Origin: Marmoricola sp. URHB0036
Lineage (GTDB): Bacteria; Actinomycetota; Actinomycetes; Propionibacteriales; Nocardioidaceae
NCBI RefSeq assembly: GCF_000426045.1
Contig: NZ_AUEP01000011.1
Location: forward strand, 62,001 to 126,000
Direction of reading: 5' to 3'
DNA: 64,000 nt
The position numbers and the translations under genes were made by a program. Within the stretch, counting starts at the first letter, position 1. Each line of letters starts with the position of its first letter. The notes below the pieces were generated by a model, which was not told where the DNA came from, made no database searches, and saw nothing but the letters and a program-made list of their open reading frames with translations. This document shows, piece after piece, positions 1-64,000 of the stretch.

Positions 1-932
1 CTGCCCTGGTGACGCGCCAGGTGATCACCCCGGTCCGGCTCGCCCGCCGCGTCGCGGAGCGGATCGCCTCCGGACGGCTCGAGGAGCGGATGCACGTCTC
101 GGGGGAGGACGACATCGCCCGGCTCGCGATGTCGTTCAACCAGATGGCCGAGGCGCTGCAGTCGCAGATCCGCAAGCTGGTGGAGCTCTCCCGGGTGCAG
201 CGCACCTTCGTCTCCGACGTCTCCCACGAGCTGCGCACTCCGTTGACGACGGTGCGGATGGCCGGCGACGTGCTGCACGACGCGCGCGAGAGCTTCGACC
301 CGGTCACGGCGCGGGCGGCCGAGCTGCTGCAGACCGAGCTCGACCGGTTCGAGAACCTGCTCGGCGACCTGCTCGAGATCAGCCGGTTCGACGCCGGCGC
401 CGCGGTGCTCGAGCTCGACGACACCAATCTCGGCGACGTCGTCCACCGCGTCGTGGGCACCGTCGCACCTGTGGCGTTGCAACGCGGCGTCCCGGTGCGC
501 GTGGTGGACGACGGCGTGTTCATGGTCGAGGCCGACGTACGCCGGGTCGAGCGGATCGTCCGCAACCTGCTGACCAACGCGATCGACCATGCCGAGGGCA
601 GCGAGGTGACCGTCCGGCTCGCCTCCGACGGGGAGGCCACCGCGTTGACGGTGCGCGACCACGGGATCGGGCTCCAGCCGGGCCAGTCGGCCATGGTGTT
701 CAACCGCTTCTGGCGAGCCGACCCGGCCCGCGCCCGCGCCACCGGGGGCACCGGTCTCGGCCTGGCCATCGCGCTCGAGGACGCGCGGCTGCACGGTGGC
801 TGGCTGCAGGCCTGGGGCACGCCGGGTGGGGGAGCGCAGTTCCGGCTGACCCTGCCGCGCCGTGCCGGCGACCCGCTGACCCACAGCCCGCTCCCGCTCG
901 TGCCGCGCGACGTCCCGGAGAGTGTCACGTGA
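1..932 (+). CDS. mtrB: MtrB-type sensor histidine kinase, C-terminal part (5' end outside window)
   Basis: This is the carboxy-terminal half of the membrane sensor kinase of the MtrAB two-component system, which in actinobacteria controls cell-wall turnover and division. The reading frame is already open at base 3, so the gene starts upstream. In order it shows the end of a HAMP linker (VITPVRLARRVAERIASG), the dimerisation/phosphoacceptor helix with SHELRTPL (His about 75 residues in), and an ATPase domain with N box LLTNAIDHA, DHGIGL and GTGLGLAIA. Its TGA overlaps the lpqB GTG by four bases (GTGA), so the two are translationally coupled. The neighbour lpqB makes the MtrB assignment firm; mtrA should lie just upstream. 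Confidence 0.93.
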   Translation, partial: ALVTRQVITPVRLARRVAERIASGRLEERMHVSGEDDIARLAMSFNQMAEALQSQIRKLVELSRVQRTFVSDVSHELRTPLTTVRMAGDVLHDARESFDPVTARAAELLQTELDRFENLLGDLLEISRFDAGAAVLELDDTNLGDVVHRVVGTVAPVALQRGVPVRVVDDGVFMVEADVRRVERIVRNLLTNAIDHAEGSEVTVRLASDGEATALTVRDHGIGLQPGQSAMVFNRFWRADPARARATGGTGLGLAIALEDARLHGGWLQAWGTPGGGAQFRLTLPRRAGDPLTHSPLPLVPRDVPESVT

Positions 933-2674
933 GCGCCCGTCGAGTGCTGGCAGCGATCGTCGCCGTGCTGGCGGTCGCGCTGACCGGCTGCGCCACCCTT
1001 CCGGAGTCCGGGCCGGTGCACCGCGCGTCGTCGGAGGAGGCCGACCGGCCCCAGGACCCGCCGTACTTCAGCCCGCCGGGACCGGCCCAGGACGGCAGCC
1101 CGTCGGCCATCGTCTCGGGGTTCCTGCTCGCCATGCAGGCCAACCCGCTGAGCACCTCGGTGGCGCGCTCCTACCTGACCGAGCACGCCCGGGCCTCGTG
1201 GAAGCCGAACGACGGCACCATCATCTACGACGCCTACACCGTGCGGCAGACCACGGACGGCGCCGTGGTCCGGTTGGCCGACACCCACCGTCTCGACGCC
1301 CGCGGCGGGTGGCAGAACACGCCGCCCGGGCGGTCGCTGGACCTGCGGTTCGACCTCGTCTCCGAGCACGGCCAGTGGCGCATCGACAACCCGACCAACG
1401 CGTTGATCGTGCGCACCTCGTTCTTCGAGAGCAGCTTCGCCCGGTTCAACCTCTACTTCTACGACCAGACCGGTCGGGTGCTGCTGCCCGACCCGGTGTT
1501 CATCCCGCGCGGCGAGCAGACGGCCACCAACCTGGTGCGCGGGCTGCTCGCCGGACCTGGCTCGACGCTGGCGGAGGTGAGCCGGTCGGCGCTGCCCGAG
1601 CGCACCGACCTCGACCTGTCGGTCGTCGTGACCGAGAGCGGAGTGGCCGAGGTGCCCCTCAGTCGCGACGTCCTCAGGGCAGCGCCCGGCGAGCTCAGCC
1701 GGGCCGTCGACCAGCTGGCGTGGACCCTGCGTCAGGTTCCCGGCATCGAGCGGGTGCGCATCACCGTCGCCGGCGCGACCGTGCCGCTCTCCGGTGGCCG
1801 GATCGACGCCCCGGTCACCAGCGGCAACGAGTTCGACGCCGCGGGGCCCGACACAGCGGCGCTGTGGGGACTGCGCGGCGGCCGTGTGGTCGACCTCGCC
1901 AGCCCGACCGGCACGGCGACCACCGGACCGCTCGGTCGCCCCGGCTACTCGATGCGCAGCCTCGCCGTGAGCGAGTCCCCGCGCAGGCTGGCTGCCGTCT
2001 CGGGCAACGGCTCGACGGTGTTCGTGGCGCCGGCCGAGGGTGGCAACGCGTCCACCCCGGTCGCACGGCCGGTCGTCGGTGGCACCGACATCCTGCGACC
2101 GTCGTACGACATGTTCGGCGACCTGTGGCTGATCGACCGGACCCCCGGCGGCGCCCGCGTGCTCGTCGTCCGGGGCGACCAGGTGCGACGCCTGCGCGTC
2201 CCCGGCGTGACCGGCGCCGACGTCGCCGCCTTCTCGGTGGCCCGTGACGGCAGTCGCCTCGCGGTGGCCTACGCCGGCAGCCGCGCTCCCACGATCCGGG
2301 TGACCGACATCCTGCGCACCGACGAGGGGATCGTCTCCGGCGCCGGGCGGTCGCGCACCTTCGCCGCCGGCGGCCGTGATGCCTCCAAGCTGGTCGACCT
2401 CGGTTGGCGCGACCCGTCGACCCTGGCCGTGCTGAGCCGGACCTCGGCCGAGACCAGCCAGGTCACCTACATCTCCGCCGACAGCTCCCCGGTCGACTCC
2501 ACGCTCACCGATCCCAACGTCTTCCGCGGTGCGACCGCGGCCATGGTCATCGCTCCGGCCGTCAACCTGCCGCTCCGGCTGATCACGCCCGACCAGCGTC
2601 TCTACACGCTGAGCAGCAACGGCAACTGGCCGCGCAGCGACTCGAAGGTCCTCGCGGCGACGTACGTCCGCTGA
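929..2674 (+). CDS. lpqB: LpqB, MtrB-associated beta-propeller lipoprotein
   Basis: The 581-residue lipoprotein is expected on the outer face of the membrane, where in mycobacteria LpqB modulates MtrB signalling. It has a short signal peptide ending in the lipobox LTGC (Cys21), then a GerMN-like region (about residues 60-290, PVFIPRGEQTATNLVRGLL), then a C-terminal propeller-like region (about 300-580). The GTG start overlaps the mtrB stop. Length and order mtrB-lpqB are typical of actinobacteria. Confidence 0.94.
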   Translation: MSARRVLAAIVAVLAVALTGCATLPESGPVHRASSEEADRPQDPPYFSPPGPAQDGSPSAIVSGFLLAMQANPLSTSVARSYLTEHARASWKPNDGTIIYDAYTVRQTTDGAVVRLADTHRLDARGGWQNTPPGRSLDLRFDLVSEHGQWRIDNPTNALIVRTSFFESSFARFNLYFYDQTGRVLLPDPVFIPRGEQTATNLVRGLLAGPGSTLAEVSRSALPERTDLDLSVVVTESGVAEVPLSRDVLRAAPGELSRAVDQLAWTLRQVPGIERVRITVAGATVPLSGGRIDAPVTSGNEFDAAGPDTAALWGLRGGRVVDLASPTGTATTGPLGRPGYSMRSLAVSESPRRLAAVSGNGSTVFVAPAEGGNASTPVARPVVGGTDILRPSYDMFGDLWLIDRTPGGARVLVVRGDQVRRLRVPGVTGADVAAFSVARDGSRLAVAYAGSRAPTIRVTDILRTDEGIVSGAGRSRTFAAGGRDASKLVDLGWRDPSTLAVLSRTSAETSQVTYISADSSPVDSTLTDPNVFRGATAAMVIAPAVNLPLRLITPDQRLYTLSSNGNWPRSDSKVLAATYVR

Positions 2675-2763
2675 CCGGTCCACAGGCCACCAGGAGTCGC
2701 ATCCGCTCCACAGGTCGACCTCGGCCTCTGTCCCGGGACCGCGACGGCGGTCAGGGTGGTGCG

Positions 2764-3507
2764 GTGCTCGATGCCTGGCTCGACCTCGTCCACGGCGGCG
2801 GCTGCGTGGGCTGTGCGGCCCCGGGACGCTCGCTGTGCCACGACTGCGCCGAGCGACTCCCGACCGGCGGGCGCCCGGTCCGGCCGACGCCGTGTCCTCC
2901 CGGGCTGGCTGCGTGCTTCGCAGCGGGGGAGTACGCCGACCTGCTGCGCGCCATGGTGCTCGCCCACAAGGAGCACGGAGTGTTCGCGCTGGCCGGTCCA
3001 CTCGGCCGCGTGCTGGCCGCGGCAACGGCGGCCGTCGTGCCCGCGACTCCCACCCTGCTCGTGCCGGTGCCGTCGCGAGCGTCGGTCGTGCGTGCCCGTG
3101 GTCACGACCCGATGCTCCGCATCGCCCGCGCCGCCGGCCACACCCTGAGCCGTTCTCCGGGCCGCGACGGACGACCGGTGCGTGTGGCACGCCTGCTCGA
3201 GGTGCGCGGGCCGGTGCGTGACCAGGCCGGGCTCGACGCGCGACAGCGGGCCGCCAACCTGTCCGGCTCGATGGCCGTTCGGGCCGGCACGCGCAGGTCC
3301 CTCGCCCGGGCGCGCGTCCCGGTGTCGATCGTGGTCTGCGACGACGTGCTCACCACCGGTGCCACCGCCCGCGAGGCCCAGCGTGCGCTGGAGGACACCG
3401 GTGTCCCGGTCCGCGCGATCGTGACGGTGGCCGCCACCCGGAGGCGTTTGCCGGTCAGCACTGCACCATCGCAGCCGGGCCTACCGCTTTTCGGACGTGG
3501 CGACTAG
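2764..3507 (+). CDS. ComF-type phosphoribosyltransferase-fold protein
   Basis: A 247-residue ComF-family protein. The N-terminus carries a zinc-ribbon pattern, CVGC followed by CHDC, and the C-terminal half carries the phosphoribosyltransferase PRPP loop VVCDDVLTTGAT. ComF proteins support DNA uptake in competent bacteria; in actinobacteria the role is not established. The GTG at 2764 was chosen because it places the zinc ribbon near the N-terminus; the frame stays open further upstream into lpqB but that part has no ComF similarity. The gene sits 89 bases after lpqB and before hpf, as in mycobacteria. Confidence 0.85.
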   Translation: MLDAWLDLVHGGGCVGCAAPGRSLCHDCAERLPTGGRPVRPTPCPPGLAACFAAGEYADLLRAMVLAHKEHGVFALAGPLGRVLAAATAAVVPATPTLLVPVPSRASVVRARGHDPMLRIARAAGHTLSRSPGRDGRPVRVARLLEVRGPVRDQAGLDARQRAANLSGSMAVRAGTRRSLARARVPVSIVVCDDVLTTGATAREAQRALEDTGVPVRAIVTVAATRRRLPVSTAPSQPGLPLFGRGD

Positions 3508-3510
3508 CGT
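3505..3510 (+). promoter_or_regulatory. Putative -10 hexamer (TAGCGT) at the end of the comF-like gene
   Basis: TAGCGT overlaps the comF-like stop codon and is followed six bases later by ATG at 3517, which opens a 55-codon frame ending at 3684. The frame has weaker third-position G/C than the neighbours and no recognisable domain, so I read the hexamer mainly as the start of an hpf leader of about 200 bases; a short leaderless leader peptide is the alternative. Confidence 0.4.
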
Positions 3511-3717
3511 CTGCACATGGAGACCCTGCGAGTCCGTGCAGCTGGCGGACTTCGGCTGGTCGAGGCCGGTTCCCGGCACTTCGGGTCCGGTCCATTCGTT
3601 GACGAGGTAGCAGGTGCTACCCGCACGAAGGTGCACCGACCCGCGCTCGGCCTCGTGGACAGGAGTCTCCGGACAACCAGATAGTCGCTCGGTTCGATCG
3701 AACAGCACGGGAGGTCT

Positions 3718-4335
3718 GTGGTGGATGTCGTGGTCAGCAGCCGGCACTGCGAGGTGTCGGATCGGTTCCGGGAGCACGTCGAGGAAAAGCTCACCAGGCT
3801 GGAGAAGCACAACCACCGGATCATCCGGGTCGAGGTGCTCCTCGAGAAGGAGGCCCGACCTCGCGATCCCGAACGAACGGTCCGGGTCGAGCTGACCGCG
3901 AAGTCCAAGGGACCGGTGGTCCGTGCCGAGGCAGCCGCGGAGGACAAGATGGCCGCCCTCGACCTCGCGCTGGACAAGATGGCCGCGCAGATGCGCCGGG
4001 CCGCCGACCGCAAGAAGGTCCACCGGGGCCAGCACAAGCCCGAGTCGCTCGGCCAGGCGATGGCACGCACGTCGCCCCCGCTGGCCGACCAGTCCGACGC
4101 GGAGCACATCGCCGAGCGCAAGGTCGGTCCCGTCACGGTGACCGGCGACGGCCCGCTCGTCGTACGCGAGAAGAGCCACGCCGCCGCGCCGATGACGCTC
4201 GAGCAGGCGCTCTACGAGATGGAGCTCGTCGGCCACGACTTCTACCTCTTCGTGGACAAGGAGAGCGAGAAGCCCTCGGTGGTCTACCGCCGACGTGGTT
4301 ATGACTACGGAGTCATTTCCCTCGAGATGGGCTGA
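3718..4335 (+). CDS. hpf: Long-form ribosome hibernation promoting factor
   Basis: A 205-residue HPF/RaiA family protein that binds the 30S subunit and, in the long form, joins ribosomes into inactive 100S dimers in stationary phase or stress. The N-terminal beta-alpha fold spans about residues 1-105 (VVSSRHCEVSDRFREHVEEK), a linker follows, and the C-terminal dimerisation domain (about 150-205) contains MTLEQALYEMELVGHDFYLF. A GGGAGG Shine-Dalgarno just before GTG 3718 supports the start; GTG 3721 is possible. It is in the usual position between comF and secA, although secA is here displaced by five genes. Confidence 0.95.
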   Translation: MVDVVVSSRHCEVSDRFREHVEEKLTRLEKHNHRIIRVEVLLEKEARPRDPERTVRVELTAKSKGPVVRAEAAAEDKMAALDLALDKMAAQMRRAADRKKVHRGQHKPESLGQAMARTSPPLADQSDAEHIAERKVGPVTVTGDGPLVVREKSHAAAPMTLEQALYEMELVGHDFYLFVDKESEKPSVVYRRRGYDYGVISLEMG

Positions 4336-4336
4336 A

Positions 4337-4368
4337 CGGGTCAGCCCGGAGGGCCATCGCCTGACCCG
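4337..4368 (+). terminator. Stem-loop terminator after hpf
   Basis: CGGGTCAG and CTGACCCG form a perfect 8-bp stem with a 16-base loop directly after the hpf stop codon. There is no T tract, as is common in actinobacteria. Confidence 0.55.
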
Positions 4369-4421
4369 ATCGGACCACGACCCGAGTGGCCCGGTCGTGT
4401 ACCAACCGTGTGTTCCTCTGC

Positions 4422-4433
4422 CATAGTGAGCAA
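4422..4433 (+). promoter_or_regulatory. Putative leaderless promoter of the response regulator gene
   Basis: CATAGT (4422-4427) followed by a 6-base spacer and ATG 4434 matches the NANNNT-N6-7-start arrangement repeated across this window. There is no Shine-Dalgarno. Confidence 0.45.
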
Positions 4434-5120
4434 ATGGTCGCTGAGGGCGCAGCATCAGGTGTCGACGCAGTGCGCGTCGTCGTGGTGGACGACCAGGAGC
4501 TCTTCCGACGCGGGTTGACCATGCTGCTGGGCGTCGAGCCCGGTATCGAGGTGGTCGGCGAGGCCGGCGACGGCATCAGTGCCACCGACCTGATCGTGGC
4601 CACGGTGCCCGACGTCGTACTCCTCGACGTGCGCATGCCCAAGCGCTCCGGGCTCCAGGCCTGCATGAAGATCAAGGAGCTCGTGCCGAGCGTCAAGATC
4701 ATCATGCTGACCGTCAGCGACGAGGAGGGCGACCTCTACGAGTCGGTGAAGAACGGCGCCTCCGGCTACCTGCTCAAGGACTCCTCGATCGACGAGGTGG
4801 CCCAGGCCGTCCGGGTCGTGGCCGAGGGGCAGTCGCTGATCAGCCCGTCGATGGCGGTCAAGCTGATCGACGAGTTCAAGGAGATGGCTCGCACCGACCG
4901 CGAGCAGGTGCCGACGCCGAGGCTGACCGAGCGCGAGCTCGAGGTGCTCCGACTGGTGGCCAAGGGCATGAACAACCGCGACGCCGCCCGAGAGCTGTTC
5001 ATCAGCGAGAACACCGTGAAGAACCACGTGCGCAACATCTTGGAGAAGCTCCAGCTGCACTCGCGCATGGAGGCGGTCATGTACGCCGTCCGCGAGAAGC
5101 TCCTCGACATCCCGCAGTAA
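4434..5120 (+). CDS. Orphan NarL/LuxR-type response regulator
   Basis: A 228-residue DNA-binding response regulator. The receiver domain (about residues 10-130) has the acidic pair VVDDQE, phosphoacceptor Asp in VVLLDVRMP, Thr in IIMLTVSD and Lys in YLLKDSS. The output domain is a LuxR helix-turn-helix (LTERELEVLRLVAKGMNNRD, then SENTVKNHVRNILEKL). No histidine kinase gene is adjacent, so its partner is unknown. The start at 4434 is preferred over GTG 4386 because it begins just before the receiver domain and follows a -10-like hexamer. Confidence 0.9.
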   Translation: MVAEGAASGVDAVRVVVVDDQELFRRGLTMLLGVEPGIEVVGEAGDGISATDLIVATVPDVVLLDVRMPKRSGLQACMKIKELVPSVKIIMLTVSDEEGDLYESVKNGASGYLLKDSSIDEVAQAVRVVAEGQSLISPSMAVKLIDEFKEMARTDREQVPTPRLTERELEVLRLVAKGMNNRDAARELFISENTVKNHVRNILEKLQLHSRMEAVMYAVREKLLDIPQ

Positions 5121-5137
5121 CTGTCGGCTGCGGCCGT

Positions 5138-5149
5138 TAGCCTCTCGAC
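5138..5149 (+). promoter_or_regulatory. Putative leaderless promoter of the YcaQ-type gene
   Basis: TAGCCT at 5138-5143, a 6-base spacer, then GTG 5150; no ribosome binding site is visible. Confidence 0.5.
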
Positions 5150-6376
5150 GTGTCGTCGTCACCGACTGCCTTCTCCCAGGCGCAGGCCCGCCGGATCGCC
5201 CTCGTCGCCCAGGGCTTCCGCGACCCCCGCCACACCACCCCGACGATGCGCACGTTCACGCGCACGCTCGCACGCACCGGTGTGCTCCAGGTCGACTCGG
5301 TCAACGTGCTCCAACGAGCGCACTACATGCCGCTGTTCTCGCGGATGGGGCCCTACGACATCGACATGCTGAAGCGCGCCTCGGAGCGCAAGCCGCGCCG
5401 GATGGTGGAGTACTGGGCGCACGTCCAGGCCTTCATGCCGGTCGACCTGTGGCCGGTCATGCAGCACCGGATGACCGGGTTCCGGGAGAGCCCGCGCTGG
5501 GGCGCCTGGCTGCAGACCAACCACGAGGTGGTCAGGCGTGTGCACGACCAGGTGCGCGACCTCGGCGCCTCCACGGCTCGCGAGCTCGACACCGGCGCTC
5601 CGCGCGAGAAGGTCGACTGGGGGTGGAACTGGTCGGAGGCGCGCAAGGCACTCGACTACCTCTTCCTCGTCGGCGACCTGGCGATCGCCGGCCGCAACGG
5701 CCAGTTCGAGCCCGTCTACGACCTCGCCGAGCGGGTGCTGCCGGCGGACGTCCTTGCGGCACCGGTGCCCGACGCCAGGGAGTCGACCAAGGAGCTGGTC
5801 CGTCGTGCCGCCCGCAGCCACGGGGTGGGCACGGTCCGCTGCCTGACCGACTACTACCGCCTCCAGCTGCAGCGCGGCGAGGGAGCCGCGGCCGCCCAGC
5901 GGGCGATCGACGAGCTCGTGGAGGAGGGCGAGCTGCTGCCGGCCACCATCGAGGGGTGGAAGCGACCGGCCTGGCTGCACCGCGACGCGGCGATCCCGCG
6001 CAAGGTGCAGGCGAGGGCGTTGCTGAGCCCGTTCGACCCGGTGGTGTGGGAGCGCGAGCGCACCGAGCACATCTTCGACTTCCACTACCGCATCGAGATC
6101 TACGTGCCCGAGCCGAAGCGTCAGTTCGGCTACTACGTGCTGCCGTTCCTGCTCGGTGACCGGATCGTGGGTCGGGTCGACCTCAAGGCCGACCGCAAGG
6201 ACCGCGTCCTGCTGGTCAAGGCGACCTACGCCGAGCCCGACGCGCCGCCCGAGACGGCTGTCGAGCTGGCCGAGGAGCTGCGCGACCTCGCGTCGTGGCT
6301 CGACCTCGACGACATCGTGGTCGCGGACAAGGGTGATCTCGCCCCCGCGCTCGCGGCCGAGATGGCGGCATGCTGA
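5150..6376 (+). CDS. YcaQ/AlkZ-family winged-helix DNA glycosylase
   Basis: A 408-residue protein of the HTH_42 family, which includes YcaQ (AlkX) and AlkZ, glycosylases that unhook interstrand crosslinks and bulky alkylated bases. Family segments are QARRIALVAQGF at the N-terminus, GVLQVDSVNVLQRAHY (about 45-60), EYWAHVQAFMP (about 90), the second winged-helix repeat around GTVRCLTDYYRLQ and the C-terminal barrel-like part with LSPFDPVVWERERTEHIFDF. Substrate is inferred from the family only. The stop overlaps the start of the next gene by seven bases, suggesting a joint role. Confidence 0.85.
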   Translation: MSSSPTAFSQAQARRIALVAQGFRDPRHTTPTMRTFTRTLARTGVLQVDSVNVLQRAHYMPLFSRMGPYDIDMLKRASERKPRRMVEYWAHVQAFMPVDLWPVMQHRMTGFRESPRWGAWLQTNHEVVRRVHDQVRDLGASTARELDTGAPREKVDWGWNWSEARKALDYLFLVGDLAIAGRNGQFEPVYDLAERVLPADVLAAPVPDARESTKELVRRAARSHGVGTVRCLTDYYRLQLQRGEGAAAAQRAIDELVEEGELLPATIEGWKRPAWLHRDAAIPRKVQARALLSPFDPVVWERERTEHIFDFHYRIEIYVPEPKRQFGYYVLPFLLGDRIVGRVDLKADRKDRVLLVKATYAEPDAPPETAVELAEELRDLASWLDLDDIVVADKGDLAPALAAEMAAC

Positions 6377-6936
6377 TCCGCCCGGTCGACCTGGCCCGGA
6401 TCCGCGACGGCGAGATCGACCTCGCCTTCCGTCGGTGGGCACGGCCGCGGCTGCTCGTCGGCACCCGGATGCGCACCTCGGTCGGCCTGGTCGAGGTGAC
6501 CTCTGTCGACGAGGTGGACGACGTGAGCGACGAGGACGCCGCCCGGGCGGGTGCGCCGCGGGAGCAGCTGCTGCAGCTGATGGCGCCCAAGGCCCCGGCC
6601 CCGATCTGGCGGGTCGGCCTGCGGTACGCCGGCGAGGATCCGCGGGTGGCGCTGCGCAACGAGCCGGACCTCAGTGCGGAGGAGCGGGTCGCCCTCGTGG
6701 CCCGGCTCGACCGGTTCGACCGCGCCTCGTCGTACGGTCCCTGGACGCGGGAGACCCTCGCGATCATCGCGGCCAACCCCGCGCGCCGGGCGCCCGACCT
6801 CGCCGCCGAGCTCGGTCGGGAGACCGCGCCGTTCAAGCGCGACGTGCGCAAGCTCAAGGAGCTGGGGCTGACCGAGTCGCTCGAGATCGGCTACCGGCTC
6901 TCGCCCCGCGGCGCGGCCCTGCTCGAGGGTCTCTGA
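6370..6936 (+). CDS. ASCH/PUA-like and winged-helix protein of unknown function
   Basis: A 188-residue protein in two parts. Residues 1-75 resemble an ASCH/PUA-like nucleic-acid-binding fold (basic strand FRRWARPRLLVGTRMRTSVG). Residues 115-188 look like a winged helix (ETLAIIAANPARRAPDLAAE, then RDVRKLKELGLTESL). Both suggest RNA or DNA binding. It overlaps the end of the YcaQ-type gene and is probably co-translated, so a link to DNA repair is a reasonable guess. The fold assignment is by eye. Confidence 0.65.
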   Translation: MLIRPVDLARIRDGEIDLAFRRWARPRLLVGTRMRTSVGLVEVTSVDEVDDVSDEDAARAGAPREQLLQLMAPKAPAPIWRVGLRYAGEDPRVALRNEPDLSAEERVALVARLDRFDRASSYGPWTRETLAIIAANPARRAPDLAAELGRETAPFKRDVRKLKELGLTESLEIGYRLSPRGAALLEGL

Positions 6937-6962
6937 CCCTTGCCGAAGCGGGTGGGGGCGGT

Positions 6963-6974
6963 CAGGCTGACCAC
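6963..6974 (+). promoter_or_regulatory. Putative leaderless promoter of the GH18-like gene
   Basis: CAGGCT (6963-6968) then six bases and GTG 6975. Weaker than other examples because the hexamer begins with C. Confidence 0.35.
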
Positions 6975-7970
6975 GTGAAGCCTCGGGTCGTCGTACCTCT
7001 CCTGCTCGTGCCGCTGGTCGTCACGGCCTGTGGTGCAGACCCCGCGGCCACGGCCGGGTCGGTGCGCGACGTCGCCCGCACCTCGCCGGTCGTGATGGGC
7101 TACGCCCTCGAAGGGTCGGCGAGGCCCGCGTCGATCACGCGCGACGGCGACTTCCTCGACACGATCGGCGTCGACGGGGTATCCCTGACGGCTCGTGGGG
7201 GAGTCACCGCCCTGAGTGCGCAGGCGGCGGGTCTGCGGCGCGCCGCCAACCGCGCCGGGCGACCGCCGGTGCTGCTCTTCTCCAACTACAACAACCGGAT
7301 CGGCGACTTCGACGAACCGCGTGCCCACCGGATGCTGGTCAGCCCCCGCAAGCGTGCTGCCGTGGCCCGGGCGCTGGCTCGCCGCGCGGCCGGGTTCCGC
7401 GGCGTGCAGCTCGACCTGGAGTCACTGCGTCCTCGTGACGCCCGCGGACTGGTGGCTTTCACCCGTGCCGTCCGCCACGCGCTGCCGAAGGGCCGGACCG
7501 TCTCGATGGCGTTCATGGCCAGCGTCAACGCACGCGGGTACGCCGCCCGGGGCTACCGGCTGACCGCACTTGCCCGGCTGCTCGACGTGGCGGTGCTGAT
7601 GTCCTACGACCAGCACGGGCCCTGGTCGGGACCCGGGCCGATCGCCGCGATGCCGTGGGTGAGGTCCGAGCTGCGCTACTTCGTCTCCCGGGTGCCGCGA
7701 CGCAAGGTCGACCTGGGCGCGGCGGCGTACGGCTACCAGTGGGGCGGCGGAGCGTCCGAGCTGACCGTCCCGGAAGCGCGCAGCCTGGCCGGCTCGCGGG
7801 CGACCTGGAGCTCGACGTTCGGCGAGTGGCACGCGACCCTCGCCAACGATCGACGGATCTGGTGGGACGACGCCCGCTCGGTCGACGTGCGGCGGCGGCT
7901 CGCGGTCGACCAGCACCTGCACGGGCTCGCGATCTGGCAGATCGGGTCCTCGGGAGGGCTGCGGCCATGA
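6975..7970 (+). CDS. GH18-like (YaaH type) lipoprotein
   Basis: A 331-residue lipoprotein: signal peptide LLLVPLVVTAC with the lipid-anchored Cys near residue 16, then a TIM-barrel resembling the GH18/YaaH hydrolases. The catalytic strand reads FRGVQLDLES: the last Asp and the proton-donor Glu of the DxxDxDxE motif are kept, while the first two Asp are Arg and Gln. MSYDQHGPWSGPGP and WGGGA match substrate-cleft strands of the family. A role in peptidoglycan or other glycan turnover at the surface is inferred. Its stop overlaps the next ATG (ATGA). Confidence 0.75.
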   Translation: MKPRVVVPLLLVPLVVTACGADPAATAGSVRDVARTSPVVMGYALEGSARPASITRDGDFLDTIGVDGVSLTARGGVTALSAQAAGLRRAANRAGRPPVLLFSNYNNRIGDFDEPRAHRMLVSPRKRAAVARALARRAAGFRGVQLDLESLRPRDARGLVAFTRAVRHALPKGRTVSMAFMASVNARGYAARGYRLTALARLLDVAVLMSYDQHGPWSGPGPIAAMPWVRSELRYFVSRVPRRKVDLGAAAYGYQWGGGASELTVPEARSLAGSRATWSSTFGEWHATLANDRRIWWDDARSVDVRRRLAVDQHLHGLAIWQIGSSGGLRP

Positions 7971-8599
7971 GTGAGACCCTCGTCCGGCACCCGCTGTTCG
8001 CCCGCCTCTACAACCGGGTGCTCGCCCCGTCCTTCGCCCGTCAGGGCGGCGACGACCTGCGGCGACGCGTGCTGGCCGGGCTGAAGGGCATCGTGGTGGA
8101 GATCGGCGCGGGCGACGGCGCCAACTTCCCGCACTACCCCGACGAGGTCGAGCGCATCGTCGCGGTCGAGCCCGAGGCCTACCTCCGCGAGCAGGCGTCC
8201 TCGCACACCGACGAACGGGTGGAGCTGCGCAACGCGGTCGCCACCGACCTCCCGGTGGCTGACGGGGAGGCCGATGCGGTGGTGTGCACGTTCGTGCTGT
8301 GCTCGGTCGACCAGCCCGCTGCGCTGGCCGAGGCGCGGCGGGTGCTGCGCTCCGGCGGCGAGCTCCGCTTCCTCGAGCACGTGCGCTCCCACGAGCCCGG
8401 CCCTGGCCGGCGTACCCAGCGGGTGCTGGACGCCACCGTCTGGCCGCCGCTGTTCGGCGGCTGCCACGTCTCCCGCGACACCGTGGCCGCGATCGAGGCG
8501 GCCGGGTTCACCCTCACCGAGCTGGAACGGTTCCACATCCCCGAGGGCTCTCGCGGGCCCTCGGCCGCGGCGGTCATCGGCTGCGCCGTCCGTGCGTGA
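7967..8599 (+). CDS. Class I SAM-dependent methyltransferase, METTL7/UbiE-like
   Basis: A 210-residue methyltransferase. The SAM-binding strand-loop is VVEIGAGDGANFPHY (about residues 40-54), the acidic strand end is VAVEP, and motif IV is DAVVCTFVLCSV. The C-terminal segment with RFLEHVRSHEPG and GGCHVSRDT resembles METTL7-type thiol or small-molecule methyltransferases. Substrate unknown. It is translationally coupled to the GH18-like lipoprotein through ATGA. Confidence 0.8.
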   Translation: MSETLVRHPLFARLYNRVLAPSFARQGGDDLRRRVLAGLKGIVVEIGAGDGANFPHYPDEVERIVAVEPEAYLREQASSHTDERVELRNAVATDLPVADGEADAVVCTFVLCSVDQPAALAEARRVLRSGGELRFLEHVRSHEPGPGRRTQRVLDATVWPPLFGGCHVSRDTVAAIEAAGFTLTELERFHIPEGSRGPSAAAVIGCAVRA

Positions 8600-8634
8600 C
8601 CAAGCGGGTGAAACTCCGCGGAGGTCCCGCCCGT

Positions 8635-8640
8635 TAGCAT
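8635..8640 (+). promoter_or_regulatory. Putative -10 hexamer for secA
   Basis: TAGCAT lies 58 bases before the secA GTG. A leader of about 50 bases carrying a CAGGAG Shine-Dalgarno (about 8686-8691) follows. Confidence 0.4.
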
Positions 8641-8698
8641 GGTTGACGGGCCTGAACGGCCCTCGTCCCCACTGAGTCAATCCCCAGGAGTAGTCCGC

Positions 8699-11560
<2,862 letters not shown>

Positions 11561-11570
11561 GCTCAGGTTC

Positions 11571-12077
11571 TCAACACCCGAGCCTGCCGTTGGGCGGGAT
11601 GCTCAGGCTCGTCAAGGCGAGGCGCCAGTAGCTGTCCACTCGATTGTCCTGCGGGATGAACATCCGGTTCCAGTACCGCGCGAAGCTCTGACGCGACCGC
11701 GTGCGCAGCTCGATGATGATGAGGCGTTCGCGCAGCAAGGCGCTTGCCACCTTGCTGGTCGCGGATGCTGCCTCCGTCGTGGGCCACTCGGACGGCGTGT
11801 TCGTCAGGTGGCTCGCAGCGGTGAAGTCCGTCCGCTGGAGACGCAGGAGGGCGGCGCGAACCCGGCGCAGCCGCTTGCCCTTGACCTGTCCTGCTCGGAC
11901 CAGGTGGTTTCCCTGGGAGAGCGCGTTGATCACGCTGTTCCAGGCGGGGATCTGCGGACACACCGAGTTCAGGTAGTACTGGCTCGCGTAGTCGGGAGTC
12001 ATGGCCCACGCCGGAGCCATCGCCCCCAGCGCCAGAGTGAGGGACAGCACGATGGCGGCAGACAGGCGCTTGGTCAT
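11571..12077 (-). CDS. Small secreted protein of unknown function
   Basis: A 168-residue protein with a Sec signal peptide (MTKRLSAAIVLSLTLALG, cleavage near APAWA-M). The mature part is basic and probably helical, with two Cys (NSVCPQIP and the C-terminal Cys) that may pair. I recognise no family. ATG 12077 has GGAG just upstream; ATG 12104 is also possible and is preceded six bases back by CAAGAT on the minus strand, which would give a leaderless start. It converges on secA with a 10-base gap. Base composition is a little less GC-rich than the neighbours. Confidence 0.6.
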   Translation of the reverse strand: MTKRLSAAIVLSLTLALGAMAPAWAMTPDYASQYYLNSVCPQIPAWNSVINALSQGNHLVRAGQVKGKRLRRVRAALLRLQRTDFTAASHLTNTPSEWPTTEAASATSKVASALLRERLIIIELRTRSRQSFARYWNRMFIPQDNRVDSYWRLALTSLSIPPNGRLGC

Positions 12078-12213
12078 GTCGACTCCAAGGGGAGGCCGGT
12101 TCATGCAGAGATCTTGACTTAGTCTCATCATGCGGACACGAGCCGACCTGGCCTCCGCGGTCTACACCGCCATTGCCGACCTGAGCCACACATCGCCAGC
12201 GCGAAGCCGAGCC

Positions 12214-12681
12214 TCAGCCGAACTGCAGCGCCGTGCAGCACCAGCGGCCCTCGACCAGCTCGATGCGGGCGGCGATGGCGCGCGAGCGCTCGCCCTGGCG
12301 GACGTGCACGCTGACCTCGGCCGCCTCCGGCGAGGGACAGAACAGGTGCACGCTGCGCACCTGGCTGCGTAGCCGGCGCAGTCGCCGGTCCCCGGGCGTC
12401 GTCCCGGAGAGCAGGGCCGACCGGCGTTGGAGCTCGGCGTAGACCTTCTCGCTGGTCCACCGCAGCAGCTGGCTCGGACCCCGGTCGCCGCCGACCACCT
12501 CGACCACGGCGCAGGCGAAGCGGTGCGCGAACGCCTCGAGCTCGGCGCGCCCGCCGGCCACGAGGCGTAGGTCGGGGGAGGGCGACGAGCGGACGTCGTG
12601 GCCGTAGTCGAGGGCCAGGGTCCCTTGGACGCTGGTCATCGGGGCCGGGTGCCGGTGGGGGTGAGTGAGCTGTGCGGTCAT
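12214..12681 (-). CDS. Rv3235-like protein (DUF6459 type)
   Basis: A 155-residue cytoplasmic protein resembling the actinobacterial Rv3235 family, which in mycobacteria also lies near secA1. The conserved core runs from FAHRFACAVVEVVGGDRGPS through LLRWTSEKVYAELQRR to a C-terminal sheet ending in RWCCTALQFG, a typical family ending. Molecular function is unknown. It follows the LysM gene by 20 bases on the same strand, so the two are probably one transcript. Confidence 0.72.
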   Translation of the reverse strand: MTAQLTHPHRHPAPMTSVQGTLALDYGHDVRSSPSPDLRLVAGGRAELEAFAHRFACAVVEVVGGDRGPSQLLRWTSEKVYAELQRRSALLSGTTPGDRRLRRLRSQVRSVHLFCPSPEAAEVSVHVRQGERSRAIAARIELVEGRWCCTALQFG

Positions 12682-12701
12682 GGGTGTCTCCTGTCGGTCC
12701 T

Positions 12702-13226
12702 TCAGTGGCGTGGCTGGTCCTGGCGCTGCAGCGGGATGCGCAGCCGCTGACCGGGCCGGATCAGGTCGGGGTCGGCCCCGATGACCCTCCGGTTGGCGAG
12801 GTAGGTGCGGGCGACCATTCGCGCGAGGTCCTGTTGCGAGGTGGTTGTCCGGGAGTGCTCCCGCGCCAGTCGCCACAGGCAGTCGCCGGGTTGCACCTCG
12901 ACCCGCTGGCGGGGCAGGGCGTACGCCGAGCCGGTCGGCCTGGCCGGGACCGGCAGCCCGAGCCCGGTGCGGGTGTCGCTGCCCAGCGGAGCCGGCGCGG
13001 CGGACACCGGACCCGCCACGACGGCACCACCACTGGCGAGCACGAGGCCGAGGCCGGCGAGCAGTGCACGCCTCGCCGGGGCCGGGCAGCCGAGGCGCGC
13101 GGTCGCGGCGAGGCGACCGGACGAGAGGACCTCGACGACGCCTGCCACGACGATCAGGACCGCCCACGCGGCCCCGATGGCGAGGGCCCACGTGGCCCCG
13201 GTGACGAGAAGGTCCCCGAACGACAT
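12702..13226 (-). CDS. Membrane-anchored LysM protein
   Basis: A 174-residue protein: first membrane segment about residues 5-30 (LVTGATWALAIGAAWAVLIV), a second hydrophobic stretch (ALLAGLGLVLASGGAVVAGP), then a Pro/Ala-rich linker and a C-terminal LysM domain (about 115-170, VEVQPGDCLWRLAREHS to LIRPGQRLRIPL). LysM domains bind peptidoglycan GlcNAc. ATG 13226 has AAGGATCTGGGG before it. First gene of a probable two-gene unit with the Rv3235-like gene. Confidence 0.8.
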   Translation of the reverse strand: MSFGDLLVTGATWALAIGAAWAVLIVVAGVVEVLSSGRLAATARLGCPAPARRALLAGLGLVLASGGAVVAGPVSAAPAPLGSDTRTGLGLPVPARPTGSAYALPRQRVEVQPGDCLWRLAREHSRTTTSQQDLARMVARTYLANRRVIGADPDLIRPGQRLRIPLQRQDQPRH

Positions 13227-13259
13227 CCCCAGATCCTTGCGTTTGCTTGTGTTTGCACC

Positions 13260-13321
13260 AGACAACGCCCAGAATCATCGGGTGTCAAACGTTTGTCCAC
13301 AGACTGTTTGGGGCCTACCGA
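13260..13321. promoter_or_regulatory. Divergent promoter region with CAAACGTTTG palindrome
   Basis: Between the LysM gene (minus) and the next plus-strand gene. A perfect 10-base palindrome CAAACGTTTG is at 13286-13295. On the minus strand TTGACA (13288 to 13283) and TTGTCT (13265 to 13260) are 17 bases apart. On the plus strand TTGTCC (13293) and TACCGA (13316) are also 17 apart. GTTTGACAC and GACTGTTTG recur in the promoter region near 14176-14188, so a shared regulator is plausible. Confidence 0.4.
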
Positions 13322-13341
13322 CCCGGGGCATGCACAGGGTC

Positions 13342-13884
13342 ATGAGCTGGGAAGAGTCGATGTTCGCCGTCTTCGACGACCTCGAGCAGCAGGCGAGCGG
13401 GCTCCACCTGGCCGAGCGCGATGCGGAGGTCGCCGACCTCACCGTGGCGGAGTACTCCCGGGTCAGCCTGGCCTCACGGGTGCACGCCTCGATGGGCGAG
13501 GACCTGCGGGTCCGGCTGCTCGGCGGACGCGTCGTCGGGGGCCGGCTGGCGCGGCTGGGGGAGGACTGGTTCCTGCTGGTCGACGGCTCCTCGGAGTGGG
13601 TCGTCCGGCACGCGGGCGTCGCCACCATCGGCGGGCTCTCGGGCAAGGCGCACAGCGAGGACACCTGGTCGCCGGTCGACCGGTTGACCATGCGCGCCGT
13701 GCTGCGCCGACTGGCGATGGCCCACGAGCCGTGCGTGGTGCACTTCTGCGACGACCAGCAGGTGGAGGGGGTCGTCGGACGCGTCGGCCGGGACTTCTTC
13801 GAGCTCGCCGTCGGCGAAGGTGCGGGCCGCCTCGCCCAGGCCGTCCCCCACGCGGCGGTGGCGGCCCTCCAGGGCCGCCGATGA
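13342..13884 (+). CDS. Uncharacterised actinobacterial protein
   Basis: A 180-residue soluble protein with an acidic N-terminal helix (EESMFAVFDDLEQQASGLHL) and two repeated beta-rich segments, LRVRLLGGRVVGGRLARLGEDWFLLV and a similar one around VEGVVGRVGRDFFELAV, suggesting an Sm- or SH3-like duplicated barrel. No function is known to me. ATG 13342 is chosen; ATG 13330 in frame would add four residues. It faces away from the LysM unit and shares its control region. Confidence 0.65.
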   Translation: MSWEESMFAVFDDLEQQASGLHLAERDAEVADLTVAEYSRVSLASRVHASMGEDLRVRLLGGRVVGGRLARLGEDWFLLVDGSSEWVVRHAGVATIGGLSGKAHSEDTWSPVDRLTMRAVLRRLAMAHEPCVVHFCDDQQVEGVVGRVGRDFFELAVGEGAGRLAQAVPHAAVAALQGRR

Positions 13885-13898
13885 AGCAGGCGCCGGTA

Positions 13899-14141
13899 TC
13901 AGTCGCGGGGGGTGGGGGATCCCTCGACGAACGGGTGCTCGCGCACGAACTGCTCGGCGTCGGCGTAGGCCCGCTGGATGTAGGCCTCGAGTTCGCTCGC
14001 CTCGACGCGCCACTGGCCACGACCGCCGATCTTGATCGCCTTCAGCTCATGTCGCCGTACCAGCGCGTAGACCTGGGCGCCGGAGATGTTGAGCACCTCG
14101 GCGACGTCGGCCAGCTGGAGGAACCTCGGCGTCGCGTCCAT
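13899..14141 (-). CDS. BldC/excisionase-type helix-turn-helix protein
   Basis: An 80-residue DNA-binding protein of the MerR-like/excisionase HTH_17 type: LQLADVAEVLNISGAQVYAL forms the helix-turn-helix and GQWRVEASELEAYI the wing and following helix. This is the architecture of the developmental regulator BldC and of phage excisionases; with no integrase nearby, a BldC-like regulator is more likely. It diverges from the SAF-protein gene. Confidence 0.8.
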   Translation of the reverse strand: MDATPRFLQLADVAEVLNISGAQVYALVRRHELKAIKIGGRGQWRVEASELEAYIQRAYADAEQFVREHPFVEGSPTPRD

Positions 14142-14175
14142 GACCTCCACTCTGCCACTGGAAGCAGACGGTTGC

Positions 14176-14188
14176 GACTGTTTGACAC
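14176..14188. promoter_or_regulatory. Shared motif (GACTGTTTG / GTTTGACAC) in divergent promoter
   Basis: GACTGTTTGACAC lies between the HTH gene and the SAF gene. Its two parts, GACTGTTTG and GTTTGACAC, both occur at 13280-13310. TTGACA inside it can serve as a -35 element for the plus-strand genes, although no good -10 is seen 17 bases on. Confidence 0.35.
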
Positions 14189-14227
14189 GCGTTGCCTGTG
14201 GATGGCACCGGCGAAAGGACACCTGCG

Positions 14228-14896
14228 ATGACGCTCACTGCTCCGCGCCAGGAGACCGTGCCGGCCAGGGCGCAGCGCAGCCGACGACCGGGCTGGCGCA
14301 ATCCACGTCTCATCCTGGGACTGCTGCTTGTCGCCGCGTCAGTCGTCATCGGCGCCCGGCTGATGGCGGCGGCCGATGACACGGTCGGGGTGTGGGCGGT
14401 GGCTCGCGACCTGCCGGCCGGGGCCAGCCTCGGCGACGGGGACCTCGAGCGCCGGCAGGTGCGCTTCCCGGACGAGGCGACGGCCGACAGCTACCTCGCT
14501 GCCACCGACGAGGTGCCGGCGGCGGCCACGCTGAACCGACCCGTCTCGGCCGGCGAGCTGTTGCCGCGAGCAGCCATCGCCGAGCAGGCCGGCCATGACC
14601 TGGTCGAGGTGCCGATCAGCGTCGCCGTCGACGATCTGCCCGCGACCGTCCGCCAGGGTTCGGTGGTCGACGTCTGGGTCGCACCCAAGGTCGGTGCCGA
14701 GAGTGGTCAGCGGTCCACCGCCGTTCCCGTGCTGACCGACGTCACCGTGGTCGCCGTACCCCGCGGGTCGAACAGCCTGGCGCCGGAGTCGACGCGCCAG
14801 GTCATCGTCGGAGTGCCGGCCGATCGTGCCGGCGAGCTGGGTAAGGCGTTGGGCGGCATCTCCGACGGCCGCGTCGTGATCGCACGGAAGGGCTGA
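14228..14896 (+). CDS. SAF-domain membrane protein, CpaB/RcpC-like
   Basis: A 222-residue protein with one N-terminal membrane anchor (LILGLLLVAASVVIGARLM) and a SAF domain (about 55-120; VWAVARDLPAGASLGDGDLE, NRPVSAGELLPRAAI) followed by a CpaB-type C-terminal part (LVEVPISVAVDDLPATVRQG). CpaB proteins take part in assembly of Flp/Tad pili, but no tad genes are present here. Start at 14228 follows AAAGGA. Three bases separate it from the CpaE-like gene. Confidence 0.8.
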   Translation: MTLTAPRQETVPARAQRSRRPGWRNPRLILGLLLVAASVVIGARLMAAADDTVGVWAVARDLPAGASLGDGDLERRQVRFPDEATADSYLAATDEVPAAATLNRPVSAGELLPRAAIAEQAGHDLVEVPISVAVDDLPATVRQGSVVDVWVAPKVGAESGQRSTAVPVLTDVTVVAVPRGSNSLAPESTRQVIVGVPADRAGELGKALGGISDGRVVIARKG

Positions 14897-14899
14897 GCG

Positions 14900-16102
14900 A
14901 TGGCCGACCGGGTGGCCGTGCTGCTGGCCGCGGGTGGTGAGTCGTGGGAGGCCGCGGCCCTGCGGCTGCTCGACGGCGACGGCATGGTGGTGCTCAAGCG
15001 GTGTGTCGACCTCGCCGACCTGCTGGCCAGCGCCGCCACCGGGCAGGCCGACGTCGCAGTCGTGTCCGGCGACCTGGGCGGCCTCGACGCCGACGCCGTC
15101 ATGCAGCTGTTGCGCGACGACGTGCGGTGCGTGGCGGTCGGGGGCGACGCGGACGCCCTGGCGCGCATCGGTGTGGTGGCGGTGGTGGCCGCGGCCCAGC
15201 TCTCCGACCTGTCGGAGACCGTGAGCTCGGCGGGAGCACGGGCGCTGGTCGTCGACCCCGACCCGCTACCCGCACCGAGCCCGGATCCGGTGACGGCGCG
15301 CGGACGGGTGATCGCGGTGCACGGTCCCGCCGGCGCCCCAGGACGTACGACGCTCGCGATCGGCCTCGCCGCCGAGCACGCCCAGCGCGGCCACCCGAGC
15401 GTGCTGGTCGACGCCGATCCCCACGGAGGAGCCGTGGCGCAGCACCTCGGCGTGCTCGACGAGGTCTCCGGCCTGCTCGCGGCGGCCAGGCTGGTCAATG
15501 CCGGATCACTGGACACCGAGTCGTTCGCCCGCTGCCGACGCGTGGTCTCCGACCACTTCGAGGTGCTCACCGGTCTGCCGCGCCCGGACCGATGGGTGGA
15601 GGCTCGCCCGGGCGTGCTCGATGCCGTGCTGGATCGCGCTGCCGAGGTCGGCGACGTGGTGGTCGACACCGGGTTCAGCCTCGAGGACGACGCCGACCTC
15701 GGCCGCCCGCTCTCGCGCAACCAGCTCACTCTCGACGCCGTCGCGGGCGCCGACCAGGTCGTCGTGGTCGGGTCCGCCGAGCCGACCGGGTTGGCTCGGC
15801 TGGCCCGCACGCTGGTGGAGATCCGCGACAGCACGGGCGCGCCGGTGACGGTGGTCGTCAACCGGATGCGCGACTCGCTCGGCTGGGGCCGGCGCGACAT
15901 CGTCGGCATGGTCGAGGGCTACGTCCGGCCCACCGGCGTGCACTTCCTGCCCGAGGACCGGTCGACGACCGACAAGGCGCTGGTGGGCGGCCGCTCCGTG
16001 GTGGAGCTGGGTGACTCAGCGCTGCGCAAGGCCCTCTCCGAGGTGTACGACGCCGCGCTGGTCGCCCCGTCGGCTCACAGCGCCCCGCCCATCAGCAGGT
16101 AG
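14900..16102 (+). CDS. CpaE/TadZ-like ParA-superfamily ATPase
   Basis: A 400-residue protein. Residues 1-100 look like a degenerate receiver domain and 130-390 are a ParA/MinD-type ATPase. The deviant Walker A region is HGPAGAPGRTTLAIGLA, which carries Arg where the usual signature KGGxGKT has its second Lys, and VLVDADPHGG is the switch I/A' strand. VVVVGSAEPTGLARLARTL and VVVNRMRD follow. CpaE/TadZ proteins position Tad pilus machinery at the pole; alone, this protein may place another complex. The last 28 bases overlap the convergent membrane-protein gene. Confidence 0.82.
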   Translation: MADRVAVLLAAGGESWEAAALRLLDGDGMVVLKRCVDLADLLASAATGQADVAVVSGDLGGLDADAVMQLLRDDVRCVAVGGDADALARIGVVAVVAAAQLSDLSETVSSAGARALVVDPDPLPAPSPDPVTARGRVIAVHGPAGAPGRTTLAIGLAAEHAQRGHPSVLVDADPHGGAVAQHLGVLDEVSGLLAAARLVNAGSLDTESFARCRRVVSDHFEVLTGLPRPDRWVEARPGVLDAVLDRAAEVGDVVVDTGFSLEDDADLGRPLSRNQLTLDAVAGADQVVVVGSAEPTGLARLARTLVEIRDSTGAPVTVVVNRMRDSLGWGRRDIVGMVEGYVRPTGVHFLPEDRSTTDKALVGGRSVVELGDSALRKALSEVYDAALVAPSAHSAPPISR

Positions 16103-17442
16103 AGGCCGGTCGCCGTGTAGGCGACCATGATGACCAGCATCCCGATCTGGCCGCTGACGTGATGCCGCTTCGGGAGCAGCGAGATCGCCCGGTCGTGCGC
16201 GGCGATCACCCCACAGATGTGGCCGGTGACCACGGCCAGCACCTGGATGCTCGCGAGCAGCGACGGGTGGAACGAGAGCCAGTAGTTCACGTTGAAGTTG
16301 GCCGTGCCGAGCAGGTTGTCCCCGCGGACCATCGGGTCGCTGAGCTGGATGATCGTGTTCTGCCCCTGCTCGATGAAGTAGCTCAGGTAGTGGGCGGTCA
16401 TGTAGCCGACGATGATCGGGATCACCGAGTGGGCCAGCAGGGCCGGAAGGTCGCGGCGACGTACGGCGCTGGGTCCCTCGGTCTCCACGCCCGTGGACAT
16501 CGCGGCCAGGGTGAAGGAGACCCCGACGATCAGGCAGAAGACCAGCAGGGCCGCCGTGTTGGTGAGCTTGTTGTCGAGGCCGACGTCGGTGAGGATCCGC
16601 TGCCAGGAGAGCGTGTCCTTGTAGGTGTCGAACGCGGTCGATCCGAAGAGCGTCGCGACCACCGCCACCAGCCCCGGTCGGGGAGTCACGGTGGCGAGGT
16701 TCGCCAGCGGACTGCGTACGACGAGCCGGGCTCCGTCGCGTCCCCAGGCCGACAGGTGGGCGAGCAGCGAGGAGTACACCTCGAACGGGTCGGCGCGCTC
16801 CAGCCAGACGTCGCCGAACACGGCGGCGCCGATCAGCATGGTCGCGAGGTAGGCCACCAGCCACAGCCGGACCGAGCTCAGGTAGGCGCTCTGCGGGTTG
16901 ACCAGCTCCTGCCAGGTGAACGCGAACAGCCCGACCGCGGCCGGCCAGTAGCCCCACCGGGCGGGGTACGTCGCCAACCCGGTCGCCGGATCGCCGCCGG
17001 TCACCTTGGCGAGCAGCAGGTTGAGCGTGCGCACCGGGCTGACCGCCTTGACCACCGGGCCGAGCAGCAGGGAGGCGGGCACGATCCCGACCCACACCAG
17101 CACGTAGAACGTGCCGAGCACCGGGTTGGTGACCAGGTCGGGTCCCCAGATCAGGGCCCAGGTGAGGTAGGCAGCGAGGGCCAGCCCGAGGATCCGCATC
17201 GTCCACTGGAAGCGCGGGTCGTCGACGACCCGTTGCACGCCCGGCACCGGACGACCCGGGCGCGGACCCTCGTAGCGCGGCTGCCGCCAGGCCAGGGACA
17301 GGACGCAGAAGGAGACGACGAGCGCCGCGACCGCGCCCGAGATCGCCAGTGCGAGCGGGATGGGCAGGTCCTTGGACCCGCCGATGCCGTGCAGGGGCAG
17401 GAACTCGGGGAGCCGGCCTGCGAGGGCTGGGGCCCGGGGCAC
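16075..17442 (-). CDS. Polytopic membrane protein of unknown function
   Basis: A 455-residue integral membrane protein with about ten hydrophobic segments, for example ILGLALAAYLTWALIWG, AALLVFCLIVGVSFTLAAM and IGMLVIMVAYTATGLYLLMG. Conserved-looking polar spots are RWGYWPAAVGLFAFTWQELV, GDVWLERADPFEVYSSLLAH, MTAHYLSYFIEQGQ and VTGHICGVIAAHDRA; the histidines inside membrane segments could bind a metal or haem. No transporter family was recognised. The GTG start abuts the stop of the cupredoxin-like lipoprotein gene, so the two are co-translated and probably act together. Confidence 0.75.
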   Translation of the reverse strand: MPRAPALAGRLPEFLPLHGIGGSKDLPIPLALAISGAVAALVVSFCVLSLAWRQPRYEGPRPGRPVPGVQRVVDDPRFQWTMRILGLALAAYLTWALIWGPDLVTNPVLGTFYVLVWVGIVPASLLLGPVVKAVSPVRTLNLLLAKVTGGDPATGLATYPARWGYWPAAVGLFAFTWQELVNPQSAYLSSVRLWLVAYLATMLIGAAVFGDVWLERADPFEVYSSLLAHLSAWGRDGARLVVRSPLANLATVTPRPGLVAVVATLFGSTAFDTYKDTLSWQRILTDVGLDNKLTNTAALLVFCLIVGVSFTLAAMSTGVETEGPSAVRRRDLPALLAHSVIPIIVGYMTAHYLSYFIEQGQNTIIQLSDPMVRGDNLLGTANFNVNYWLSFHPSLLASIQVLAVVTGHICGVIAAHDRAISLLPKRHHVSGQIGMLVIMVAYTATGLYLLMGGAL

Positions 17443-17850
17443 TCAGCGCACCGTGAGCTGGAGGATGAGCTTGTCGAGCGAGTGCGACTCGACGTCGACG
17501 ACGCCGGGCTGGTCGATGGTCACCGTCTTGTCGGTCGTCCCGGCGGCGTACTCGATGTGCTGCTCGGGGGAGCTGTGCACGTGGATCTCGCCGGCCTTGT
17601 CCGCCGTGATGTGCAGCTTGAGCGGGTCACCGGCCTTCACCTTGACCTTGGCGCCCGACGGGGTCACGCTGTCGCCCTTGAAGGTGATGTCCACGGTCGA
17701 GGTGCCGCTGGAGTCCTTCTTCACCACCGAGCTGTCCGAGCCGGACCCGCTTCCGGAGTCGTCGGAGCCACATCCCGCCACCGCCAGGGCCATCACGGCA
17801 GAGACGAGCACGGCGCCCAGCGGACGGAACGGGCGCGCAGAACGGGACAT
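17443..17850 (-). CDS. Cupredoxin-fold lipoprotein
   Basis: A 135-residue lipoprotein (lipobox VAGC, Cys about 27; Ser/Gly/Asp linker) with a small beta-sandwich of cupredoxin type (VDITFKGDSVTPSGAKVKVK, then AGDPLKLHITADKAGEIHVH). Type-1 copper ligands are incomplete: His residues are present (EIHVHSS, ESHS) but the usual Cys and Met are missing, so electron transfer seems unlikely. GGAGGT precedes the ATG. It is translationally linked to the polytopic protein downstream, which suggests a periplasmic binding partner for it. Confidence 0.8.
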   Translation of the reverse strand: MSRSARPFRPLGAVLVSAVMALAVAGCGSDDSGSGSGSDSSVVKKDSSGTSTVDITFKGDSVTPSGAKVKVKAGDPLKLHITADKAGEIHVHSSPEQHIEYAAGTTDKTVTIDQPGVVDVESHSLDKLILQLTVR

Positions 17851-17946
17851 CGAAACCTCCACCTGGTGGGTCGGCCGTTCAGACGTGAGCCGGCCTCTGC
17901 CAGAATCCCATGAGGCCCAAGTACTCAACGGGAGGGGGTTCGCAGG

Positions 17947-19401
17947 ATGAGCGAGAGGCTGCGCGCGAGCGACCTCGCTCTGCTGGCGGAGGAGACGCCG
18001 CAGACGCCCATGCACAACGCGACCCTCGAGATCTTCGACCCGAGCGACTCGGACTTCGACTACGACGCCCTGCTGGCGCACATCGACGACCGGATCTCGT
18101 TCGTGCCCCGCTACCGCCAGCACGTACGTCGGGTCCCGGGTCGACTCGCCAACCCGGTCTGGGTCGACGACGAGGACTTCGACCTCGCCTACCACGTACG
18201 CCGCTCGGCGCTGCCACGTCCCGGCACCCTCGACCAGCTGCGCGAGCTGACGGCCCGGATCCTCTCCCGACGCCTCGACCCCGACCGCCCGCTGTGGGAG
18301 ATCTACTTCGTCGAGGGCCTCGAGGACGGCCGGGTCGCGCTGCTCTCCAAGTCCCACCAGATCCTGGTCGACGGCATCTCCACCGTCGACCTCGGCCAGG
18401 TGCTGCTCGACGTCGACCCCGGCCCCCGCCAGCTGGTCCGCGACGACTGGGTGGCTCCGGCCGAGCCGACACCGGCCAAGCTGGCGGCCAGCGCGATGCT
18501 CGAGTCGGTGCGCAGCCCCAAGGTCGCCGTGAGCACCCTGCGCAGCAACGCCGAGGCCGTCGGTCGCACGGTCGGGGGAGCCGCCGCCAAGTTCGGGGCC
18601 ATCGCGGGCGAGCTGGCCAACCGCCGCTCGAGCCCGGAGTCGCCGTTCAACATCGAGCCCTCGGCCCAGCGTCGGGTGGTGCTGGTGCGCACCTCGCTGA
18701 AGGACTACCGCAAGATCCGCCGCGTCCACGGCGGCACCGTCAACGACGTCATCCTGGCCACCCTGTCCGGGGCCATCCGGGCGTGGTTCATGACCCGTGC
18801 CGAGTCCGTGGCCGCCGGGCGACGGCTGCGTGCGCTGGTGCCGATGAGCGTGATCGACGAGGAGCTCGAGCCGACCTCGCTCGGTTCCCAGGTGGTGGGG
18901 CATCTCGTCGACCTGCCGATCGGCGAGGGGTCGCCCGTCGTACGCCTCCACCAGGTGTCCTACGCCCTGCGCGTGCACAGCGAGACCGGGCGCGCGGTGG
19001 CCGCCGACCGGATCGCGGGGGTCGCCGGGTTCGCGCCGACCACGTTCCACGCGCTCGGCTCGCGGGTGGCGTTCAAGGAGGCTCGCGGCAACGTCAACCT
19101 CGTCATCACCAACGTCCCCGGGCCGCAGTTCCCGATGTACCTCGCTTGCGCCGAGATGGTCGAGACCTACCCGGTGCCGCCCCTCCTCGACGGCTTCTCG
19201 GTCTCGGTCGGCGTCACGTCGTACGACGGGGCGGTCTACTACGGCATCAGCGCCGACCGCGACGCCCTGCCCGACATCGACGTGCTCGGCCAGTGCGTGC
19301 GCGAGTCCCTCGACGAGCTGGTCGACAGCGCCAGCGACAACCGGCTGCGCGCCCCGCGTGGCCGCAAGCGCGCCCCGCTGACGCCGGGTCCCGTGGAATG
19401 A
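17947..19401 (+). CDS. WS/DGAT-family O-acyltransferase with altered active-site motif
   Basis: A 484-residue member of the wax ester synthase/diacylglycerol acyltransferase family, which makes triacylglycerol or wax esters from acyl-CoA. N-terminal DLALLAEETPQTPMHN and RPLWEIYFVEGL are typical, as are the C-terminal NVNLVITNVPGPQFPMYLAC and the DGFSVSVGVTSYDG segment. The active-site motif HHxxxDG reads HQILVDG (about residues 137-143): the second His, regarded as the catalytic base, is Gln. It may be a divergent subfamily with another acceptor or another chemistry. The next gene overlaps by ATGA. Confidence 0.88.
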   Translation: MSERLRASDLALLAEETPQTPMHNATLEIFDPSDSDFDYDALLAHIDDRISFVPRYRQHVRRVPGRLANPVWVDDEDFDLAYHVRRSALPRPGTLDQLRELTARILSRRLDPDRPLWEIYFVEGLEDGRVALLSKSHQILVDGISTVDLGQVLLDVDPGPRQLVRDDWVAPAEPTPAKLAASAMLESVRSPKVAVSTLRSNAEAVGRTVGGAAAKFGAIAGELANRRSSPESPFNIEPSAQRRVVLVRTSLKDYRKIRRVHGGTVNDVILATLSGAIRAWFMTRAESVAAGRRLRALVPMSVIDEELEPTSLGSQVVGHLVDLPIGEGSPVVRLHQVSYALRVHSETGRAVAADRIAGVAGFAPTTFHALGSRVAFKEARGNVNLVITNVPGPQFPMYLACAEMVETYPVPPLLDGFSVSVGVTSYDGAVYYGISADRDALPDIDVLGQCVRESLDELVDSASDNRLRAPRGRKRAPLTPGPVE

Positions 19402-19820
19402 GCGTGCGCATCTACGTCCCGGCGACCCTCACCACGCTGGCGGGGTTCCTGGCCGACGGCGGCGTCGGGCCCGCACCCGTACCGGCCCGGGCGGTGACCG
19501 GCTGGCTGCGCGAGCAGTGGCCCGAGGCCGACGAGGAGGAGTGGGAGTACGCCGCCCTGATGGCCGCTGCTGACGATTCCGTCGGCCTGCTGACCGACGA
19601 GGACCAGCCCCGACGCGTGGTGCTGGCCGTCGATGTCGACTCGGCGGTCGAGAGCGACGACTCCACGCGGGTGGAGGTGCTCTCGGCCTTCCCGTTCCGG
19701 CTGGTCAAGGCCGTGCACGCCGACACCGGCGACCTCGAGCGGGCGGCGTCGTACGACCCGGAGGCGCTGGGCGACCTGGCCTGGTTCGGCACGCAGGAGA
19801 TCCCGGACCTGCTGTCCTGA
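19398..19820 (+). CDS. DUF6912-type small protein
   Basis: A 140-residue soluble acidic protein (RIYVPATLTTLAGFLADGGV at the N-terminus; VVLAVDVDSAVE, VKAVHADTGDLERAA and LGDLAWFGTQEIPDLL further on). This family is widespread in actinobacteria without known function. The ATG overlaps the stop of the acyltransferase gene, so both are made together. Confidence 0.75.
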   Translation: MSVRIYVPATLTTLAGFLADGGVGPAPVPARAVTGWLREQWPEADEEEWEYAALMAAADDSVGLLTDEDQPRRVVLAVDVDSAVESDDSTRVEVLSAFPFRLVKAVHADTGDLERAASYDPEALGDLAWFGTQEIPDLLS

Positions 19821-19863
19821 GCACCATTTTCCTATTTATGAGTTCTGTCCGGGTTTGTCCGAC

Positions 19864-19898
19864 TAGCATGTCCATCGACAGGAGTCGGAGACCCCGCC
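19864..19898 (+). promoter_or_regulatory. Promoter and leader of the metalloprotease gene
   Basis: TAGCAT (19864-19869) follows an unusually AT-rich stretch (about 19825-19846). The short leader contains CGGAG eight bases before ATG 19899. Confidence 0.45.
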
Positions 19899-22796
19899 AT
19901 GACTCGACGCTGGTCACTGCTCGCCGGTGCCATCGCGCTCAGCCTGGCTGCCCCCCAGGCCGCTTTCGCGAGCCCGGAACCGCCGGCCGCCTCGTCCGCT
20001 CCCGACCCCGACACCTCGTCGGCCGATGCCATCCGGGACCTGAAGGCCGACGCCGACGGCGCCGTCCGGGTGACCCGCGACGCCTCGGGTGACGTCGCCT
20101 TCGTGACCTCCACCGACGGCAGCGCGATGCTCGACAGCGACTCCTCCACGCCGCAGGGCTCGGTCCAGGAGCAGCTGAAGGAGCACGGCGACGCGTTCGG
20201 CATCGACGGCACCACCTCCCGGGCCGTGGTGACCCGGACCCTCGGCTCCGCCACCGGCGGCACGATCGTCCGCGCCGACCAGGTCGTCGACGGGGTACCC
20301 GTCTTCGGCGGCCAGCTGGTGCTGAGCCTCGACGACCACCAGGACGTCGTGTCGGTCGCGTCGGCCACCACCGACGCCACCCAGGTGCCCGTCCCCGCGG
20401 TGAGCGAGGCCCGGGCTCGGCGTACGGCGATCGACGCCATCGCCAAGGGGCACCACGTCAGTGCCGCAGACCTCTCGGCCACGGTGCAGGGTCGCCGCGT
20501 CTACGACCCGGCGATCGTGCACGTCGCGGACCCGGTCGGCGCCCGCCCGGTGTGGCAGCTCGAGGTCACCAACGGCTCCGAGATCCGCGAGACCGTGCTG
20601 GTCGGCACCGACCGGGGCGAGGTCGCACTGCACTTCAACGACGCTCCCGAGGCGCTCAGCCGGCGGATCTGCGACAACGGGGACGCGCGACTCACCTCCG
20701 GCGACGACCCGGTGCCGCCCTGCACGGCCCCGATACGCACGGAGCTCACCACACCGATCCCGGCGAACGACGACGTCAACGACGCCTTCGACAACCTCGG
20801 CGCCACCGCCGACGCCTACCAGCAGCTCGCCGGGACCGACCTGACCGACCTCATCGGGGTGGACCACGTCGGCACCAAGTCGCTGGAGGCGACGGTGCAG
20901 TGGTGCTACCAGGCGCAGGACCTCGACCACGACAGCCACGACGACTTCGGTGGCTGCCCCTACCCGAACGCGTTCTGGGACGGCACCCAGATGGTCTTCG
21001 GCGCCGGCTATGCCGGGGCCGACGACGTGGTGGGCCACGAGCTCACGCACGGCTACGTCCAGCACACCTCCAACCTGTTCACGCTGCACCAGAGCGGAGC
21101 GATCAACGAGTCGGTCGCCGACACGATCGGCGAGATCGTCGACCACCGCAACCCGCTGTCGCCCGCCGGCGATGCCGGCTGGACGATCGGCGAGGACCTC
21201 ACCGACGGGTCCATCCGCAGCCTCGCGGACCCGCCGTCGATCGATCCTCCGCCGGGAGAGGCTCGCCAGCCGGACAAGATGGCCGACTACCACGCGGCCG
21301 ACATCTTCGACGACAACGGGGCCGTGCACCTCAACGACGGCATCGGCAACAAGACGGCCTACCTGATCTCCCAGGGCGGCGCCTTCAACGGCCAGGCCGG
21401 CATCGTGGGGATCGACGGCAGCGACAACGGCCTGACCAAGACCGGCCAGCTCTACCTCGAGGTGATCAAGCGGCTCACCTCCGGCGCGCAGTACGCCGAC
21501 CTCGGCCGCACCCTGGTCGCCACCTGCGACGACTTCGCCACCCACGCGACCGACGGCTTCACCACCGCCAACTGCGACTCCGTGCGCCAGGCGGTCGCAG
21601 CCACCCAGCTCGAGCTGGCGCCGACCGACGCCAAGGCCGTCAACCACGAGGCGCCGTCCACCTGCGCCTCCGGTGCACGCCGGGTGGACCTGCGCCGCGA
21701 CGACGACAACGTCCAGCAGTTCGGCTTCACCGCCAACGGCCTCTGGCAGCGCACTCCGGCCAACCAGACCCCGGCGTACACCCGCAGCGGGCAGAGCTCG
21801 TGGTTCGGGTGGGACCCCGACCCGACCCTCGACGGCATCTCCACCAGCCAGATCATCAGCTCGCCGTTCAAGCTGCCGGCCGCGCAGCCGACGTACCTGC
21901 GCTTCGACCACGCCTACGCGATGGAGTGGTACGACGCCGTCAACGGCATGCCCGCGATCTACTTCGACGGCGCGATCGCCTTCGTGCAGACACTGAGCGG
22001 CAGCACGTGGACGACTCGGACCGTCCCGTGGGACAACGGGCCGACCAAGACGTTGCAAGGAACGTCCACCAAGGTCTTCGGCGGCGACAGCCACGGCTAC
22101 GGGTCGAGCCGGATGAACCTCACCTCGCTCGCCGGCCAGACCGTGCGCGTGGTCTTCCGCGTCACCGGCGACCAGGACACGGCCGCCTACGGCTGGTGGG
22201 TCGACGACATCGAGGCCTACACCTGTCCCAACGCCGTCGCCTCGGTGCCGGTCACGACGGTCTCGGCCGCGACGACGAGCGCACGGGTCGCGTGGAGCGC
22301 CCCGGCGTACGTCGGCGGCAGCCCGGTCGCGTCGTACCGGATCACCCGGTCCGGCGGCCAGGTGAACACCGCCCCGGCCTCGGCCCGCTCGATCACCCTC
22401 ACCGGGTTGAGGGCCAACACCAACGTGAGCGTCGCCGTGGCGGCAGTCACCCAGGACGGCCACGTCGGCGCGGCCAGCGCCGTGCCGATCTACGCGACCA
22501 CTGCGAGGGTCTCCTCGGTCGCCACGGTCAAGAAGAACAGGTACTTCACCGTCACCGGCGTGCTCACCCGGCAGGGCACCACCGCCCGGGTCGCCGGAGT
22601 ACGCCTCACCCTGCAGCGGCACCTGCTCGGCCAGGCGACCTGGCACACGGTGACGAGCGCGACGACCAGCTCGATCGGAACTCGGGCCTGGAAGGTGAGG
22701 CAGACCCGCGCGACCTACTACCGCGTGATCGCCACCGGCACCCGGAACTACCTGGGCACGACGTCGGCAGCGCGAGGTGTCGGCATCCGGCGCTGA
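19899..22796 (+). CDS. Secreted M4 (thermolysin-type) zinc metalloprotease with FN3 domain
   Basis: A 965-residue exported protease. Signal peptide 1-25 (LLAGAIALSLAAPQAAFA), FTP-type propeptide about 60-230, peptidase about 290-560 with zinc motif GHELTHGY and downstream Glu ligand in NESVADTIGE, and active-site His in ADIFDDNGAVHLNDG. A beta-sandwich domain follows (about 600-780), then a fibronectin type III module (about 785-870, VSAATTSARVAWSAPAYVGG to LTGLRANTNVSVAV) and a C-terminal beta domain. Probably an extracellular scavenging protease. Confidence 0.93.
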   Translation: MTRRWSLLAGAIALSLAAPQAAFASPEPPAASSAPDPDTSSADAIRDLKADADGAVRVTRDASGDVAFVTSTDGSAMLDSDSSTPQGSVQEQLKEHGDAFGIDGTTSRAVVTRTLGSATGGTIVRADQVVDGVPVFGGQLVLSLDDHQDVVSVASATTDATQVPVPAVSEARARRTAIDAIAKGHHVSAADLSATVQGRRVYDPAIVHVADPVGARPVWQLEVTNGSEIRETVLVGTDRGEVALHFNDAPEALSRRICDNGDARLTSGDDPVPPCTAPIRTELTTPIPANDDVNDAFDNLGATADAYQQLAGTDLTDLIGVDHVGTKSLEATVQWCYQAQDLDHDSHDDFGGCPYPNAFWDGTQMVFGAGYAGADDVVGHELTHGYVQHTSNLFTLHQSGAINESVADTIGEIVDHRNPLSPAGDAGWTIGEDLTDGSIRSLADPPSIDPPPGEARQPDKMADYHAADIFDDNGAVHLNDGIGNKTAYLISQGGAFNGQAGIVGIDGSDNGLTKTGQLYLEVIKRLTSGAQYADLGRTLVATCDDFATHATDGFTTANCDSVRQAVAATQLELAPTDAKAVNHEAPSTCASGARRVDLRRDDDNVQQFGFTANGLWQRTPANQTPAYTRSGQSSWFGWDPDPTLDGISTSQIISSPFKLPAAQPTYLRFDHAYAMEWYDAVNGMPAIYFDGAIAFVQTLSGSTWTTRTVPWDNGPTKTLQGTSTKVFGGDSHGYGSSRMNLTSLAGQTVRVVFRVTGDQDTAAYGWWVDDIEAYTCPNAVASVPVTTVSAATTSARVAWSAPAYVGGSPVASYRITRSGGQVNTAPASARSITLTGLRANTNVSVAVAAVTQDGHVGAASAVPIYATTARVSSVATVKKNRYFTVTGVLTRQGTTARVAGVRLTLQRHLLGQATWHTVTSATTSSIGTRAWKVRQTRATYYRVIATGTRNYLGTTSAARGVGIRR

Positions 22797-22801
22797 CCCG
22801 G

Positions 22802-22838
22802 TTGGTGACGGCTCGGGGTGTCTGGCAGCATCGCGAGC
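22802..22838 (+). promoter_or_regulatory. Putative leaderless promoter of pruA
   Basis: TTGGTG (22802-22807), 18-base spacing, CAGCAT (22826-22831), then seven bases to ATG 22839. No Shine-Dalgarno. Confidence 0.5.
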
Positions 22839-24470
<1,632 letters not shown>

Positions 24471-24476
24471 CCGCGC

Positions 24477-24620
24477 GTGATCCTGCTCCACCTCGGGCCG
24501 CTGCACCCGGTCGAACGGATCCTCACCCTGGTGCTGGCGTTCGGGCCGTTCGTGCTCCTCGCGATGACCATCTGGATCACCCGGCGACGCAACGCGGCCG
24601 AGGACCTGGAGGACGAATAG
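24477..24620 (+). CDS. 47-residue single-span membrane protein
   Basis: Six bases after pruA, GTG opens a 47-codon frame with one hydrophobic helix (LTLVLAFGPFVLLAMTIWI) followed by a basic stop-transfer RRR and an acidic tail (AEDLEDE). Third codon positions are almost all G or C like neighbouring genes. Function unknown; the position suggests co-expression with pruA. Confidence 0.6.
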   Translation: MILLHLGPLHPVERILTLVLAFGPFVLLAMTIWITRRRNAAEDLEDE

Positions 24621-24631
24621 GGTTCGTCGGC

Positions 24632-25162
24632 ATGACCCGCACCGATCCGCCTCTCGCAGGATCCGAGGCCGAGACCCTGACCGCCTTCCTCGACCACCAC
24701 CGCGAGACCCTGCGGCTGAAGACCGCCGGCCTCGACGCCGCCCAGCTCGATCAGCGGCTGGCGCCGTCGACGATGACGCTGGGCGGACTGCTCAAGCACC
24801 TCGCCTACGTCGAGGACTGGTGGTGCAACCAGGTCTACGCCGACAACCCGCCCCCCGAGCCGTGGGCCTCGGTCGACTGGCAGGCCGACGGTGACTGGGA
24901 CTGGCACTCCGCCGCGCAGGACTCACCCGCCCAGCTCAGGGAGCTCTACGACGAGATGGTGGCCGCCTCCGACCGGATCGTCCGCGAGGCACTCGCCCAT
25001 CCCGGAGCGATGGAGTCGCTGTCGCGTCGTACCTTCCGCTCGGACCCGTCCCGCCGGTACAACCTGCGTTGGATCCTCGTGCACCTGATCGAGGAGTACT
25101 CCCGCCACAACGGCCACGCCGACCTCCTCCGCGAGTCCATCGACGGCCAGGTGGGCGACTAG
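24632..25162 (+). CDS. DinB/DUF664-family protein
   Basis: A 176-residue four-helix-bundle protein of the DinB superfamily, which includes thiol-dependent transferases. Metal-binding His are recognisable in LLKHLAYVEDWW (about residue 52) and in HLIEEYSRHNGHADLL (about 148-160). In actinobacteria such proteins may use mycothiol, but this one is untested. ATG 24632 follows closely on the small membrane-protein gene, whose TAG stop lies inside a TAGGGT hexamer eight bases before the ATG. Confidence 0.85.
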   Translation: MTRTDPPLAGSEAETLTAFLDHHRETLRLKTAGLDAAQLDQRLAPSTMTLGGLLKHLAYVEDWWCNQVYADNPPPEPWASVDWQADGDWDWHSAAQDSPAQLRELYDEMVAASDRIVREALAHPGAMESLSRRTFRSDPSRRYNLRWILVHLIEEYSRHNGHADLLRESIDGQVGD

Positions 25163-25167
25163 CCCCG

Positions 25168-25263
25168 CGACCGGGCACTTCTGGTTGGCTGCAGTACGCC
25201 GAGCGGGGGATTTTGGTTGGCCGAAGTGCACCGACCGGGCATCTTTGGTCGGTACGACGGAGC
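25168..25263 (+). repeat. Left array: three tandem 32-base units
   Basis: Units start at 25168, 25200 and 25232, exactly 32 bases apart. Core is CGACCGGGCACTTCTGGTT, degenerate in units 2 and 3. They are inverted copies of the units at 25903-25998, and the two arrays bracket the MDMPI-type gene. Confidence 0.75.
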
Positions 25264-25271
25264 CGAGTCGC

Positions 25272-25889
25272 TCAGAGAACGGTGAAACCGTCCGGCAGAC
25301 CGCCCCGGCCGGTGGCGGCCAGCACGAGCGGACCGGCCAGCCCGTCGCCGATGGCCAGCTCGCTGACCAGACCGAGCACTGTCGCAGCCGGGAGGGCCGG
25401 GACGTCGACAGCGACGTCGATGGCGCGGCCCAGGTCCAGCGTGTGTACGACGAGCTCGAACGTGCGCGTCGGTAGATAGTCGCTGAGCCGCATCCCACCG
25501 GCGATCGTGGTGAGCAGCTCGGTGCCGTCCGTAGTCCCCACCAGCTCGAGCACCCGGGTCGCCAGCGCCGAGACGGATGACAGCGGATCCTGGCCCAGGG
25601 CGCGCCCCGCCTCCCGGCCGCGCTCGGCGACGCCTGCCCCAGTCGCTGCCATCTCCCGGGTCGCGCGGTAGTAGTCAGCAGTCGAGCCGACCGCGACGGC
25701 TTTCGCTGGTTGTGCGAGGTAGCTCTCGACCGTGACGAACGAGCGACTCGTGTGGCCGACCAGCGCGCGCACGTCCCACTCGCCGAGCCCGGGCTCCTCC
25801 CAGCGGTCACCGACGAGAGCGGCGGTGTCGACGAAGCAGGCAGAGGCCTCGGCGTACGCCAAGCGGGCGTCGTCCCAGGAAGAGGGCAT
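25272..25889 (-). CDS. Maleylpyruvate isomerase-family (MDMPI) protein
   Basis: A 205-residue DinB-fold protein of the mycothiol-dependent maleylpyruvate isomerase N-terminal family: ARLAYAEASACFVDTAALVG, then LGEWDVRALVGHTSRSF with the first metal-ligand His, and FELVVHTLDLGRAI with a second. Many members act in mycothiol-linked detoxification, but the substrate here is unknown. TAGCCT lies six bases before the ATG on the minus strand, so it is probably leaderless. The gene is enclosed by inverted 32-base repeat arrays. Confidence 0.82.
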   Translation of the reverse strand: MPSSWDDARLAYAEASACFVDTAALVGDRWEEPGLGEWDVRALVGHTSRSFVTVESYLAQPAKAVAVGSTADYYRATREMAATGAGVAERGREAGRALGQDPLSSVSALATRVLELVGTTDGTELLTTIAGGMRLSDYLPTRTFELVVHTLDLGRAIDVAVDVPALPAATVLGLVSELAIGDGLAGPLVLAATGRGGLPDGFTVL

Positions 25890-25895
25890 GTCAGG

Positions 25896-25901
25896 AGGCT
25901 A
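25896..25901 (-). promoter_or_regulatory. Putative leaderless promoter of the MDMPI gene
   Basis: Minus-strand TAGCCT, six bases, then ATG at 25889. Confidence 0.5.
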
Positions 25902-25902
25902 G

Positions 25903-25998
25903 ACGAGTCAGGTGCGACCAGAAGTGCCCGGTCGGCGTCGTACGGCCAGCCGAAAGTGCCCGGTCAGCGTCGTACGGCCAACCAAAAGTGCCCGGTCG
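25903..25998 (-). repeat. Right array: three tandem 32-base units, inverted to the left array
   Basis: Units at 25903, 25935 and 25967 share AAGTGCCCGGTC; units 2 and 3 differ at three of 32 positions, unit 1 is degenerate in its outer half. They are reverse complements of the left-array units. There is no spacer between units, so this is not a CRISPR array. Confidence 0.78.
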
Positions 25999-26003
25999 GC
26001 GAG

Positions 26004-26489
26004 CTATCGGTCAGCCAGCCACTGGACGCCGGTGCGGTGCTCGGCGCGGAGGGCCTTGGCGAGCAGGTCGGCGATGAGGCCCTCGATCTTGCCGCCGACG
26101 AGTGGGATGTTCACCTTGACGGTCAGGTTGACCGTCTCGGTGGTGCCGTTGGGGTCCTCGGTGAGCAGGGCGGTGCCGGACATCTCGCCGGGCTTGCCGG
26201 GGATGGTGACGTGGATGTTGCCCTTCTCCGGAGAGGTCCAGTCCTCCGACTGCACGATGTTGATCTCGTCGCCGACGAACTTCTTGGCGAAGCCGGGGAT
26301 GCCCGTCGCCTCCTGCACCTGGTCGATGGTCACGGTCATGCCCTGGCCGTCGCGCTCGATCTGCACCGTGTGCCGCTTGTAGCGCTGGTTCTCGCAGACC
26401 TGCTCCCGGAAGGCCGGGGTGGCGAGCATCTCGTGGACCTGCTCGATCGTGGCGCCGTCGTAGCGCAGCTCCTCGCTGACCTTCCTCAT
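26004..26489 (-). CDS. DUF2505 protein, copy 2
   Basis: A 161-residue START/SRPBCC-like protein of the DUF2505 family (EELRYDGATIEQVHEMLATP, GIPGFAKKFVGDEINIVQSE, VKVNIPLVGGKIEGLIADLL). The fold forms a hydrophobic cavity, so lipid or small-ligand binding is a reasonable inference. It is a tandem paralogue of the preceding gene, same length, and the reading frames overlap by four bases (ATGA). Confidence 0.85.
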   Translation of the reverse strand: MRKVSEELRYDGATIEQVHEMLATPAFREQVCENQRYKRHTVQIERDGQGMTVTIDQVQEATGIPGFAKKFVGDEINIVQSEDWTSPEKGNIHVTIPGKPGEMSGTALLTEDPNGTTETVNLTVKVNIPLVGGKIEGLIADLLAKALRAEHRTGVQWLADR

Positions 26490-26971
26490 CGCCGCTCTCC
26501 CTCCAGCCACGCCTCGCCGGCGACCTGCTCCTTGTCCATGCCGGCCGAGACGAGCTCGGCCATCAACGACTCGAGCTTGCCGCCGATCAGCGGCACCTTG
26601 ACCTTCACCTCGACGTCGAGGGTCTCGGTGGTGCGGCCGCCGGACTCGGAGAGGGCCAGCGTGCCCCTGATCGAGGTCGGCTTGCCGGGCGTCTCGATGG
26701 TGATGGTCCCGCCCGCTGGCGAGTCCCACTCCTCGGTCTGTACGGCGCGGGTGGTCTCGCCCGCGAACTTCTTGGCGAACCCGGGCACTCCCTCGGTGGG
26801 CTGCACCTGGTCGATGTGCACGCTCATGCCCTCGCCCTTCGGCGTGATCGTCACGTCCGCTGAGATCACCCCCATCGCCGTGGCCGAGGACTGACGGAAC
26901 GCGGGGTCGGCCAGCATGGCGTAGACGTCCGCGAGCGGGGCGTCGTAGCTGATCTCGTGTCGCAGCTTCAT
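26486..26971 (-). CDS. DUF2505 protein, copy 1
   Basis: A 161-residue DUF2505 protein (HEISYDAPLADVYAMLADPA, GVPGFAKKFAGETTRAVQTE, VKVKVPLIGGKLESLMAELV), clearly paralogous to the next gene. First gene of the pair; CATGAT lies six bases before its ATG, so a leaderless transcript is likely. It diverges from the tryptophan dioxygenase gene. Confidence 0.85.
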   Translation of the reverse strand: MKLRHEISYDAPLADVYAMLADPAFRQSSATAMGVISADVTITPKGEGMSVHIDQVQPTEGVPGFAKKFAGETTRAVQTEEWDSPAGGTITIETPGKPTSIRGTLALSESGGRTTETLDVEVKVKVPLIGGKLESLMAELVSAGMDKEQVAGEAWLEGERR

Positions 26972-26977
26972 GGCGGC

Positions 26978-27025
26978 ATCATGCTGCATGCCCAGCGAGC
27001 GCGCGCGGGTGGACCCGCATATGTT
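26978..27025. promoter_or_regulatory. Divergent leaderless promoters of DUF2505 pair and kynA
   Basis: Minus strand CATGAT (26983 to 26978) is six bases from ATG 26971; plus strand TATGTT (27020-27025) is seven bases from ATG 27033. The whole divergent intergenic region is 61 bases. Confidence 0.4.
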
Positions 27026-27032
27026 GAGCGGC

Positions 27033-27860
27033 ATGGAAGACGAGAACTTCGTGCTCTTCGGGGAGGAGGGGGCCAAGGAGGCGCGGCAGCTGACCTACGG
27101 CAGCTACCTCCGGCTCCCGCAGCTCCTCGACGCCCAGCACCTCGAGTCCGACCCGCCCGCGCATGACGAGCTGCTGTTCATCACCATCCACCAGGTCTAC
27201 GAGCTCTGGTTCCAGCAGCTGCTGCACGAGGCGCAGACGGCCCGCGACGCCCTGGTCGCCACCCGGGCCGAGAGCGAAGGACGCGACCTCTGGTTCGCCC
27301 GACACCTGCTCAGCCGGATGCACGTGATCGAGCGGGTGCTGGTGCAGCAGGTCGACGTGCTGGAGACGATGACGCCGCAGGACTTCCTCGAGTTCCGCCA
27401 GCGGCTGGCACCCGCGAGCGGGTTCCAGTCGGTGCAGTTCCGCGAGCTCGAGTTCCTCTCCGGGGCCAAGGACGCCGGCTACCTGAAGCGTTTCCGCGGC
27501 CTCACCGAGCAGGAGGAGCAGAGCCTCGCTCGCCGGCTCGAGGAGCCCAGCCTGTGGGACGGCTTCGTGCACGTGCTGGCCGAGGCCGGTCTGGACACGT
27601 CCTCCGACGAGGCCATCACCGCCTCGCTCCGGGCGGTGGCCCACGACCGTTCGTCGTACGCCGACATCTGGGGTCTGGCCGAGGCACTCCTCCAGCACGA
27701 CGAGCTGGCCTCGGCCTGGCGCGGACGTCACGTGGTGATGGTCGAGCGGATGATCGGCGGGCGCACCGGCACCGGTGGATCGACCGGAGCGACGTACCTC
27801 CGCAGCCGTCTGGACCTGAAGTACTACCCGCTTCTGTGGGACCTCCGTTCGGCGCTCTGA
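27033..27860 (+). CDS. kynA: Tryptophan 2,3-dioxygenase
   Basis: A 275-residue haem dioxygenase opening tryptophan to N-formylkynurenine, first step of the kynurenine pathway. Signatures: TYGSYLRLPQLL, active-site His in FITIHQVYELWF, SGFQSVQFRELEF, axial haem His in WRGRHVVMVERMIG, and GTGGSTGATYL binding the substrate carboxylate and amine. No kynureninase or formamidase gene is adjacent. ATG 27033 is preferred to the in-frame ATG at 26970, which would run into the divergent promoter. Confidence 0.94.
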   Translation: MEDENFVLFGEEGAKEARQLTYGSYLRLPQLLDAQHLESDPPAHDELLFITIHQVYELWFQQLLHEAQTARDALVATRAESEGRDLWFARHLLSRMHVIERVLVQQVDVLETMTPQDFLEFRQRLAPASGFQSVQFRELEFLSGAKDAGYLKRFRGLTEQEEQSLARRLEEPSLWDGFVHVLAEAGLDTSSDEAITASLRAVAHDRSSYADIWGLAEALLQHDELASAWRGRHVVMVERMIGGRTGTGGSTGATYLRSRLDLKYYPLLWDLRSAL

Positions 27861-27888
27861 GGAACGTCGGACGAACCCCTGTGGGATT

Positions 27889-27902
27889 TCTCGGATCCGA
27901 GA
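27889..27902. promoter_or_regulatory. 14-base perfect palindrome upstream of glutamate dehydrogenase
   Basis: TCTCGGATCCGAGA is a perfect palindrome 22 bases before the -35 of the GDH promoter. It could be an operator or a terminator stem of kynA; the absence of a loop favours a protein site. Confidence 0.4.
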
Positions 27903-27923
27903 CGGTGGTCCCGACGCGGCACG

Positions 27924-27959
27924 TTGCCGCGCGGCAGGTGCGGTCCTAGTGTCGAAACC
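27924..27959 (+). promoter_or_regulatory. Leaderless promoter of the glutamate dehydrogenase gene
   Basis: TTGCCG (27924-27929), 17-base spacing, TAGTGT (27947-27952), then seven bases to GTG 27960. One of the best promoter matches in the window. Confidence 0.6.
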
Positions 27960-30900
27960 GTGACGATGCTGGAAGCGAGCAAGTCCGAACTCCTCACCAG
28001 GTTGTGTGCCTACGCCGAGTCCAAGGGCGCGAAGGCGCCCGATGGTGTGGAGCTCGCGGCGCTGCTGAAGTCGTTCTACAAGCACGTCGCGCCCGAGGAC
28101 CTGATGGAGCGCGACGAAGCGGATCTCTACGGCGCGGTGATGGCCCAGCTCAGGCTGGCGGCCGAGCGTCCCCAGGGCAAGGCGGCCCTGCGGGTGTTCA
28201 CCCCGAACGTCTCGGTCAACGGATGGTCCGCCGGTGGGCACACCGTCGTCGAGGTGATCACCGACGACATGCCGTTCCTGGTCGACTCGGTCTCGATGGC
28301 GCTGTCGCAGGCTCAGCACGACATCCACCTGGTGATCCACCCCCAGTTCGTCGTACGCCGCGACCTCGGTGGGCAGCTCCAGGAGGTGCTCGACGAGCAT
28401 GCCGACACCGACGCCCACGACGTGCACCGCGAGTCGTGGATGCACCTCGAGATCGACCGGGTGGCCGACGACGAGATCGGGCTGATCCTGGAGCAGCTCA
28501 ACAAGGTGCTCATCGACGTCCGCGACGCCGTCGAGGACTGGAGCCGGATGCACACCCAGGTGCAGCGGATCGTCGACGACCTCGAGGAGCACCCGCCGCC
28601 CCTGCCCGCCGAGGAGCTCGAGCAGGGCAAGTCCCTGCTGCGCTGGCTGGCCGACAACCACTTCACCTTCCTCGGCTACCGCGAGTACGCGCTCGAGGCA
28701 CGGGGCGACGAGGAGACGCTGGTGGCGGTGCCCGGCACCGGCTTCGGCATCCTGCGCGCCGACCCCGAGGGACCGCGGGTGCTGCCCGAGGCCGTCGCCT
28801 CCCGTGCCCGCGACAAGCACCTGCTGGTGCTGGCCAAGGCCAACAGCCGGGCGACGGTGCACCGGCCCGTCTTCCTCGACTACATCAGCGTGAAGCGGTT
28901 CGACGAGGCCGGTGAGGTCGTCGGCGAGCGCCGGTTCCTGGGACTGTTCTCGTCGGCCGCCTACACCGAGTCGGTGAAGCGGATCCCGGTGCTGCGCGAG
29001 AAGGCAGCCGCGGTGATCGACATCGTCGGGCTCGACCCGATGAGCCACGCCGGCAAGGCCCTGATGGACGTCCTCGAGACCTACCCGCGCGACGAGCTGT
29101 TCCAGACCGACGTCGAGGACCTCGTGCCGATCGCCTCCCAGGTGATGTACACCCGCGAGCGCCGGCAGCTGAAGCTGTTCGTCCGGCGCGACGTCTACGG
29201 CCGGTTCCTGTCGTGCCTCGTCTACCTGCCGCGCGACCGCTACAACACCACCGTGCGCGAGCGCGTCGCCGCGATCCTCAAGGAGCAGCTCGGCGGCGAC
29301 AGCATCGAGTACACCGCCCACGTGGGGGAGTCCTTCGCCGCGCGGCTGCACTTCGTCGTACGCCCCAAGCCGGGTGAGCCGCTGCGCGAGGTCGACATCC
29401 CCGACCTCGAGCGTCGCTGCTCCGAGGCGGCCCGCTCCTGGCGCGACGACTTCACCAACGCGGTCATCTCGACGTACGGCGAGGAGCTCGGCAGCCGCTA
29501 CGTCCGCACCTACGCCTCGTGCTTCCCGGAGGCCTACAAGGAGGACTACCCGCCGCAGACCGGCGCGGTCGACCTCGGACGGCTCGAGGAGATCACCGAT
29601 GACGTCGGGATGACGCTCTCCCTCTACGAGGACATCGCTGCCCCTCCGGGCGAGGCCAGGCTGAAGGTCTACCGGATCGGGCCACCCCTGTCGCTCTCCG
29701 AGGTGCTGCCGATCCTGTCCACGACCGGGGTCGAGGTTGTCGACGAGCGGCCCTACCAGCTCGAAGGTCTGGAGCGGGAGTCCTACATCTACGACTTCGG
29801 GCTGCGCTACCACCGCACGATGCCCGACCGGGCGCGCGAGCTGTTCCAGGACACCGTCGCGGCAGTGTGGAACGGCTACAACGAGAGCGACGGCTTCAAC
29901 GCGCTGGTCCTGGCCGCCGGGCTGACCTGGCGGCAGGCCACGCTGCTGCGCGCCTACGCCAAGTACATGCGCCAGGGCGGCACGCCGTTCGCGCAGGACT
30001 ACATCGAGGACGCGCTGCGCAACAACGTCGACATCACCCGCTACCTCGTGCAGCTGTTCGAGGCGCGTTTCGACCCCGGTCGCAAGGAGGGACGCAGCGG
30101 GGCCATCCCGGCCGACGGTGAGGCCCGGCAGGCCAAGTGCGCCGACCTCGAGGAGCGCATCATGCGGGCCCTCGACGAGGTGTCCAGCCTCGACCACGAC
30201 CGCATCCTGCGTTCCTACCTCACCAACATCCGCGCCACGCTGCGCACCAACTTCTTCCAGACCGACGACAACGGTCACCCGCTCGAGCGACTGTCGCTGA
30301 AGGTCGACCCGTCCTCGATCCCCGACCTGCCCGAGCCGCGGCCCAAGTTCGAGATCTTCGTCTACTCGCCGCGCGTCGAGGGCGTGCACCTGCGCTTCGG
30401 TTCGGTTGCGCGCGGTGGCCTGCGCTGGTCCGACCGTCGCGACGACTTCCGCACCGAGGTCCTCGGTCTGGTCAAGGCTCAGATGGTGAAGAACACCGTG
30501 ATCGTGCCGGTCGGCGCCAAGGGCGGGTTCTTCGCCAAGCAGCTGCCCGACCCGAGCAACCGCGACGCGTGGATGGCCGAGGGCGTGGCCTGCTACACGA
30601 CGTTCATCTCCGGTCTGCTCGACATCACCGACAACCTCGTGAACACCCCGGAGGGACGCAAGGTCGTGCCGCCCCGCGCCGTCGTACGCCACGACGGCGA
30701 CGACCCCTATCTGGTGGTGGCGGCCGACAAGGGCACGGCGACCTTCAGCGACATCGCCAACGGCATCTCCCAGGACTACGGCTTCTGGCTGGGCGACGCG
30801 TTCGCGTCGGGCGGCTCGGTCGGCTACGACCACAAGGCGATGGGCATCACCGCGCGCGGTGCCTGGGTGTCGGTGCGCCGTCACTTCCGCGAGATGGGGG

Positions 30901-32780
30901 TGGACTGCCAGAAGGAGGACTTCACCTGCGTCGGCATCGGCGACATGTCCGGCGACGTCTTCGGCAACGGGATGCTCTGCTCGGAGCACATCCGGCTGGT
31001 CGCGGCCTTCGACCACCGCGACATCTTCATCGACCCGAATCCCGACTCCGCAACGTCGTACGCCGAACGCAAGCGCCTCTTCGACCTGCCGCGCTCGTCG
31101 TGGCAGGACTACGACAAGGACTTGATCTCCGAGGGTGGCGGCGTCTTCCCGCGCAGTGCCAAGTCGATCGTGATCACCCCCCAGATGCGCGACGCACTTG
31201 GCCTGGAGCCGCCGGCCAACGGACGGATGACTCCGGCCGAGGTGATGCGCGCGATCCTGCTGGCCGAGGTCGACCTGCTCTGGAACGGCGGCATCGGCAC
31301 CTACGTCAAGGCGCGCTCCGAGACGCACGCCGAGGCCGGCGACAAGGCCAACGACGCCATCCGCGTCGACGGTCGCGAGCTGCGCGCCAAGTGCGTCGGC
31401 GAGGGCGGCAACCTCGGCCTGACCCAGCGGGGCCGCATCGAGTACGCCGACCGCGGCGGCCGGATCAACACCGACTTCATCGACAACTCCGCGGGCGTGG
31501 ACACCTCCGACCACGAGGTGAACATCAAGATCCTGCTCGACCGGGTGGTGGCCGACGGCGACCTCACCGGCAAGCAGCGCAACGAGCTGCTCGCGTCGAT
31601 GACCAACGAGGTGGCCGACCTCGTGCTGGCCGACAACTACGACCAGAACGTCGCGCTCGCCAACTCGGTGGCCATCAGCCCGGCGCTGCTGCACGTGCAC
31701 GAGGACTGGATGCGGACCCTCGAGCGTGGGGGACTGCTCAACCGCGAGCTGGAGGCGCTCCCCACCCGGCGTGAGGTGAGCCGACTGGCCGACCGCAACG
31801 AGGGCCTCAGTGCCCCCGAGCTGTCGGTGCTGATGGCCTACACCAAGATCGTGCTGGCCGAGGACCTGCTGCGCAGCGACCTGCCCGACGACCCGTTCCT
31901 GCGCTCGGAGCTGTTCTCCTACTTCCCGGCCAAGATGCGCCAGGGCTACCGCAGCTACATGGAGCAGCACCAGCTGCGGCGCGAGATCGTGGTCACCCAG
32001 ATCGTCAACCAGCTGGTCAACAACGCCGGCATCACCTACTTCCACCGGCTGGCCGGCGAGACCAACGCCACCACCGCGGAGCTGACCAAGGCCAACTTCG
32101 TGGCCCGCGAGATCTTCGGCGCCGCCAGCCTGCAGCGCCAGATCTCCTCACTCGACAACCAGCTCGACGCCGACCTGCAGGTCCACATGCGACTGGAGAG
32201 CCGCACCCTGGTGGAGCGCGCCTCCCGCTGGCTGCTGAACTCCCGCCGGGTCGGCGAGGAGACCGAGTCGGTGGTCGACACCTTCGAGGTGGTCGTCGAG
32301 AAGGTGATGGCCGAGCTGCCCACGCTGATGGTCGGGGCCGAGCTGGTGGCCTTCGAGCAGCGGCGCGACCAGCTCATCGGGAAGGGCGTGCCGGAGGAGC
32401 TGGCCGTCCGGGTGGCGGTGTGCCCTCCGGCGTACATGATCCTCGGCATGGTCGAGACGGCCGCCCGCGACGACCGCGACCCCACCGACGTGGCACGCAC
32501 CCACTTCGAGGTCGGCGAACGGCTGGGGCTGCCGATGCTGGTGGCCCGGATCCTGGCCCTGCCCCGCGACGACCGCTGGCAGACGATGGCTCGGGCCGCG
32601 CTGCGCGACGACCTGCACGCCGTGCACGCCCAGCTCACGGCCGCCGAGCTGGCCGGAGACCCACCTCCGGACAAGGAGGTCGACCAGGCGGTGCGCACCC
32701 TGCAGGAGATCTGCTCCGACGAGGACACCGACCTGGCCCGCCTCTCGGTCGCGCTGCGGGTCGTGCGTTCGCTGCTCTGA
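27960..32780 (+). CDS. gdh: NAD-specific glutamate dehydrogenase, large (L180) type
   Basis: A 1606-residue catabolic glutamate dehydrogenase (PF05088 family) converting glutamate to 2-oxoglutarate and ammonium with NAD. The long N-terminal half contains ACT-like regulatory segments ([34 protein letters not shown] region). The catalytic core is around 790-1200 with [20 protein letters not shown], the substrate Lys in [12 protein letters not shown], the dinucleotide region [15 protein letters not shown] and [13 protein letters not shown]. In Streptomyces and mycobacteria this enzyme is regulated by arginine or GarA. GTG 27960 is used because of its promoter spacing; ATG 27966 is the alternative. 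Confidence 0.96.
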   Translation: [1606 protein letters not shown]

Positions 32781-32794
32781 CCGGGGTCGGTCAG
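32777..32794. terminator. Bidirectional stem-loop between gdh and carbonic anhydrase
   Basis: CTGACC-GGGGTC-GGTCAG: the two stem arms contain the stop codons of both convergent genes (TGA at 32778 and, on the other strand, at 32793). Confidence 0.5.
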
Positions 32795-33303
32795 GCGGCT
32801 GCCTCCTGCACGTTGTCGACCTCGTTGAGCGTGCCGGTCGCGACGTCGAAGACGAAGCCGCGCACGCTGTCGGTCTTCGGGATGAACGGTGACGCCTTGA
32901 TCCGTGCGATCGACTGGCGGACGTCCTCGTCGAGGTCGGAGAACGACTCGGCCGCCCACTCGGGCTTGATGCCGGTCTCGTCCTGGATCGAGCGCTTGAA
33001 GAACTCGCCGCCGGTGAAGGACGCAGCTCGGGAGTCGGTGTGGTGGATCAGGATGATCTCCTCGGTCCCGAGCAGGCGCTGGCTGATCGCGAGTGAACGG
33101 ATCTCGTCGTCGGTGACCACGCCCCCCGCATTGCGGATCACGTGCGACTCGCCCGGCTCGAGACCGAGGAGGGAGTAGACGTCGAGGCGGGCGTCCATGC
33201 AGGCGACCACCGCGAGGTGCTTGGCCGGGGGGAGGGGGAGCGGTCCCTGGAAGGTCTTGGCGTACTCGGCGTTGTGGGCGAGGAGGTCGTCGGTCACGGT
33301 CAT
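32791..33303 (-). CDS. Beta-carbonic anhydrase-family protein with altered zinc motif
   Basis: A 170-residue protein close to the Rv1284-type beta-carbonic anhydrases that interconvert CO2 and bicarbonate. The first zinc Cys and its Asp/Arg dyad are present in VACMDARLD (about residues 33-41), and RNAGG follows. The second zinc motif, usually HxxC, reads HHTDSR: the Cys codon is TCC (Ser). A Ser could still coordinate weakly, or the enzyme may be inactive or have another role. An AGGAGA ribosome site precedes the ATG. Confidence 0.9.
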   Translation of the reverse strand: MTVTDDLLAHNAEYAKTFQGPLPLPPAKHLAVVACMDARLDVYSLLGLEPGESHVIRNAGGVVTDDEIRSLAISQRLLGTEEIILIHHTDSRAASFTGGEFFKRSIQDETGIKPEWAAESFSDLDEDVRQSIARIKASPFIPKTDSVRGFVFDVATGTLNEVDNVQEAAA

Positions 33304-33337
33304 AGTGAAGTTCTCCTAGTGAGTTGCTGGACTTTGA

Positions 33338-33343
33338 ACTCTA
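33338..33343 (-). promoter_or_regulatory. Putative -10 hexamer for the carbonic anhydrase gene
   Basis: Minus-strand TAGAGT about 35 bases before the ATG, leaving a short leader with AGGAGA. Confidence 0.4.
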
Positions 33344-33398
33344 CGCCACTCCCGGCCGAGCGCCACCCTCGTCCGGATCCCGGCCCGCAACCTGGCGC

Positions 33399-33411
33399 TA
33401 GCCTTCGGCCC
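33399..33411 (+). promoter_or_regulatory. Putative leaderless promoter of the amidase gene
   Basis: TAGCCT (33399-33404), seven bases, ATG 33412; no Shine-Dalgarno. Confidence 0.5.
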
Positions 33412-34821
33412 ATGACCACACCGAACGAGCACCTGGCTGATCTGTCGGTGGCCGAACTGGCCCGCCGTACCGGCGAGCGGGAGGTCAGCGCGGTCGACCT
33501 GGTCGAGGCCTGCCTGGCCCGGATCGCGGAGCGCGACCCGGCGCTGAACGCCTTCTCGGTGGTGCTGGCCGACGAGGCCCGGGCCGAGGCTGCAGCGCGC
33601 GACCGGGCGATCGCCGAGGGTCAGACCCCTGGCCCGCTGCACGGCGTACCGGTGGCGATCAAGGAGGAGATCGACGTGGCCGGCTGCGTCACCACCTTCG
33701 GAGGTCGCGCCAACTCGACGCCGGCGGCGGTCGACGGCGAGGTGGTACGCCGGCTGCGGGATGCCGGCGCCGTCGTCATCGGCAAGACCCGGATGCCCGA
33801 GTTCGGCCAGTGGCCCTTCACCGAGTCCGTCGACGGGGGCTACACCCGCAACCCCTGGAAGATCGGGCACACCCCGGGTGGCTCGAGCGGGGGCACCGCC
33901 GTGGCCGTGGCCGCCGGGATGGTGCCGGTCGGCATCGGCGGCGACGGTGGCGGATCGATCCGGATCCCCTCGGCGTGCTGCGGCCTGTTCGGGCTCAAGC
34001 CGCAGCGCGGGCGGGTCACGACCGCACCGATGGAGCACCTCTGGTGGTCGCTCGGGACCGTGGGACCGCTGACGAGGTCGGTGCTCGACTCGGCCATCGT
34101 GTACGACGCCATCCGCGGCAACACGGCAACTGACCTGTTCCGCGCCACCGATCCGGCCACCACCTTCACCGAGGCGGCCCGCTCCGAGCCCGGTCGACTG
34201 CGCATCGGCTGGTCCACGAAATCACCGATCAAGGGGATGCGTCCGGACCGGACACACGTGGAGGCAGTCACCCGGACCGCGCAGCTACTCAGCGACCTCG
34301 GGCACGAGGTCGTCGAGGCCGACCCGCGCTACCCGGACGCCACCCTGGCGTTCGTCCCGCAGTTCTTCGCCGGGGTGCGCGCCGAGGCCGACGCCGTGGA
34401 GCACTACGAGCGCCTCGAGAAGCGGACCCGCGAGACCTATCGCCTGGGCAGCTGGGTGCGACCGGGTGTCGTGCAGTGGGCGTTGCGGACGGGCGAGAAG
34501 GTGTCGGCCAAGGCCAACCGGGTCTTCGCGGAGGTCGACGTGCTGCTAACACCGAGCATCGCGCACCGCCCACGCACGGTCGGTGCGCTGGACAAGGGCG
34601 GCACCGTCCGCGCGGCGCTGGCAGCCCAGCCGATGATCGCCTACGCCGCGTTGTGGAACATCGCCGGGAATCCGGCCGCGTCGGTGCCCGCAGGGGTCGC
34701 GGCCGACGGTCTCCCGCTGGCGGTGCAGCTCGTCGGGCGGCAGCACGACGAGACCACACTGCTCAGCCTGTCGGCCCAGCTCGAGGCCGCCCGACCGTGG
34801 ACGATGCCGGTCCTCGGATGA
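33412..34821 (+). CDS. Amidase signature-family hydrolase
   Basis: A 469-residue amidase with the complete Ser-cisSer-Lys triad: Lys in VAIKEEIDVAG (about residue 84), cis-Ser in GGSSGGTAVAVAAG (about 160) and the nucleophile Ser in GDGGGSIRIPSACCGLFGLK (about 185). The family hydrolyses amides including fatty acid amides, aryl amides and 6-aminohexanoate dimers. It lacks GatB/GatC neighbours, so it is a catabolic amidase rather than GatA. Its stop overlaps the SDR ATG (ATGA). Confidence 0.9.
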   Translation: MTTPNEHLADLSVAELARRTGEREVSAVDLVEACLARIAERDPALNAFSVVLADEARAEAAARDRAIAEGQTPGPLHGVPVAIKEEIDVAGCVTTFGGRANSTPAAVDGEVVRRLRDAGAVVIGKTRMPEFGQWPFTESVDGGYTRNPWKIGHTPGGSSGGTAVAVAAGMVPVGIGGDGGGSIRIPSACCGLFGLKPQRGRVTTAPMEHLWWSLGTVGPLTRSVLDSAIVYDAIRGNTATDLFRATDPATTFTEAARSEPGRLRIGWSTKSPIKGMRPDRTHVEAVTRTAQLLSDLGHEVVEADPRYPDATLAFVPQFFAGVRAEADAVEHYERLEKRTRETYRLGSWVRPGVVQWALRTGEKVSAKANRVFAEVDVLLTPSIAHRPRTVGALDKGGTVRAALAAQPMIAYAALWNIAGNPAASVPAGVAADGLPLAVQLVGRQHDETTLLSLSAQLEAARPWTMPVLG

Positions 34822-35711
34822 ACCTGTTCCTCACCCCGAAGGCCCTGGTGCGCCGCCACCTGGTCGCCCCCGTGGCCAGGCTGGTGGGTTCCCCGTTGCC
34901 GAGCCCGCTGGCCGGCCGTGTCGTGCTGGTCACGGGCGCGTCGTCGGGGATCGGCGAGGCCACTGCCAAGGCGGTCGCCGCACGCGGCGCGAGGGTGCTC
35001 TGCGTCGCCCGTCGTCAGGGCGAGCTCGACCGGGTGGTCCGTGAGATCGAGGCGTGCGGCGGTTCGGCGTACGGCTATGCGTGCGATCTCACCGATCCTG
35101 CGGCCACCGACGCCCTCGTCGAGCGGGTGCTGCGCGAGCACGAGTCGGTCGACATGCTCGTCAACAACGCCGGGCGGTCGATCCGGCGCTCGCTGGAGTT
35201 CTCCTACGACCGGATGCACGACTTCGAGCGCACCATGGCCATCAACTTCTTCGGTCCGGTGCGACTGACCCTCGGGCTGCTGCCCCGGATGCGGGAGCGG
35301 CGCTTCGGACACGTCGTCAACATCGTGACGTGGGGCGTGCAGATGAAGGCGCCGAAGTTCACGGCCTACATCGCCTCCAAGACGGCCCTGGACACCTTCT
35401 CGCGGATCGCGGGACGCGAGACCTGGTTCGATGACGTCACCTTCACCAACCTGCGGCTCGACCTGGTGCGGACCGACATGATCACGGCCACCGATGCCTA
35501 CCGTCGAGCACCGGCCAAGTCACCCGAGCAGGCAGCGGCTCTCGTCGTACGCGCGCTGGAGGACCGTCCGGTCACCATCTCGACGGTCGCCGGTCGCGTC
35601 GGTGAGGTGCTGAACCTGGTCGCGCCGCGGCTCTCGGACGCCGCCATGGGACTGATGGCGGCCCGGATGCCGGACTCGCCGGCGGCTCGCGCCGGTCGGG
35701 GGAGGACCTAG
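34818..35711 (+). CDS. Short-chain dehydrogenase/reductase
   Basis: A 297-residue SDR. Residues 1-30 are an amphipathic extension before the nucleotide motif TGASSGIG (about 40). NNAG is present and the active site is Tyr/Lys in TAYIASK (about 180). The Ser normally 13 residues before the Tyr is Thr (NIVTWGVQ). The C-terminal part resembles SDRs acting on hydrophobic substrates. It is co-translated with the amidase, and its TAG stop overlaps the stop of the convergent sortase gene. Confidence 0.88.
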   Translation: MNLFLTPKALVRRHLVAPVARLVGSPLPSPLAGRVVLVTGASSGIGEATAKAVAARGARVLCVARRQGELDRVVREIEACGGSAYGYACDLTDPAATDALVERVLREHESVDMLVNNAGRSIRRSLEFSYDRMHDFERTMAINFFGPVRLTLGLLPRMRERRFGHVVNIVTWGVQMKAPKFTAYIASKTALDTFSRIAGRETWFDDVTFTNLRLDLVRTDMITATDAYRRAPAKSPEQAAALVVRALEDRPVTISTVAGRVGEVLNLVAPRLSDAAMGLMAARMPDSPAARAGRGRT

Positions 35712-36310
35712 GAGCCCTTCGGCTTCTTCCGGGCGTCCGGTACGCCGAGCGGCTCGGCGAACACCACGACGTTGCTGGTGTACTCCTTGCCCGTCCACCC
35801 GGTGCAGGTGATCAGCACCAGCCGCTCGTCCTCGCGCTTCTGGCCGAACAGCTCGACCGAGCGCTTGGCGAGCTCCCGCTTGGTCCACGTCACCACCTCG
35901 GTGGTGCGGTAGACCATCGTTCCCTTGCGTGTCACCACCTTGACCAGCTGGCCCTTGTGCAGGCGGCCGAGGTGATCCATCACGCCGCCACCGGTGTGCA
36001 CGGTGTGCCCGGTCAGCACCGTCTGCCCGTGGGTGGCACCCGGTCGGGCACTCTGCCGCCACCAGCCGACGTCGCGCGGGTTGTGCGGCGGGTCGAGCAC
36101 TCCGTGGTCGACCTGGATGGGCTCGATCGGCGCGCGGATCTTCAGTGCCGGGACGACCAGCCGCACGGGCGCTGCCGGAGCAGCCATCGCGTGGTAGCCG
36201 TCCGAGGCGGTGCCGCTGGAGGGGAGCAGGTAACCGACCCCGACCAGCAGGCCGCACAGCGCGAGCAGGGTGGCGCTGAAGCCGCCGATCCTCGATCCGG
36301 AGCCACTCAT
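35708..36310 (-). CDS. Class F-type sortase
   Basis: A 200-residue membrane-anchored transpeptidase: one N-terminal membrane helix (FSATLLALCGLLVGVGYLL), then a sortase barrel with catalytic His in VLTGHTVH (about residue 100) and Cys in LVLITCTGWTG (about 167). The Arg that completes the triad is not obvious in the last strands (EYTSNVVVFAEP). Class F enzymes anchor or process surface proteins in actinobacteria. The gene begins 12 bases after the candidate substrate gene, so they form an operon. Confidence 0.88.
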   Translation of the reverse strand: MSGSGSRIGGFSATLLALCGLLVGVGYLLPSSGTASDGYHAMAAPAAPVRLVVPALKIRAPIEPIQVDHGVLDPPHNPRDVGWWRQSARPGATHGQTVLTGHTVHTGGGVMDHLGRLHKGQLVKVVTRKGTMVYRTTEVVTWTKRELAKRSVELFGQKREDERLVLITCTGWTGKEYTSNVVVFAEPLGVPDARKKPKGS

Positions 36311-36322
36311 CGTCGTGTCCCC

Positions 36323-37561
36323 TCAGGCGCGGAGCCAGCGGATGACCACCAGCGCCGTACCGCCGGCGAGCATCATGGCCAGGGCGACCAGGGCGATCCC
36401 GCTGTGCGGGTCGTCGTCGCCGGGTGCCGTGGCGAGTCCGGCCGAGACGGCGGTCGGCAGTGACTGCGGCGCGGCGGCCTCGGCAGTCGGGGCGGCGACC
36501 GCGACGCGAGCCACCGGGGCGCACGCGGCGTTGCCGACCTGGAGGTTCACCAGCGAGTTGCCGTCGAGCTGCGCCTTCGCGGCCGGGAGCACCTGCACGT
36601 CGAGCGCCCGGACCTTGATCGAGTCGCGGGTCGGGTGCACCTGCTGGTTGAGCGTGATGTCGAGCAAGTTCTGCTCCAGCGGCGCGAGCTGCGACTCCAG
36701 CTGCGCGTGCACCTGCGTGACGATCTGGCTGCGGACCTGGGCGGTCAGCGCCTTGAGCGGTGACGCGTTGCCCTGGAGCGACTCGGTCAGGTCGGCGTCC
36801 ACGCCGTCGAGGATGGCGTTCATGACATCGCTCAGGTTGGTGAACAGATGCGTGTTCGGCTTCGGGTGGACCGGCAGCGTGAGGACGGTGATCGGGTCCT
36901 GTCCGGGGATGTTGAACGACAGTGACGCGTCGGTCAGTGTCGAGGTGCCCGTGGGGCCGCCGTCGCCGGCGGTGCACCGACCCTCGACCATGTCGAGGTT
37001 GGCCACCAAGCCACCGTCCCCGAACTGCTCCTGGGCCTGGCTCAGCGCAGTGTTGATGAGGTCGGTGAGGGGCGCGGCGCCGGTGCCGAGCTGGGTCAGG
37101 AGGTCCTGGGCCTGCTGCGGCAGCTGGCCGGTGGGAAGGCTGGCGGTGTCCGGGATCAGGGTCGAGGGGTCGAAGGACCCGAACGAGCCGGTGACCAGGT
37201 TGCCCGGCTGGAGGCAGCTGCTGTCGCCGATGCTGAGCACTGAACCACCGTCACCCGCGAGCCCCGAGCAAGCGGCGGAGAACCCGGGCCTGGCAGTGGC
37301 CTCCTGGGCCAGCACGCCGCCCGTGATGAACTTCTGGCCGGTCGGGTCGGGGAACGCCGGCTTGCTGTTGCCGGCGGTGGTCTCCTTGCCGTTGGAGTAG
37401 CTCGCGGTGACGTTGCCGGTTCCCTGGCCGTTGCCGGCGATGGAGACGAAGACAGCGTTGGCGCCGGCTTGGTTGTCGGTGGCGGCCAGGGCCGGCGCCG
37501 CGGCGACCGCGCCCAGCGTGACGGCTCCGACGACGGCTGCGAAACGCAGGTATGACCGCAT
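36323..37561 (-). CDS. Secreted, C-terminally anchored surface protein, candidate sortase substrate
   Basis: A 412-residue protein: signal peptide (LRFAAVVGAVTLGAVAAAPALA), a Ser/Thr/Gly-rich region, a helical stretch rich in Gln (LTAQVRSQIVTQVHAQLESQ), and a C-terminal hydrophobic helix (GIALVALAMMLAGGTALVVI) with short basic tail RWLRA. This layout is that of a cell-wall sorting signal, but there is no LPXTG; LPTAV about 40 residues before the end is the nearest match. A GGGAGGAAA site precedes the ATG. It lies directly before the sortase gene. Confidence 0.75.
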   Translation of the reverse strand: MRSYLRFAAVVGAVTLGAVAAAPALAATDNQAGANAVFVSIAGNGQGTGNVTASYSNGKETTAGNSKPAFPDPTGQKFITGGVLAQEATARPGFSAACSGLAGDGGSVLSIGDSSCLQPGNLVTGSFGSFDPSTLIPDTASLPTGQLPQQAQDLLTQLGTGAAPLTDLINTALSQAQEQFGDGGLVANLDMVEGRCTAGDGGPTGTSTLTDASLSFNIPGQDPITVLTLPVHPKPNTHLFTNLSDVMNAILDGVDADLTESLQGNASPLKALTAQVRSQIVTQVHAQLESQLAPLEQNLLDITLNQQVHPTRDSIKVRALDVQVLPAAKAQLDGNSLVNLQVGNAACAPVARVAVAAPTAEAAAPQSLPTAVSAGLATAPGDDDPHSGIALVALAMMLAGGTALVVIRWLRA

Positions 37562-37642
37562 TGAGTGTTTCCTCCCCAGGAATGACCACGAGCCGCGTGC
37601 GGCCCCTGCTGACTCAACGCCTGGTGAGGGGGGAGGTTACGC

Positions 37643-37670
37643 CGTGAGGCCGCCTCTCCACGGCCTCACG
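37643..37670 (-). terminator. Stem-loop terminator of the PKD-protein gene
   Basis: CGTGAGGCCG and CGGCCTCACG form a perfect 10-bp stem with an 8-base loop, 12 bases beyond the stop codon of the minus-strand gene. Confidence 0.65.
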
Positions 37671-37682
37671 ACGTGACCCCGG

Positions 37683-40600
37683 TCACTGGAGCACGATGCT
37701 GAAGCTCAGCGCCCGGTTCGTGCTCGAGTTGGCGGTCGCCGTCAGGCCCCCGGTGCTGCCGGAGACGTCGCCGTTGCTGTCGACCAGCAGGCCCGACATC
37801 GCACCGCTCGGCGAGCCGAACTTGTTGCTGCGGAAGGTCTGGCTGGCCGGGGGAGTCCAGGCGGTGGTGGCACTCGTCTTGTCGGACCAGTACGTGACCA
37901 GCCACTTGCTCCCCGCCGGGGCATTGACGGTCGGGGAGGTGTGCGCCGCCGTCGTGGTGGTCTCCAGGTTGCCGGCGCCGGCGGCCACGCCGGTGGCGCC
38001 GCGGTAGACGGCCAGCGCCATGTCCGACTTGGAGTACGCCGAGGAGGTGATGCGGACGGTGCTCCCGGGTGTGTCGCTCGCCGTGGCCACCCGCGTGTAG
38101 GCCCGCCCCACGATGAGCGTGCCGTTCTGGGCAGGCGCGGCCGCCGTCCAGCCCGACGGCGTGCTGAACGTCGGGTTGGTGGAGTTGGCGGCGAAGAAGA
38201 GCACCATCAGGTCACCCGGCTGGGTGCCGGCCGGCACCGTGACGTCGTGGTTGGTGCGGTTGGCATTGGTCTCGTTCACCCCCACGAACGTCACCGGGCT
38301 GGCCGTGTCGGAGACGGTGAAGTCCTTGGTGGCCGTGCCGGTGTCGTTGTCGTTGTCGGTCACCGTGAGCGTCACGTGCTGTGGACCACCGGGCGGGGGG
38401 AAGTCGTAGCTCGGGTTGGCCTCGGTCGAGGTGTCCCCGTTGCCGAAGTCCCACAGGTACCCGGTGATGGTGCCGTCGCTGTCCCCGGAGCCGGTCGAGG
38501 TGAAGTCGCAGTGCAGCAGGCTGCACGTCACGTTGATGGTCGCGTGCGGTGGCGTGTTGCCCGCCGGCGGCTGCGGGTTGACCGTCGTGGTGGTCGAGCT
38601 CGCCGTCGCGTCGTTGTCGGTCACGGTGAGGGTCACCGTGTGCGTGCCGGCCGTGACGTAGGTGTGGCTGGCGATCGGGTCGGTCGAGGTGGCGCCGTCG
38701 CCGAACTGCCACAGCACCGAGGCGATGTTGCCGTCGGGGTCACTGGAGCCCGTCGAGTCGAAGTCGCAGGTCATGTCGGTGCAGGTGGCGGACTTGATCA
38801 CCGGGACCGGCGGCTGGTTGGTCTGCTGGCCGGAGGACTGGAAGACGAACATCGACCGCGAGTTCCAGGTCTGGCTGTCCTTGCCCGGACCGGAGATCTG
38901 TACGGCGGTGCCGGCCACCGGTGCGGTTCCGGCCCACTGCGCGCGCCACAACCGGCCCGTCGTGTCGGCGAAGTAGAAGAGGTTGTTCGCCACGAACGCG
39001 CCGCGCATCGTCGAGTAGTTGATGCCGGTGACGTTGGAGCTGCTGAACCGCTGCTGGCCCACGATGTCGCTCTCGACCTCGAAGCCGCGCCGGTAGAGCG
39101 TGCTCTGGCCCGACTTGGTGAAGAACATCCGGCCGTTGTAGTAGAAGAGGCTGGTCATGTTGGGCACGTCGTTGGTGTGCCACTCCGTCTGCTGCACGAT
39201 CGCGTCGGACACGGCGATCGTCGTCGCCGGGCCGTAGGCGCTGCCGTTGAACGTGCGCCTGGTGAAGGTGCCGTTGGTCGAGGTCGTGTAGAGGACGCCG
39301 TTGACCATGAACGCACCGGTGGTGCTGCTCCAGGTGGGCGCAGTGCCGGTCGTGCTCGGGCTGGAGACAGCGCCGGGCGTGGTGCCGTCGAAGTTGCGGC
39401 GGTTCAGCGTCGACCCGCTCGTCGCGACGTTGTAGACGTCGGCGGGCAGCGTCATGTTGTTCTCGGCGGGCAGGGTCTTGCCGCCGGCGAGCGGCACGAA
39501 CGCGATCCGGCCGTGGTACTCGTAGGTGGGGCCGAAGCGCTCGGTGTCGGACCCGACCCAGACGCCCTGGGAGGTGGCCAGCATGTCCTGGATGCCGACG
39601 CCGCGCGTGCGGGTCGGGTTCCAGGAGTAGGGCATGCCGTTGAGCGGGTTGAGCGCCGCGATGCCCTCGCGGCTGACCGCGCCGGCTCCCGCGGCGTCGC
39701 CGGCGTTGGGGTTGTTCTGCCAGCGCTGGTGGCCGCCGACGTAGATCACGTTGTCGGTGACCTCGATGCTCCAGGTCGTGTCGCCGCCGGTGTACGCCGA
39801 CCAGGTGTTCGGGGTCGGTGAGGTGCTGGTGCCGGCCTCGAACCGGAAGACGCCGTCGCAGCCGACGGTCCCGTTGTTGCTGCCGGAGGTGCCGCCGTAG
39901 GCCCCGGTCGTCGCGACCACGAAGTAGCTGCCGTCGGGGGAGTACTCCACGTCGGTCATGTAGGTGTCGAACTTCGTCGAGCAACCCGCGGTGAACTGGT
40001 TGGTGGTCCAGGGCGAGAGAGTCGCGCTGCTCGCGCCGAGGTCGAACTTGGCGATCTGGGAACGGGACTGGCCGTTGACCGTGGTGAAGTTGCCGACCGC
40101 GACGAGCTCGGTGTTCTGCGGGTTGCTCGAGATCTGCAGCACGTCGGTGACGGAGCCGGCGAGCTCGGGTCGGTGCAGCCCGTCCAGCTGGTTGGTGAAG
40201 TAGGTGTCGCGAGCACCGGTCGTGGCGTTCAGGGTGCCGAGACCCTTCTGGGCCACGCCGCTGAAGTGGGTCATCTTGCCGGCCACGAAGAGGTGGTTGC
40301 CGACCACCTCGAGGTCACGGACGTTCCCGGAGATGGTGGGAGCGGTGAAGCCGGTGTTCAGTGCTCCGGTGGTGACGTTCATCCGGAAGATGCGACCCGG
40401 CATGGACCTGCCGGCCGCCGAGGTGAAGGCGCCCCCGACGTACACCTCGTTGGGGTTGCTGGTCTGCTGCACCTTGTAGACGGTGCCGTTGGGCGCGGGG
40501 TTGAAGCTGTTGTTGATCGCTCCAGTGGTGGCGTCGAACGCGAAGACCCGGTTGCGGGTGATCACCGTCGAGCTGGTCGCCGTGCGGACCTGTGTGAACG

Positions 40601-40823
40601 TCCCCCCGACGACGATCTGGTTCCCGACCTGGACGATCGAGTAGACGGTGCCGTTGAGGATGTGTGGCGTCCAGTTGGCGGGGTCCTCATTGGCGATACG
40701 GCCGGTCTGTGGATCGCTGAGCCCGACGTCCGCGGCACCAGCGGTCGGAGCCAGGCTCACGCCGGCGACGACGCTCGAGACAACGAGCAGGACAGACAGT
40801 ACGAACCTGCGCACAGCAACCAC
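37683..40823 (-). CDS. Large secreted beta-propeller and PKD-domain protein
   Basis: A 1046-residue exported protein. Signal peptide about 1-30; residues about 50-640 are repeated beta-strand units of propeller type (NQIVVGGTFTQV, NEVYVGGAFTS, HLFVAGKMTHFSG, NVIYVGGHQRW); two PKD domains follow at about 672-755 and 757-838, with WQFGDGATS and WDFGNGDTS as hallmarks; the last 200 residues form another beta-rich domain (TFVGVNETNANRTNHDVTVP) common in actinobacterial surface proteins. Probably an adhesin or polysaccharide-binding protein. GTG start; no membrane anchor is seen. Confidence 0.85.
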   Translation of the reverse strand: MVAVRRFVLSVLLVVSSVVAGVSLAPTAGAADVGLSDPQTGRIANEDPANWTPHILNGTVYSIVQVGNQIVVGGTFTQVRTATSSTVITRNRVFAFDATTGAINNSFNPAPNGTVYKVQQTSNPNEVYVGGAFTSAAGRSMPGRIFRMNVTTGALNTGFTAPTISGNVRDLEVVGNHLFVAGKMTHFSGVAQKGLGTLNATTGARDTYFTNQLDGLHRPELAGSVTDVLQISSNPQNTELVAVGNFTTVNGQSRSQIAKFDLGASSATLSPWTTNQFTAGCSTKFDTYMTDVEYSPDGSYFVVATTGAYGGTSGSNNGTVGCDGVFRFEAGTSTSPTPNTWSAYTGGDTTWSIEVTDNVIYVGGHQRWQNNPNAGDAAGAGAVSREGIAALNPLNGMPYSWNPTRTRGVGIQDMLATSQGVWVGSDTERFGPTYEYHGRIAFVPLAGGKTLPAENNMTLPADVYNVATSGSTLNRRNFDGTTPGAVSSPSTTGTAPTWSSTTGAFMVNGVLYTTSTNGTFTRRTFNGSAYGPATTIAVSDAIVQQTEWHTNDVPNMTSLFYYNGRMFFTKSGQSTLYRRGFEVESDIVGQQRFSSSNVTGINYSTMRGAFVANNLFYFADTTGRLWRAQWAGTAPVAGTAVQISGPGKDSQTWNSRSMFVFQSSGQQTNQPPVPVIKSATCTDMTCDFDSTGSSDPDGNIASVLWQFGDGATSTDPIASHTYVTAGTHTVTLTVTDNDATASSTTTTVNPQPPAGNTPPHATINVTCSLLHCDFTSTGSGDSDGTITGYLWDFGNGDTSTEANPSYDFPPPGGPQHVTLTVTDNDNDTGTATKDFTVSDTASPVTFVGVNETNANRTNHDVTVPAGTQPGDLMVLFFAANSTNPTFSTPSGWTAAAPAQNGTLIVGRAYTRVATASDTPGSTVRITSSAYSKSDMALAVYRGATGVAAGAGNLETTTTAAHTSPTVNAPAGSKWLVTYWSDKTSATTAWTPPASQTFRSNKFGSPSGAMSGLLVDSNGDVSGSTGGLTATANSSTNRALSFSIVLQ

Positions 40824-40938
40824 CAGAATCCCCGTATATGCAAGAAAGAGCAGCCACTCCTCTGGGCATGTTTCGGAGTATGCGCACCGGTTCAGCCCGA
40901 CACCTACTCAGGCATCGGAATTCATCAGTTTTGGGGTG

Positions 40939-40960
40939 CCCGGTCTAGTCAGCGACCGGG
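40939..40960 (-). terminator. Possible stem-loop after ku
   Basis: CCCGGTC and GACCGGG, 7-bp stem with 8-base loop, 12 bases beyond the ku stop codon; no T tract. The rest of 40824-40971 is relatively AT-rich and holds the upstream region of the PKD gene. Confidence 0.45.
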
Positions 40961-40971
40961 AACCACCAAGC

Positions 40972-41898
40972 TCAGCTGGCCTTCTTGTCCGCAGCTTTCT
41001 TGGTCGCGCTCTTCTTTGCCGCGCTTTTCTTGGTCGTCTTCGACTTGCGGGCCGACGATTTCTTTGCGGGCGATTTAGTGGATTTCTCCGCCTTTTCTGA
41101 ATCGTCGGATTCGACCTTTTCGCCCCGGGCGGACTTGGCGGCGTCGACGCTGCGCTGCAACGCGGCGAGCAGGTCCACGACCTCGCCGGAGGACTTCTTC
41201 GCCTCGGGGGTGCGCTTGACCTCGCCGCCCTCGACCTTGGCCTTCACCAGCTCCTCGACGGCCTCGCGGTAGTCGTCCTCGTACTCGTCGGCGTCGAAGT
41301 CGCCGGCGAGGGTGTCCACGAGCATGGTCGCCATCTTGACTTCGGCCGGCTTGGCCTCACTCGTGTCGACCGACCCGAAGTCGGGCTTGCGGATCTCGTC
41401 CGGCCACATCATCGTCTGCATCACGATCACGTCGTCGCGCACGCGCAGCACGGCGAGCGACATCCGGTTGCGCAGCGAGACCGTGACGAGCGCCATCCGG
41501 TCGGCGGCCTCCAGGGCCTCGCGGAGCAGTGCGTAGGGCTTGGCCCCGGTCTTCTCGGGCTCGAGGTAGTAGCTCTTCTCGAACAGCATCGGGTCGATCT
41601 GCTCGCTCGGCACGAACTTCTCGACGCTGATCTCGCGACTGCTCTCGGAGGGCAGGCTGGACATGTCCTCGTCGGTGAGGATGACCATCTCGCCGTCCTC
41701 GGTCTCGTAGCCCTTGGCGATGTCGGCGTACTCCACCTCTTCGCCGTCGATGCTGCAGACCCGCTGGTACTTGATCCGGCCACCGTCCTTGGCGTGGACC
41801 TGCCGGAAGGAGATGTCCTTGCTCTCCGTCGCGGAGTACAGCTTCACCGGGACGCTGACCAGGCCGAAGGAGACGGCACCTTTCCAGATTGCGCGCAT
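40972..41898 (-). CDS. ku: Ku, DNA end-binding protein of non-homologous end joining
   Basis: A 308-residue bacterial Ku that rings broken DNA ends and recruits ligase/polymerase. Core begins MRAIWKGAVSFGLVSVPVKL and continues with SYYLEPEKTGAKPYALLREA and VIVMQTMMWPDEIRKP. The last 50 residues are a Lys/Ala/Ser tail (SARKSKTTKKSAAKKSATKK) as in other actinobacterial Ku proteins with extended DNA-binding tails. ATG 41898 is preceded seven bases upstream by CATCCT. Ligase and polymerase genes are 3-6 kb away on the other strand. Confidence 0.96.
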   Translation of the reverse strand: MRAIWKGAVSFGLVSVPVKLYSATESKDISFRQVHAKDGGRIKYQRVCSIDGEEVEYADIAKGYETEDGEMVILTDEDMSSLPSESSREISVEKFVPSEQIDPMLFEKSYYLEPEKTGAKPYALLREALEAADRMALVTVSLRNRMSLAVLRVRDDVIVMQTMMWPDEIRKPDFGSVDTSEAKPAEVKMATMLVDTLAGDFDADEYEDDYREAVEELVKAKVEGGEVKRTPEAKKSSGEVVDLLAALQRSVDAAKSARGEKVESDDSEKAEKSTKSPAKKSSARKSKTTKKSAAKKSATKKAADKKAS

Positions 41899-41905
41899 GT
41901 GATCA

Positions 41906-41911
41906 AGGATG
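41906..41911 (-). promoter_or_regulatory. Putative leaderless promoter of ku
   Basis: Minus-strand CATCCT, seven bases, ATG 41898. The hexamer is only a weak -10 match. Confidence 0.3.
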
Positions 41912-41918
41912 CCTGTTG

Positions 41919-42682
41919 TCACAAGTGATGCGCCAGCCGCCATGCCTCGAACGCCTCAGCACTGGTGTACGACGGCACGTAGCCGAAGACCTCCTTGAGC
42001 CGGGTGTTGTCGAGCACGGGGCGGAACTGCAGGAACTTCGTCTGCTCGGGTCCGTACGCCGTGAGGCCGAGCAGCTTGCCGACCGCGAGGCCACGGCGCA
42101 GCACTTCAGCAGCCGGGGTCGCTGGAAGAGCGCCGTGATCTGGTTGTCGACCCGTTCCCCGAGGATCGTGCCGATGCGCAGGACCACCTGCTCGAGGTCG
42201 GGACGCGACTCCCGCAGGTCGGCCAGCATCTCCTCGATGAGGCGCTTGTGGTCGGCGTACGCGAACTCCTCGTTGCCGCGCACGGGCTGGTCCTCGGTGA
42301 TCCACTGCGGGTTGTCGCGGTGGTAGCCGTAGGCCGCTCCGCTGGAGGAGACCACGATCCGGCGTACCCCGTGGATGAGGCAGGCGTCGAGGACATAGCT
42401 CGTCCCGTCGACGTCGACCGCGCGCTCGAGGGCACGGTTGGAGTCCTTGCCGGGCGTCACGATCGAGGCGAGGTGGACCACGACCTCGGGACGCCATTCG
42501 TGCACCACCTCGTTGACGCGGCCCGGGTCGCGGACGTCCATCAGCACGTGGTGGGCGGCCACGGCGGCGTGGGCCTCCGGCGCTCGCAGGTCGGCGCTGA
42601 TGACCTCGTGGCCGGCCTCGACCAGACCCGCGACGACGGAGGTGCCGAGGAAGCCGCTCCCGCCGGTGACCAGGACTCTCAT
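41919..42682 (-). pseudogene. NAD-dependent epimerase/dehydratase broken by internal deletion and frameshift
   Basis: The N-terminal 190 codons encode an extended-SDR sugar epimerase (VTGGSGFLGTSVVAGL, VVHLASIVTPGKDS, SSSGAAYGYH, YADHKR with the catalytic Tyr). After RPRLLK (about 42107) the frame runs into unrelated sequence, while the expected C-terminus (LAVGKLLGLTAYGPEQTKF, then VLDNTRLKEVFGYVP) is found in another frame to the stop at 41919. The joined length, 764 bases, is not a multiple of three and about 70 residues of the usual middle part are missing. This is a deletion, not a sequencing slip. It overlaps the transporter gene by ATGA and lies 20 bases before ku. Confidence 0.85.
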
Positions 42683-43617
42683 GCGGCAACCGGCTCCCTC
42701 TGCGTCGTACGACGCCACACGGTCGCGACGACCAGTCCGGCGATGATGTCGTAGATGCCCCACCAGGCGGCCACCAGCGCCATCCCACCGAGGCCGTCGA
42801 AGTAGGTGAACACCAGCAGCAGCCCCAGCCCCGCGTTGCGGACGCCGACCTCGAAGGTCATCGCCTTCACGCTCGCCGGTGGCAACCGGGTGGCCCGCCC
42901 GATGGAGTACCCGAGCAGCAGGGCCAGGGCGTCGTGCAGGAACACCGCGACGACGACGATGCCGATGTAGTGCACGAAGACGTCCCAGTTCTTCGCCAGC
43001 CCGAGCACGATGACCAGAGTCAGCCCGACGAAGGCGACCGGCCCGACGACCCGGTGCGCCGCGGCCGCGAGCCGTGGCGCGAACCGCCTGATCGTCAGGC
43101 CCGCGGCGAACGGCACCCCGATCACCAACAGGACCTCGACCAGCATCTCGGAGGGCTTCAGGTCGATGGACTCGAGCAGCTTGCTGCCGGTGGGGCTGAG
43201 GCCGCCCCAGAACGCCATGTTGATCGGCATCAGCACGATCGTGAGCAAGTTGGAGACGGCGGTCATCGACACCGAGAGGGCCACGTCGCCACCCGCGCGG
43301 TGGGTGAGGATGTTGGACACGTTCCCCGGCGGGCAGCAGGCCACCAGGATCATCCCGAGCGCCACCGAGCCGCGCACGTCGAGCAGCAGCGTCAGCAGGA
43401 GCGTGATCGCGGGCAGCAGCACGAACTGCGCCGCCACTCCGATGGCGATCGTGACCGGCCGTCGGGCGGCCCGCTTGAAGTCCTCGAGATCGGTGTCGAG
43501 CGCGATCCCGAACAGGATCAGGCCGATGACGATCCTCAACGTGGTCAGGGAGGACTCGCTGAAGACGATCTTGATGTCGTCCACGTCGGCGGCCAGGGGG
43601 ATGAGCAGCGCCGTCAC
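42679..43617 (-). CDS. Bile acid:sodium symporter-family (BASS) transporter
   Basis: A 312-residue membrane protein with nine or ten helices. Family hallmarks are VACCPPGNVSNILT (about residue 90), with the crossover-helix motif, and KAMTFEVGVRNAGLGL (about 255). BASS proteins import organic anions with sodium. The gene is intact although both coupled neighbours are broken: GTGA overlap with the monooxygenase end upstream and ATGA with the epimerase downstream. Confidence 0.88.
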   Translation of the reverse strand: MTALLIPLAADVDDIKIVFSESSLTTLRIVIGLILFGIALDTDLEDFKRAARRPVTIAIGVAAQFVLLPAITLLLTLLLDVRGSVALGMILVACCPPGNVSNILTHRAGGDVALSVSMTAVSNLLTIVLMPINMAFWGGLSPTGSKLLESIDLKPSEMLVEVLLVIGVPFAAGLTIRRFAPRLAAAAHRVVGPVAFVGLTLVIVLGLAKNWDVFVHYIGIVVVAVFLHDALALLLGYSIGRATRLPPASVKAMTFEVGVRNAGLGLLLVFTYFDGLGGMALVAAWWGIYDIIAGLVVATVWRRTTQREPVAA

Positions 43618-44907
43618 GGCTGCACCCCCAGGGCCTCGATCTCGGTGCGTACGGCGCTCCGGTAGGCGTCCTTGTTCACGTAGTAGGCCATCCGCTCGAG
43701 GCCGAGGTAGTGGTAGCCGCCCGACAGGTCCGGAGGGGGACCGTGCAGGTGCTCGTCGAACGCCGCGGCCTGTGCCGGTGCGACCTCACGAGCCTTGATC
43801 ACGCTGGCCACCAGCTCCGCCTGCTCGTAGCGGCCCTGCCAGCCGATGCCGGACGCCTCGATCATGCCGAGCACGAAGAGGTTCGGGTCACGACGGCTGA
43901 ACACGTTGAGGTAGAGGTCGGGTGCCATCCCGGTCCAGTCGAGCAGCGCTGGCTCGACGAACGGGTAGTGGAGCCGGTAGCCGGTCGCGAGCACGACCAG
44001 GTCGTAGTCGCTGCGGCTCCCGTCGACGAAACACACGCCGGTGCCGTCGAAGCGGTCGACGTCCTTGCGCACGTGGATGTCGCCGTGGCCGAGGTGGTGC
44101 AGGACCAGCGAGTTCACGATGGGATGCGACTCGTAGATCCTGTGGTCGGGCTCCGGGAAGCCGAACCGCGTCGGGTCGCCGGTGAACATCCGCAGCACCC
44201 GGCTGTCGACCGCCTGCTTGATCCGCGGCGGCAGCGGCCTGCCCTGGTTGAGGGTGTCGGCCGGCTTGCCGAAGAGGTACTTCGGCACGAAGTGGTAGCC
44301 GCGGCGGACGCTCAGGTCCACCGAAGCCGCGTGGTGCACGGCGTCGACGGCGATGTCGCAGCCGGAGTTGCCGGCGCCGATCACCAGCACCCGCTTGCCT
44401 GCGAAGACGGTCGCGCTCTTGTACTCGCTCGTGTGCCGGCACCGTGCCGTCGAAGTGACCGGGGAACGTCGGCACGTTCGGCTCGCTCAGGGTGCCGTTG
44501 GCGATGAGGACGCCGGCGTGCCGGGTCGTCTCGCCGTTGGCGGTCACCTGCCAGGCCCCGTCGACCGGCTCGATCCGGGTGACCTCGGTGCCGAAGCTGT
44601 ACCCGTCGCGCAGCCCGAAGTGGTCGGCGAAGTCGGTGAAGTAGGCGAGCAGCTCCCGATGGCTCGGGTAGTCGGCCACGTCGCCCCCCATCGGGAACTC
44701 GGTGAACTGGGTCGTCGTACGAGAGGAGATCAGGTGTGCCGACTCGTACACCGCGCTGCGCGGACCCCCGATGTTCCACAGCCCGCCGACGTCGTCGCCC
44801 AGCTCGAAACCGGTCCACGGGATCCCGAACCGTTGCAGGTTGCGCGCCCCGGCCAACCCGGAGGGCCCAGCCCCGATGACGGCGTACGGCCCGGCGGTTG
44901 CGTCCAC
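43614..44907 (-). pseudogene. Flavin-containing monooxygenase broken by a one-base insertion
   Basis: The 5' part (GTG 44907) encodes VIGAGPSGLAGARNLQ, DVGGLWN, PSHRELLAYFTDFA and EPNVPTFPGHFDG; the 3' part in another frame encodes FAGKRVLVIGAGNSGCDIAV, LVVLATGYR and GIGWQGRYEQAELVA. Together they make a complete two-dinucleotide FMO of about 430 residues. The frames meet at 44436-44439, where GTGCCGGCACACG stands for an expected GTGCGGCACACG: one extra base in CCGG. It may be a real lesion or an assembly error. CAGACT seven bases before the GTG suggests a leaderless promoter. Confidence 0.85.
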
Positions 44908-44914
44908 CCGCCGA

Positions 44915-44956
44915 AGTCTGCCGTATCCGTTTTCCGGGGTGTGCTCCTGCCAAGAT
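44915..44956. promoter_or_regulatory. Divergent leaderless promoters of the FMO and DNA ligase genes
   Basis: Minus-strand CAGACT (44920 to 44915) is seven bases from GTG 44907; plus-strand CAAGAT (44951-44956) is six bases from GTG 44963. Confidence 0.45.
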
Positions 44957-44962
44957 GTCCCC

Positions 44963-45901
44963 GTGCTGCCGATGCTCGCGACCAAGGGGGACCACGTGCC
45001 CACCGGGGCGGAGTGGACCCACGAGGTGAAGTGGGACGGCATGCGCGTGCTGGTCGACCGTGCGACGAACGGGCTGCGGATCTGGTCGCGCAACGAGAAC
45101 GACGTGACCGTCTCCTTCCCCGAGCTGCACGCCCTCGCAACCGTCGGGGACGACTTCCTGCTCGACGGAGAGGTGGTCGCCCTCGGGGAGGGGATCCCGA
45201 CCTTCGGCGCGCTGCAGGACCGCATGCACGTGCGCGACGCGGGCCGCGCGCTGCGGCTGGCCGAGCGCAACCCGGTCACCCTGATCGCCTTCGACCTGCT
45301 CCGGCTCGACGGGGAGGACCTGTGCGAGCGACCGCTCTCGGAGCGTCGCGAGCTGCTGCTCGGCCTCGGCCTCGACACGGTGCCTGATCGGATGGGCGCC
45401 TGGCAGGTCCCTCCGACGTACGACGACGGGCAGATGCTGCTCGACGCTGCGGAACAGCAGGGCCTCGAGGGGATCGTCAGCAAGCGACTGTCCTCCCGCT
45501 ACCGGCCCGGCGTGCGCAGCCGCGAGTGGCTGAAGTTCCCGATCCGCCCGACGGGGTCCTTCGTCGTCGGCGGCTACCGACACGAGGTGGGCTCCGACCA
45601 GCGGCTGGGAGCCGTCCTGGTCGGGCAGCCGACGGCCACCGGACTGTCCTTCCGCGGCCGTGTCGGCAGCGGCATCGCGGGGAAGGCCGGCCGGATGCTG
45701 GCCGAGCTGCTCCTCCCGCACGTCGTGGAGCGTTCGCCGTTCGACGCCGAGCTGCCCCGGCTCGACCGTGACGGCACGGTCTGGGTCGATCCGCTGCTCG
45801 TCGTCGACGTCCAGTACCTGCGGCTCACGACCGACGGACGCCTGCGCCAACCGGCGTACCGTGGCGTCCGCACGGACCTCAGCCCCTCGGACCTGGAGTG
45901 A
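44963..45901 (+). CDS. ligD: ATP-dependent DNA ligase (LigD ligase-domain type)
   Basis: A 312-residue stand-alone ligase of the end-joining type. The adenylated Lys is in EVKWDGMRVLVD (about residue 25), motif III-like FLLDGEVVAL, motif IIIa FDLLRLDGED, motif IV GLEGIVSKRLSSRY and motif V REWLKFP; the OB-fold part follows with VGGYRHEVGSDQRLGAVLVG. In many bacteria this domain is fused to a polymerase and nuclease in LigD; here the polymerase is separate (46604-47521) and no phosphoesterase domain was seen. Starts seven codons before the domain, probably leaderless. Confidence 0.93.
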   Translation: MLPMLATKGDHVPTGAEWTHEVKWDGMRVLVDRATNGLRIWSRNENDVTVSFPELHALATVGDDFLLDGEVVALGEGIPTFGALQDRMHVRDAGRALRLAERNPVTLIAFDLLRLDGEDLCERPLSERRELLLGLGLDTVPDRMGAWQVPPTYDDGQMLLDAAEQQGLEGIVSKRLSSRYRPGVRSREWLKFPIRPTGSFVVGGYRHEVGSDQRLGAVLVGQPTATGLSFRGRVGSGIAGKAGRMLAELLLPHVVERSPFDAELPRLDRDGTVWVDPLLVVDVQYLRLTTDGRLRQPAYRGVRTDLSPSDLE

Positions 45902-45907
45902 CCTGAC

Positions 45908-46600
45908 GTGACCCGCATCCTCGCGCTGGCCCTCTGCCTGCTGCTCGCCCTGACGCTGGGTCCTGCACCCAGCGCGTCGGCGGCGACCGTGCAGCTCGAC
46001 GGCGTCACCGTGGCGCTGCAACCCGGCACCTCCCAGGTGATCACGGTCAACCGCACCCGGTCGTGGCACGCGCGGGTGACGTTCTGGCGCAAGACCTCGG
46101 CGGGCTGGCAGGCGGTGCTGCGGTCAAGCAACGGGCGGATCGGCTTCGGCGGGCTGGTGGTCGGCACGAAGCGCCAGCAGGGCACCGGCACCACCCCGCT
46201 CGGCAGCTACCGGCTGCTCGGTTCCTTCGGCACCCACCCGCGCGCCTCGGGCTGGGACCTGGCCTACCGGAAGATCCGTCCCGGGGACTACTGGGTCGAG
46301 GACAACCAGTCGGCGTACTACAACCGCTACCGCAACAAGTCCCAGGGCGGCTTCCGCTGGTGGCTGAAGTCAGGCGAGAACACCTCCGAGCGGTTGGCGG
46401 ACTTCCCGACCCAGTACGAGTACGCCGTGAACACCGCCTTCAACCGCGAGCAGGTCCGCCACCGCGGCGCCGGCATCTTCCTGCACGTCAACGGGCGCGG
46501 TGCCACCGCAGGGTGCGTCTCGGCACCGCGGGCGTTCCTGCGCTCGGCGATGGTCCGCCTCGACCCGGCGCGGGTGCCGGTGATCGCGATCGGCCGCTGA
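45908..46600 (+). CDS. Secreted YkuD-type L,D-transpeptidase family protein
   Basis: A 230-residue exported protein. Signal peptide LALALCLLLALTLGPAPSAS, then a YkuD-like catalytic domain with FLHVNGRGATAGCVSAPRA, matching the HxxGxxxxxGCxs signature (Cys about 207). Upstream KRQQGTGTTPLGSYRL is the other typical strand. Family members cross-link or edit peptidoglycan. It is placed between the ligase and polymerase genes with gaps of 6 and 3 bases, an unrelated function within the end-joining operon. Confidence 0.87.
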   Translation: MTRILALALCLLLALTLGPAPSASAATVQLDGVTVALQPGTSQVITVNRTRSWHARVTFWRKTSAGWQAVLRSSNGRIGFGGLVVGTKRQQGTGTTPLGSYRLLGSFGTHPRASGWDLAYRKIRPGDYWVEDNQSAYYNRYRNKSQGGFRWWLKSGENTSERLADFPTQYEYAVNTAFNREQVRHRGAGIFLHVNGRGATAGCVSAPRAFLRSAMVRLDPARVPVIAIGR

Positions 46601-46603
46601 GAG

Positions 46604-47521
46604 GTGCCGAAGGAGTCGCGCACGGAGACACCGGTCGAGGTCGACGGCCGGCACCTCACGCTGGTCAACCTCGAGAAGGTCATGTACCCGCGCACCGGCA
46701 CGACCAAGGGCGAGGTGCTCAACTACTACGCGCGCGTCGCTCAAGTGATGCTCCCGCACCTCGCCGACCGGGCGGTGACCCGGATCCGGTGGCCCAACGG
46801 CACCAGCGAGCAGTCCTTCTTCGAGAAGAACGTGCCGGGCGGCACCCCGTCGTGGGTGCGCACCGTGACCGTGCCGACGACGGGATCACGCACCCAGTCG
46901 GGCGAGGAGGGCGAGCTCACCTTCCCGGTGGTCGACTCCCTCGCCTCGCTGACCTGGCTGGTCAACCTCGCCTCCCTCGAGCTGCACGTGCACCAGTGGA
47001 CGGTCAGCCGGGCCGGCAAGCCGCGCAACCCCAACCGGCTGGTGATCGACCTCGACCCCGGTGAACCGGCCGGGCTGGGGGAGTGCGCCCAGGTGGCGCT
47101 CCTGGTCAAGGACCGGCTGGAGCAGGACGGGCTCGAGTGCGTCCCGGTGACCAGCGGCTCCAAGGGGCTGCACCTGTACGCCGGACTCGACCGCAAGCGC
47201 ACCTACGAAGAGGTGCGCGACTACGCCAAGGGGATCGCCGAGGAGCTCCAGACCGAGCATCCCAAGCTGGTGCTCTCGCAGATGACCAAGTCGCGGCGCA
47301 GCGGCAAGGTGTTCCTCGACTGGTCGCAGAACACCGGCGCGAAGACCACGATCTCGCCGTACTCCCTGCGCGGACGGGAGCTGCCGATGGTCGCCGCACC
47401 TCGGACCTGGGCCGAGGTCGAGGCCGGCGCCGACGACCCGCTCGCCCTGGAGCACCTCCGCTTCGAGGAGGTCCTCGAGCGCGTGGAGGACGACGGCGAC
47501 CTGTTCACCATCGACGGGTGA
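46604..47521 (+). CDS. LigD-type primase-polymerase of non-homologous end joining
   Basis: A 305-residue AEP-superfamily polymerase that fills gaps at joined ends, preferring ribonucleotides. Hallmarks are LTLVNLEKVMYPRTGTTKGE (N-terminus), the metal-binding Asp pair in LVIDLDPGEP (about residue 148), SGSKGLHLYAGL, KVFLDWSQN with a further catalytic Asp, and ATTISPYSLRGREL-like TISPYSLRGRE. It follows the YkuD gene by three bases; GTG start. It would work with Ku (40972-41898) and the ligase at 44963. Confidence 0.95.
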   Translation: MPKESRTETPVEVDGRHLTLVNLEKVMYPRTGTTKGEVLNYYARVAQVMLPHLADRAVTRIRWPNGTSEQSFFEKNVPGGTPSWVRTVTVPTTGSRTQSGEEGELTFPVVDSLASLTWLVNLASLELHVHQWTVSRAGKPRNPNRLVIDLDPGEPAGLGECAQVALLVKDRLEQDGLECVPVTSGSKGLHLYAGLDRKRTYEEVRDYAKGIAEELQTEHPKLVLSQMTKSRRSGKVFLDWSQNTGAKTTISPYSLRGRELPMVAAPRTWAEVEAGADDPLALEHLRFEEVLERVEDDGDLFTIDG

Positions 47522-47628
47522 CGCGCTTTCATCAATTCTGACGATGCCGCCCCGGTCGCTCCTCGGAGAAGGTGTGCCTCGCAGCACTCGGCACTCGGCC
47601 GAGCGCGCCTTTTCAGGGGGAGCAATCC

Positions 47629-48237
47629 ATGAACAAGTCCAAGACCGCTCGCGTAGCGGCCTTCATCGGCGCGCTGGGCGCGTCGGCGGCGCTGATCGGC
47701 GCTGCGGTGTCCGGTACCGGTGCCTACTTCCAGGGCACCACCGACCAGGCCCACATCACCGGCACCATGGGCACGATCAAGATCGAGGGCGTCGGCGGCC
47801 TCGACGTCGTGTTCCAGAAGATGCTGCCGGGCGAGGCTCAGAGCAAGACCGTCGAGTACCGCAGCACTGGTGCGAACAACGAGGACGTCTGGCTGGTCTT
47901 CACCAACCCGTCGCAGCTCGGTTCCCACGACGCCCAGACCGGGCTCAACTCGCTCGGCACCTACGGCGAGGTCCACATCGCCAGCAACGGCGTGGAGAAG
48001 TTCGGCTCGGCCAACCTCAACGACAACGCGAGCAGCTGCCCGCCCGGAGCCGGCAACCCCGCCTGCAACCCGCTGCCCGAGAAGATCAAGCTCGCCGACA
48101 ACGTGCAGCCTGACCAGCACGGCGTCTTCTCCTTCTCGTTCAAGCCGTCGGAGAAGTTCAAGAGCAACCAGGGTCTTCCGGTCCTCGGCCTGGACTACAA
48201 GCTCGTCGCGACCCAGCACGGCATCGACCCGTCCTGA
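47629..48237 (+). CDS. TasA/camelysin-like secreted protein with SipW-type signal
   Basis: A 202-residue exported protein. The N-terminus has a long hydrophobic segment (AAFIGALGASAALIGAAVSG) followed by TGAYFQGTTDQ and HITGTMGTIKI, the pattern of SipW-dependent signal peptides in TasA-like matrix fibre proteins. The mature part is beta-rich with one Cys pair (SSCPPGAGNPACNP). CAGGGGGA precedes the ATG. The 47522-47628 gap holds only a leader with a CTCGGCCGAG palindrome. Its stop overlaps the peptidase ATG by one base. Confidence 0.82.
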   Translation: MNKSKTARVAAFIGALGASAALIGAAVSGTGAYFQGTTDQAHITGTMGTIKIEGVGGLDVVFQKMLPGEAQSKTVEYRSTGANNEDVWLVFTNPSQLGSHDAQTGLNSLGTYGEVHIASNGVEKFGSANLNDNASSCPPGAGNPACNPLPEKIKLADNVQPDQHGVFSFSFKPSEKFKSNQGLPVLGLDYKLVATQHGIDPS

Positions 48238-48941
48238 TGTCGAGCGCGGTGTGGGGGGCTCGGGCCCCTCACTCCCGCAGGACTCCCTGGCTGAAGGGAG
48301 TGGCCTGGGGAGTCGTAGTCGTCGTGCTCGGCACGATCATCGCCACTGGTGCGGTGGCGTGGCACGAGGGCTACCGCGTCTACGCGGTGAAGACGGGGTC
48401 GATGACCCCGGGGCTGCCCGTCGGCAGCCTGCTCATCGATGAACCTCCGTCGCCGCCCTACCACCGCGGCGACGTGGTCACAATCGAGCGTCCGCAGGAC
48501 GCGACCAACCCGCGTGTGACCCACCGGGTGTTCTCGGTCGGTCTGCACGGCGGGATCCGCACCAAGGGTGACGCCAACTCCGAGCCCGACGTGTTCGTGG
48601 CCAAGCCGAGCAACGTCATCGGCGAGGTGGTCGGGCACATCAACAACGGTGGCTACGTGCTCGTCTACTTCTCGCAGTGGACCGGCGTGCTCAGCCTGAT
48701 GATGATCGTGCTGATGGTCTGGCTCGCCTGGGGCATGTGCTTCCCGGCTGCCGAGTCCGCCGATGCGTCGGAGAGCAGTCCCCGCGCCTCGCGTCTCCGG
48801 GTGCCTCGGCAGCGTCAGCCGGCGCCCACCGCGGCGGACGTAGTCGTCCCCGACACGCAGCCGGACCGTGCTCCGGTGGCGCCGGACGGCACCCCGGTCG
48901 AAGGAAAGCGGATACCGACACCGCGGGGTCCCTCGGCCTAG
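48237..48941 (+). CDS. sipW: SipW-type signal peptidase I
   Basis: A 234-residue membrane peptidase. First membrane helix GVAWGVVVVVLGTIIATGAV, then catalytic Ser in VKTGSMTPGLPVGSLL (about residue 55), and His in RVTHRVFSVG where bacterial type I peptidases carry Lys: the Ser-His form of SipW and eukaryotic/archaeal enzymes. A second helix (VLSLMMIVLMVWLAWGMCF) is followed by a basic, Pro-rich cytoplasmic tail. It is the natural processing enzyme for the TasA-like protein encoded just upstream. Confidence 0.88.
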   Translation: MSSAVWGARAPHSRRTPWLKGVAWGVVVVVLGTIIATGAVAWHEGYRVYAVKTGSMTPGLPVGSLLIDEPPSPPYHRGDVVTIERPQDATNPRVTHRVFSVGLHGGIRTKGDANSEPDVFVAKPSNVIGEVVGHINNGGYVLVYFSQWTGVLSLMMIVLMVWLAWGMCFPAAESADASESSPRASRLRVPRQRQPAPTAADVVVPDTQPDRAPVAPDGTPVEGKRIPTPRGPSA

Positions 48942-48961
48942 ACACAGGTCCGGACACAGAG

Positions 48962-49045
48962 CGTCCGCCGCTCCCGAGACACGGCGGACGATGGTGAACC
49001 CCCCGGACGTTCACCATGGAGAAGGTTGCCCGGCCCGGCGCCGGG
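48962..49045. terminator. Three consecutive inverted repeats after the SipW operon
   Basis: First stem CGTCCGCCG/CGGCGGACG (48962-48990, 9 bp, 11-base loop) fits a terminator. It is followed by ATGGTGAAC/GTTCACCAT (48991-49017, 9 bp, 9-base loop) and the palindrome CCCGGCGCCGGG (49034-49045). The latter two may belong to the upstream control region of the amine oxidase gene. Confidence 0.55.
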
Positions 49046-49160
49046 TAAACGTCTCGTCCGGGTTGCGGACACCACTCGCGGGAAGCGTTGCCGATCGCGG
49101 GTTCGCTCGTTGAGGTGCGCAGAGCCACCGTGGAGTCGTGGCTCGGCGAGGAGCCCACCC

Positions 49161-50648
49161 ATGACCGCAATGACCCGACGCACCCTGATCGGCGGCGCTG
49201 CTGCCGTCGGGGTCGGCGCCCTCACCGTGGGCGTCCTCGACGGAGCCGCTGAGGCAGCCACCACCAGTGGCGCGCTGCCCGCGAACGTCGACGTCGTCGT
49301 GGTGGGCGGCGGCATCTCCGGCCTGGTGGCCGCCCGGCAGGTGGCCCGCACCGGCCGTTCGGTGCTCGTGGTCGAGGCCCGCGACCGCGTCGGCGGCCGG
49401 GTGCTCAACCACCGCCTCGGGACCGGCGACACGATCGAGTCCGGCGGCGCCTTCGTCGGGCCGACCCAGGACCACATCATCGCGCTGGCCAACGAGCTGA
49501 AGGTGCCGATGTTCGAGGAGTACGTCGACGGCAAGTCGGTCTACAACTCCTCGGGACTGCTCGGTCGGCAGGAGTACGACGGCACCGTCCCGCCCGACCC
49601 GCTGATCCTTCCTGACGCCGCCGTCCTGCAGTACCAGCTCGACCAGTGGGCCTCCGAGATCGACGTGGACGCTCCCTGGGCCCATCCGCGCGCCAAGGAG
49701 TGGGACTCCCAGACGTTGGGCGACTACATCCGCAAGAACACCGTCAACCCCAGCGGCATCGGCAACCTCATCAACTGCTGGACCCAGCCCGGATTCGGGG
49801 CCGACCCCGACCAGCTCTCACTGCTGTTCGTCATCCACTACGTCGCGTGCTCGGGCAACGAGACCAACAAGGGCACCTTCGAGCGCAACTCCAACACCGC
49901 CGACGGCGCCCAGGAGCGACGCTTCATCGGTGGCTCGCAGCTGATCCCGCTGCGGCTGGCGAGCCAGCTCGGCTCCCGGGTCGCGCTGAACGCTCCGGTC
50001 ACCCGGATCGACCAGAACAGCACGCACGCCGTCGTACGCACCAGTCGCGGAGCCGTCACCTGCAAGCGCGTCATCATGGCCGTGCCGCCCGAGCTGTCCC
50101 GCGCCATCCAGTGGGGTCCCGACCTGCCGGCAGCGCACCGGGCGCTGCTCAACCACATGAACATGGGCGATCTGATGAAGTGCGACGCGGTGTACGACGA
50201 GCCGTTCTGGCGTGCCGACGGGCTCAACGGCTTCGGCCTGAGCGACCACGGCGCGGTGCGGGCCGCCTTCGACAACTCCCCGGCCGACGCCAAGCCGGGC
50301 GTGCTGCTCGCGTTCGTGGGCGGCTCGACCTGGAAGCAGTACGGCCTGACCACGCTGGCGGCTCGTCGCTCGGCTGTGCTCCAGGGCTTCGCGGAGATGT
50401 TCGGCGAGAAGGCCCTGCACCCGATCGAGTACGTCGAGCACGACTGGACCAAGGAGCGGTGGACCAAGGGAGCCCCGGTCGCGATCATGGCACCCGGCAC
50501 CCTGACCACCTGGGGCCGGGAGCTGCGCAAGCCCCACCTGCGCACCCACTGGGCCGGCACCGAGACCTCGACCTACTGGACCGGCTACATGGACGGTGCC
50601 GTCCGCGCCGGCCAACGCGCCGCCCGCGAGGTCATCGCGCTCACCTGA
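49161..50648 (+). CDS. Tat-exported flavin monoamine oxidase
   Basis: A 495-residue FAD amine oxidase. Twin-arginine signal MTRRTLIGGAAAVGVGALTV, then FAD-binding VVVVGGGISGLVAARQ, the ARDRVGGR motif and, near the C-terminus, the HWAGTETSTYWTGYMDGAVR motif that binds FAD. Related enzymes oxidise tyramine, phenylethylamine or putrescine; substrate cannot be told by eye. GAGGAG is a good ribosome site for ATG 49161. Confidence 0.93.
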   Translation: MTAMTRRTLIGGAAAVGVGALTVGVLDGAAEAATTSGALPANVDVVVVGGGISGLVAARQVARTGRSVLVVEARDRVGGRVLNHRLGTGDTIESGGAFVGPTQDHIIALANELKVPMFEEYVDGKSVYNSSGLLGRQEYDGTVPPDPLILPDAAVLQYQLDQWASEIDVDAPWAHPRAKEWDSQTLGDYIRKNTVNPSGIGNLINCWTQPGFGADPDQLSLLFVIHYVACSGNETNKGTFERNSNTADGAQERRFIGGSQLIPLRLASQLGSRVALNAPVTRIDQNSTHAVVRTSRGAVTCKRVIMAVPPELSRAIQWGPDLPAAHRALLNHMNMGDLMKCDAVYDEPFWRADGLNGFGLSDHGAVRAAFDNSPADAKPGVLLAFVGGSTWKQYGLTTLAARRSAVLQGFAEMFGEKALHPIEYVEHDWTKERWTKGAPVAIMAPGTLTTWGRELRKPHLRTHWAGTETSTYWTGYMDGAVRAGQRAAREVIALT

Positions 50649-50665
50649 CCGAGCCGATCGGTCAG
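50645..50665. terminator. Bidirectional stem-loop overlapping two stop codons
   Basis: CTGACCGA-GCCGA-TCGGTCAG, perfect 8-bp stem; the amine oxidase TGA (50646) and the stop of the convergent membrane-protein gene (50662-50664) are both inside the arms. Confidence 0.65.
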
Positions 50666-51168
50666 TGCAGCAGCGACTTGCCGATCACGATGAGGACGCC
50701 GAAGCAGGCTGCTCCGGCCACCTCGCCGGCCATGGCCCGTCCCCGGAGGCCGGCCCGGTGGGCGCCGAGGTAGCCGAAGACCATCAGCAGCACGACCGAG
50801 GAGTACACCGCGACGGCGGCTGCGTCCGAAACGTCCCTGCCGAGGACGTAGGCGACGAGGTAGATCACCAGCGCCGGGACCCCGCCCTTGAGCACGCCGG
50901 TCTCGTGACGTGAGGCCACCAGGAGCCGGGGCAGGAAGGCCCGGGTGTCTCCCTCGAACTGGGTTGACAGGGTGGCGATGTAGACGTGGGCCATCCAGTA
51001 GACGATCAGGAACACCGCCGTGGTCAGGACGACCCGCTTGGAGTCGTCGTCGTGGGCGCTGACCGCGGCCAGCACAGCGGCGGTGACGATGGCGCCGTAG
51101 AGCAAGCCGCTCGGGTCGGCGCCGGCCACCCAGTGGGCTGCCCGGGTCCGGATCGTCGAGGTGGGCAC
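50662..51168 (-). CDS. Small four-helix membrane protein
   Basis: A 168-residue integral membrane protein with about four helices (YGAIVTAAVLAAVSA, VVLTTAVFLIVYWMAHVYI, ALVIYLVAYVLG, AVAVYSSVVLLMVFGYLGAH) and a short charged loop (ASRHETGVLKGG). No family recognised. GTG 51168 is chosen because TACGCT lies six bases upstream, a leaderless arrangement; it faces away from the tyrosinase gene. Confidence 0.68.
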   Translation of the reverse strand: MPTSTIRTRAAHWVAGADPSGLLYGAIVTAAVLAAVSAHDDDSKRVVLTTAVFLIVYWMAHVYIATLSTQFEGDTRAFLPRLLVASRHETGVLKGGVPALVIYLVAYVLGRDVSDAAAVAVYSSVVLLMVFGYLGAHRAGLRGRAMAGEVAGAACFGVLIVIGKSLLH

Positions 51169-51174
51169 GAGGTC

Positions 51175-51180
51175 AGCGTA
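51175..51180 (-). promoter_or_regulatory. Putative leaderless promoter of the membrane-protein gene
   Basis: Minus-strand TACGCT, six bases, GTG 51168. Confidence 0.45.
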
Positions 51181-51307
51181 GGGGTCGAGAAACCCTGACG
51201 TCCGCCGCGTTTGCCGGGTTTCCTCACCAAATCGTCGTCTACCGGGCTCCTCCACCAGCGAGCAGGATGAGACGCGTGGGATGTCGCGGGCGTGACGGGA
51301 GGCTGGG

Positions 51308-52795
51308 ATGACGCGGACGCGGGTGGATGTCTGGACGGCGACCGACGCAGAGGGTGACTGGCCGGAGGTGCTCTCGGCGTACGAGCGGGCGATCGGCACC
51401 ATGCGTGGCCTCGATCCTCCGGACGGGCCGCCGACCGATCCCGTGGGCTGGCAGTTCCAGGCGGCCATCCACGGCCGCGAGGACGGCAACGGCAGTGCGG
51501 ACACCAGCAACCCGTTCTGGTGCAACTGCCAGCACGGCAGCTGGTTCTTCCTGCCGTGGCACCGGATGTACCTCGCGGCCTTCGAACGGGTCATCCAGTT
51601 CCACCTCGAGGACGACGAGTGGTCGCTGCCGTACTGGTACGCCATCGACCCCGACGACGTCCGCAAGGCGGTGCTGCCGCCCGCCTTCCTCGACCGGACG
51701 CTGGACGACAACAACCTGCAGACCGAGATGCGGTCGCAGCACGCCAAGGCGGGCCGGCCGTTCTCCGGCGACATCGACCCCGACGCGCTGGGGCGGGCAT
51801 TGGAGCAGTCGTTGCTGGCGCAGCGCTACACGACGGCGAGCGGATCGTCGACGTTCGGCGGCGGCGAGCGAGCCGACCTGAGCTTCGACGGTGGCGAGCG
51901 CGGGCTGCTCGAGAACGTCCCGCACGGTCTGGTGCACTCGCTGGTGGGCAACGACTACGACGCCAACGGACATCCGGTCTTCGAGGGATGGATGGGATCG
52001 TTCTACACCGCCGGCCTCGACCCGATCTTCTGGTGCCACCACTCCAACATCGACCGACTCTGGGACGTCTGGCTGCGCGAGGACGACAGCCACACCAACC
52101 CGACCGACGACCAGGCTTTCCTCGACACCACGTTCACCTTCCCCGCCCCTGAGGGCGCCACCGTCACCTGGTCGGTCGCCGAGGTGCTCGACACCGAGTC
52201 GGGACTCGGGTACGTCTACGAGAGCTACGACCCGCCGTCGGCGATCGCTCCACCCGGCGGCGTGCCGGCCGAACGGGAACGTGTCCTGGCCGCAGGCTCG
52301 GGCAGGGAGGAAGCCATGCCACCTCAGGTCCTCGGCGCCGCCGACGACGTGTCGCTGACCAGCAACGCTGCGGTCGAGGTCCCGATGGGGCGGGGCGCGG
52401 TGGAGCGTGACCTGACCGCCGGCCCCGAACGCGTGCACCTGCGCATCGAGGGCGTGACCGGGACGCGGGCAGCGCCGCTCTACGGCGTCTACCTGAACGT
52501 GCCCGCGGGGGCCGACCCGCACGACTTCCCCGCCCTGCGCGCCGGCTCGTTCGCCACCTTCGGTCTCGCGGAGACCTCCCGCACCGACGACCAGCACGAT
52601 GCCGAGGGGCTGACCGCGGTCTTCGACATCACCGATCTCCGCGACCGGCTCACCGAGGCCGGACGGTGGGACGACACCCGGGTCGAGGTGCGCTTCAGCA
52701 CCGAGGTCCCGGGCTCGCCCACTGACGACGCCGGGACACCGGCCGGCCCCGAGCCTGACCTGCGTGCCCGTCGCGTCGCGCTGATGGTCGAGTGA
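51308..52795 (+). CDS. Tyrosinase / polyphenol oxidase
   Basis: A 495-residue type-3 copper oxidase that hydroxylates phenols and oxidises catechols. CuA ligands are His in AAIHGRE, CQHGSWFFLPWHRMYLAAFE (the Cys next to the second His can form the thioether bridge). CuB ligands are HGLVHSLVG and FWCHHSNIDRLWDVW. Residues after about 290 form a plant-polyphenol-oxidase-like C-terminal domain (VHLRIEGVTGTRAAPLYGVY). No signal peptide is seen, so it may stay inside or leave with a partner. GGGAGG precedes the ATG. The DUF2182 gene starts one base after the stop. Confidence 0.93.
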   Translation: MTRTRVDVWTATDAEGDWPEVLSAYERAIGTMRGLDPPDGPPTDPVGWQFQAAIHGREDGNGSADTSNPFWCNCQHGSWFFLPWHRMYLAAFERVIQFHLEDDEWSLPYWYAIDPDDVRKAVLPPAFLDRTLDDNNLQTEMRSQHAKAGRPFSGDIDPDALGRALEQSLLAQRYTTASGSSTFGGGERADLSFDGGERGLLENVPHGLVHSLVGNDYDANGHPVFEGWMGSFYTAGLDPIFWCHHSNIDRLWDVWLREDDSHTNPTDDQAFLDTTFTFPAPEGATVTWSVAEVLDTESGLGYVYESYDPPSAIAPPGGVPAERERVLAAGSGREEAMPPQVLGAADDVSLTSNAAVEVPMGRGAVERDLTAGPERVHLRIEGVTGTRAAPLYGVYLNVPAGADPHDFPALRAGSFATFGLAETSRTDDQHDAEGLTAVFDITDLRDRLTEAGRWDDTRVEVRFSTEVPGSPTDDAGTPAGPEPDLRARRVALMVE

Positions 52796-52796
52796 G

Positions 52797-53534
52797 ATGA
52801 CGACCCTGGCGGGCGAGCGCCCGCGCCTCGCACGCCGTTCCGTTCGTCGTCACCTCGCCTGGCACCCCGAGTGGTGGCTGTACGCCGTCGCGGCCGCCGC
52901 CTGGGTGGCGTTGCTGGCGATGAGCCTCGCGATGTCGATGCCGATGGTCGCGCACACGCTCTCGTGGACGGAGCGCTGGTCCCACTGGCTGCTGATGGTG
53001 GGCGCGATGATGCTGCCGGTGGCCGCTCGGCAGGTCCGGGCCGTAGCCCAGCGCAGCCTCTGGTCACGCCGCCAGCGCTCGGCGGGGTGGTTCGTCGTGG
53101 GGTACGTCGCGCTGTGGGCCGCGGTCGGCGCCGGGCTCGTCACCATCGTCATCGGCGCCGGCCTGGATGACGGCGCGAGCGACCTGCTGGTCGTGTCGCT
53201 GCTCCTGGCGGCAGCCTGGCAGACCTCTGCTCCGCGACGACGGCTGGTACGCCGGTGCGAGGCGCTCAAGCTCGGTGCTCCCTCCGGCCTGGCCGGCGAT
53301 CTCGACTGTGCTCGCCTCGGGGTGCGATCGGGCGTGCGCTGCCTGCAGGAGTGCTGGCCGGCGATGATCGCGATGGCCCTGAGCCAGAGCCTGGTCCTGA
53401 TGGTGGGCCTGACCGTCGTACTCCTGACCGAGCGGACGCGCGGCGCCAACCCACAGCGTCGCGGCGGCCGGCCGCTCGAAGCCTGGGTGCTGGCAGGGTT
53501 CGCCGCCGCCGCCCTCGTGGTCGCTCTCACCTGA
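52797..53534 (+). CDS. DUF2182 integral membrane metal-binding-type protein
   Basis: A 245-residue membrane protein of the DUF2182 family, predicted to bind metal, with about six helices. Recognisable segments are HPEWWLYAVAAAAWVALLAM, LLMVGAMMLPVAARQVR (Met-rich) and AWQTSAPRRRLVRRCEAL, then CLQECWPAMIAMALSQ. Met, Cys and His in or near membrane segments are compatible with copper handling. It is translationally coupled to the tyrosinase gene (TGAGATG), so a role in providing copper or membrane placement is inferred. Confidence 0.8.
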   Translation: MTTLAGERPRLARRSVRRHLAWHPEWWLYAVAAAAWVALLAMSLAMSMPMVAHTLSWTERWSHWLLMVGAMMLPVAARQVRAVAQRSLWSRRQRSAGWFVVGYVALWAAVGAGLVTIVIGAGLDDGASDLLVVSLLLAAAWQTSAPRRRLVRRCEALKLGAPSGLAGDLDCARLGVRSGVRCLQECWPAMIAMALSQSLVLMVGLTVVLLTERTRGANPQRRGGRPLEAWVLAGFAAAALVVALT

Positions 53535-53543
53535 TCTGGGGGA

Positions 53544-53600
53544 TTTACGGCCGGGTGGCCCCTGCCTAGCGTCGAGGAACCGCTCGGTAAGGAGCACGAC
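53544..53600 (+). promoter_or_regulatory. Promoter and leader of arcA
   Basis: TTTACG (53544-53549), 17-base spacing, TAGCGT (53567-53572), then a leader with AAGGAG (53589-53594) seven bases before ATG 53601. Best SD-dependent promoter match in the window. Confidence 0.6.
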
Positions 53601-54851
53601 ATGAGCGAAACCGCTGCTGCCACCCACGGCGTGCACTCCGAGGTGGGCCGCCTCCGCAAGGTCGTGGTCTGCGCGCCGGGCCTGGCCCACAGCCGGCTGA
53701 CCCCGACCAACTGCGACGACCTGCTCTTCGACGACGTGATGTGGGTGCAGAACGCCCAGCGCGACCACTTCGACTTCATGTCGAAGATGCGCGAGCGGGG
53801 CGTGGAGGTGCTCGAGCTGCACAACCTGCTGGCCGAGACCGTCGAGCTCCCCGAGGCCAAGGCGTGGTTGCTGGACCGCAAGATCATCGCCAACGAGGTC
53901 GGGCTCGGCCTCGTCAAGGAGACCCGGGCGTACCTGGAGTCCCTCGACTCGCGTGAGCTGGCCCGCTACCTGATCGGCGGCTTGTCGGCCCACGACCTGC
54001 CCGAGGAGTACCGCACCAGCTACCTCAGCCTCACCCGCCTCGACGCCGGCGTCCGTGACTACCTGATGCCGCCCCTGCCGAACACGCTCTACACCCGCGA
54101 CACCACCTGCTGGCTGTACGGCGGGGTCACCTTCAACCCGCTCTACTGGCCGGCCCGGCAGGACGAGACCCTGCTCTACAAGGCGATCTACACCTTCCAC
54201 CCGGAGTTCGTCGGCTCGACCGTGTGGTGGGGCGATCCGGAGAAGGACTGGGGCCTGGCCACCTTCGAGGGCGGGGACGTGATGCCGGTCGGCAACGGGG
54301 TCGTCCTCATCGGGATGAGCGAGCGCACCTCACGACAGGCGATCAGCCAGGTCGCCGCCGCGCTCTTCGCGCAGGGTGCGGCCGAGCGGGTGATCGCGGC
54401 CGGGATGCCCAAGCTGCGCGCGGCGATGCACCTCGACACGGTGTTCACCTTCGCCGACCGCGACGTGGCCACCGCTTACCGTGACATCGTCGACGGGATC
54501 CAGCCGTTCTCCATCCGACCCAGCGACCGCGACCCCGGCGTGGAGGTGGTGGAGGAGAAGGACTCCTTCGTCGACGTCGTCGCGGACGCGCTCGACCTCC
54601 CCGAGCTGCGGGTGATCGAGACCGGTGGCGACATCTACGCCAACGAGCGGCAGCAGTGGGACAGCGGCAACAACCTCGTGGCCCTCGAGCCGGGGGTGGT
54701 GGTGGCCTACGACCGCAACACCCACACCAACTCGTTGCTCCGCAAGGCGGGGGTCGAGGTGATCACCATCGTCGGTGCCGAGCTCGGGCGCGGGCGTGGC
54801 GGGGGGCACTGCATGACCTGTCCGATCGTCCGCGACCCCGTCCAGTTCTGA
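53601..54851 (+). CDS. arcA: Arginine deiminase
   Basis: A 416-residue enzyme hydrolysing arginine to citrulline and ammonia. The N-terminus ([18 protein letters not shown]), [46 protein letters not shown] with catalytic His and Asp, and the nucleophile Cys in [15 protein letters not shown] near the C-terminus are all present. No ornithine transcarbamoylase or carbamate kinase gene follows, so it is not a full arginine deiminase operon in this window. Confidence 0.96.
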
Positions 54852-54858
54852 GGTCGCC

Positions 54859-55416
54859 GTGCTGGGGACCCGGACCTCGACCTTCGCAGCGACGCTGCTC
54901 CTGGTCGTCGGTGCCGCACTGTCAGGGTGTGGCAGCGACGTGCCCAGCCAGTCGGACGTGCGGGACAAACGCATCAACGCGCCCGTACGCCGCGACAGCG
55001 TCAGCACCCAGATCGGGAGCATCCGACTGCTCGCGATGCGCATCCAGCGCCCCGACGAGGCGCACGCTGCAGGTACCAACAGTGCGCTGTGGTTGACGAT
55101 CGCGAACAGCGGCACCGCGGACACCCTTGTCGCGGTCTCGTCGGTCGACGCACGATCTGTGGTGCTGCGCGACGGTGCCGAGGCGCCGGAGAAGAGCATC
55201 GACGTCCACGTGGACGTGGGCGGCGTCGTACCCATGCAGCACGCCACGGGACCGCACCTCGAGCTGGTGGACCTCAAGCGCGACATCGGCAAGCGCTCGT
55301 TCGTGCCGGTGACCTTCCGCTTCCAGTACGCCGGCTCCGTGACCGTCCGGGTCTTCGTGTCCGGCGTCGACCACCCGGTGGTCGCGCCGTTGCCCGCGTC
55401 GGACAGCACGGGGTGA
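54859..55416 (+). CDS. PCu(A)C-like lipoprotein with incomplete copper motif
   Basis: A 185-residue lipoprotein (lipobox LSGC, Cys about 24). The beta-sandwich resembles the periplasmic copper chaperone PCu(A)C (ALWLTIANSGTADTLVAV, then HLELVDLKRDIGKRSFVPVT, VTFRFQYAGSVTVRVFV). The canonical H-L-M-L-M copper loop reads HLELVDL and only one Met (VVPMQH) lies nearby, so copper binding may be weak. GTG start 54859 is seven bases after arcA; the stop overlaps the next GTG. Confidence 0.72.
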   Translation: MLGTRTSTFAATLLLVVGAALSGCGSDVPSQSDVRDKRINAPVRRDSVSTQIGSIRLLAMRIQRPDEAHAAGTNSALWLTIANSGTADTLVAVSSVDARSVVLRDGAEAPEKSIDVHVDVGGVVPMQHATGPHLELVDLKRDIGKRSFVPVTFRFQYAGSVTVRVFVSGVDHPVVAPLPASDSTG

Positions 55417-56456
55417 CCGGTCCGGTCGAGACGAGGTCCCGGGCGCGACGCTGGCTGCGCCCGCTCGGTCTGCTGGCCCTCTCCCTCGCCTGCGCCTACA
55501 TCATCGTGGGCCTCGTCGGGCGCATCGACTGGAGCGCCGTACGCGATGCCATCGGTGCGGTCTCGTTGTGGCAGTTCCCGATCCTGCTGGCCGTGCTCGC
55601 GGTGCGACAGGTGCTCAACGCGACTCCGCTGGCGCTGTTCATCGAAGGACTGGGCCTGCGTCGCGCGGTGCAGAACGACCAGGCCGCCACCCTCACCTCG
55701 ACCATCGCGCCCCCGCCGGCCGACATGGTGCTGCGGCTGGCGATGTTCGACTCGTGGGGGATCCCCATCTCCAGCGGGCTGGCGGGCGCCCTGATGAACA
55801 TCCTCACCTTCTACGCGACGCGTTTCACGGTGCCGGCCGTGGGAGTGGTGCTCGTGCTGGCCTCGAGCGCGCCGTACCACGCGCTCTACACCTGGACCGC
55901 CTGCGTGGGCGCCATCATCGCGATCACCCTGCTCGTCGTGCTCCGGGCCGTGGTGCTGCGGGAGCAGACCGCCATCTGGGTCGGGACCACCGGCGGGAGG
56001 TTGGTCCGTCGGCTGAAGCACTCGGTGGACCCGGAGGCATGGGCGGCCCAGGCCGTCGACTTCCGGTCCCACGTGCTGCACCGCACTCGCCGAGGACTTC
56101 CGCTCTCGTTGGTGCTGCTGGTCGTGATGGTCGTCGTGGACGGACTCTTGCTGGCGATCAGCCTGCGCTGCGTCGGCGTCGGGACCGACGAGCTGCCGAC
56201 CCTCGCCGTCGTCGGCATCTTCCTGGTGGCCTACCCGCTCACCCTCTTCCCTCTGGCCGGCGTGGGGATCCTCGACGCCACGCTGTTGGCCGCCTTCGTG
56301 GAGATCGCGGGGTTGCCGCTGGAGCCCGACATCGTCGGTGGCCTGGTGGTCTACCGCGTGATCACCCTGGGCGTGCCGATGCTGTTCGGGCTGGTGTCGA
56401 TCGCGCTGTGGCGTCGTACCGATGGAGAGAAGGCAACGTCCCATGTCCCCACATGA
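55413..56456 (+). CDS. LPG synthase TM-region/flippase-like membrane protein
   Basis: A 347-residue membrane protein of the UPF0104/lysyl-phosphatidylglycerol synthase TM-region family, about eight helices (LLALSLACAYIIVGLVG, LVLLVVMVVVDGLLLAISL, LAVVGIFLVAYPLTLFPLAG). Signature-like TLTSTIAPPPADMVLRLAM and PLAGVGILDATLLAAFVEI are present. It lacks the aminoacyl-transferase domain, so lipid or polyprenyl-carrier flipping is the likely role. It overlaps the lipoprotein gene by GTGA and the glutaminase gene by 14 bases. Confidence 0.82.
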   Translation: MTGPVETRSRARRWLRPLGLLALSLACAYIIVGLVGRIDWSAVRDAIGAVSLWQFPILLAVLAVRQVLNATPLALFIEGLGLRRAVQNDQAATLTSTIAPPPADMVLRLAMFDSWGIPISSGLAGALMNILTFYATRFTVPAVGVVLVLASSAPYHALYTWTACVGAIIAITLLVVLRAVVLREQTAIWVGTTGGRLVRRLKHSVDPEAWAAQAVDFRSHVLHRTRRGLPLSLVLLVVMVVVDGLLLAISLRCVGVGTDELPTLAVVGIFLVAYPLTLFPLAGVGILDATLLAAFVEIAGLPLEPDIVGGLVVYRVITLGVPMLFGLVSIALWRRTDGEKATSHVPT

Positions 56457-57468
56457 TCTGCCCGTGCACGAGCCCACCCCCGAGTCGACGGCCCAGGTGT
56501 CGACCGGCACCATGCCCGGGCCGGAGACCGTGGTGGAGCTGATCACCCAGGCCCACCGGTCCTACGCGGACGTGACCGACGGCTCGGTGGCCGACTACAT
56601 CCCGGCGCTCGCCGTCGCCTCGCCGGACCTCTTCGGCATCGCCGCGGTCGGGGTGAACGGGCGTACGGCCGGGGTGGGCGACAGCGAGCACGCCTTCACC
56701 ATCCAGAGCGTGGCCAAGCCGTTCCAGTTCGCGCTGGTGTGCGAGGCGCTCGGCCACCGCGAGGTGCGCGAACGCATCGGGGTGAACGCCACTGGTCTGC
56801 CCTTCGACTCGGTGATGGCCGTCGAGATCGCCTCGGACGGCCTAACCAACCCGATGGTCAACGCCGGCGCGATCGCCACGACCAGCCTGGCCCCGGGGCG
56901 GACGGCCGAGCTGAAGTGGAGGTTCCTGCGCGACGGGCTGTCCCGCTTGGCCGGGCGGGAGCTGGAGGTCGACGAGGAGGCTCTCGCCTCCGAGCGGGCG
57001 ACCAACGGGCGCAACGAGGCGATGGCCAGGCTGCTCGAGGGACACGGCCGGATGTACTTCGACCCCGACGAGACCACCGACGTCTACACCCGCCAGGGAG
57101 CGCTCCTGGTCACCGCCTCCACCCTCGCGCTGATGGGGGCCACCCTCGCCGACGGGGGAGTCAACCCGATCACGCAGCGACGGGTGGTCAGCGAGGACAC
57201 GTGTCGTCGTACGTTGGCGCTGATGCTCACCGCGGGGCTCTACGAGCTGTCGGGCGACTGGCTCTACGAGGTCGGCCTGCCCGCCAAGAGCGGCGTCAGC
57301 GGCGGCATCATCACCGTCGCGCCGGGCAAGGGCGGGCTCGCCACCTTCGCCCCACCGCTGGACGCCGCCGGCAACAGCGTCCGCGGCCAGCTGGCCACCA
57401 AGATGCTCTCCCGTGGCCTCGGGCTCGACCTGCTGGCGTCGAGCCCCGTGGCCGAGTCCACCGATTGA
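56443..57468 (+). CDS. glsA: Glutaminase A
   Basis: A 341-residue serine-dependent glutaminase (beta-lactamase fold) converting glutamine to glutamate and ammonia. Nucleophile and Lys are in TIQSVAKPFQFAL, followed by NPMVNAGAIAT, SERATNGRNEAMARLL, VYTRQGALLVTA and GDWLYEVGLPAKSGVSGGI, all family motifs. ATG 56443 is chosen, with GAGAAGG about ten bases upstream; ATG 56422 is in frame. A weak GAGTA/TACTC stem joins the stop to that of the convergent hydrolase gene. Confidence 0.94.
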   Translation: MSPHDLPVHEPTPESTAQVSTGTMPGPETVVELITQAHRSYADVTDGSVADYIPALAVASPDLFGIAAVGVNGRTAGVGDSEHAFTIQSVAKPFQFALVCEALGHREVRERIGVNATGLPFDSVMAVEIASDGLTNPMVNAGAIATTSLAPGRTAELKWRFLRDGLSRLAGRELEVDEEALASERATNGRNEAMARLLEGHGRMYFDPDETTDVYTRQGALLVTASTLALMGATLADGGVNPITQRRVVSEDTCRRTLALMLTAGLYELSGDWLYEVGLPAKSGVSGGIITVAPGKGGLATFAPPLDAAGNSVRGQLATKMLSRGLGLDLLASSPVAESTD

Positions 57469-57477
57469 GTACGACGT

Positions 57478-59064
57478 CTACTCGCGGCGCAGCTGCGCGC
57501 GCAGCAAGTCCAGCATCTCCGGGGTCCAGCCCTGTGGTTGCAGGATCGCGTTCCAGCCGTCGACGTGCTCGCCGCTGAAGTTGTGGCCGTGCCCCGGCGG
57601 GGTGGAGAAGCCGAGCGCCAGGTCGGCGGTGACCTGCCAGAACGTCACGACCGGGATCCACCGCATCGAGTCCGAGACGTCGGACCCGCGTGCCTCGGTG
57701 AGCCAGTCCGGCCGGTGCCACAGCAGGTCGGGGCTCCACCAGGTGATCGGGTCCGACGGCTGCTGGAGGTAGAGCACCCGGGTGCCGGTCCACGGCCGGT
57801 CCTCGGGCGGGATGTTGTCGCTCGCGCGGTTGGCGAACCGGATGATCCGGCCGTCGCGATAGACCGGCTCGATCTCCGGGCTGCCGGCGTCACGGGAGTC
57901 GACGAACTCGCGGTAGAGCGGGTTGAAGCTCGGTGGCCCCACGAACAGCACCCCGTCGGTGCGGTTGGCCAGGTCGGCCTCGCCGCTGAAGGCGTTCTCG
58001 CCTCCGAACGAGCCGAGGCTCTCGCCGAACACGTACAGCTTGGGTCGATGGTCGGCGGGCAGCCGCGACCAGTGGTCGTAGACCGCGTCGAACAGGTCGC
58101 GTCCCGCGACCCGGGCCGCCGTGTGGTCGACGAGGTAGGACATCCACGACGGGAGGTGGGAGTACTGCATCGCCACGATCGCTGAGTCGCCGTCGTTGAG
58201 GTACTCGAAGCTGCTGGACGCGCTCGGCTCGACCCAGCCCGTCCCGGTCGTGGTGGCGACCATCAGCGACCGGCGGTCGAACCCGCCGGCACGGTCGAGG
58301 TCCCTGACCGCGAGCCTGGCCTGGTCCTCGAGCGTGTCGGCCGAGGAGGTGCCGGTGAAGATCCGGATGGGTTCCTGCGCCGGGCGCCCGGTGACCTTCG
58401 TGATGTCCCCGGCGTCAGGTCCTTCGCCGACGAAGATCCGCCCCTGGCGACCGAGCGAGTCCCACGAGACCAGGGAGTCGGGACCGCCGGAGCGCAGGCT
58501 GGTGGTCGGCTTGCCGATGTCTCTCGGCGTGGTGAGGTCGCCCACCGCCAGGCTGGCATCGAGGGTGTTGATCGCCCACGTCCACAGCACCCCGGTCACA
58601 CCGAGGAACAGCGCCCCGGCGAGTACGACGATCCCGGTGACGCGGGCTGCCCGGTGGCCCATGTGCCGGTCGAGGTAGCCCGCCAGCTTCCGGTACGCCG
58701 TCCGCAGGGCACGCGCGAGGGCGACGAGCCCCACGAACACCAGCACGCCGACGATCGGGACCAGGAGTGCGGCGGCGAGGCTCTCCGGGTCGGTGCCGAT
58801 CAGGGCGGCGCTCTGGCGTTGCCAGTGCCGGCCGACCAGGATCGCGACGAGGAGGACGACGGGTGCGGTGATCGCGAACGCTCGCCGGGCTCGGTGGCTC
58901 GAGCGGCGGGCGTCGCGGTCGGCGTACTCCCGCCACACCCAGGCGCCGGCCACTCCGAGGGCGTAGCCCATCGCGGCGTCGACGCCTGCGACGAAGCCCT
59001 GGTAGGCGGCCGGACGGGGGAGGAGCGATGGTGTGAACGAGAGCGCCGCGAAGACGAGGGCCAC
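57478..59064 (-). CDS. Membrane-bound alpha/beta-hydrolase (Abhydrolase_9 family)
   Basis: A protein of about 528 residues with an N-terminal membrane region (ALSFTPSLLPRPAAYQGFVA, FAITAPVVLLVAILVG, GIVVLAGALFLGVTGVLWTW) and a C-terminal hydrolase domain with nucleophile elbow FGESLGSFGG (about residue 350) and GHGHNFSGEHVDGW near the end. Actinobacterial members are poorly studied, probably lipid esterases. The start is uncertain: GTG 59064 is the first start codon after the peroxidase stop; the next one upstream in frame is at 59238, inside the peroxidase gene. Both genes are likely one transcript. Confidence 0.85.
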   Translation of the reverse strand: MALVFAALSFTPSLLPRPAAYQGFVAGVDAAMGYALGVAGAWVWREYADRDARRSSHRARRAFAITAPVVLLVAILVGRHWQRQSAALIGTDPESLAAALLVPIVGVLVFVGLVALARALRTAYRKLAGYLDRHMGHRAARVTGIVVLAGALFLGVTGVLWTWAINTLDASLAVGDLTTPRDIGKPTTSLRSGGPDSLVSWDSLGRQGRIFVGEGPDAGDITKVTGRPAQEPIRIFTGTSSADTLEDQARLAVRDLDRAGGFDRRSLMVATTTGTGWVEPSASSSFEYLNDGDSAIVAMQYSHLPSWMSYLVDHTAARVAGRDLFDAVYDHWSRLPADHRPKLYVFGESLGSFGGENAFSGEADLANRTDGVLFVGPPSFNPLYREFVDSRDAGSPEIEPVYRDGRIIRFANRASDNIPPEDRPWTGTRVLYLQQPSDPITWWSPDLLWHRPDWLTEARGSDVSDSMRWIPVVTFWQVTADLALGFSTPPGHGHNFSGEHVDGWNAILQPQGWTPEMLDLLRAQLRRE

Positions 59065-59123
59065 CCACAGCCCGGGCAGGGTGTAGCGGCAACGGGTGCG
59101 GACCGAGGTGGCGAACCACCTTG

Positions 59124-60959
59124 CTAGTGAGCGGGTCGCTTCCAGAGGGCGAAGGCGTTGTCGGTCGCGTCCACGTACGGCGCCAGGCTCGGGCAGTGGC
59201 GCTTCAGCACCGAGCCCATCGTGTTCTCGTCGAGCCACGCCAAACCTTCCGCCGTGTAGACCTCTTCGGTGAAGCTGTCGGTGAAGAACCGGTCGCTGTT
59301 CAGGCGACGCGAGGCCATCAGGATGAAGATACGGAATGCGGTGTCGCTGAACGCGAAACCCTCCGGCCTGTCCTCGGCATACATCCCGGAGAGGAGGTCG
59401 ACGCTGTCGAGGTCACCGTCGTACACCTCCTCGAGCTCCCTGGCCCATGCCTGGTTGGAGGTGAGGTCGGCGAAGGACTCGGGCACCGGCTTGTGCATCT
59501 GGCGGAGGAACGCGGTGTAGCGCGGGACGCCGAGCTCGCGGCATCGCAGGACGTCGAGCGACGCCATGTCCATCAGCTGGCCGTCGGGTCGGGTGAAGGT
59601 CTGGAGGTAGCGCGGGTAGTTGTGCAGGCAGACGACGCCCGGGTTCATGGTGCCGAAGGTGTAGAGCAGGTCTCCGAGCTGCTGTGCCCTGAGCACGTCG
59701 ACGGCGGCCGGGCCGGTGAGCGTGTCGAACTCGCGTGCCCCCAGGGTCGCGCTGTCGTCGGCGGCGGCGCGGAAGTCGAAGCTGTCAGGGATCAGCGGAT
59801 GCATCCGGTAGACCGCGACGAACTCCTCGGTCAGCGCGTAGGGGACGCCGTAGTGGTCGGTGTGGGTGCCGGGGATGCCGGTCACGATCTCGTCGTGGAC
59901 GAAGCGGTCGAGGACGTGGCCGAGCTTCTGACCGGCCAGGCCGTACCAGTTCGCGTGCAGCCCCGCGGCCGCCGTCGGGTGGGCCGTCACGGCGGGGGTC
60001 CACTCGATGGTGTGGATCTTGGCGAGCAGGGCGCAGTTGATGACGCGCGCCCGCTGGAACAGCTTCTCGTCGTCCCAGGAAGGGTTGGCGCCCGCGAGCA
60101 TCGTGGCGATGCTGTTGTGCTCGTGGACGAACAGCGTCTGCATCATCCCGAGGCCGAGCCAGAAACCGGGCAACAGCGTGGGGTTGCTCGCCGGGTCGTC
60201 CGGGATGGGTGGCAGCCCGTCGACCAGCTGCATGCGGCCGCCCTCGTGCTCGCGGAGGAAGTCCTGCTCCGCACCGCTGTTGCCGTAGATCTGGGACCCG
60301 TCCCACCAGTGCGTGTTCGTGTTGACGTACGTCGGGGGCAGGTCGCTGCTGGGCGGTGACGTCGGGTCGGGCGGCGTCCGGAAGACCTGCAGGGGCGGCT
60401 CGGGCCAGTCGTCGTCGGGGTCGAGCTCGAGGACCCACGGGTCGTCGGTGGGGCTGGTGCCGTGCCGGAACCAGTCGTGGATCATGAACTGCAGCCACGC
60501 GGCGATCAGCGCGTTGCCGGCGCTGGCCGGGATCAGCTCCTCGCGGGTCATCAACCGTCGGCTGATCGTGCGCGGATTGGGCTCCAGCATGCGGTCGGTG
60601 TCGGGCCAGCTGTGCTCGATCGGCACGTTGCGACCGAAGCGGGTGCCGGCCATGCCCATGGTCGGGTTGGCGAGGTCGTTCCAGCTGCCGTCGACGGTGC
60701 GCTGCTTCTCGAAGGCCGGGTCCCACTCGGGCGCCTCGACCGCGCCCACCGAGGGTTGGCGGGAGGTGTCGTGCAGGTTGTGCTCGCGCAGCACGTTGCG
60801 AATGCCGACCAGGTCGAAGAGTCCCATCAGCTTGGGCAGCTTGTCCCAGCCCAGCTTGTGGTCGACGCCGGTCGCGAGTGCGTCGTACGCCCGCCAGAGG
60901 ACGTTGAGGTGGAACGGCCTGTCGGCGCTGCTCGGATGTGTGGGTCCGGGATCGGTCAT
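59124..60959 (-). CDS. Animal-haem-peroxidase family enzyme, cyclooxygenase/alpha-dioxygenase-like
   Basis: A 611-residue haem enzyme. Distal His is in LQFMIHDWFRHGTS; the radical Tyr and proximal His are together in VYRMHPLIPDSFDF, exactly the Y-x-x-H layout of prostaglandin H synthase and fatty acid alpha-dioxygenases. TLFVHEHNSIATML and YRKFTRPDGQ-like segments are also family-typical. An oxylipin-forming oxygenase acting on fatty acids is likely. AAGGAGAG precedes ATG 60959. No signal peptide. The downstream neighbour is a membrane hydrolase that could release its lipid substrate. Confidence 0.92.
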   Translation of the reverse strand: MTDPGPTHPSSADRPFHLNVLWRAYDALATGVDHKLGWDKLPKLMGLFDLVGIRNVLREHNLHDTSRQPSVGAVEAPEWDPAFEKQRTVDGSWNDLANPTMGMAGTRFGRNVPIEHSWPDTDRMLEPNPRTISRRLMTREELIPASAGNALIAAWLQFMIHDWFRHGTSPTDDPWVLELDPDDDWPEPPLQVFRTPPDPTSPPSSDLPPTYVNTNTHWWDGSQIYGNSGAEQDFLREHEGGRMQLVDGLPPIPDDPASNPTLLPGFWLGLGMMQTLFVHEHNSIATMLAGANPSWDDEKLFQRARVINCALLAKIHTIEWTPAVTAHPTAAAGLHANWYGLAGQKLGHVLDRFVHDEIVTGIPGTHTDHYGVPYALTEEFVAVYRMHPLIPDSFDFRAAADDSATLGAREFDTLTGPAAVDVLRAQQLGDLLYTFGTMNPGVVCLHNYPRYLQTFTRPDGQLMDMASLDVLRCRELGVPRYTAFLRQMHKPVPESFADLTSNQAWARELEEVYDGDLDSVDLLSGMYAEDRPEGFAFSDTAFRIFILMASRRLNSDRFFTDSFTEEVYTAEGLAWLDENTMGSVLKRHCPSLAPYVDATDNAFALWKRPAH

Positions 60960-61151
60960 CGCCACTCTCCTTGTCTCACACGAGTCAGGAGAGGCGAGCG
61001 GAAGGCACAGATACCCGGTGGCGGGTCTGCTTCCCGACGCGGCCCGAGCGACTCGGGACGAACGAATCTCAGTATGTGAGCGCGCGAGAGCCGGTGTAAA
61101 CGGGTGGGGACCTTGGTCCATACCGCCGCCCCGTCGTACGCCCGGGTCGCC

Positions 61152-61164
61152 TAGCGTGCCAAGA
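61152..61164 (+). promoter_or_regulatory. Putative leaderless promoter of the small membrane-protein gene
   Basis: TAGCGT (61152-61157), seven bases, ATG 61165. Confidence 0.5.
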
Positions 61165-61542
61165 ATGAGCGACCACGCATCCCTCGGCACCGCGGCGGTC
61201 CGCACCCTCGCGGCGATCCGCATCGTCAACGGCACCCTCGGCCTGCTGGCCCCGCACGTCCTCGCGGCGCGCACCAGCACCGATCCCGACAGCACCGAGC
61301 CGTACTACGCCTTCCGGATGTTCGGCATCCGCACTGTCGTACTCGGCCTCGACCTGCTCACCCTCACCGGCCCGGCCCAGCAACGAGCCCGCACCCAGGC
61401 CGTGATCATCCACGCCTCCGACACCGCCGCCGCACTCCTCGGCGGCCTCCGCGGCGACGTACCCCCCAAGGTCGCCAGGACGACAGTCGCCATCTCAGCG
61501 GTGAACACCGCCCTGGCCGTCGTAGCCAAGCTCGCGCCGTAG
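61165..61542 (+). CDS. DUF4267-like small membrane protein
   Basis: A 125-residue protein with three or four weakly hydrophobic helices (AAIRIVNGTLGLLAPHVLAA, FGIRTVVLGLDLLTL, TTVAISAVNTALAVVAKLAP) and an invariant-looking FRMFGIRT. It resembles the DUF4267 group; function unknown. Confidence 0.65.
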   Translation: MSDHASLGTAAVRTLAAIRIVNGTLGLLAPHVLAARTSTDPDSTEPYYAFRMFGIRTVVLGLDLLTLTGPAQQRARTQAVIIHASDTAAALLGGLRGDVPPKVARTTVAISAVNTALAVVAKLAP

Positions 61543-61569
61543 CACTCGGCGCTGGTCGGTCGGTCTGAG

Positions 61570-61757
61570 TCAACGAGAGTCGTGGTTTCCGTGGGCGTGG
61601 GGTTGCGCTGGCGTCCCGGCGCCTTGGTTCGCCGTCCGGCCGCTGGGGTTGAGGTGTTGTGGTTGCGGCGGTCGGGTTCTGGGAGTGGGTCCATCGCGGC
61701 TTGCTTGGTGTTCGGTGGTTGAGGAGCGCCAGCGAGCGTCTCGAAACCACTGATGGA
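61570..61757 (-). repeat. Left inverted arm of the DUF222-HNH element
   Basis: On the minus strand this segment reads GTGGTTTCGAGACGCTCGCT and onward to GGCGCCGGGACGCC, the same order as the right-hand copy at 63392-63597. The two arms face each other across the HNH gene, with stretches of near-identity separated by diverged parts. Confidence 0.7.
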
Positions 61758-61817
61758 GGGGGCAGAGGAGTTCTCCACATCTTCGAATCTCTGATCGAAA
61801 CTGTCGGTGCCGGCGTC

Positions 61818-61830
61818 TAGAGTTTTCGCC
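61818..61830 (+). promoter_or_regulatory. Putative leaderless promoter of the HNH gene
   Basis: TAGAGT (61818-61823), seven bases, ATG 61831. Confidence 0.5.
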
Positions 61831-63123
61831 ATGGACACCACCACCCTTACCGCTGCTGAGGTGATCGACGGTGTCCGCCAAGCCCGCGACGACGAGCACA
61901 CAGCAGCCCTCCGACAAGTCGAGTTCGCCGTCCACTGGGCGCTGATACACCCCTGTCGTGATGAGTTCCCGGCCGGCTGGGAGGACGAGCACGGCATCTT
62001 CGCCACGACGCCGACCGCGCCGTTGGCTGGTGCTGGTGCGCCGCTGGTCGACGAGTTCGCGCCGGCATCCTTCGCGGCCGCCCTGGGTATCTCGCTGGAG
62101 GCGGCCAAGCAGCGGATGGCAGATGCCCTGGAGCTCACCTACCGACTCCCCCGCCTCCTCGACCTCGTCCAACGCGGGGTGGTGCCGGTGTGGCGAGCAC
62201 GGGCGATCTCCCGGGAGACTCACGACCTCTCACCAGAGGCGGTCGCGTTCGCAGACCGGCTGATCAGCGCCACGCCCTCGAAGATCGGGCTGGTCGACGC
62301 CGCCCGGCTCGTCCAGGAGGCACGGCTGTACTTCGACCCCGACCGGGCGGTGGCCGACGAGGAAGAAGAGCTCGCCCGACGCGGAGTGTGGTTGCGCCAT
62401 CGCGGCAACCCGGCCACCACCGACGTGGTGATGACCCTCGACACCCCCGACGCATTGTTGTTCGACCAGACCGTCGGACGCATCGCCGGCGAGCTCCGCG
62501 AACTCGGCGACACCGAACCGGTCGACGTCCGCCGAGCCCGCGCCGTGGGGATTCTCGCCGACCCCCAGTACGCCCTCGACCTCATGTCCGGCCGCGACGC
62601 AGCGCCGGGCCCGGGCAGCGTTCTCGGTGCGGTGAACCTCTATGTGCACCTCGACCCCGACCAACCCGGCGCGGTCAGCATCGAGAAGCTCGGGGCCGCC
62701 ACCGACCAGCTCCTCACCGAATGGCTCACCAGGTATGCCGCAGCAGGCGGCAAGGTCATCGTCCGACCCGTCCTCGACCGAAGCTCGACCCAGGCGGTCG
62801 ACCAGCACGACCCACCATCAGCGATGCGAGAGCTCTGCACCCTGCGTGACGCCTACTGCGTCTTCCCCGGCTGCATCCGCGACTCCAGGTCGTGCGACCT
62901 CGACCACATCACCGCCTACATCCCCATGTCCGACGGCGGCCCACCCGGTCAGACCAACCCGCTGAATCTTGCGCCGTTGTGCCGCACCCATCACCGGATG
63001 AAGACCTTCACCGCCTGGGACTACAAGCGTCGAGACGACGGCACCCACATCTGGACCAGCCCCACCGGCCACCAGTACGAAGTCCCGCGCATCAGCCGCC
63101 GCCCACCCCGAAGAACCAACTGA
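61831..63123 (+). CDS. DUF222 / HNH endonuclease-family protein (13E12 repeat type)
   Basis: A 430-residue protein of the actinobacterial REP13E12 family: helical DUF222 domain (about 20-300; ALGISLEAAKQRMADALELT, VQRGVVPVWRARAIS) and a C-terminal HNH nuclease motif with CVFPGC, SCDLDHITAY and APLCRTHHRMKT. These genes occur in many copies in actinobacterial genomes and are suspected of moving, though the mechanism is not known. ATG 61831 is used rather than an upstream in-frame start because of promoter spacing. The gene sits between inverted repeat arms. Confidence 0.9.
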   Translation: MDTTTLTAAEVIDGVRQARDDEHTAALRQVEFAVHWALIHPCRDEFPAGWEDEHGIFATTPTAPLAGAGAPLVDEFAPASFAAALGISLEAAKQRMADALELTYRLPRLLDLVQRGVVPVWRARAISRETHDLSPEAVAFADRLISATPSKIGLVDAARLVQEARLYFDPDRAVADEEEELARRGVWLRHRGNPATTDVVMTLDTPDALLFDQTVGRIAGELRELGDTEPVDVRRARAVGILADPQYALDLMSGRDAAPGPGSVLGAVNLYVHLDPDQPGAVSIEKLGAATDQLLTEWLTRYAAAGGKVIVRPVLDRSSTQAVDQHDPPSAMRELCTLRDAYCVFPGCIRDSRSCDLDHITAYIPMSDGGPPGQTNPLNLAPLCRTHHRMKTFTAWDYKRRDDGTHIWTSPTGHQYEVPRISRRPPRRTN

Positions 63124-63193
63124 TCCGTCACCCCGGCCAGCCCCAGCCGGGGTCACACCCATGCCGTCAGACGGAAATCCACCCCACCCCGGC

Positions 63194-63330
63194 AGCCGCA
63201 ACCACAGGACCTGTTGCCGAGCGACGGCACGCCGACTGAGGGCGCCGGGACGCCACCGCAACCACCGCGGACGTCAACCACGTACCCCGTCAACCCGGAG
63301 CCCCGACCAGACCGAGCAGGCCCGGAAGCA
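63194..63330 (+). repeat. Direct-repeat copy A of the element's right side
   Basis: 137 bases nearly matching 63458-63597; both contain GGCGCCGGGACGCCACCGCA and end in GACCGAGCAGG followed by GGAAGCA. This and the following copies fill the non-coding stretch 63124-63640; no gene is seen there. Confidence 0.8.
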
Positions 63331-63391
63331 CCACCAACCGAGCTACGTCCAGGCAGGCGCCCACCCCCGCCGCCGCCACGACGCGAGAACA

Positions 63392-63597
63392 GAGTGGTTT
63401 CGAGACTCTCGCTCCTCAACCACCGACCAACAGTGACTGACCCACTCTCCGAAACCCAGCCACCGCAACCACAGGATCTCGAGCCGAGCGACCGTAAGTC
63501 GACCGACGGCGCCGGGACGCCACCGCAACCACCGCGGACGTCGACCACGTACCCCGTCAACCCGGAGCCCCGACCAGACCGAGCAGGTACGGAAGCA
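63392..63597 (+). repeat. Right inverted arm of the DUF222-HNH element (includes direct-repeat copy B)
   Basis: Begins GAGTGGTTTCGAGACTCTCG and continues through copy B of the direct repeat (63458-63597). The order matches, inverted, the left arm at 61570-61757. Confidence 0.75.
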
Positions 63598-63642
63598 TCG
63601 CCAACGACACCCACGCCCAGGCGACCGTCCACCCTCAACCAG

Positions 63643-64000
63643 TCACTTGATCCCGGTGGTGGCGATCGAGCGGACGAAGTAGCGCTGGCCGAACAGGAAC
63701 AGCAGCAGCACCGGCAGCTGGCTGAGCAGGGTGCTCGCCATCAGCACCGGCCAGTTGGTGAAGTGCGCGCTCTGGAAGCTGGCCAGGCCGAGCTGGACGG
63801 TCATCGTCTCGGGCGAGGAGGTGACGACCAACGGCCACAGGAAGTCGTTCCACACCTGGAGGAAGGTGAGTACGGCGACCGTGCTCAGCGGTGGCCCCAT
63901 CAGGGGGAGCAGGATGCTGAACAGGATGCGCACCCGACCGGCACCGTCGATGGTCGCGGCCTCCTCGAGCTCGGCCGGGAGGCTGAGGAAGAACTGTCGG
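63643..64000 (-). CDS. Sugar ABC transporter permease, MalG type (N-terminal part outside window)
   Basis: The last 119 residues of a carbohydrate ABC permease. The EAA loop that contacts the ATPase reads LPAELEEAATIDGAGRVRIL, followed by PLMGPPLSTVAVLTFLQVWN, DFLWPLVV and the last helix MASTLLSQLPVLLLFLFGQR with the typical end RYFVRSIATTGIK. The gene runs past base 64000, and its partner permease and binding protein should lie beyond. Confidence 0.92.
   Translation of the reverse strand, partial: RQFFLSLPAELEEAATIDGAGRVRILFSILLPLMGPPLSTVAVLTFLQVWNDFLWPLVVTSSPETMTVQLGLASFQSAHFTNWPVLMASTLLSQLPVLLLFLFGQRYFVRSIATTGIK

Follow-up and report, generated by a model that had tools for sequence, protein, structure and literature searches.

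The best-known extragenic repeats of bacteria are palindromic and linked to RAYT enzymes. Convergent genes can end in intrinsic and bidirectional terminators, hairpin-forming sequences directly behind stop codons. The Sal-box/TTF-I arrays of rDNA, which serve as polar terminators and fork barriers, are oriented tandem protein sites behind a gene. To our knowledge, how transcription ends in GC-rich actinobacteria with few U-tract terminators is little understood. GTAG- and CGTC-tagged REPs are extragenic elements that lie mostly behind genes, between convergent or co-directional open reading frames (ORFs), with units that often face opposite ways and element ends that often provide a TAG stop codon; some are species-specific (PMC3733652). 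The Foldback/Galileo transposons of Drosophila (PMC3573991) have long inverted ends made of internal repeats, and their internal sequence is optional.

The window, the whole stretch of 64,000 nucleotides from Marmoricola sp. URHB0036 that was analyzed, contains a gene for an MDMPI_N-domain protein (PF11716; 25272..25889, minus strand; Pfam E value, 1.8e-9) that sits in the gap between two facing arrays and has no array of its own. The first-pass annotation had placed three period-32 units on each side of this gene, and we confirmed them. The left array (25163..25260, plus strand) comprises three 32-nt units with cores beginning at 25165, 25197, and 25229 and sense-strand unit starts at 25162, 25194, and 25226. 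Its sense is the direction of the left flanking gene, which encodes a mycothiol-S-transferase of the DinB superfamily (PF04978; 24632..25162, plus strand; E value, 2e-39) and ends in a TAG stop codon (25160-25162) that abuts the array. The right array (25909..26003, minus strand) comprises three 32-nt units in the opposite orientation, with sense-strand unit starts at 26004, 25972, and 25940. It has the sense of the right flanking DUF2505 gene (PF10698; 26004..26489, minus strand; E value, 4.3e-42), whose TAG stop codon (CTA on the plus strand, 26004-26006) abuts it in turn. The location originally given for the arrays was correct; their extent needed a small revision, as the right array reaches slightly further than had been claimed, to that CTA. 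Two right-hand units (25922-25953 and 25954-25985) do differ at only 3 of 32 positions (91% identity), and the arrays are indeed not CRISPR, with only a drifting linker of about 7 nt and no unique spacers between units. No other tandem repeat in the window scores as high in TRF as these two arrays (90 and 142, against 73 for the runner-up), and the arms face each other over 92 nt with 75% complementarity, a terminal-inverted-repeat feature. Both genes that border the left array (24632-25889), the mycothiol-S-transferase gene and the MDMPI gene, are DinB superfamily-like, and their 3' ends face each other across it. As for the leaderless promoter proposed for the enclosed gene, by reading alone TAGCCT lies six bases before the ATG and no Shine-Dalgarno sequence is seen; a sigma-70 scan of 24900-26300 found no promoter-like site.

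Such arrays are not tied to the MDMPI gene: they recur in the genome and across the genus around different genes, a search that the first-pass annotation had proposed, and the window locus is one of 15 facing pairs in its own genome. A 15-base core pattern with at most one mismatch matched that genome 44 times, compared with 16 times for a reversed control. A 28-nt sequence model built from 55 units gave at least 119 matches at E values up to 5, which is a lower bound because only 150 of 8983 candidates were scored. Besides the 15 facing pairs there was one doubtful single pair (L013), which was left out of the counts, as were the arrayless pattern matches L009, L010, and L016-L019.

Arrays usually begin at a stop codon, with the core side towards the gene, and in 14 of the 15 own pairs a stop codon lies within a few nucleotides of at least one outer end (the exception is L001). 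Genes called by a codon-based method place 6 of the 15 own pairs between convergent genes and 9 between co-directional genes; the corresponding numbers in genome G008 were 11 and 2 of 13, which gives 17 convergent, 11 co-directional, and 0 divergent contexts for both genomes together (n = 28). Both stop codons usually touch arrays at convergent pairs. At co-directional own pairs usually one stop codon does so, and the other end lies 26-114 nt before the next gene; the distances to the next gene at the two co-directional G008 pairs were 85 and 0. As a possible counterpart of the GTAG or CGTC tag of REPs, stop codons next to arrays were often TAG. Of 69 arrays, 15 had no called ORF beside them; the other 54 adjoined a stop codon that was TAG in 31 cases, versus 3 of 34 ORFs in the window. 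This TAG habit concerns outer array ends only, and other species mostly have TGA there. No common pathway was evident among 18 flanking proteins scanned, two of which had no Pfam family, and the idea of a regulon was rejected, as the flanking genes appear unrelated (tetrapyrrole methylases, molybdenum-cofactor synthesis, an Era-like GTPase, an H+-PPase, methionine synthase, phosphoglucomutase, and others). The expectation that arrays always occur as facing pairs holds for all 15 own loci but fails in Nocardioides sp. Soil805, where arrays are unpaired at 8 of 19 loci, some of them close to the end of the examined stretch, and in G017, which also has unpaired arrays.

In the sense of the neighboring gene, the own-genome consensus of the unit is CGCCGACCGGGCACTTCTGGTTGGC plus a short linker. 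Its first 13 bases, the core CGCCGA[C/G]CGGGCA, point towards the gene and are kept across species. The next 12 bases vary by species, reading TTCTGGTTGGC in the own genome, TTCTGCTC in G008, and TTCCTGgCACC in Soil805. Identity of this second half was 0.407 for the same site in two genomes, 0.421 for unrelated sites between genomes, and 0.572 for other sites of the same genome. At six sites common to two or more genomes, the second half was more alike within a genome than at the shared site in 19 of 21 comparisons. Either the sites were filled independently or all sites of one genome changed together. Neighboring units of one arm are more alike than units across arms (0.80 versus 0.73); therefore, local tandem duplication does occur.

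In a collection with one genome per species, from which records of the own genome were possibly excluded, an exact dimer pattern (two cores 32 apart) matched 54 stretches, 51 of them from Nocardioides, Marmoricola, Nocardioidaceae, or Propionibacteriales and 3 from Curtobacterium. With two mismatches allowed, the dimer was present in 20 of 21 genomes, most of which had been picked because the exact dimer had already matched, and the reversed control was present in none. Among the seven genomes that were picked as relatives, six were positive, and G002 was the sole negative. A phylum-wide sample of 396 genomes, one other family member included, yielded a match in the own genome only, and there were no dimer-pattern matches in viral contigs. 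The greater likeness of same-arm neighbors speaks for a purely local duplication, but the presence of the same core at 15 own sites and the recurrence of the dimer refute that explanation, and chance as well, with near certainty. In Curtobacterium pusillum (L065, L247, and L248), which belongs to another order of Actinomycetes, a related core occurs as composites that repeat every ~110-175 nt. Repeats of other types were seen at two places: behind the M13 peptidase gene of G002 (L194:379-700), an array site elsewhere, a longer palindromic repeat of another kind is present in two copies (GCCACGAAGTCTGCCGCTTCGCCAAG...CTTGGCGAAG...), and the spacer by DUF2505 in G011 (L110) holds three tandem copies, each ~49 nt, of the unrelated GTTTCGAGGCTCGCTGCGCTCGCACCTCAACCAGCAGGCGG.... 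We found no description of such arrays in Nocardioides in the open-access literature.

The pitch of the arrays is nearly constant. Core-to-core spacing was exactly 32 for 387 of 410 neighbors (range considered, 27-37 nt), and the compared neighbors differed by 2823 substitutions, with the highest number per base in the linker (36-48%). The search that yielded loci L041-L094 required a 32-nt spacing, and their spacings are therefore biased; in sets free of this bias the spacing was exactly 32 for 55 of 56 own neighbors, 67 of 68 in G008, and 48 of 49 in other relatives. Repeated Leaf446 loci were skipped in the spacing counts and in the first look at the centers of the facing pairs. The distance between the innermost cores of compact facing pairs clusters at about 42, 52, 63, 74, 85, and 95. 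In the first set, 43 of 48 compact centers fell no more than 1.5 nt from a multiple of 10.5 (34% expected), after a false window pair and L060, which contains N, had been dropped from the original 50; with one locus drawn per genome, the median was 12 of 13. The best period in this set was 11, not 10.5. The rule for pairs was fixed after the first look at the loci and the 1.5-nt tolerance afterwards, and nine loci added when the pair rule was set gave 7 near a multiple. Both settings were left unchanged for a later set of unused loci (G003, Soil805, pocheonensis, and endophyticus), in which 15 of 19 centers were near a multiple (32.5% expected; p 4e-5) and 10.5 was the best of eleven periods tried. 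By the same rule, 21 of the 40 non-Curtobacterium loci of the later set had no compact pair. Five Curtobacterium centers were kept apart; the distance was 62 in all five copies measured, which come from two loci and are copies of one composite. At two loci of G003 (L148 and L217), only 30 nt separate the innermost facing cores of the arrays. The phasing may be partly structural, since 63 corresponds to two whole units back to back and ~53 to 25+25+3; the classes at 74, 85, and 95 are other classes plus 32. Only 2 of 67 centers measured 54-61, with three more (54-57) under a looser rule, and this scarcity is the main point left beyond the structural explanation.

One way to account for the facing arrangement is at the level of RNA: read-through into the facing array would fold the transcript into a long hairpin, at which transcription from either side would stop, and the arrays would be expanded hairpin terminators. 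Compact pairs did fold better than shuffled sequences in five of six cases (z -4.3 to -13; the sixth, L029, -1.6), but any inverted pair of one consensus would fold so, and mirror-image units matched no better than other combinations in the own genome (G000; p 0.28) or in G008 (p 0.74). Arm-to-arm matching was found in one mixed set of seven (p 0.03). Twelve single arms folded like shuffled sequence (z -1.9 to +0.9); L001 was an exception in that both of its single arms beat shuffles (z -2.1 and -3.7). Arms that are ~1 kb apart or unpaired cannot form the hairpin at all. Among twelve array-less orthologous gene ends, two had a clear hairpin instead, one behind PGM in Leaf446 (z -4.2) and one behind the H+-PPase gene in G012 (z -2.95); 5 of the 12 had z values of ~0 or above. 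Two lone facing cores in G012 (L138) form an ordinary hairpin, and arrays may have grown from lone-core hairpins of this kind. A hairpin within the unit (CCGACC/GGUUGG) looked convincing in the window and was rejected, as the own-genome units gave no sign of covariation (79.7% of cells paired versus 79.9% when shuffled, with 1 pair changed on both sides) and the second half that would form it differs in other species. Rfam had no matches in the window and seven other array loci. The first right-hand unit of the window does contain a terminator-like site (26004-25990; a 5-bp stem plus a T-rich tail, with 0.2 expected in the window region), but an intrinsic-terminator motif is not general to the unit: stem plus T-rich tail was present in 6 of 85 own units and in 0 of 414 units of six other genomes. 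The RNA explanation also draws on the low number of predicted Rho-independent terminators in Nocardioides sp., which at 30 is named as the minimum for Actinobacteria, with Ehrlichia ruminantium having 8 (PMC2965389). On balance, the lack of arm matching in the own genome and G008, the mostly unstructured single arms, and the rarity of the terminator motif favor a function at the DNA level, and an RNA terminator appears improbable.

Arrays that act as DNA could also be the ends of a non-autonomous mobile element, similar to a MITE or a foldback element, in which the arms would be inverted ends of tandem transposase-binding sites at gene ends, sometimes with a passenger gene between them. We regard this possibility as doubtful, and likewise its corollary that the arms would be helically phased because two ends lying so close must be joined. 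The patchy presence of the arrays speaks for it. As the first-pass annotation had suggested might be the case, all 23 other genus members lack the segment 25168-25998: their DUF2505 genes have no adjoining array pair or MDMPI gene, apart from one weak doublet in L116, which is about as strong as one that occurs elsewhere in the window. The spacer by DUF2505 was read in 21 of the 23 and measured 13 nt between the two stop codons in G017, the closest genome by DUF2505 protein. When the joined flanks of 12 further own loci were searched in eight relatives, matches spanned the junction at 7 of the 12. None of the 20 relative stretches had a 32-spaced array, and five had a lone core, including a unit behind the era gene in L137; the unaligned gap was -15 to 86 nt in 17 of the 20 and 118, 154, and 1948 in the others. 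At L006, GTCACG occurs once in the relative and on both sides of the pair in the own genome, as a target duplication would, but this is the sole such case, the relatives are distant, and the motif possibly lies where two genes overlapped, the start codon being uncertain. Duplication of a CTAG or TA target, suggested by ends that are often TAG, was rejected, as relatives have native as well as changed stops and no consistent duplication. Also speaking against a mobile element, no near-identical whole copies were seen among the arrays inspected by eye, Y1 transposase (PF01797) was found in none of 13 genomes, the own included (the control was positive in 5 of 14 known genomes), no transposase was noticed among the enclosed genes that were read, some arrays are unpaired, and single arms are missing at shared sites (the PGM arm in Leaf446 and the metE arm in G003). 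The more specific proposal of the first-pass annotation, a small mobile or cassette-like unit carrying one gene between inverted arrays, is very unlikely. The absence of arrays and MDMPI gene together from this locus in other genus members and the gene-enclosing pairs of G008 (4 of 13) fit it, but as a general description it fails, with 13 of the 15 own pairs enclosing no gene and 2 enclosing one. At a site between RbpA and pgl (6-phosphogluconolactonase) common to four genomes (L004, L028, L051, and L089), the arms enclose an AbiEi-like gene or homologue in all four, split into two ORFs in G008. At two other cross-species sites, arrays persist, as one arm or both, while the enclosed gene differs or is absent: the M13-peptidase site has a compact pair in G003 and a lipoprotein-like gene between the arms in Leaf446, and the metE-PGM site encloses nothing in the own genome and an OsmC gene in G008. 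The MDMPI gene itself is sporadic (6 of 58 genomes, the own included), and none of the other five copies lies near a 32-spaced array; two have lone cores only.

The nearest known kind is the REP/BIME/REPIN elements, and on our best reading the arrays are a distinct variant. They share with GTAG- and CGTC-tagged REPs the 3' extragenic location (0 of 28 pairs divergent), opposite-facing units, species-specificity, and, at outer ends, something of the TAG habit (PMC3733652), but differ from REP/BIME/REPIN elements with RAYT in that the unit has no covarying hairpin, repeats head to tail at a 32-bp pitch, and forms 15 pairs in a genome that, like the 12 others, has no Y1 transposase. Like Foldback/Galileo transposons (PMC3573991), they have long inverted ends of internal repeats and optional internal sequence; in contrast, they are bacterial, ~0.1-1.3 kb long, and located at stop codons, single arms occur, and the enclosed genes that were read include no transposase. 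The inverted ends at 15 of 15 own loci and the empty sites in relatives (7 of 12 loci) are features of MITEs, whereas single arms occur elsewhere, and the regular enclosure of a gene that marks integrons and one-gene cassettes is absent (a gene lies within only 2 of the 15 own pairs and 4 of the 13 of G008). Arrays resemble intrinsic terminators in lying directly behind stops and, as compact pairs, in being able to fold as hairpins; unlike them, a stem with a T-rich tail is rare, most single arms are unstructured, and the arms are sometimes ~1 kb apart. The likeness to Sal-box/TTF-I arrays lies in the oriented tandem sites behind a gene, here for a putative protein, and in the proposed function, the differences being that the protein is only putative, the units are 32 bp, and the genes they follow are unrelated.

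Paired protein-binding arrays, the other possibility that the first-pass annotation had offered, fit the evidence best, the protein being putative. Our tentative explanation, which we put at somewhat below even, is that the extragenic 3'-end arrays are phased DNA-binding arrays, perhaps a polar transcription barrier read by such a protein. Each 32-bp unit would be the binding site for one sequence-specific protein. With units about three helical turns apart, the sites along an arm would share one face of the helix, as would the two arms of a compact pair. Transcription leaving a gene could then meet a polar barrier or terminator in the array behind it, and two facing arrays would insulate both sides. 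This explanation starts from a family of arrays observed at gene ends, with near-constant pitch, phased centers, patchy presence, and second halves alike within a genome; the binding protein, the polarity, the termination, and the seeding of new sites are what we infer. Counting against a barrier, the second arm of co-directional loci has no stop codon to serve. It is conceivable, though rather unlikely, that the barrier is lineage-specific, with a putative protein of species-drifting specificity reading the phased 32-bp arrays and each shift in specificity rewriting the second half throughout the genome, shared sites included.

If so, such a lineage-specific barrier would represent fast-evolving protein-site pairs in bacterial form, and it would serve to terminate or insulate transcription where there are few canonical terminators. 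A non-palindromic, helically phased family of gene-end repeats that is alike within a genome and differs from one species to another could serve as bait to isolate the putative protein that reads it. The arrays would also provide a naturally occurring case in which a binding specificity can be watched as it changes together with all of its sites.
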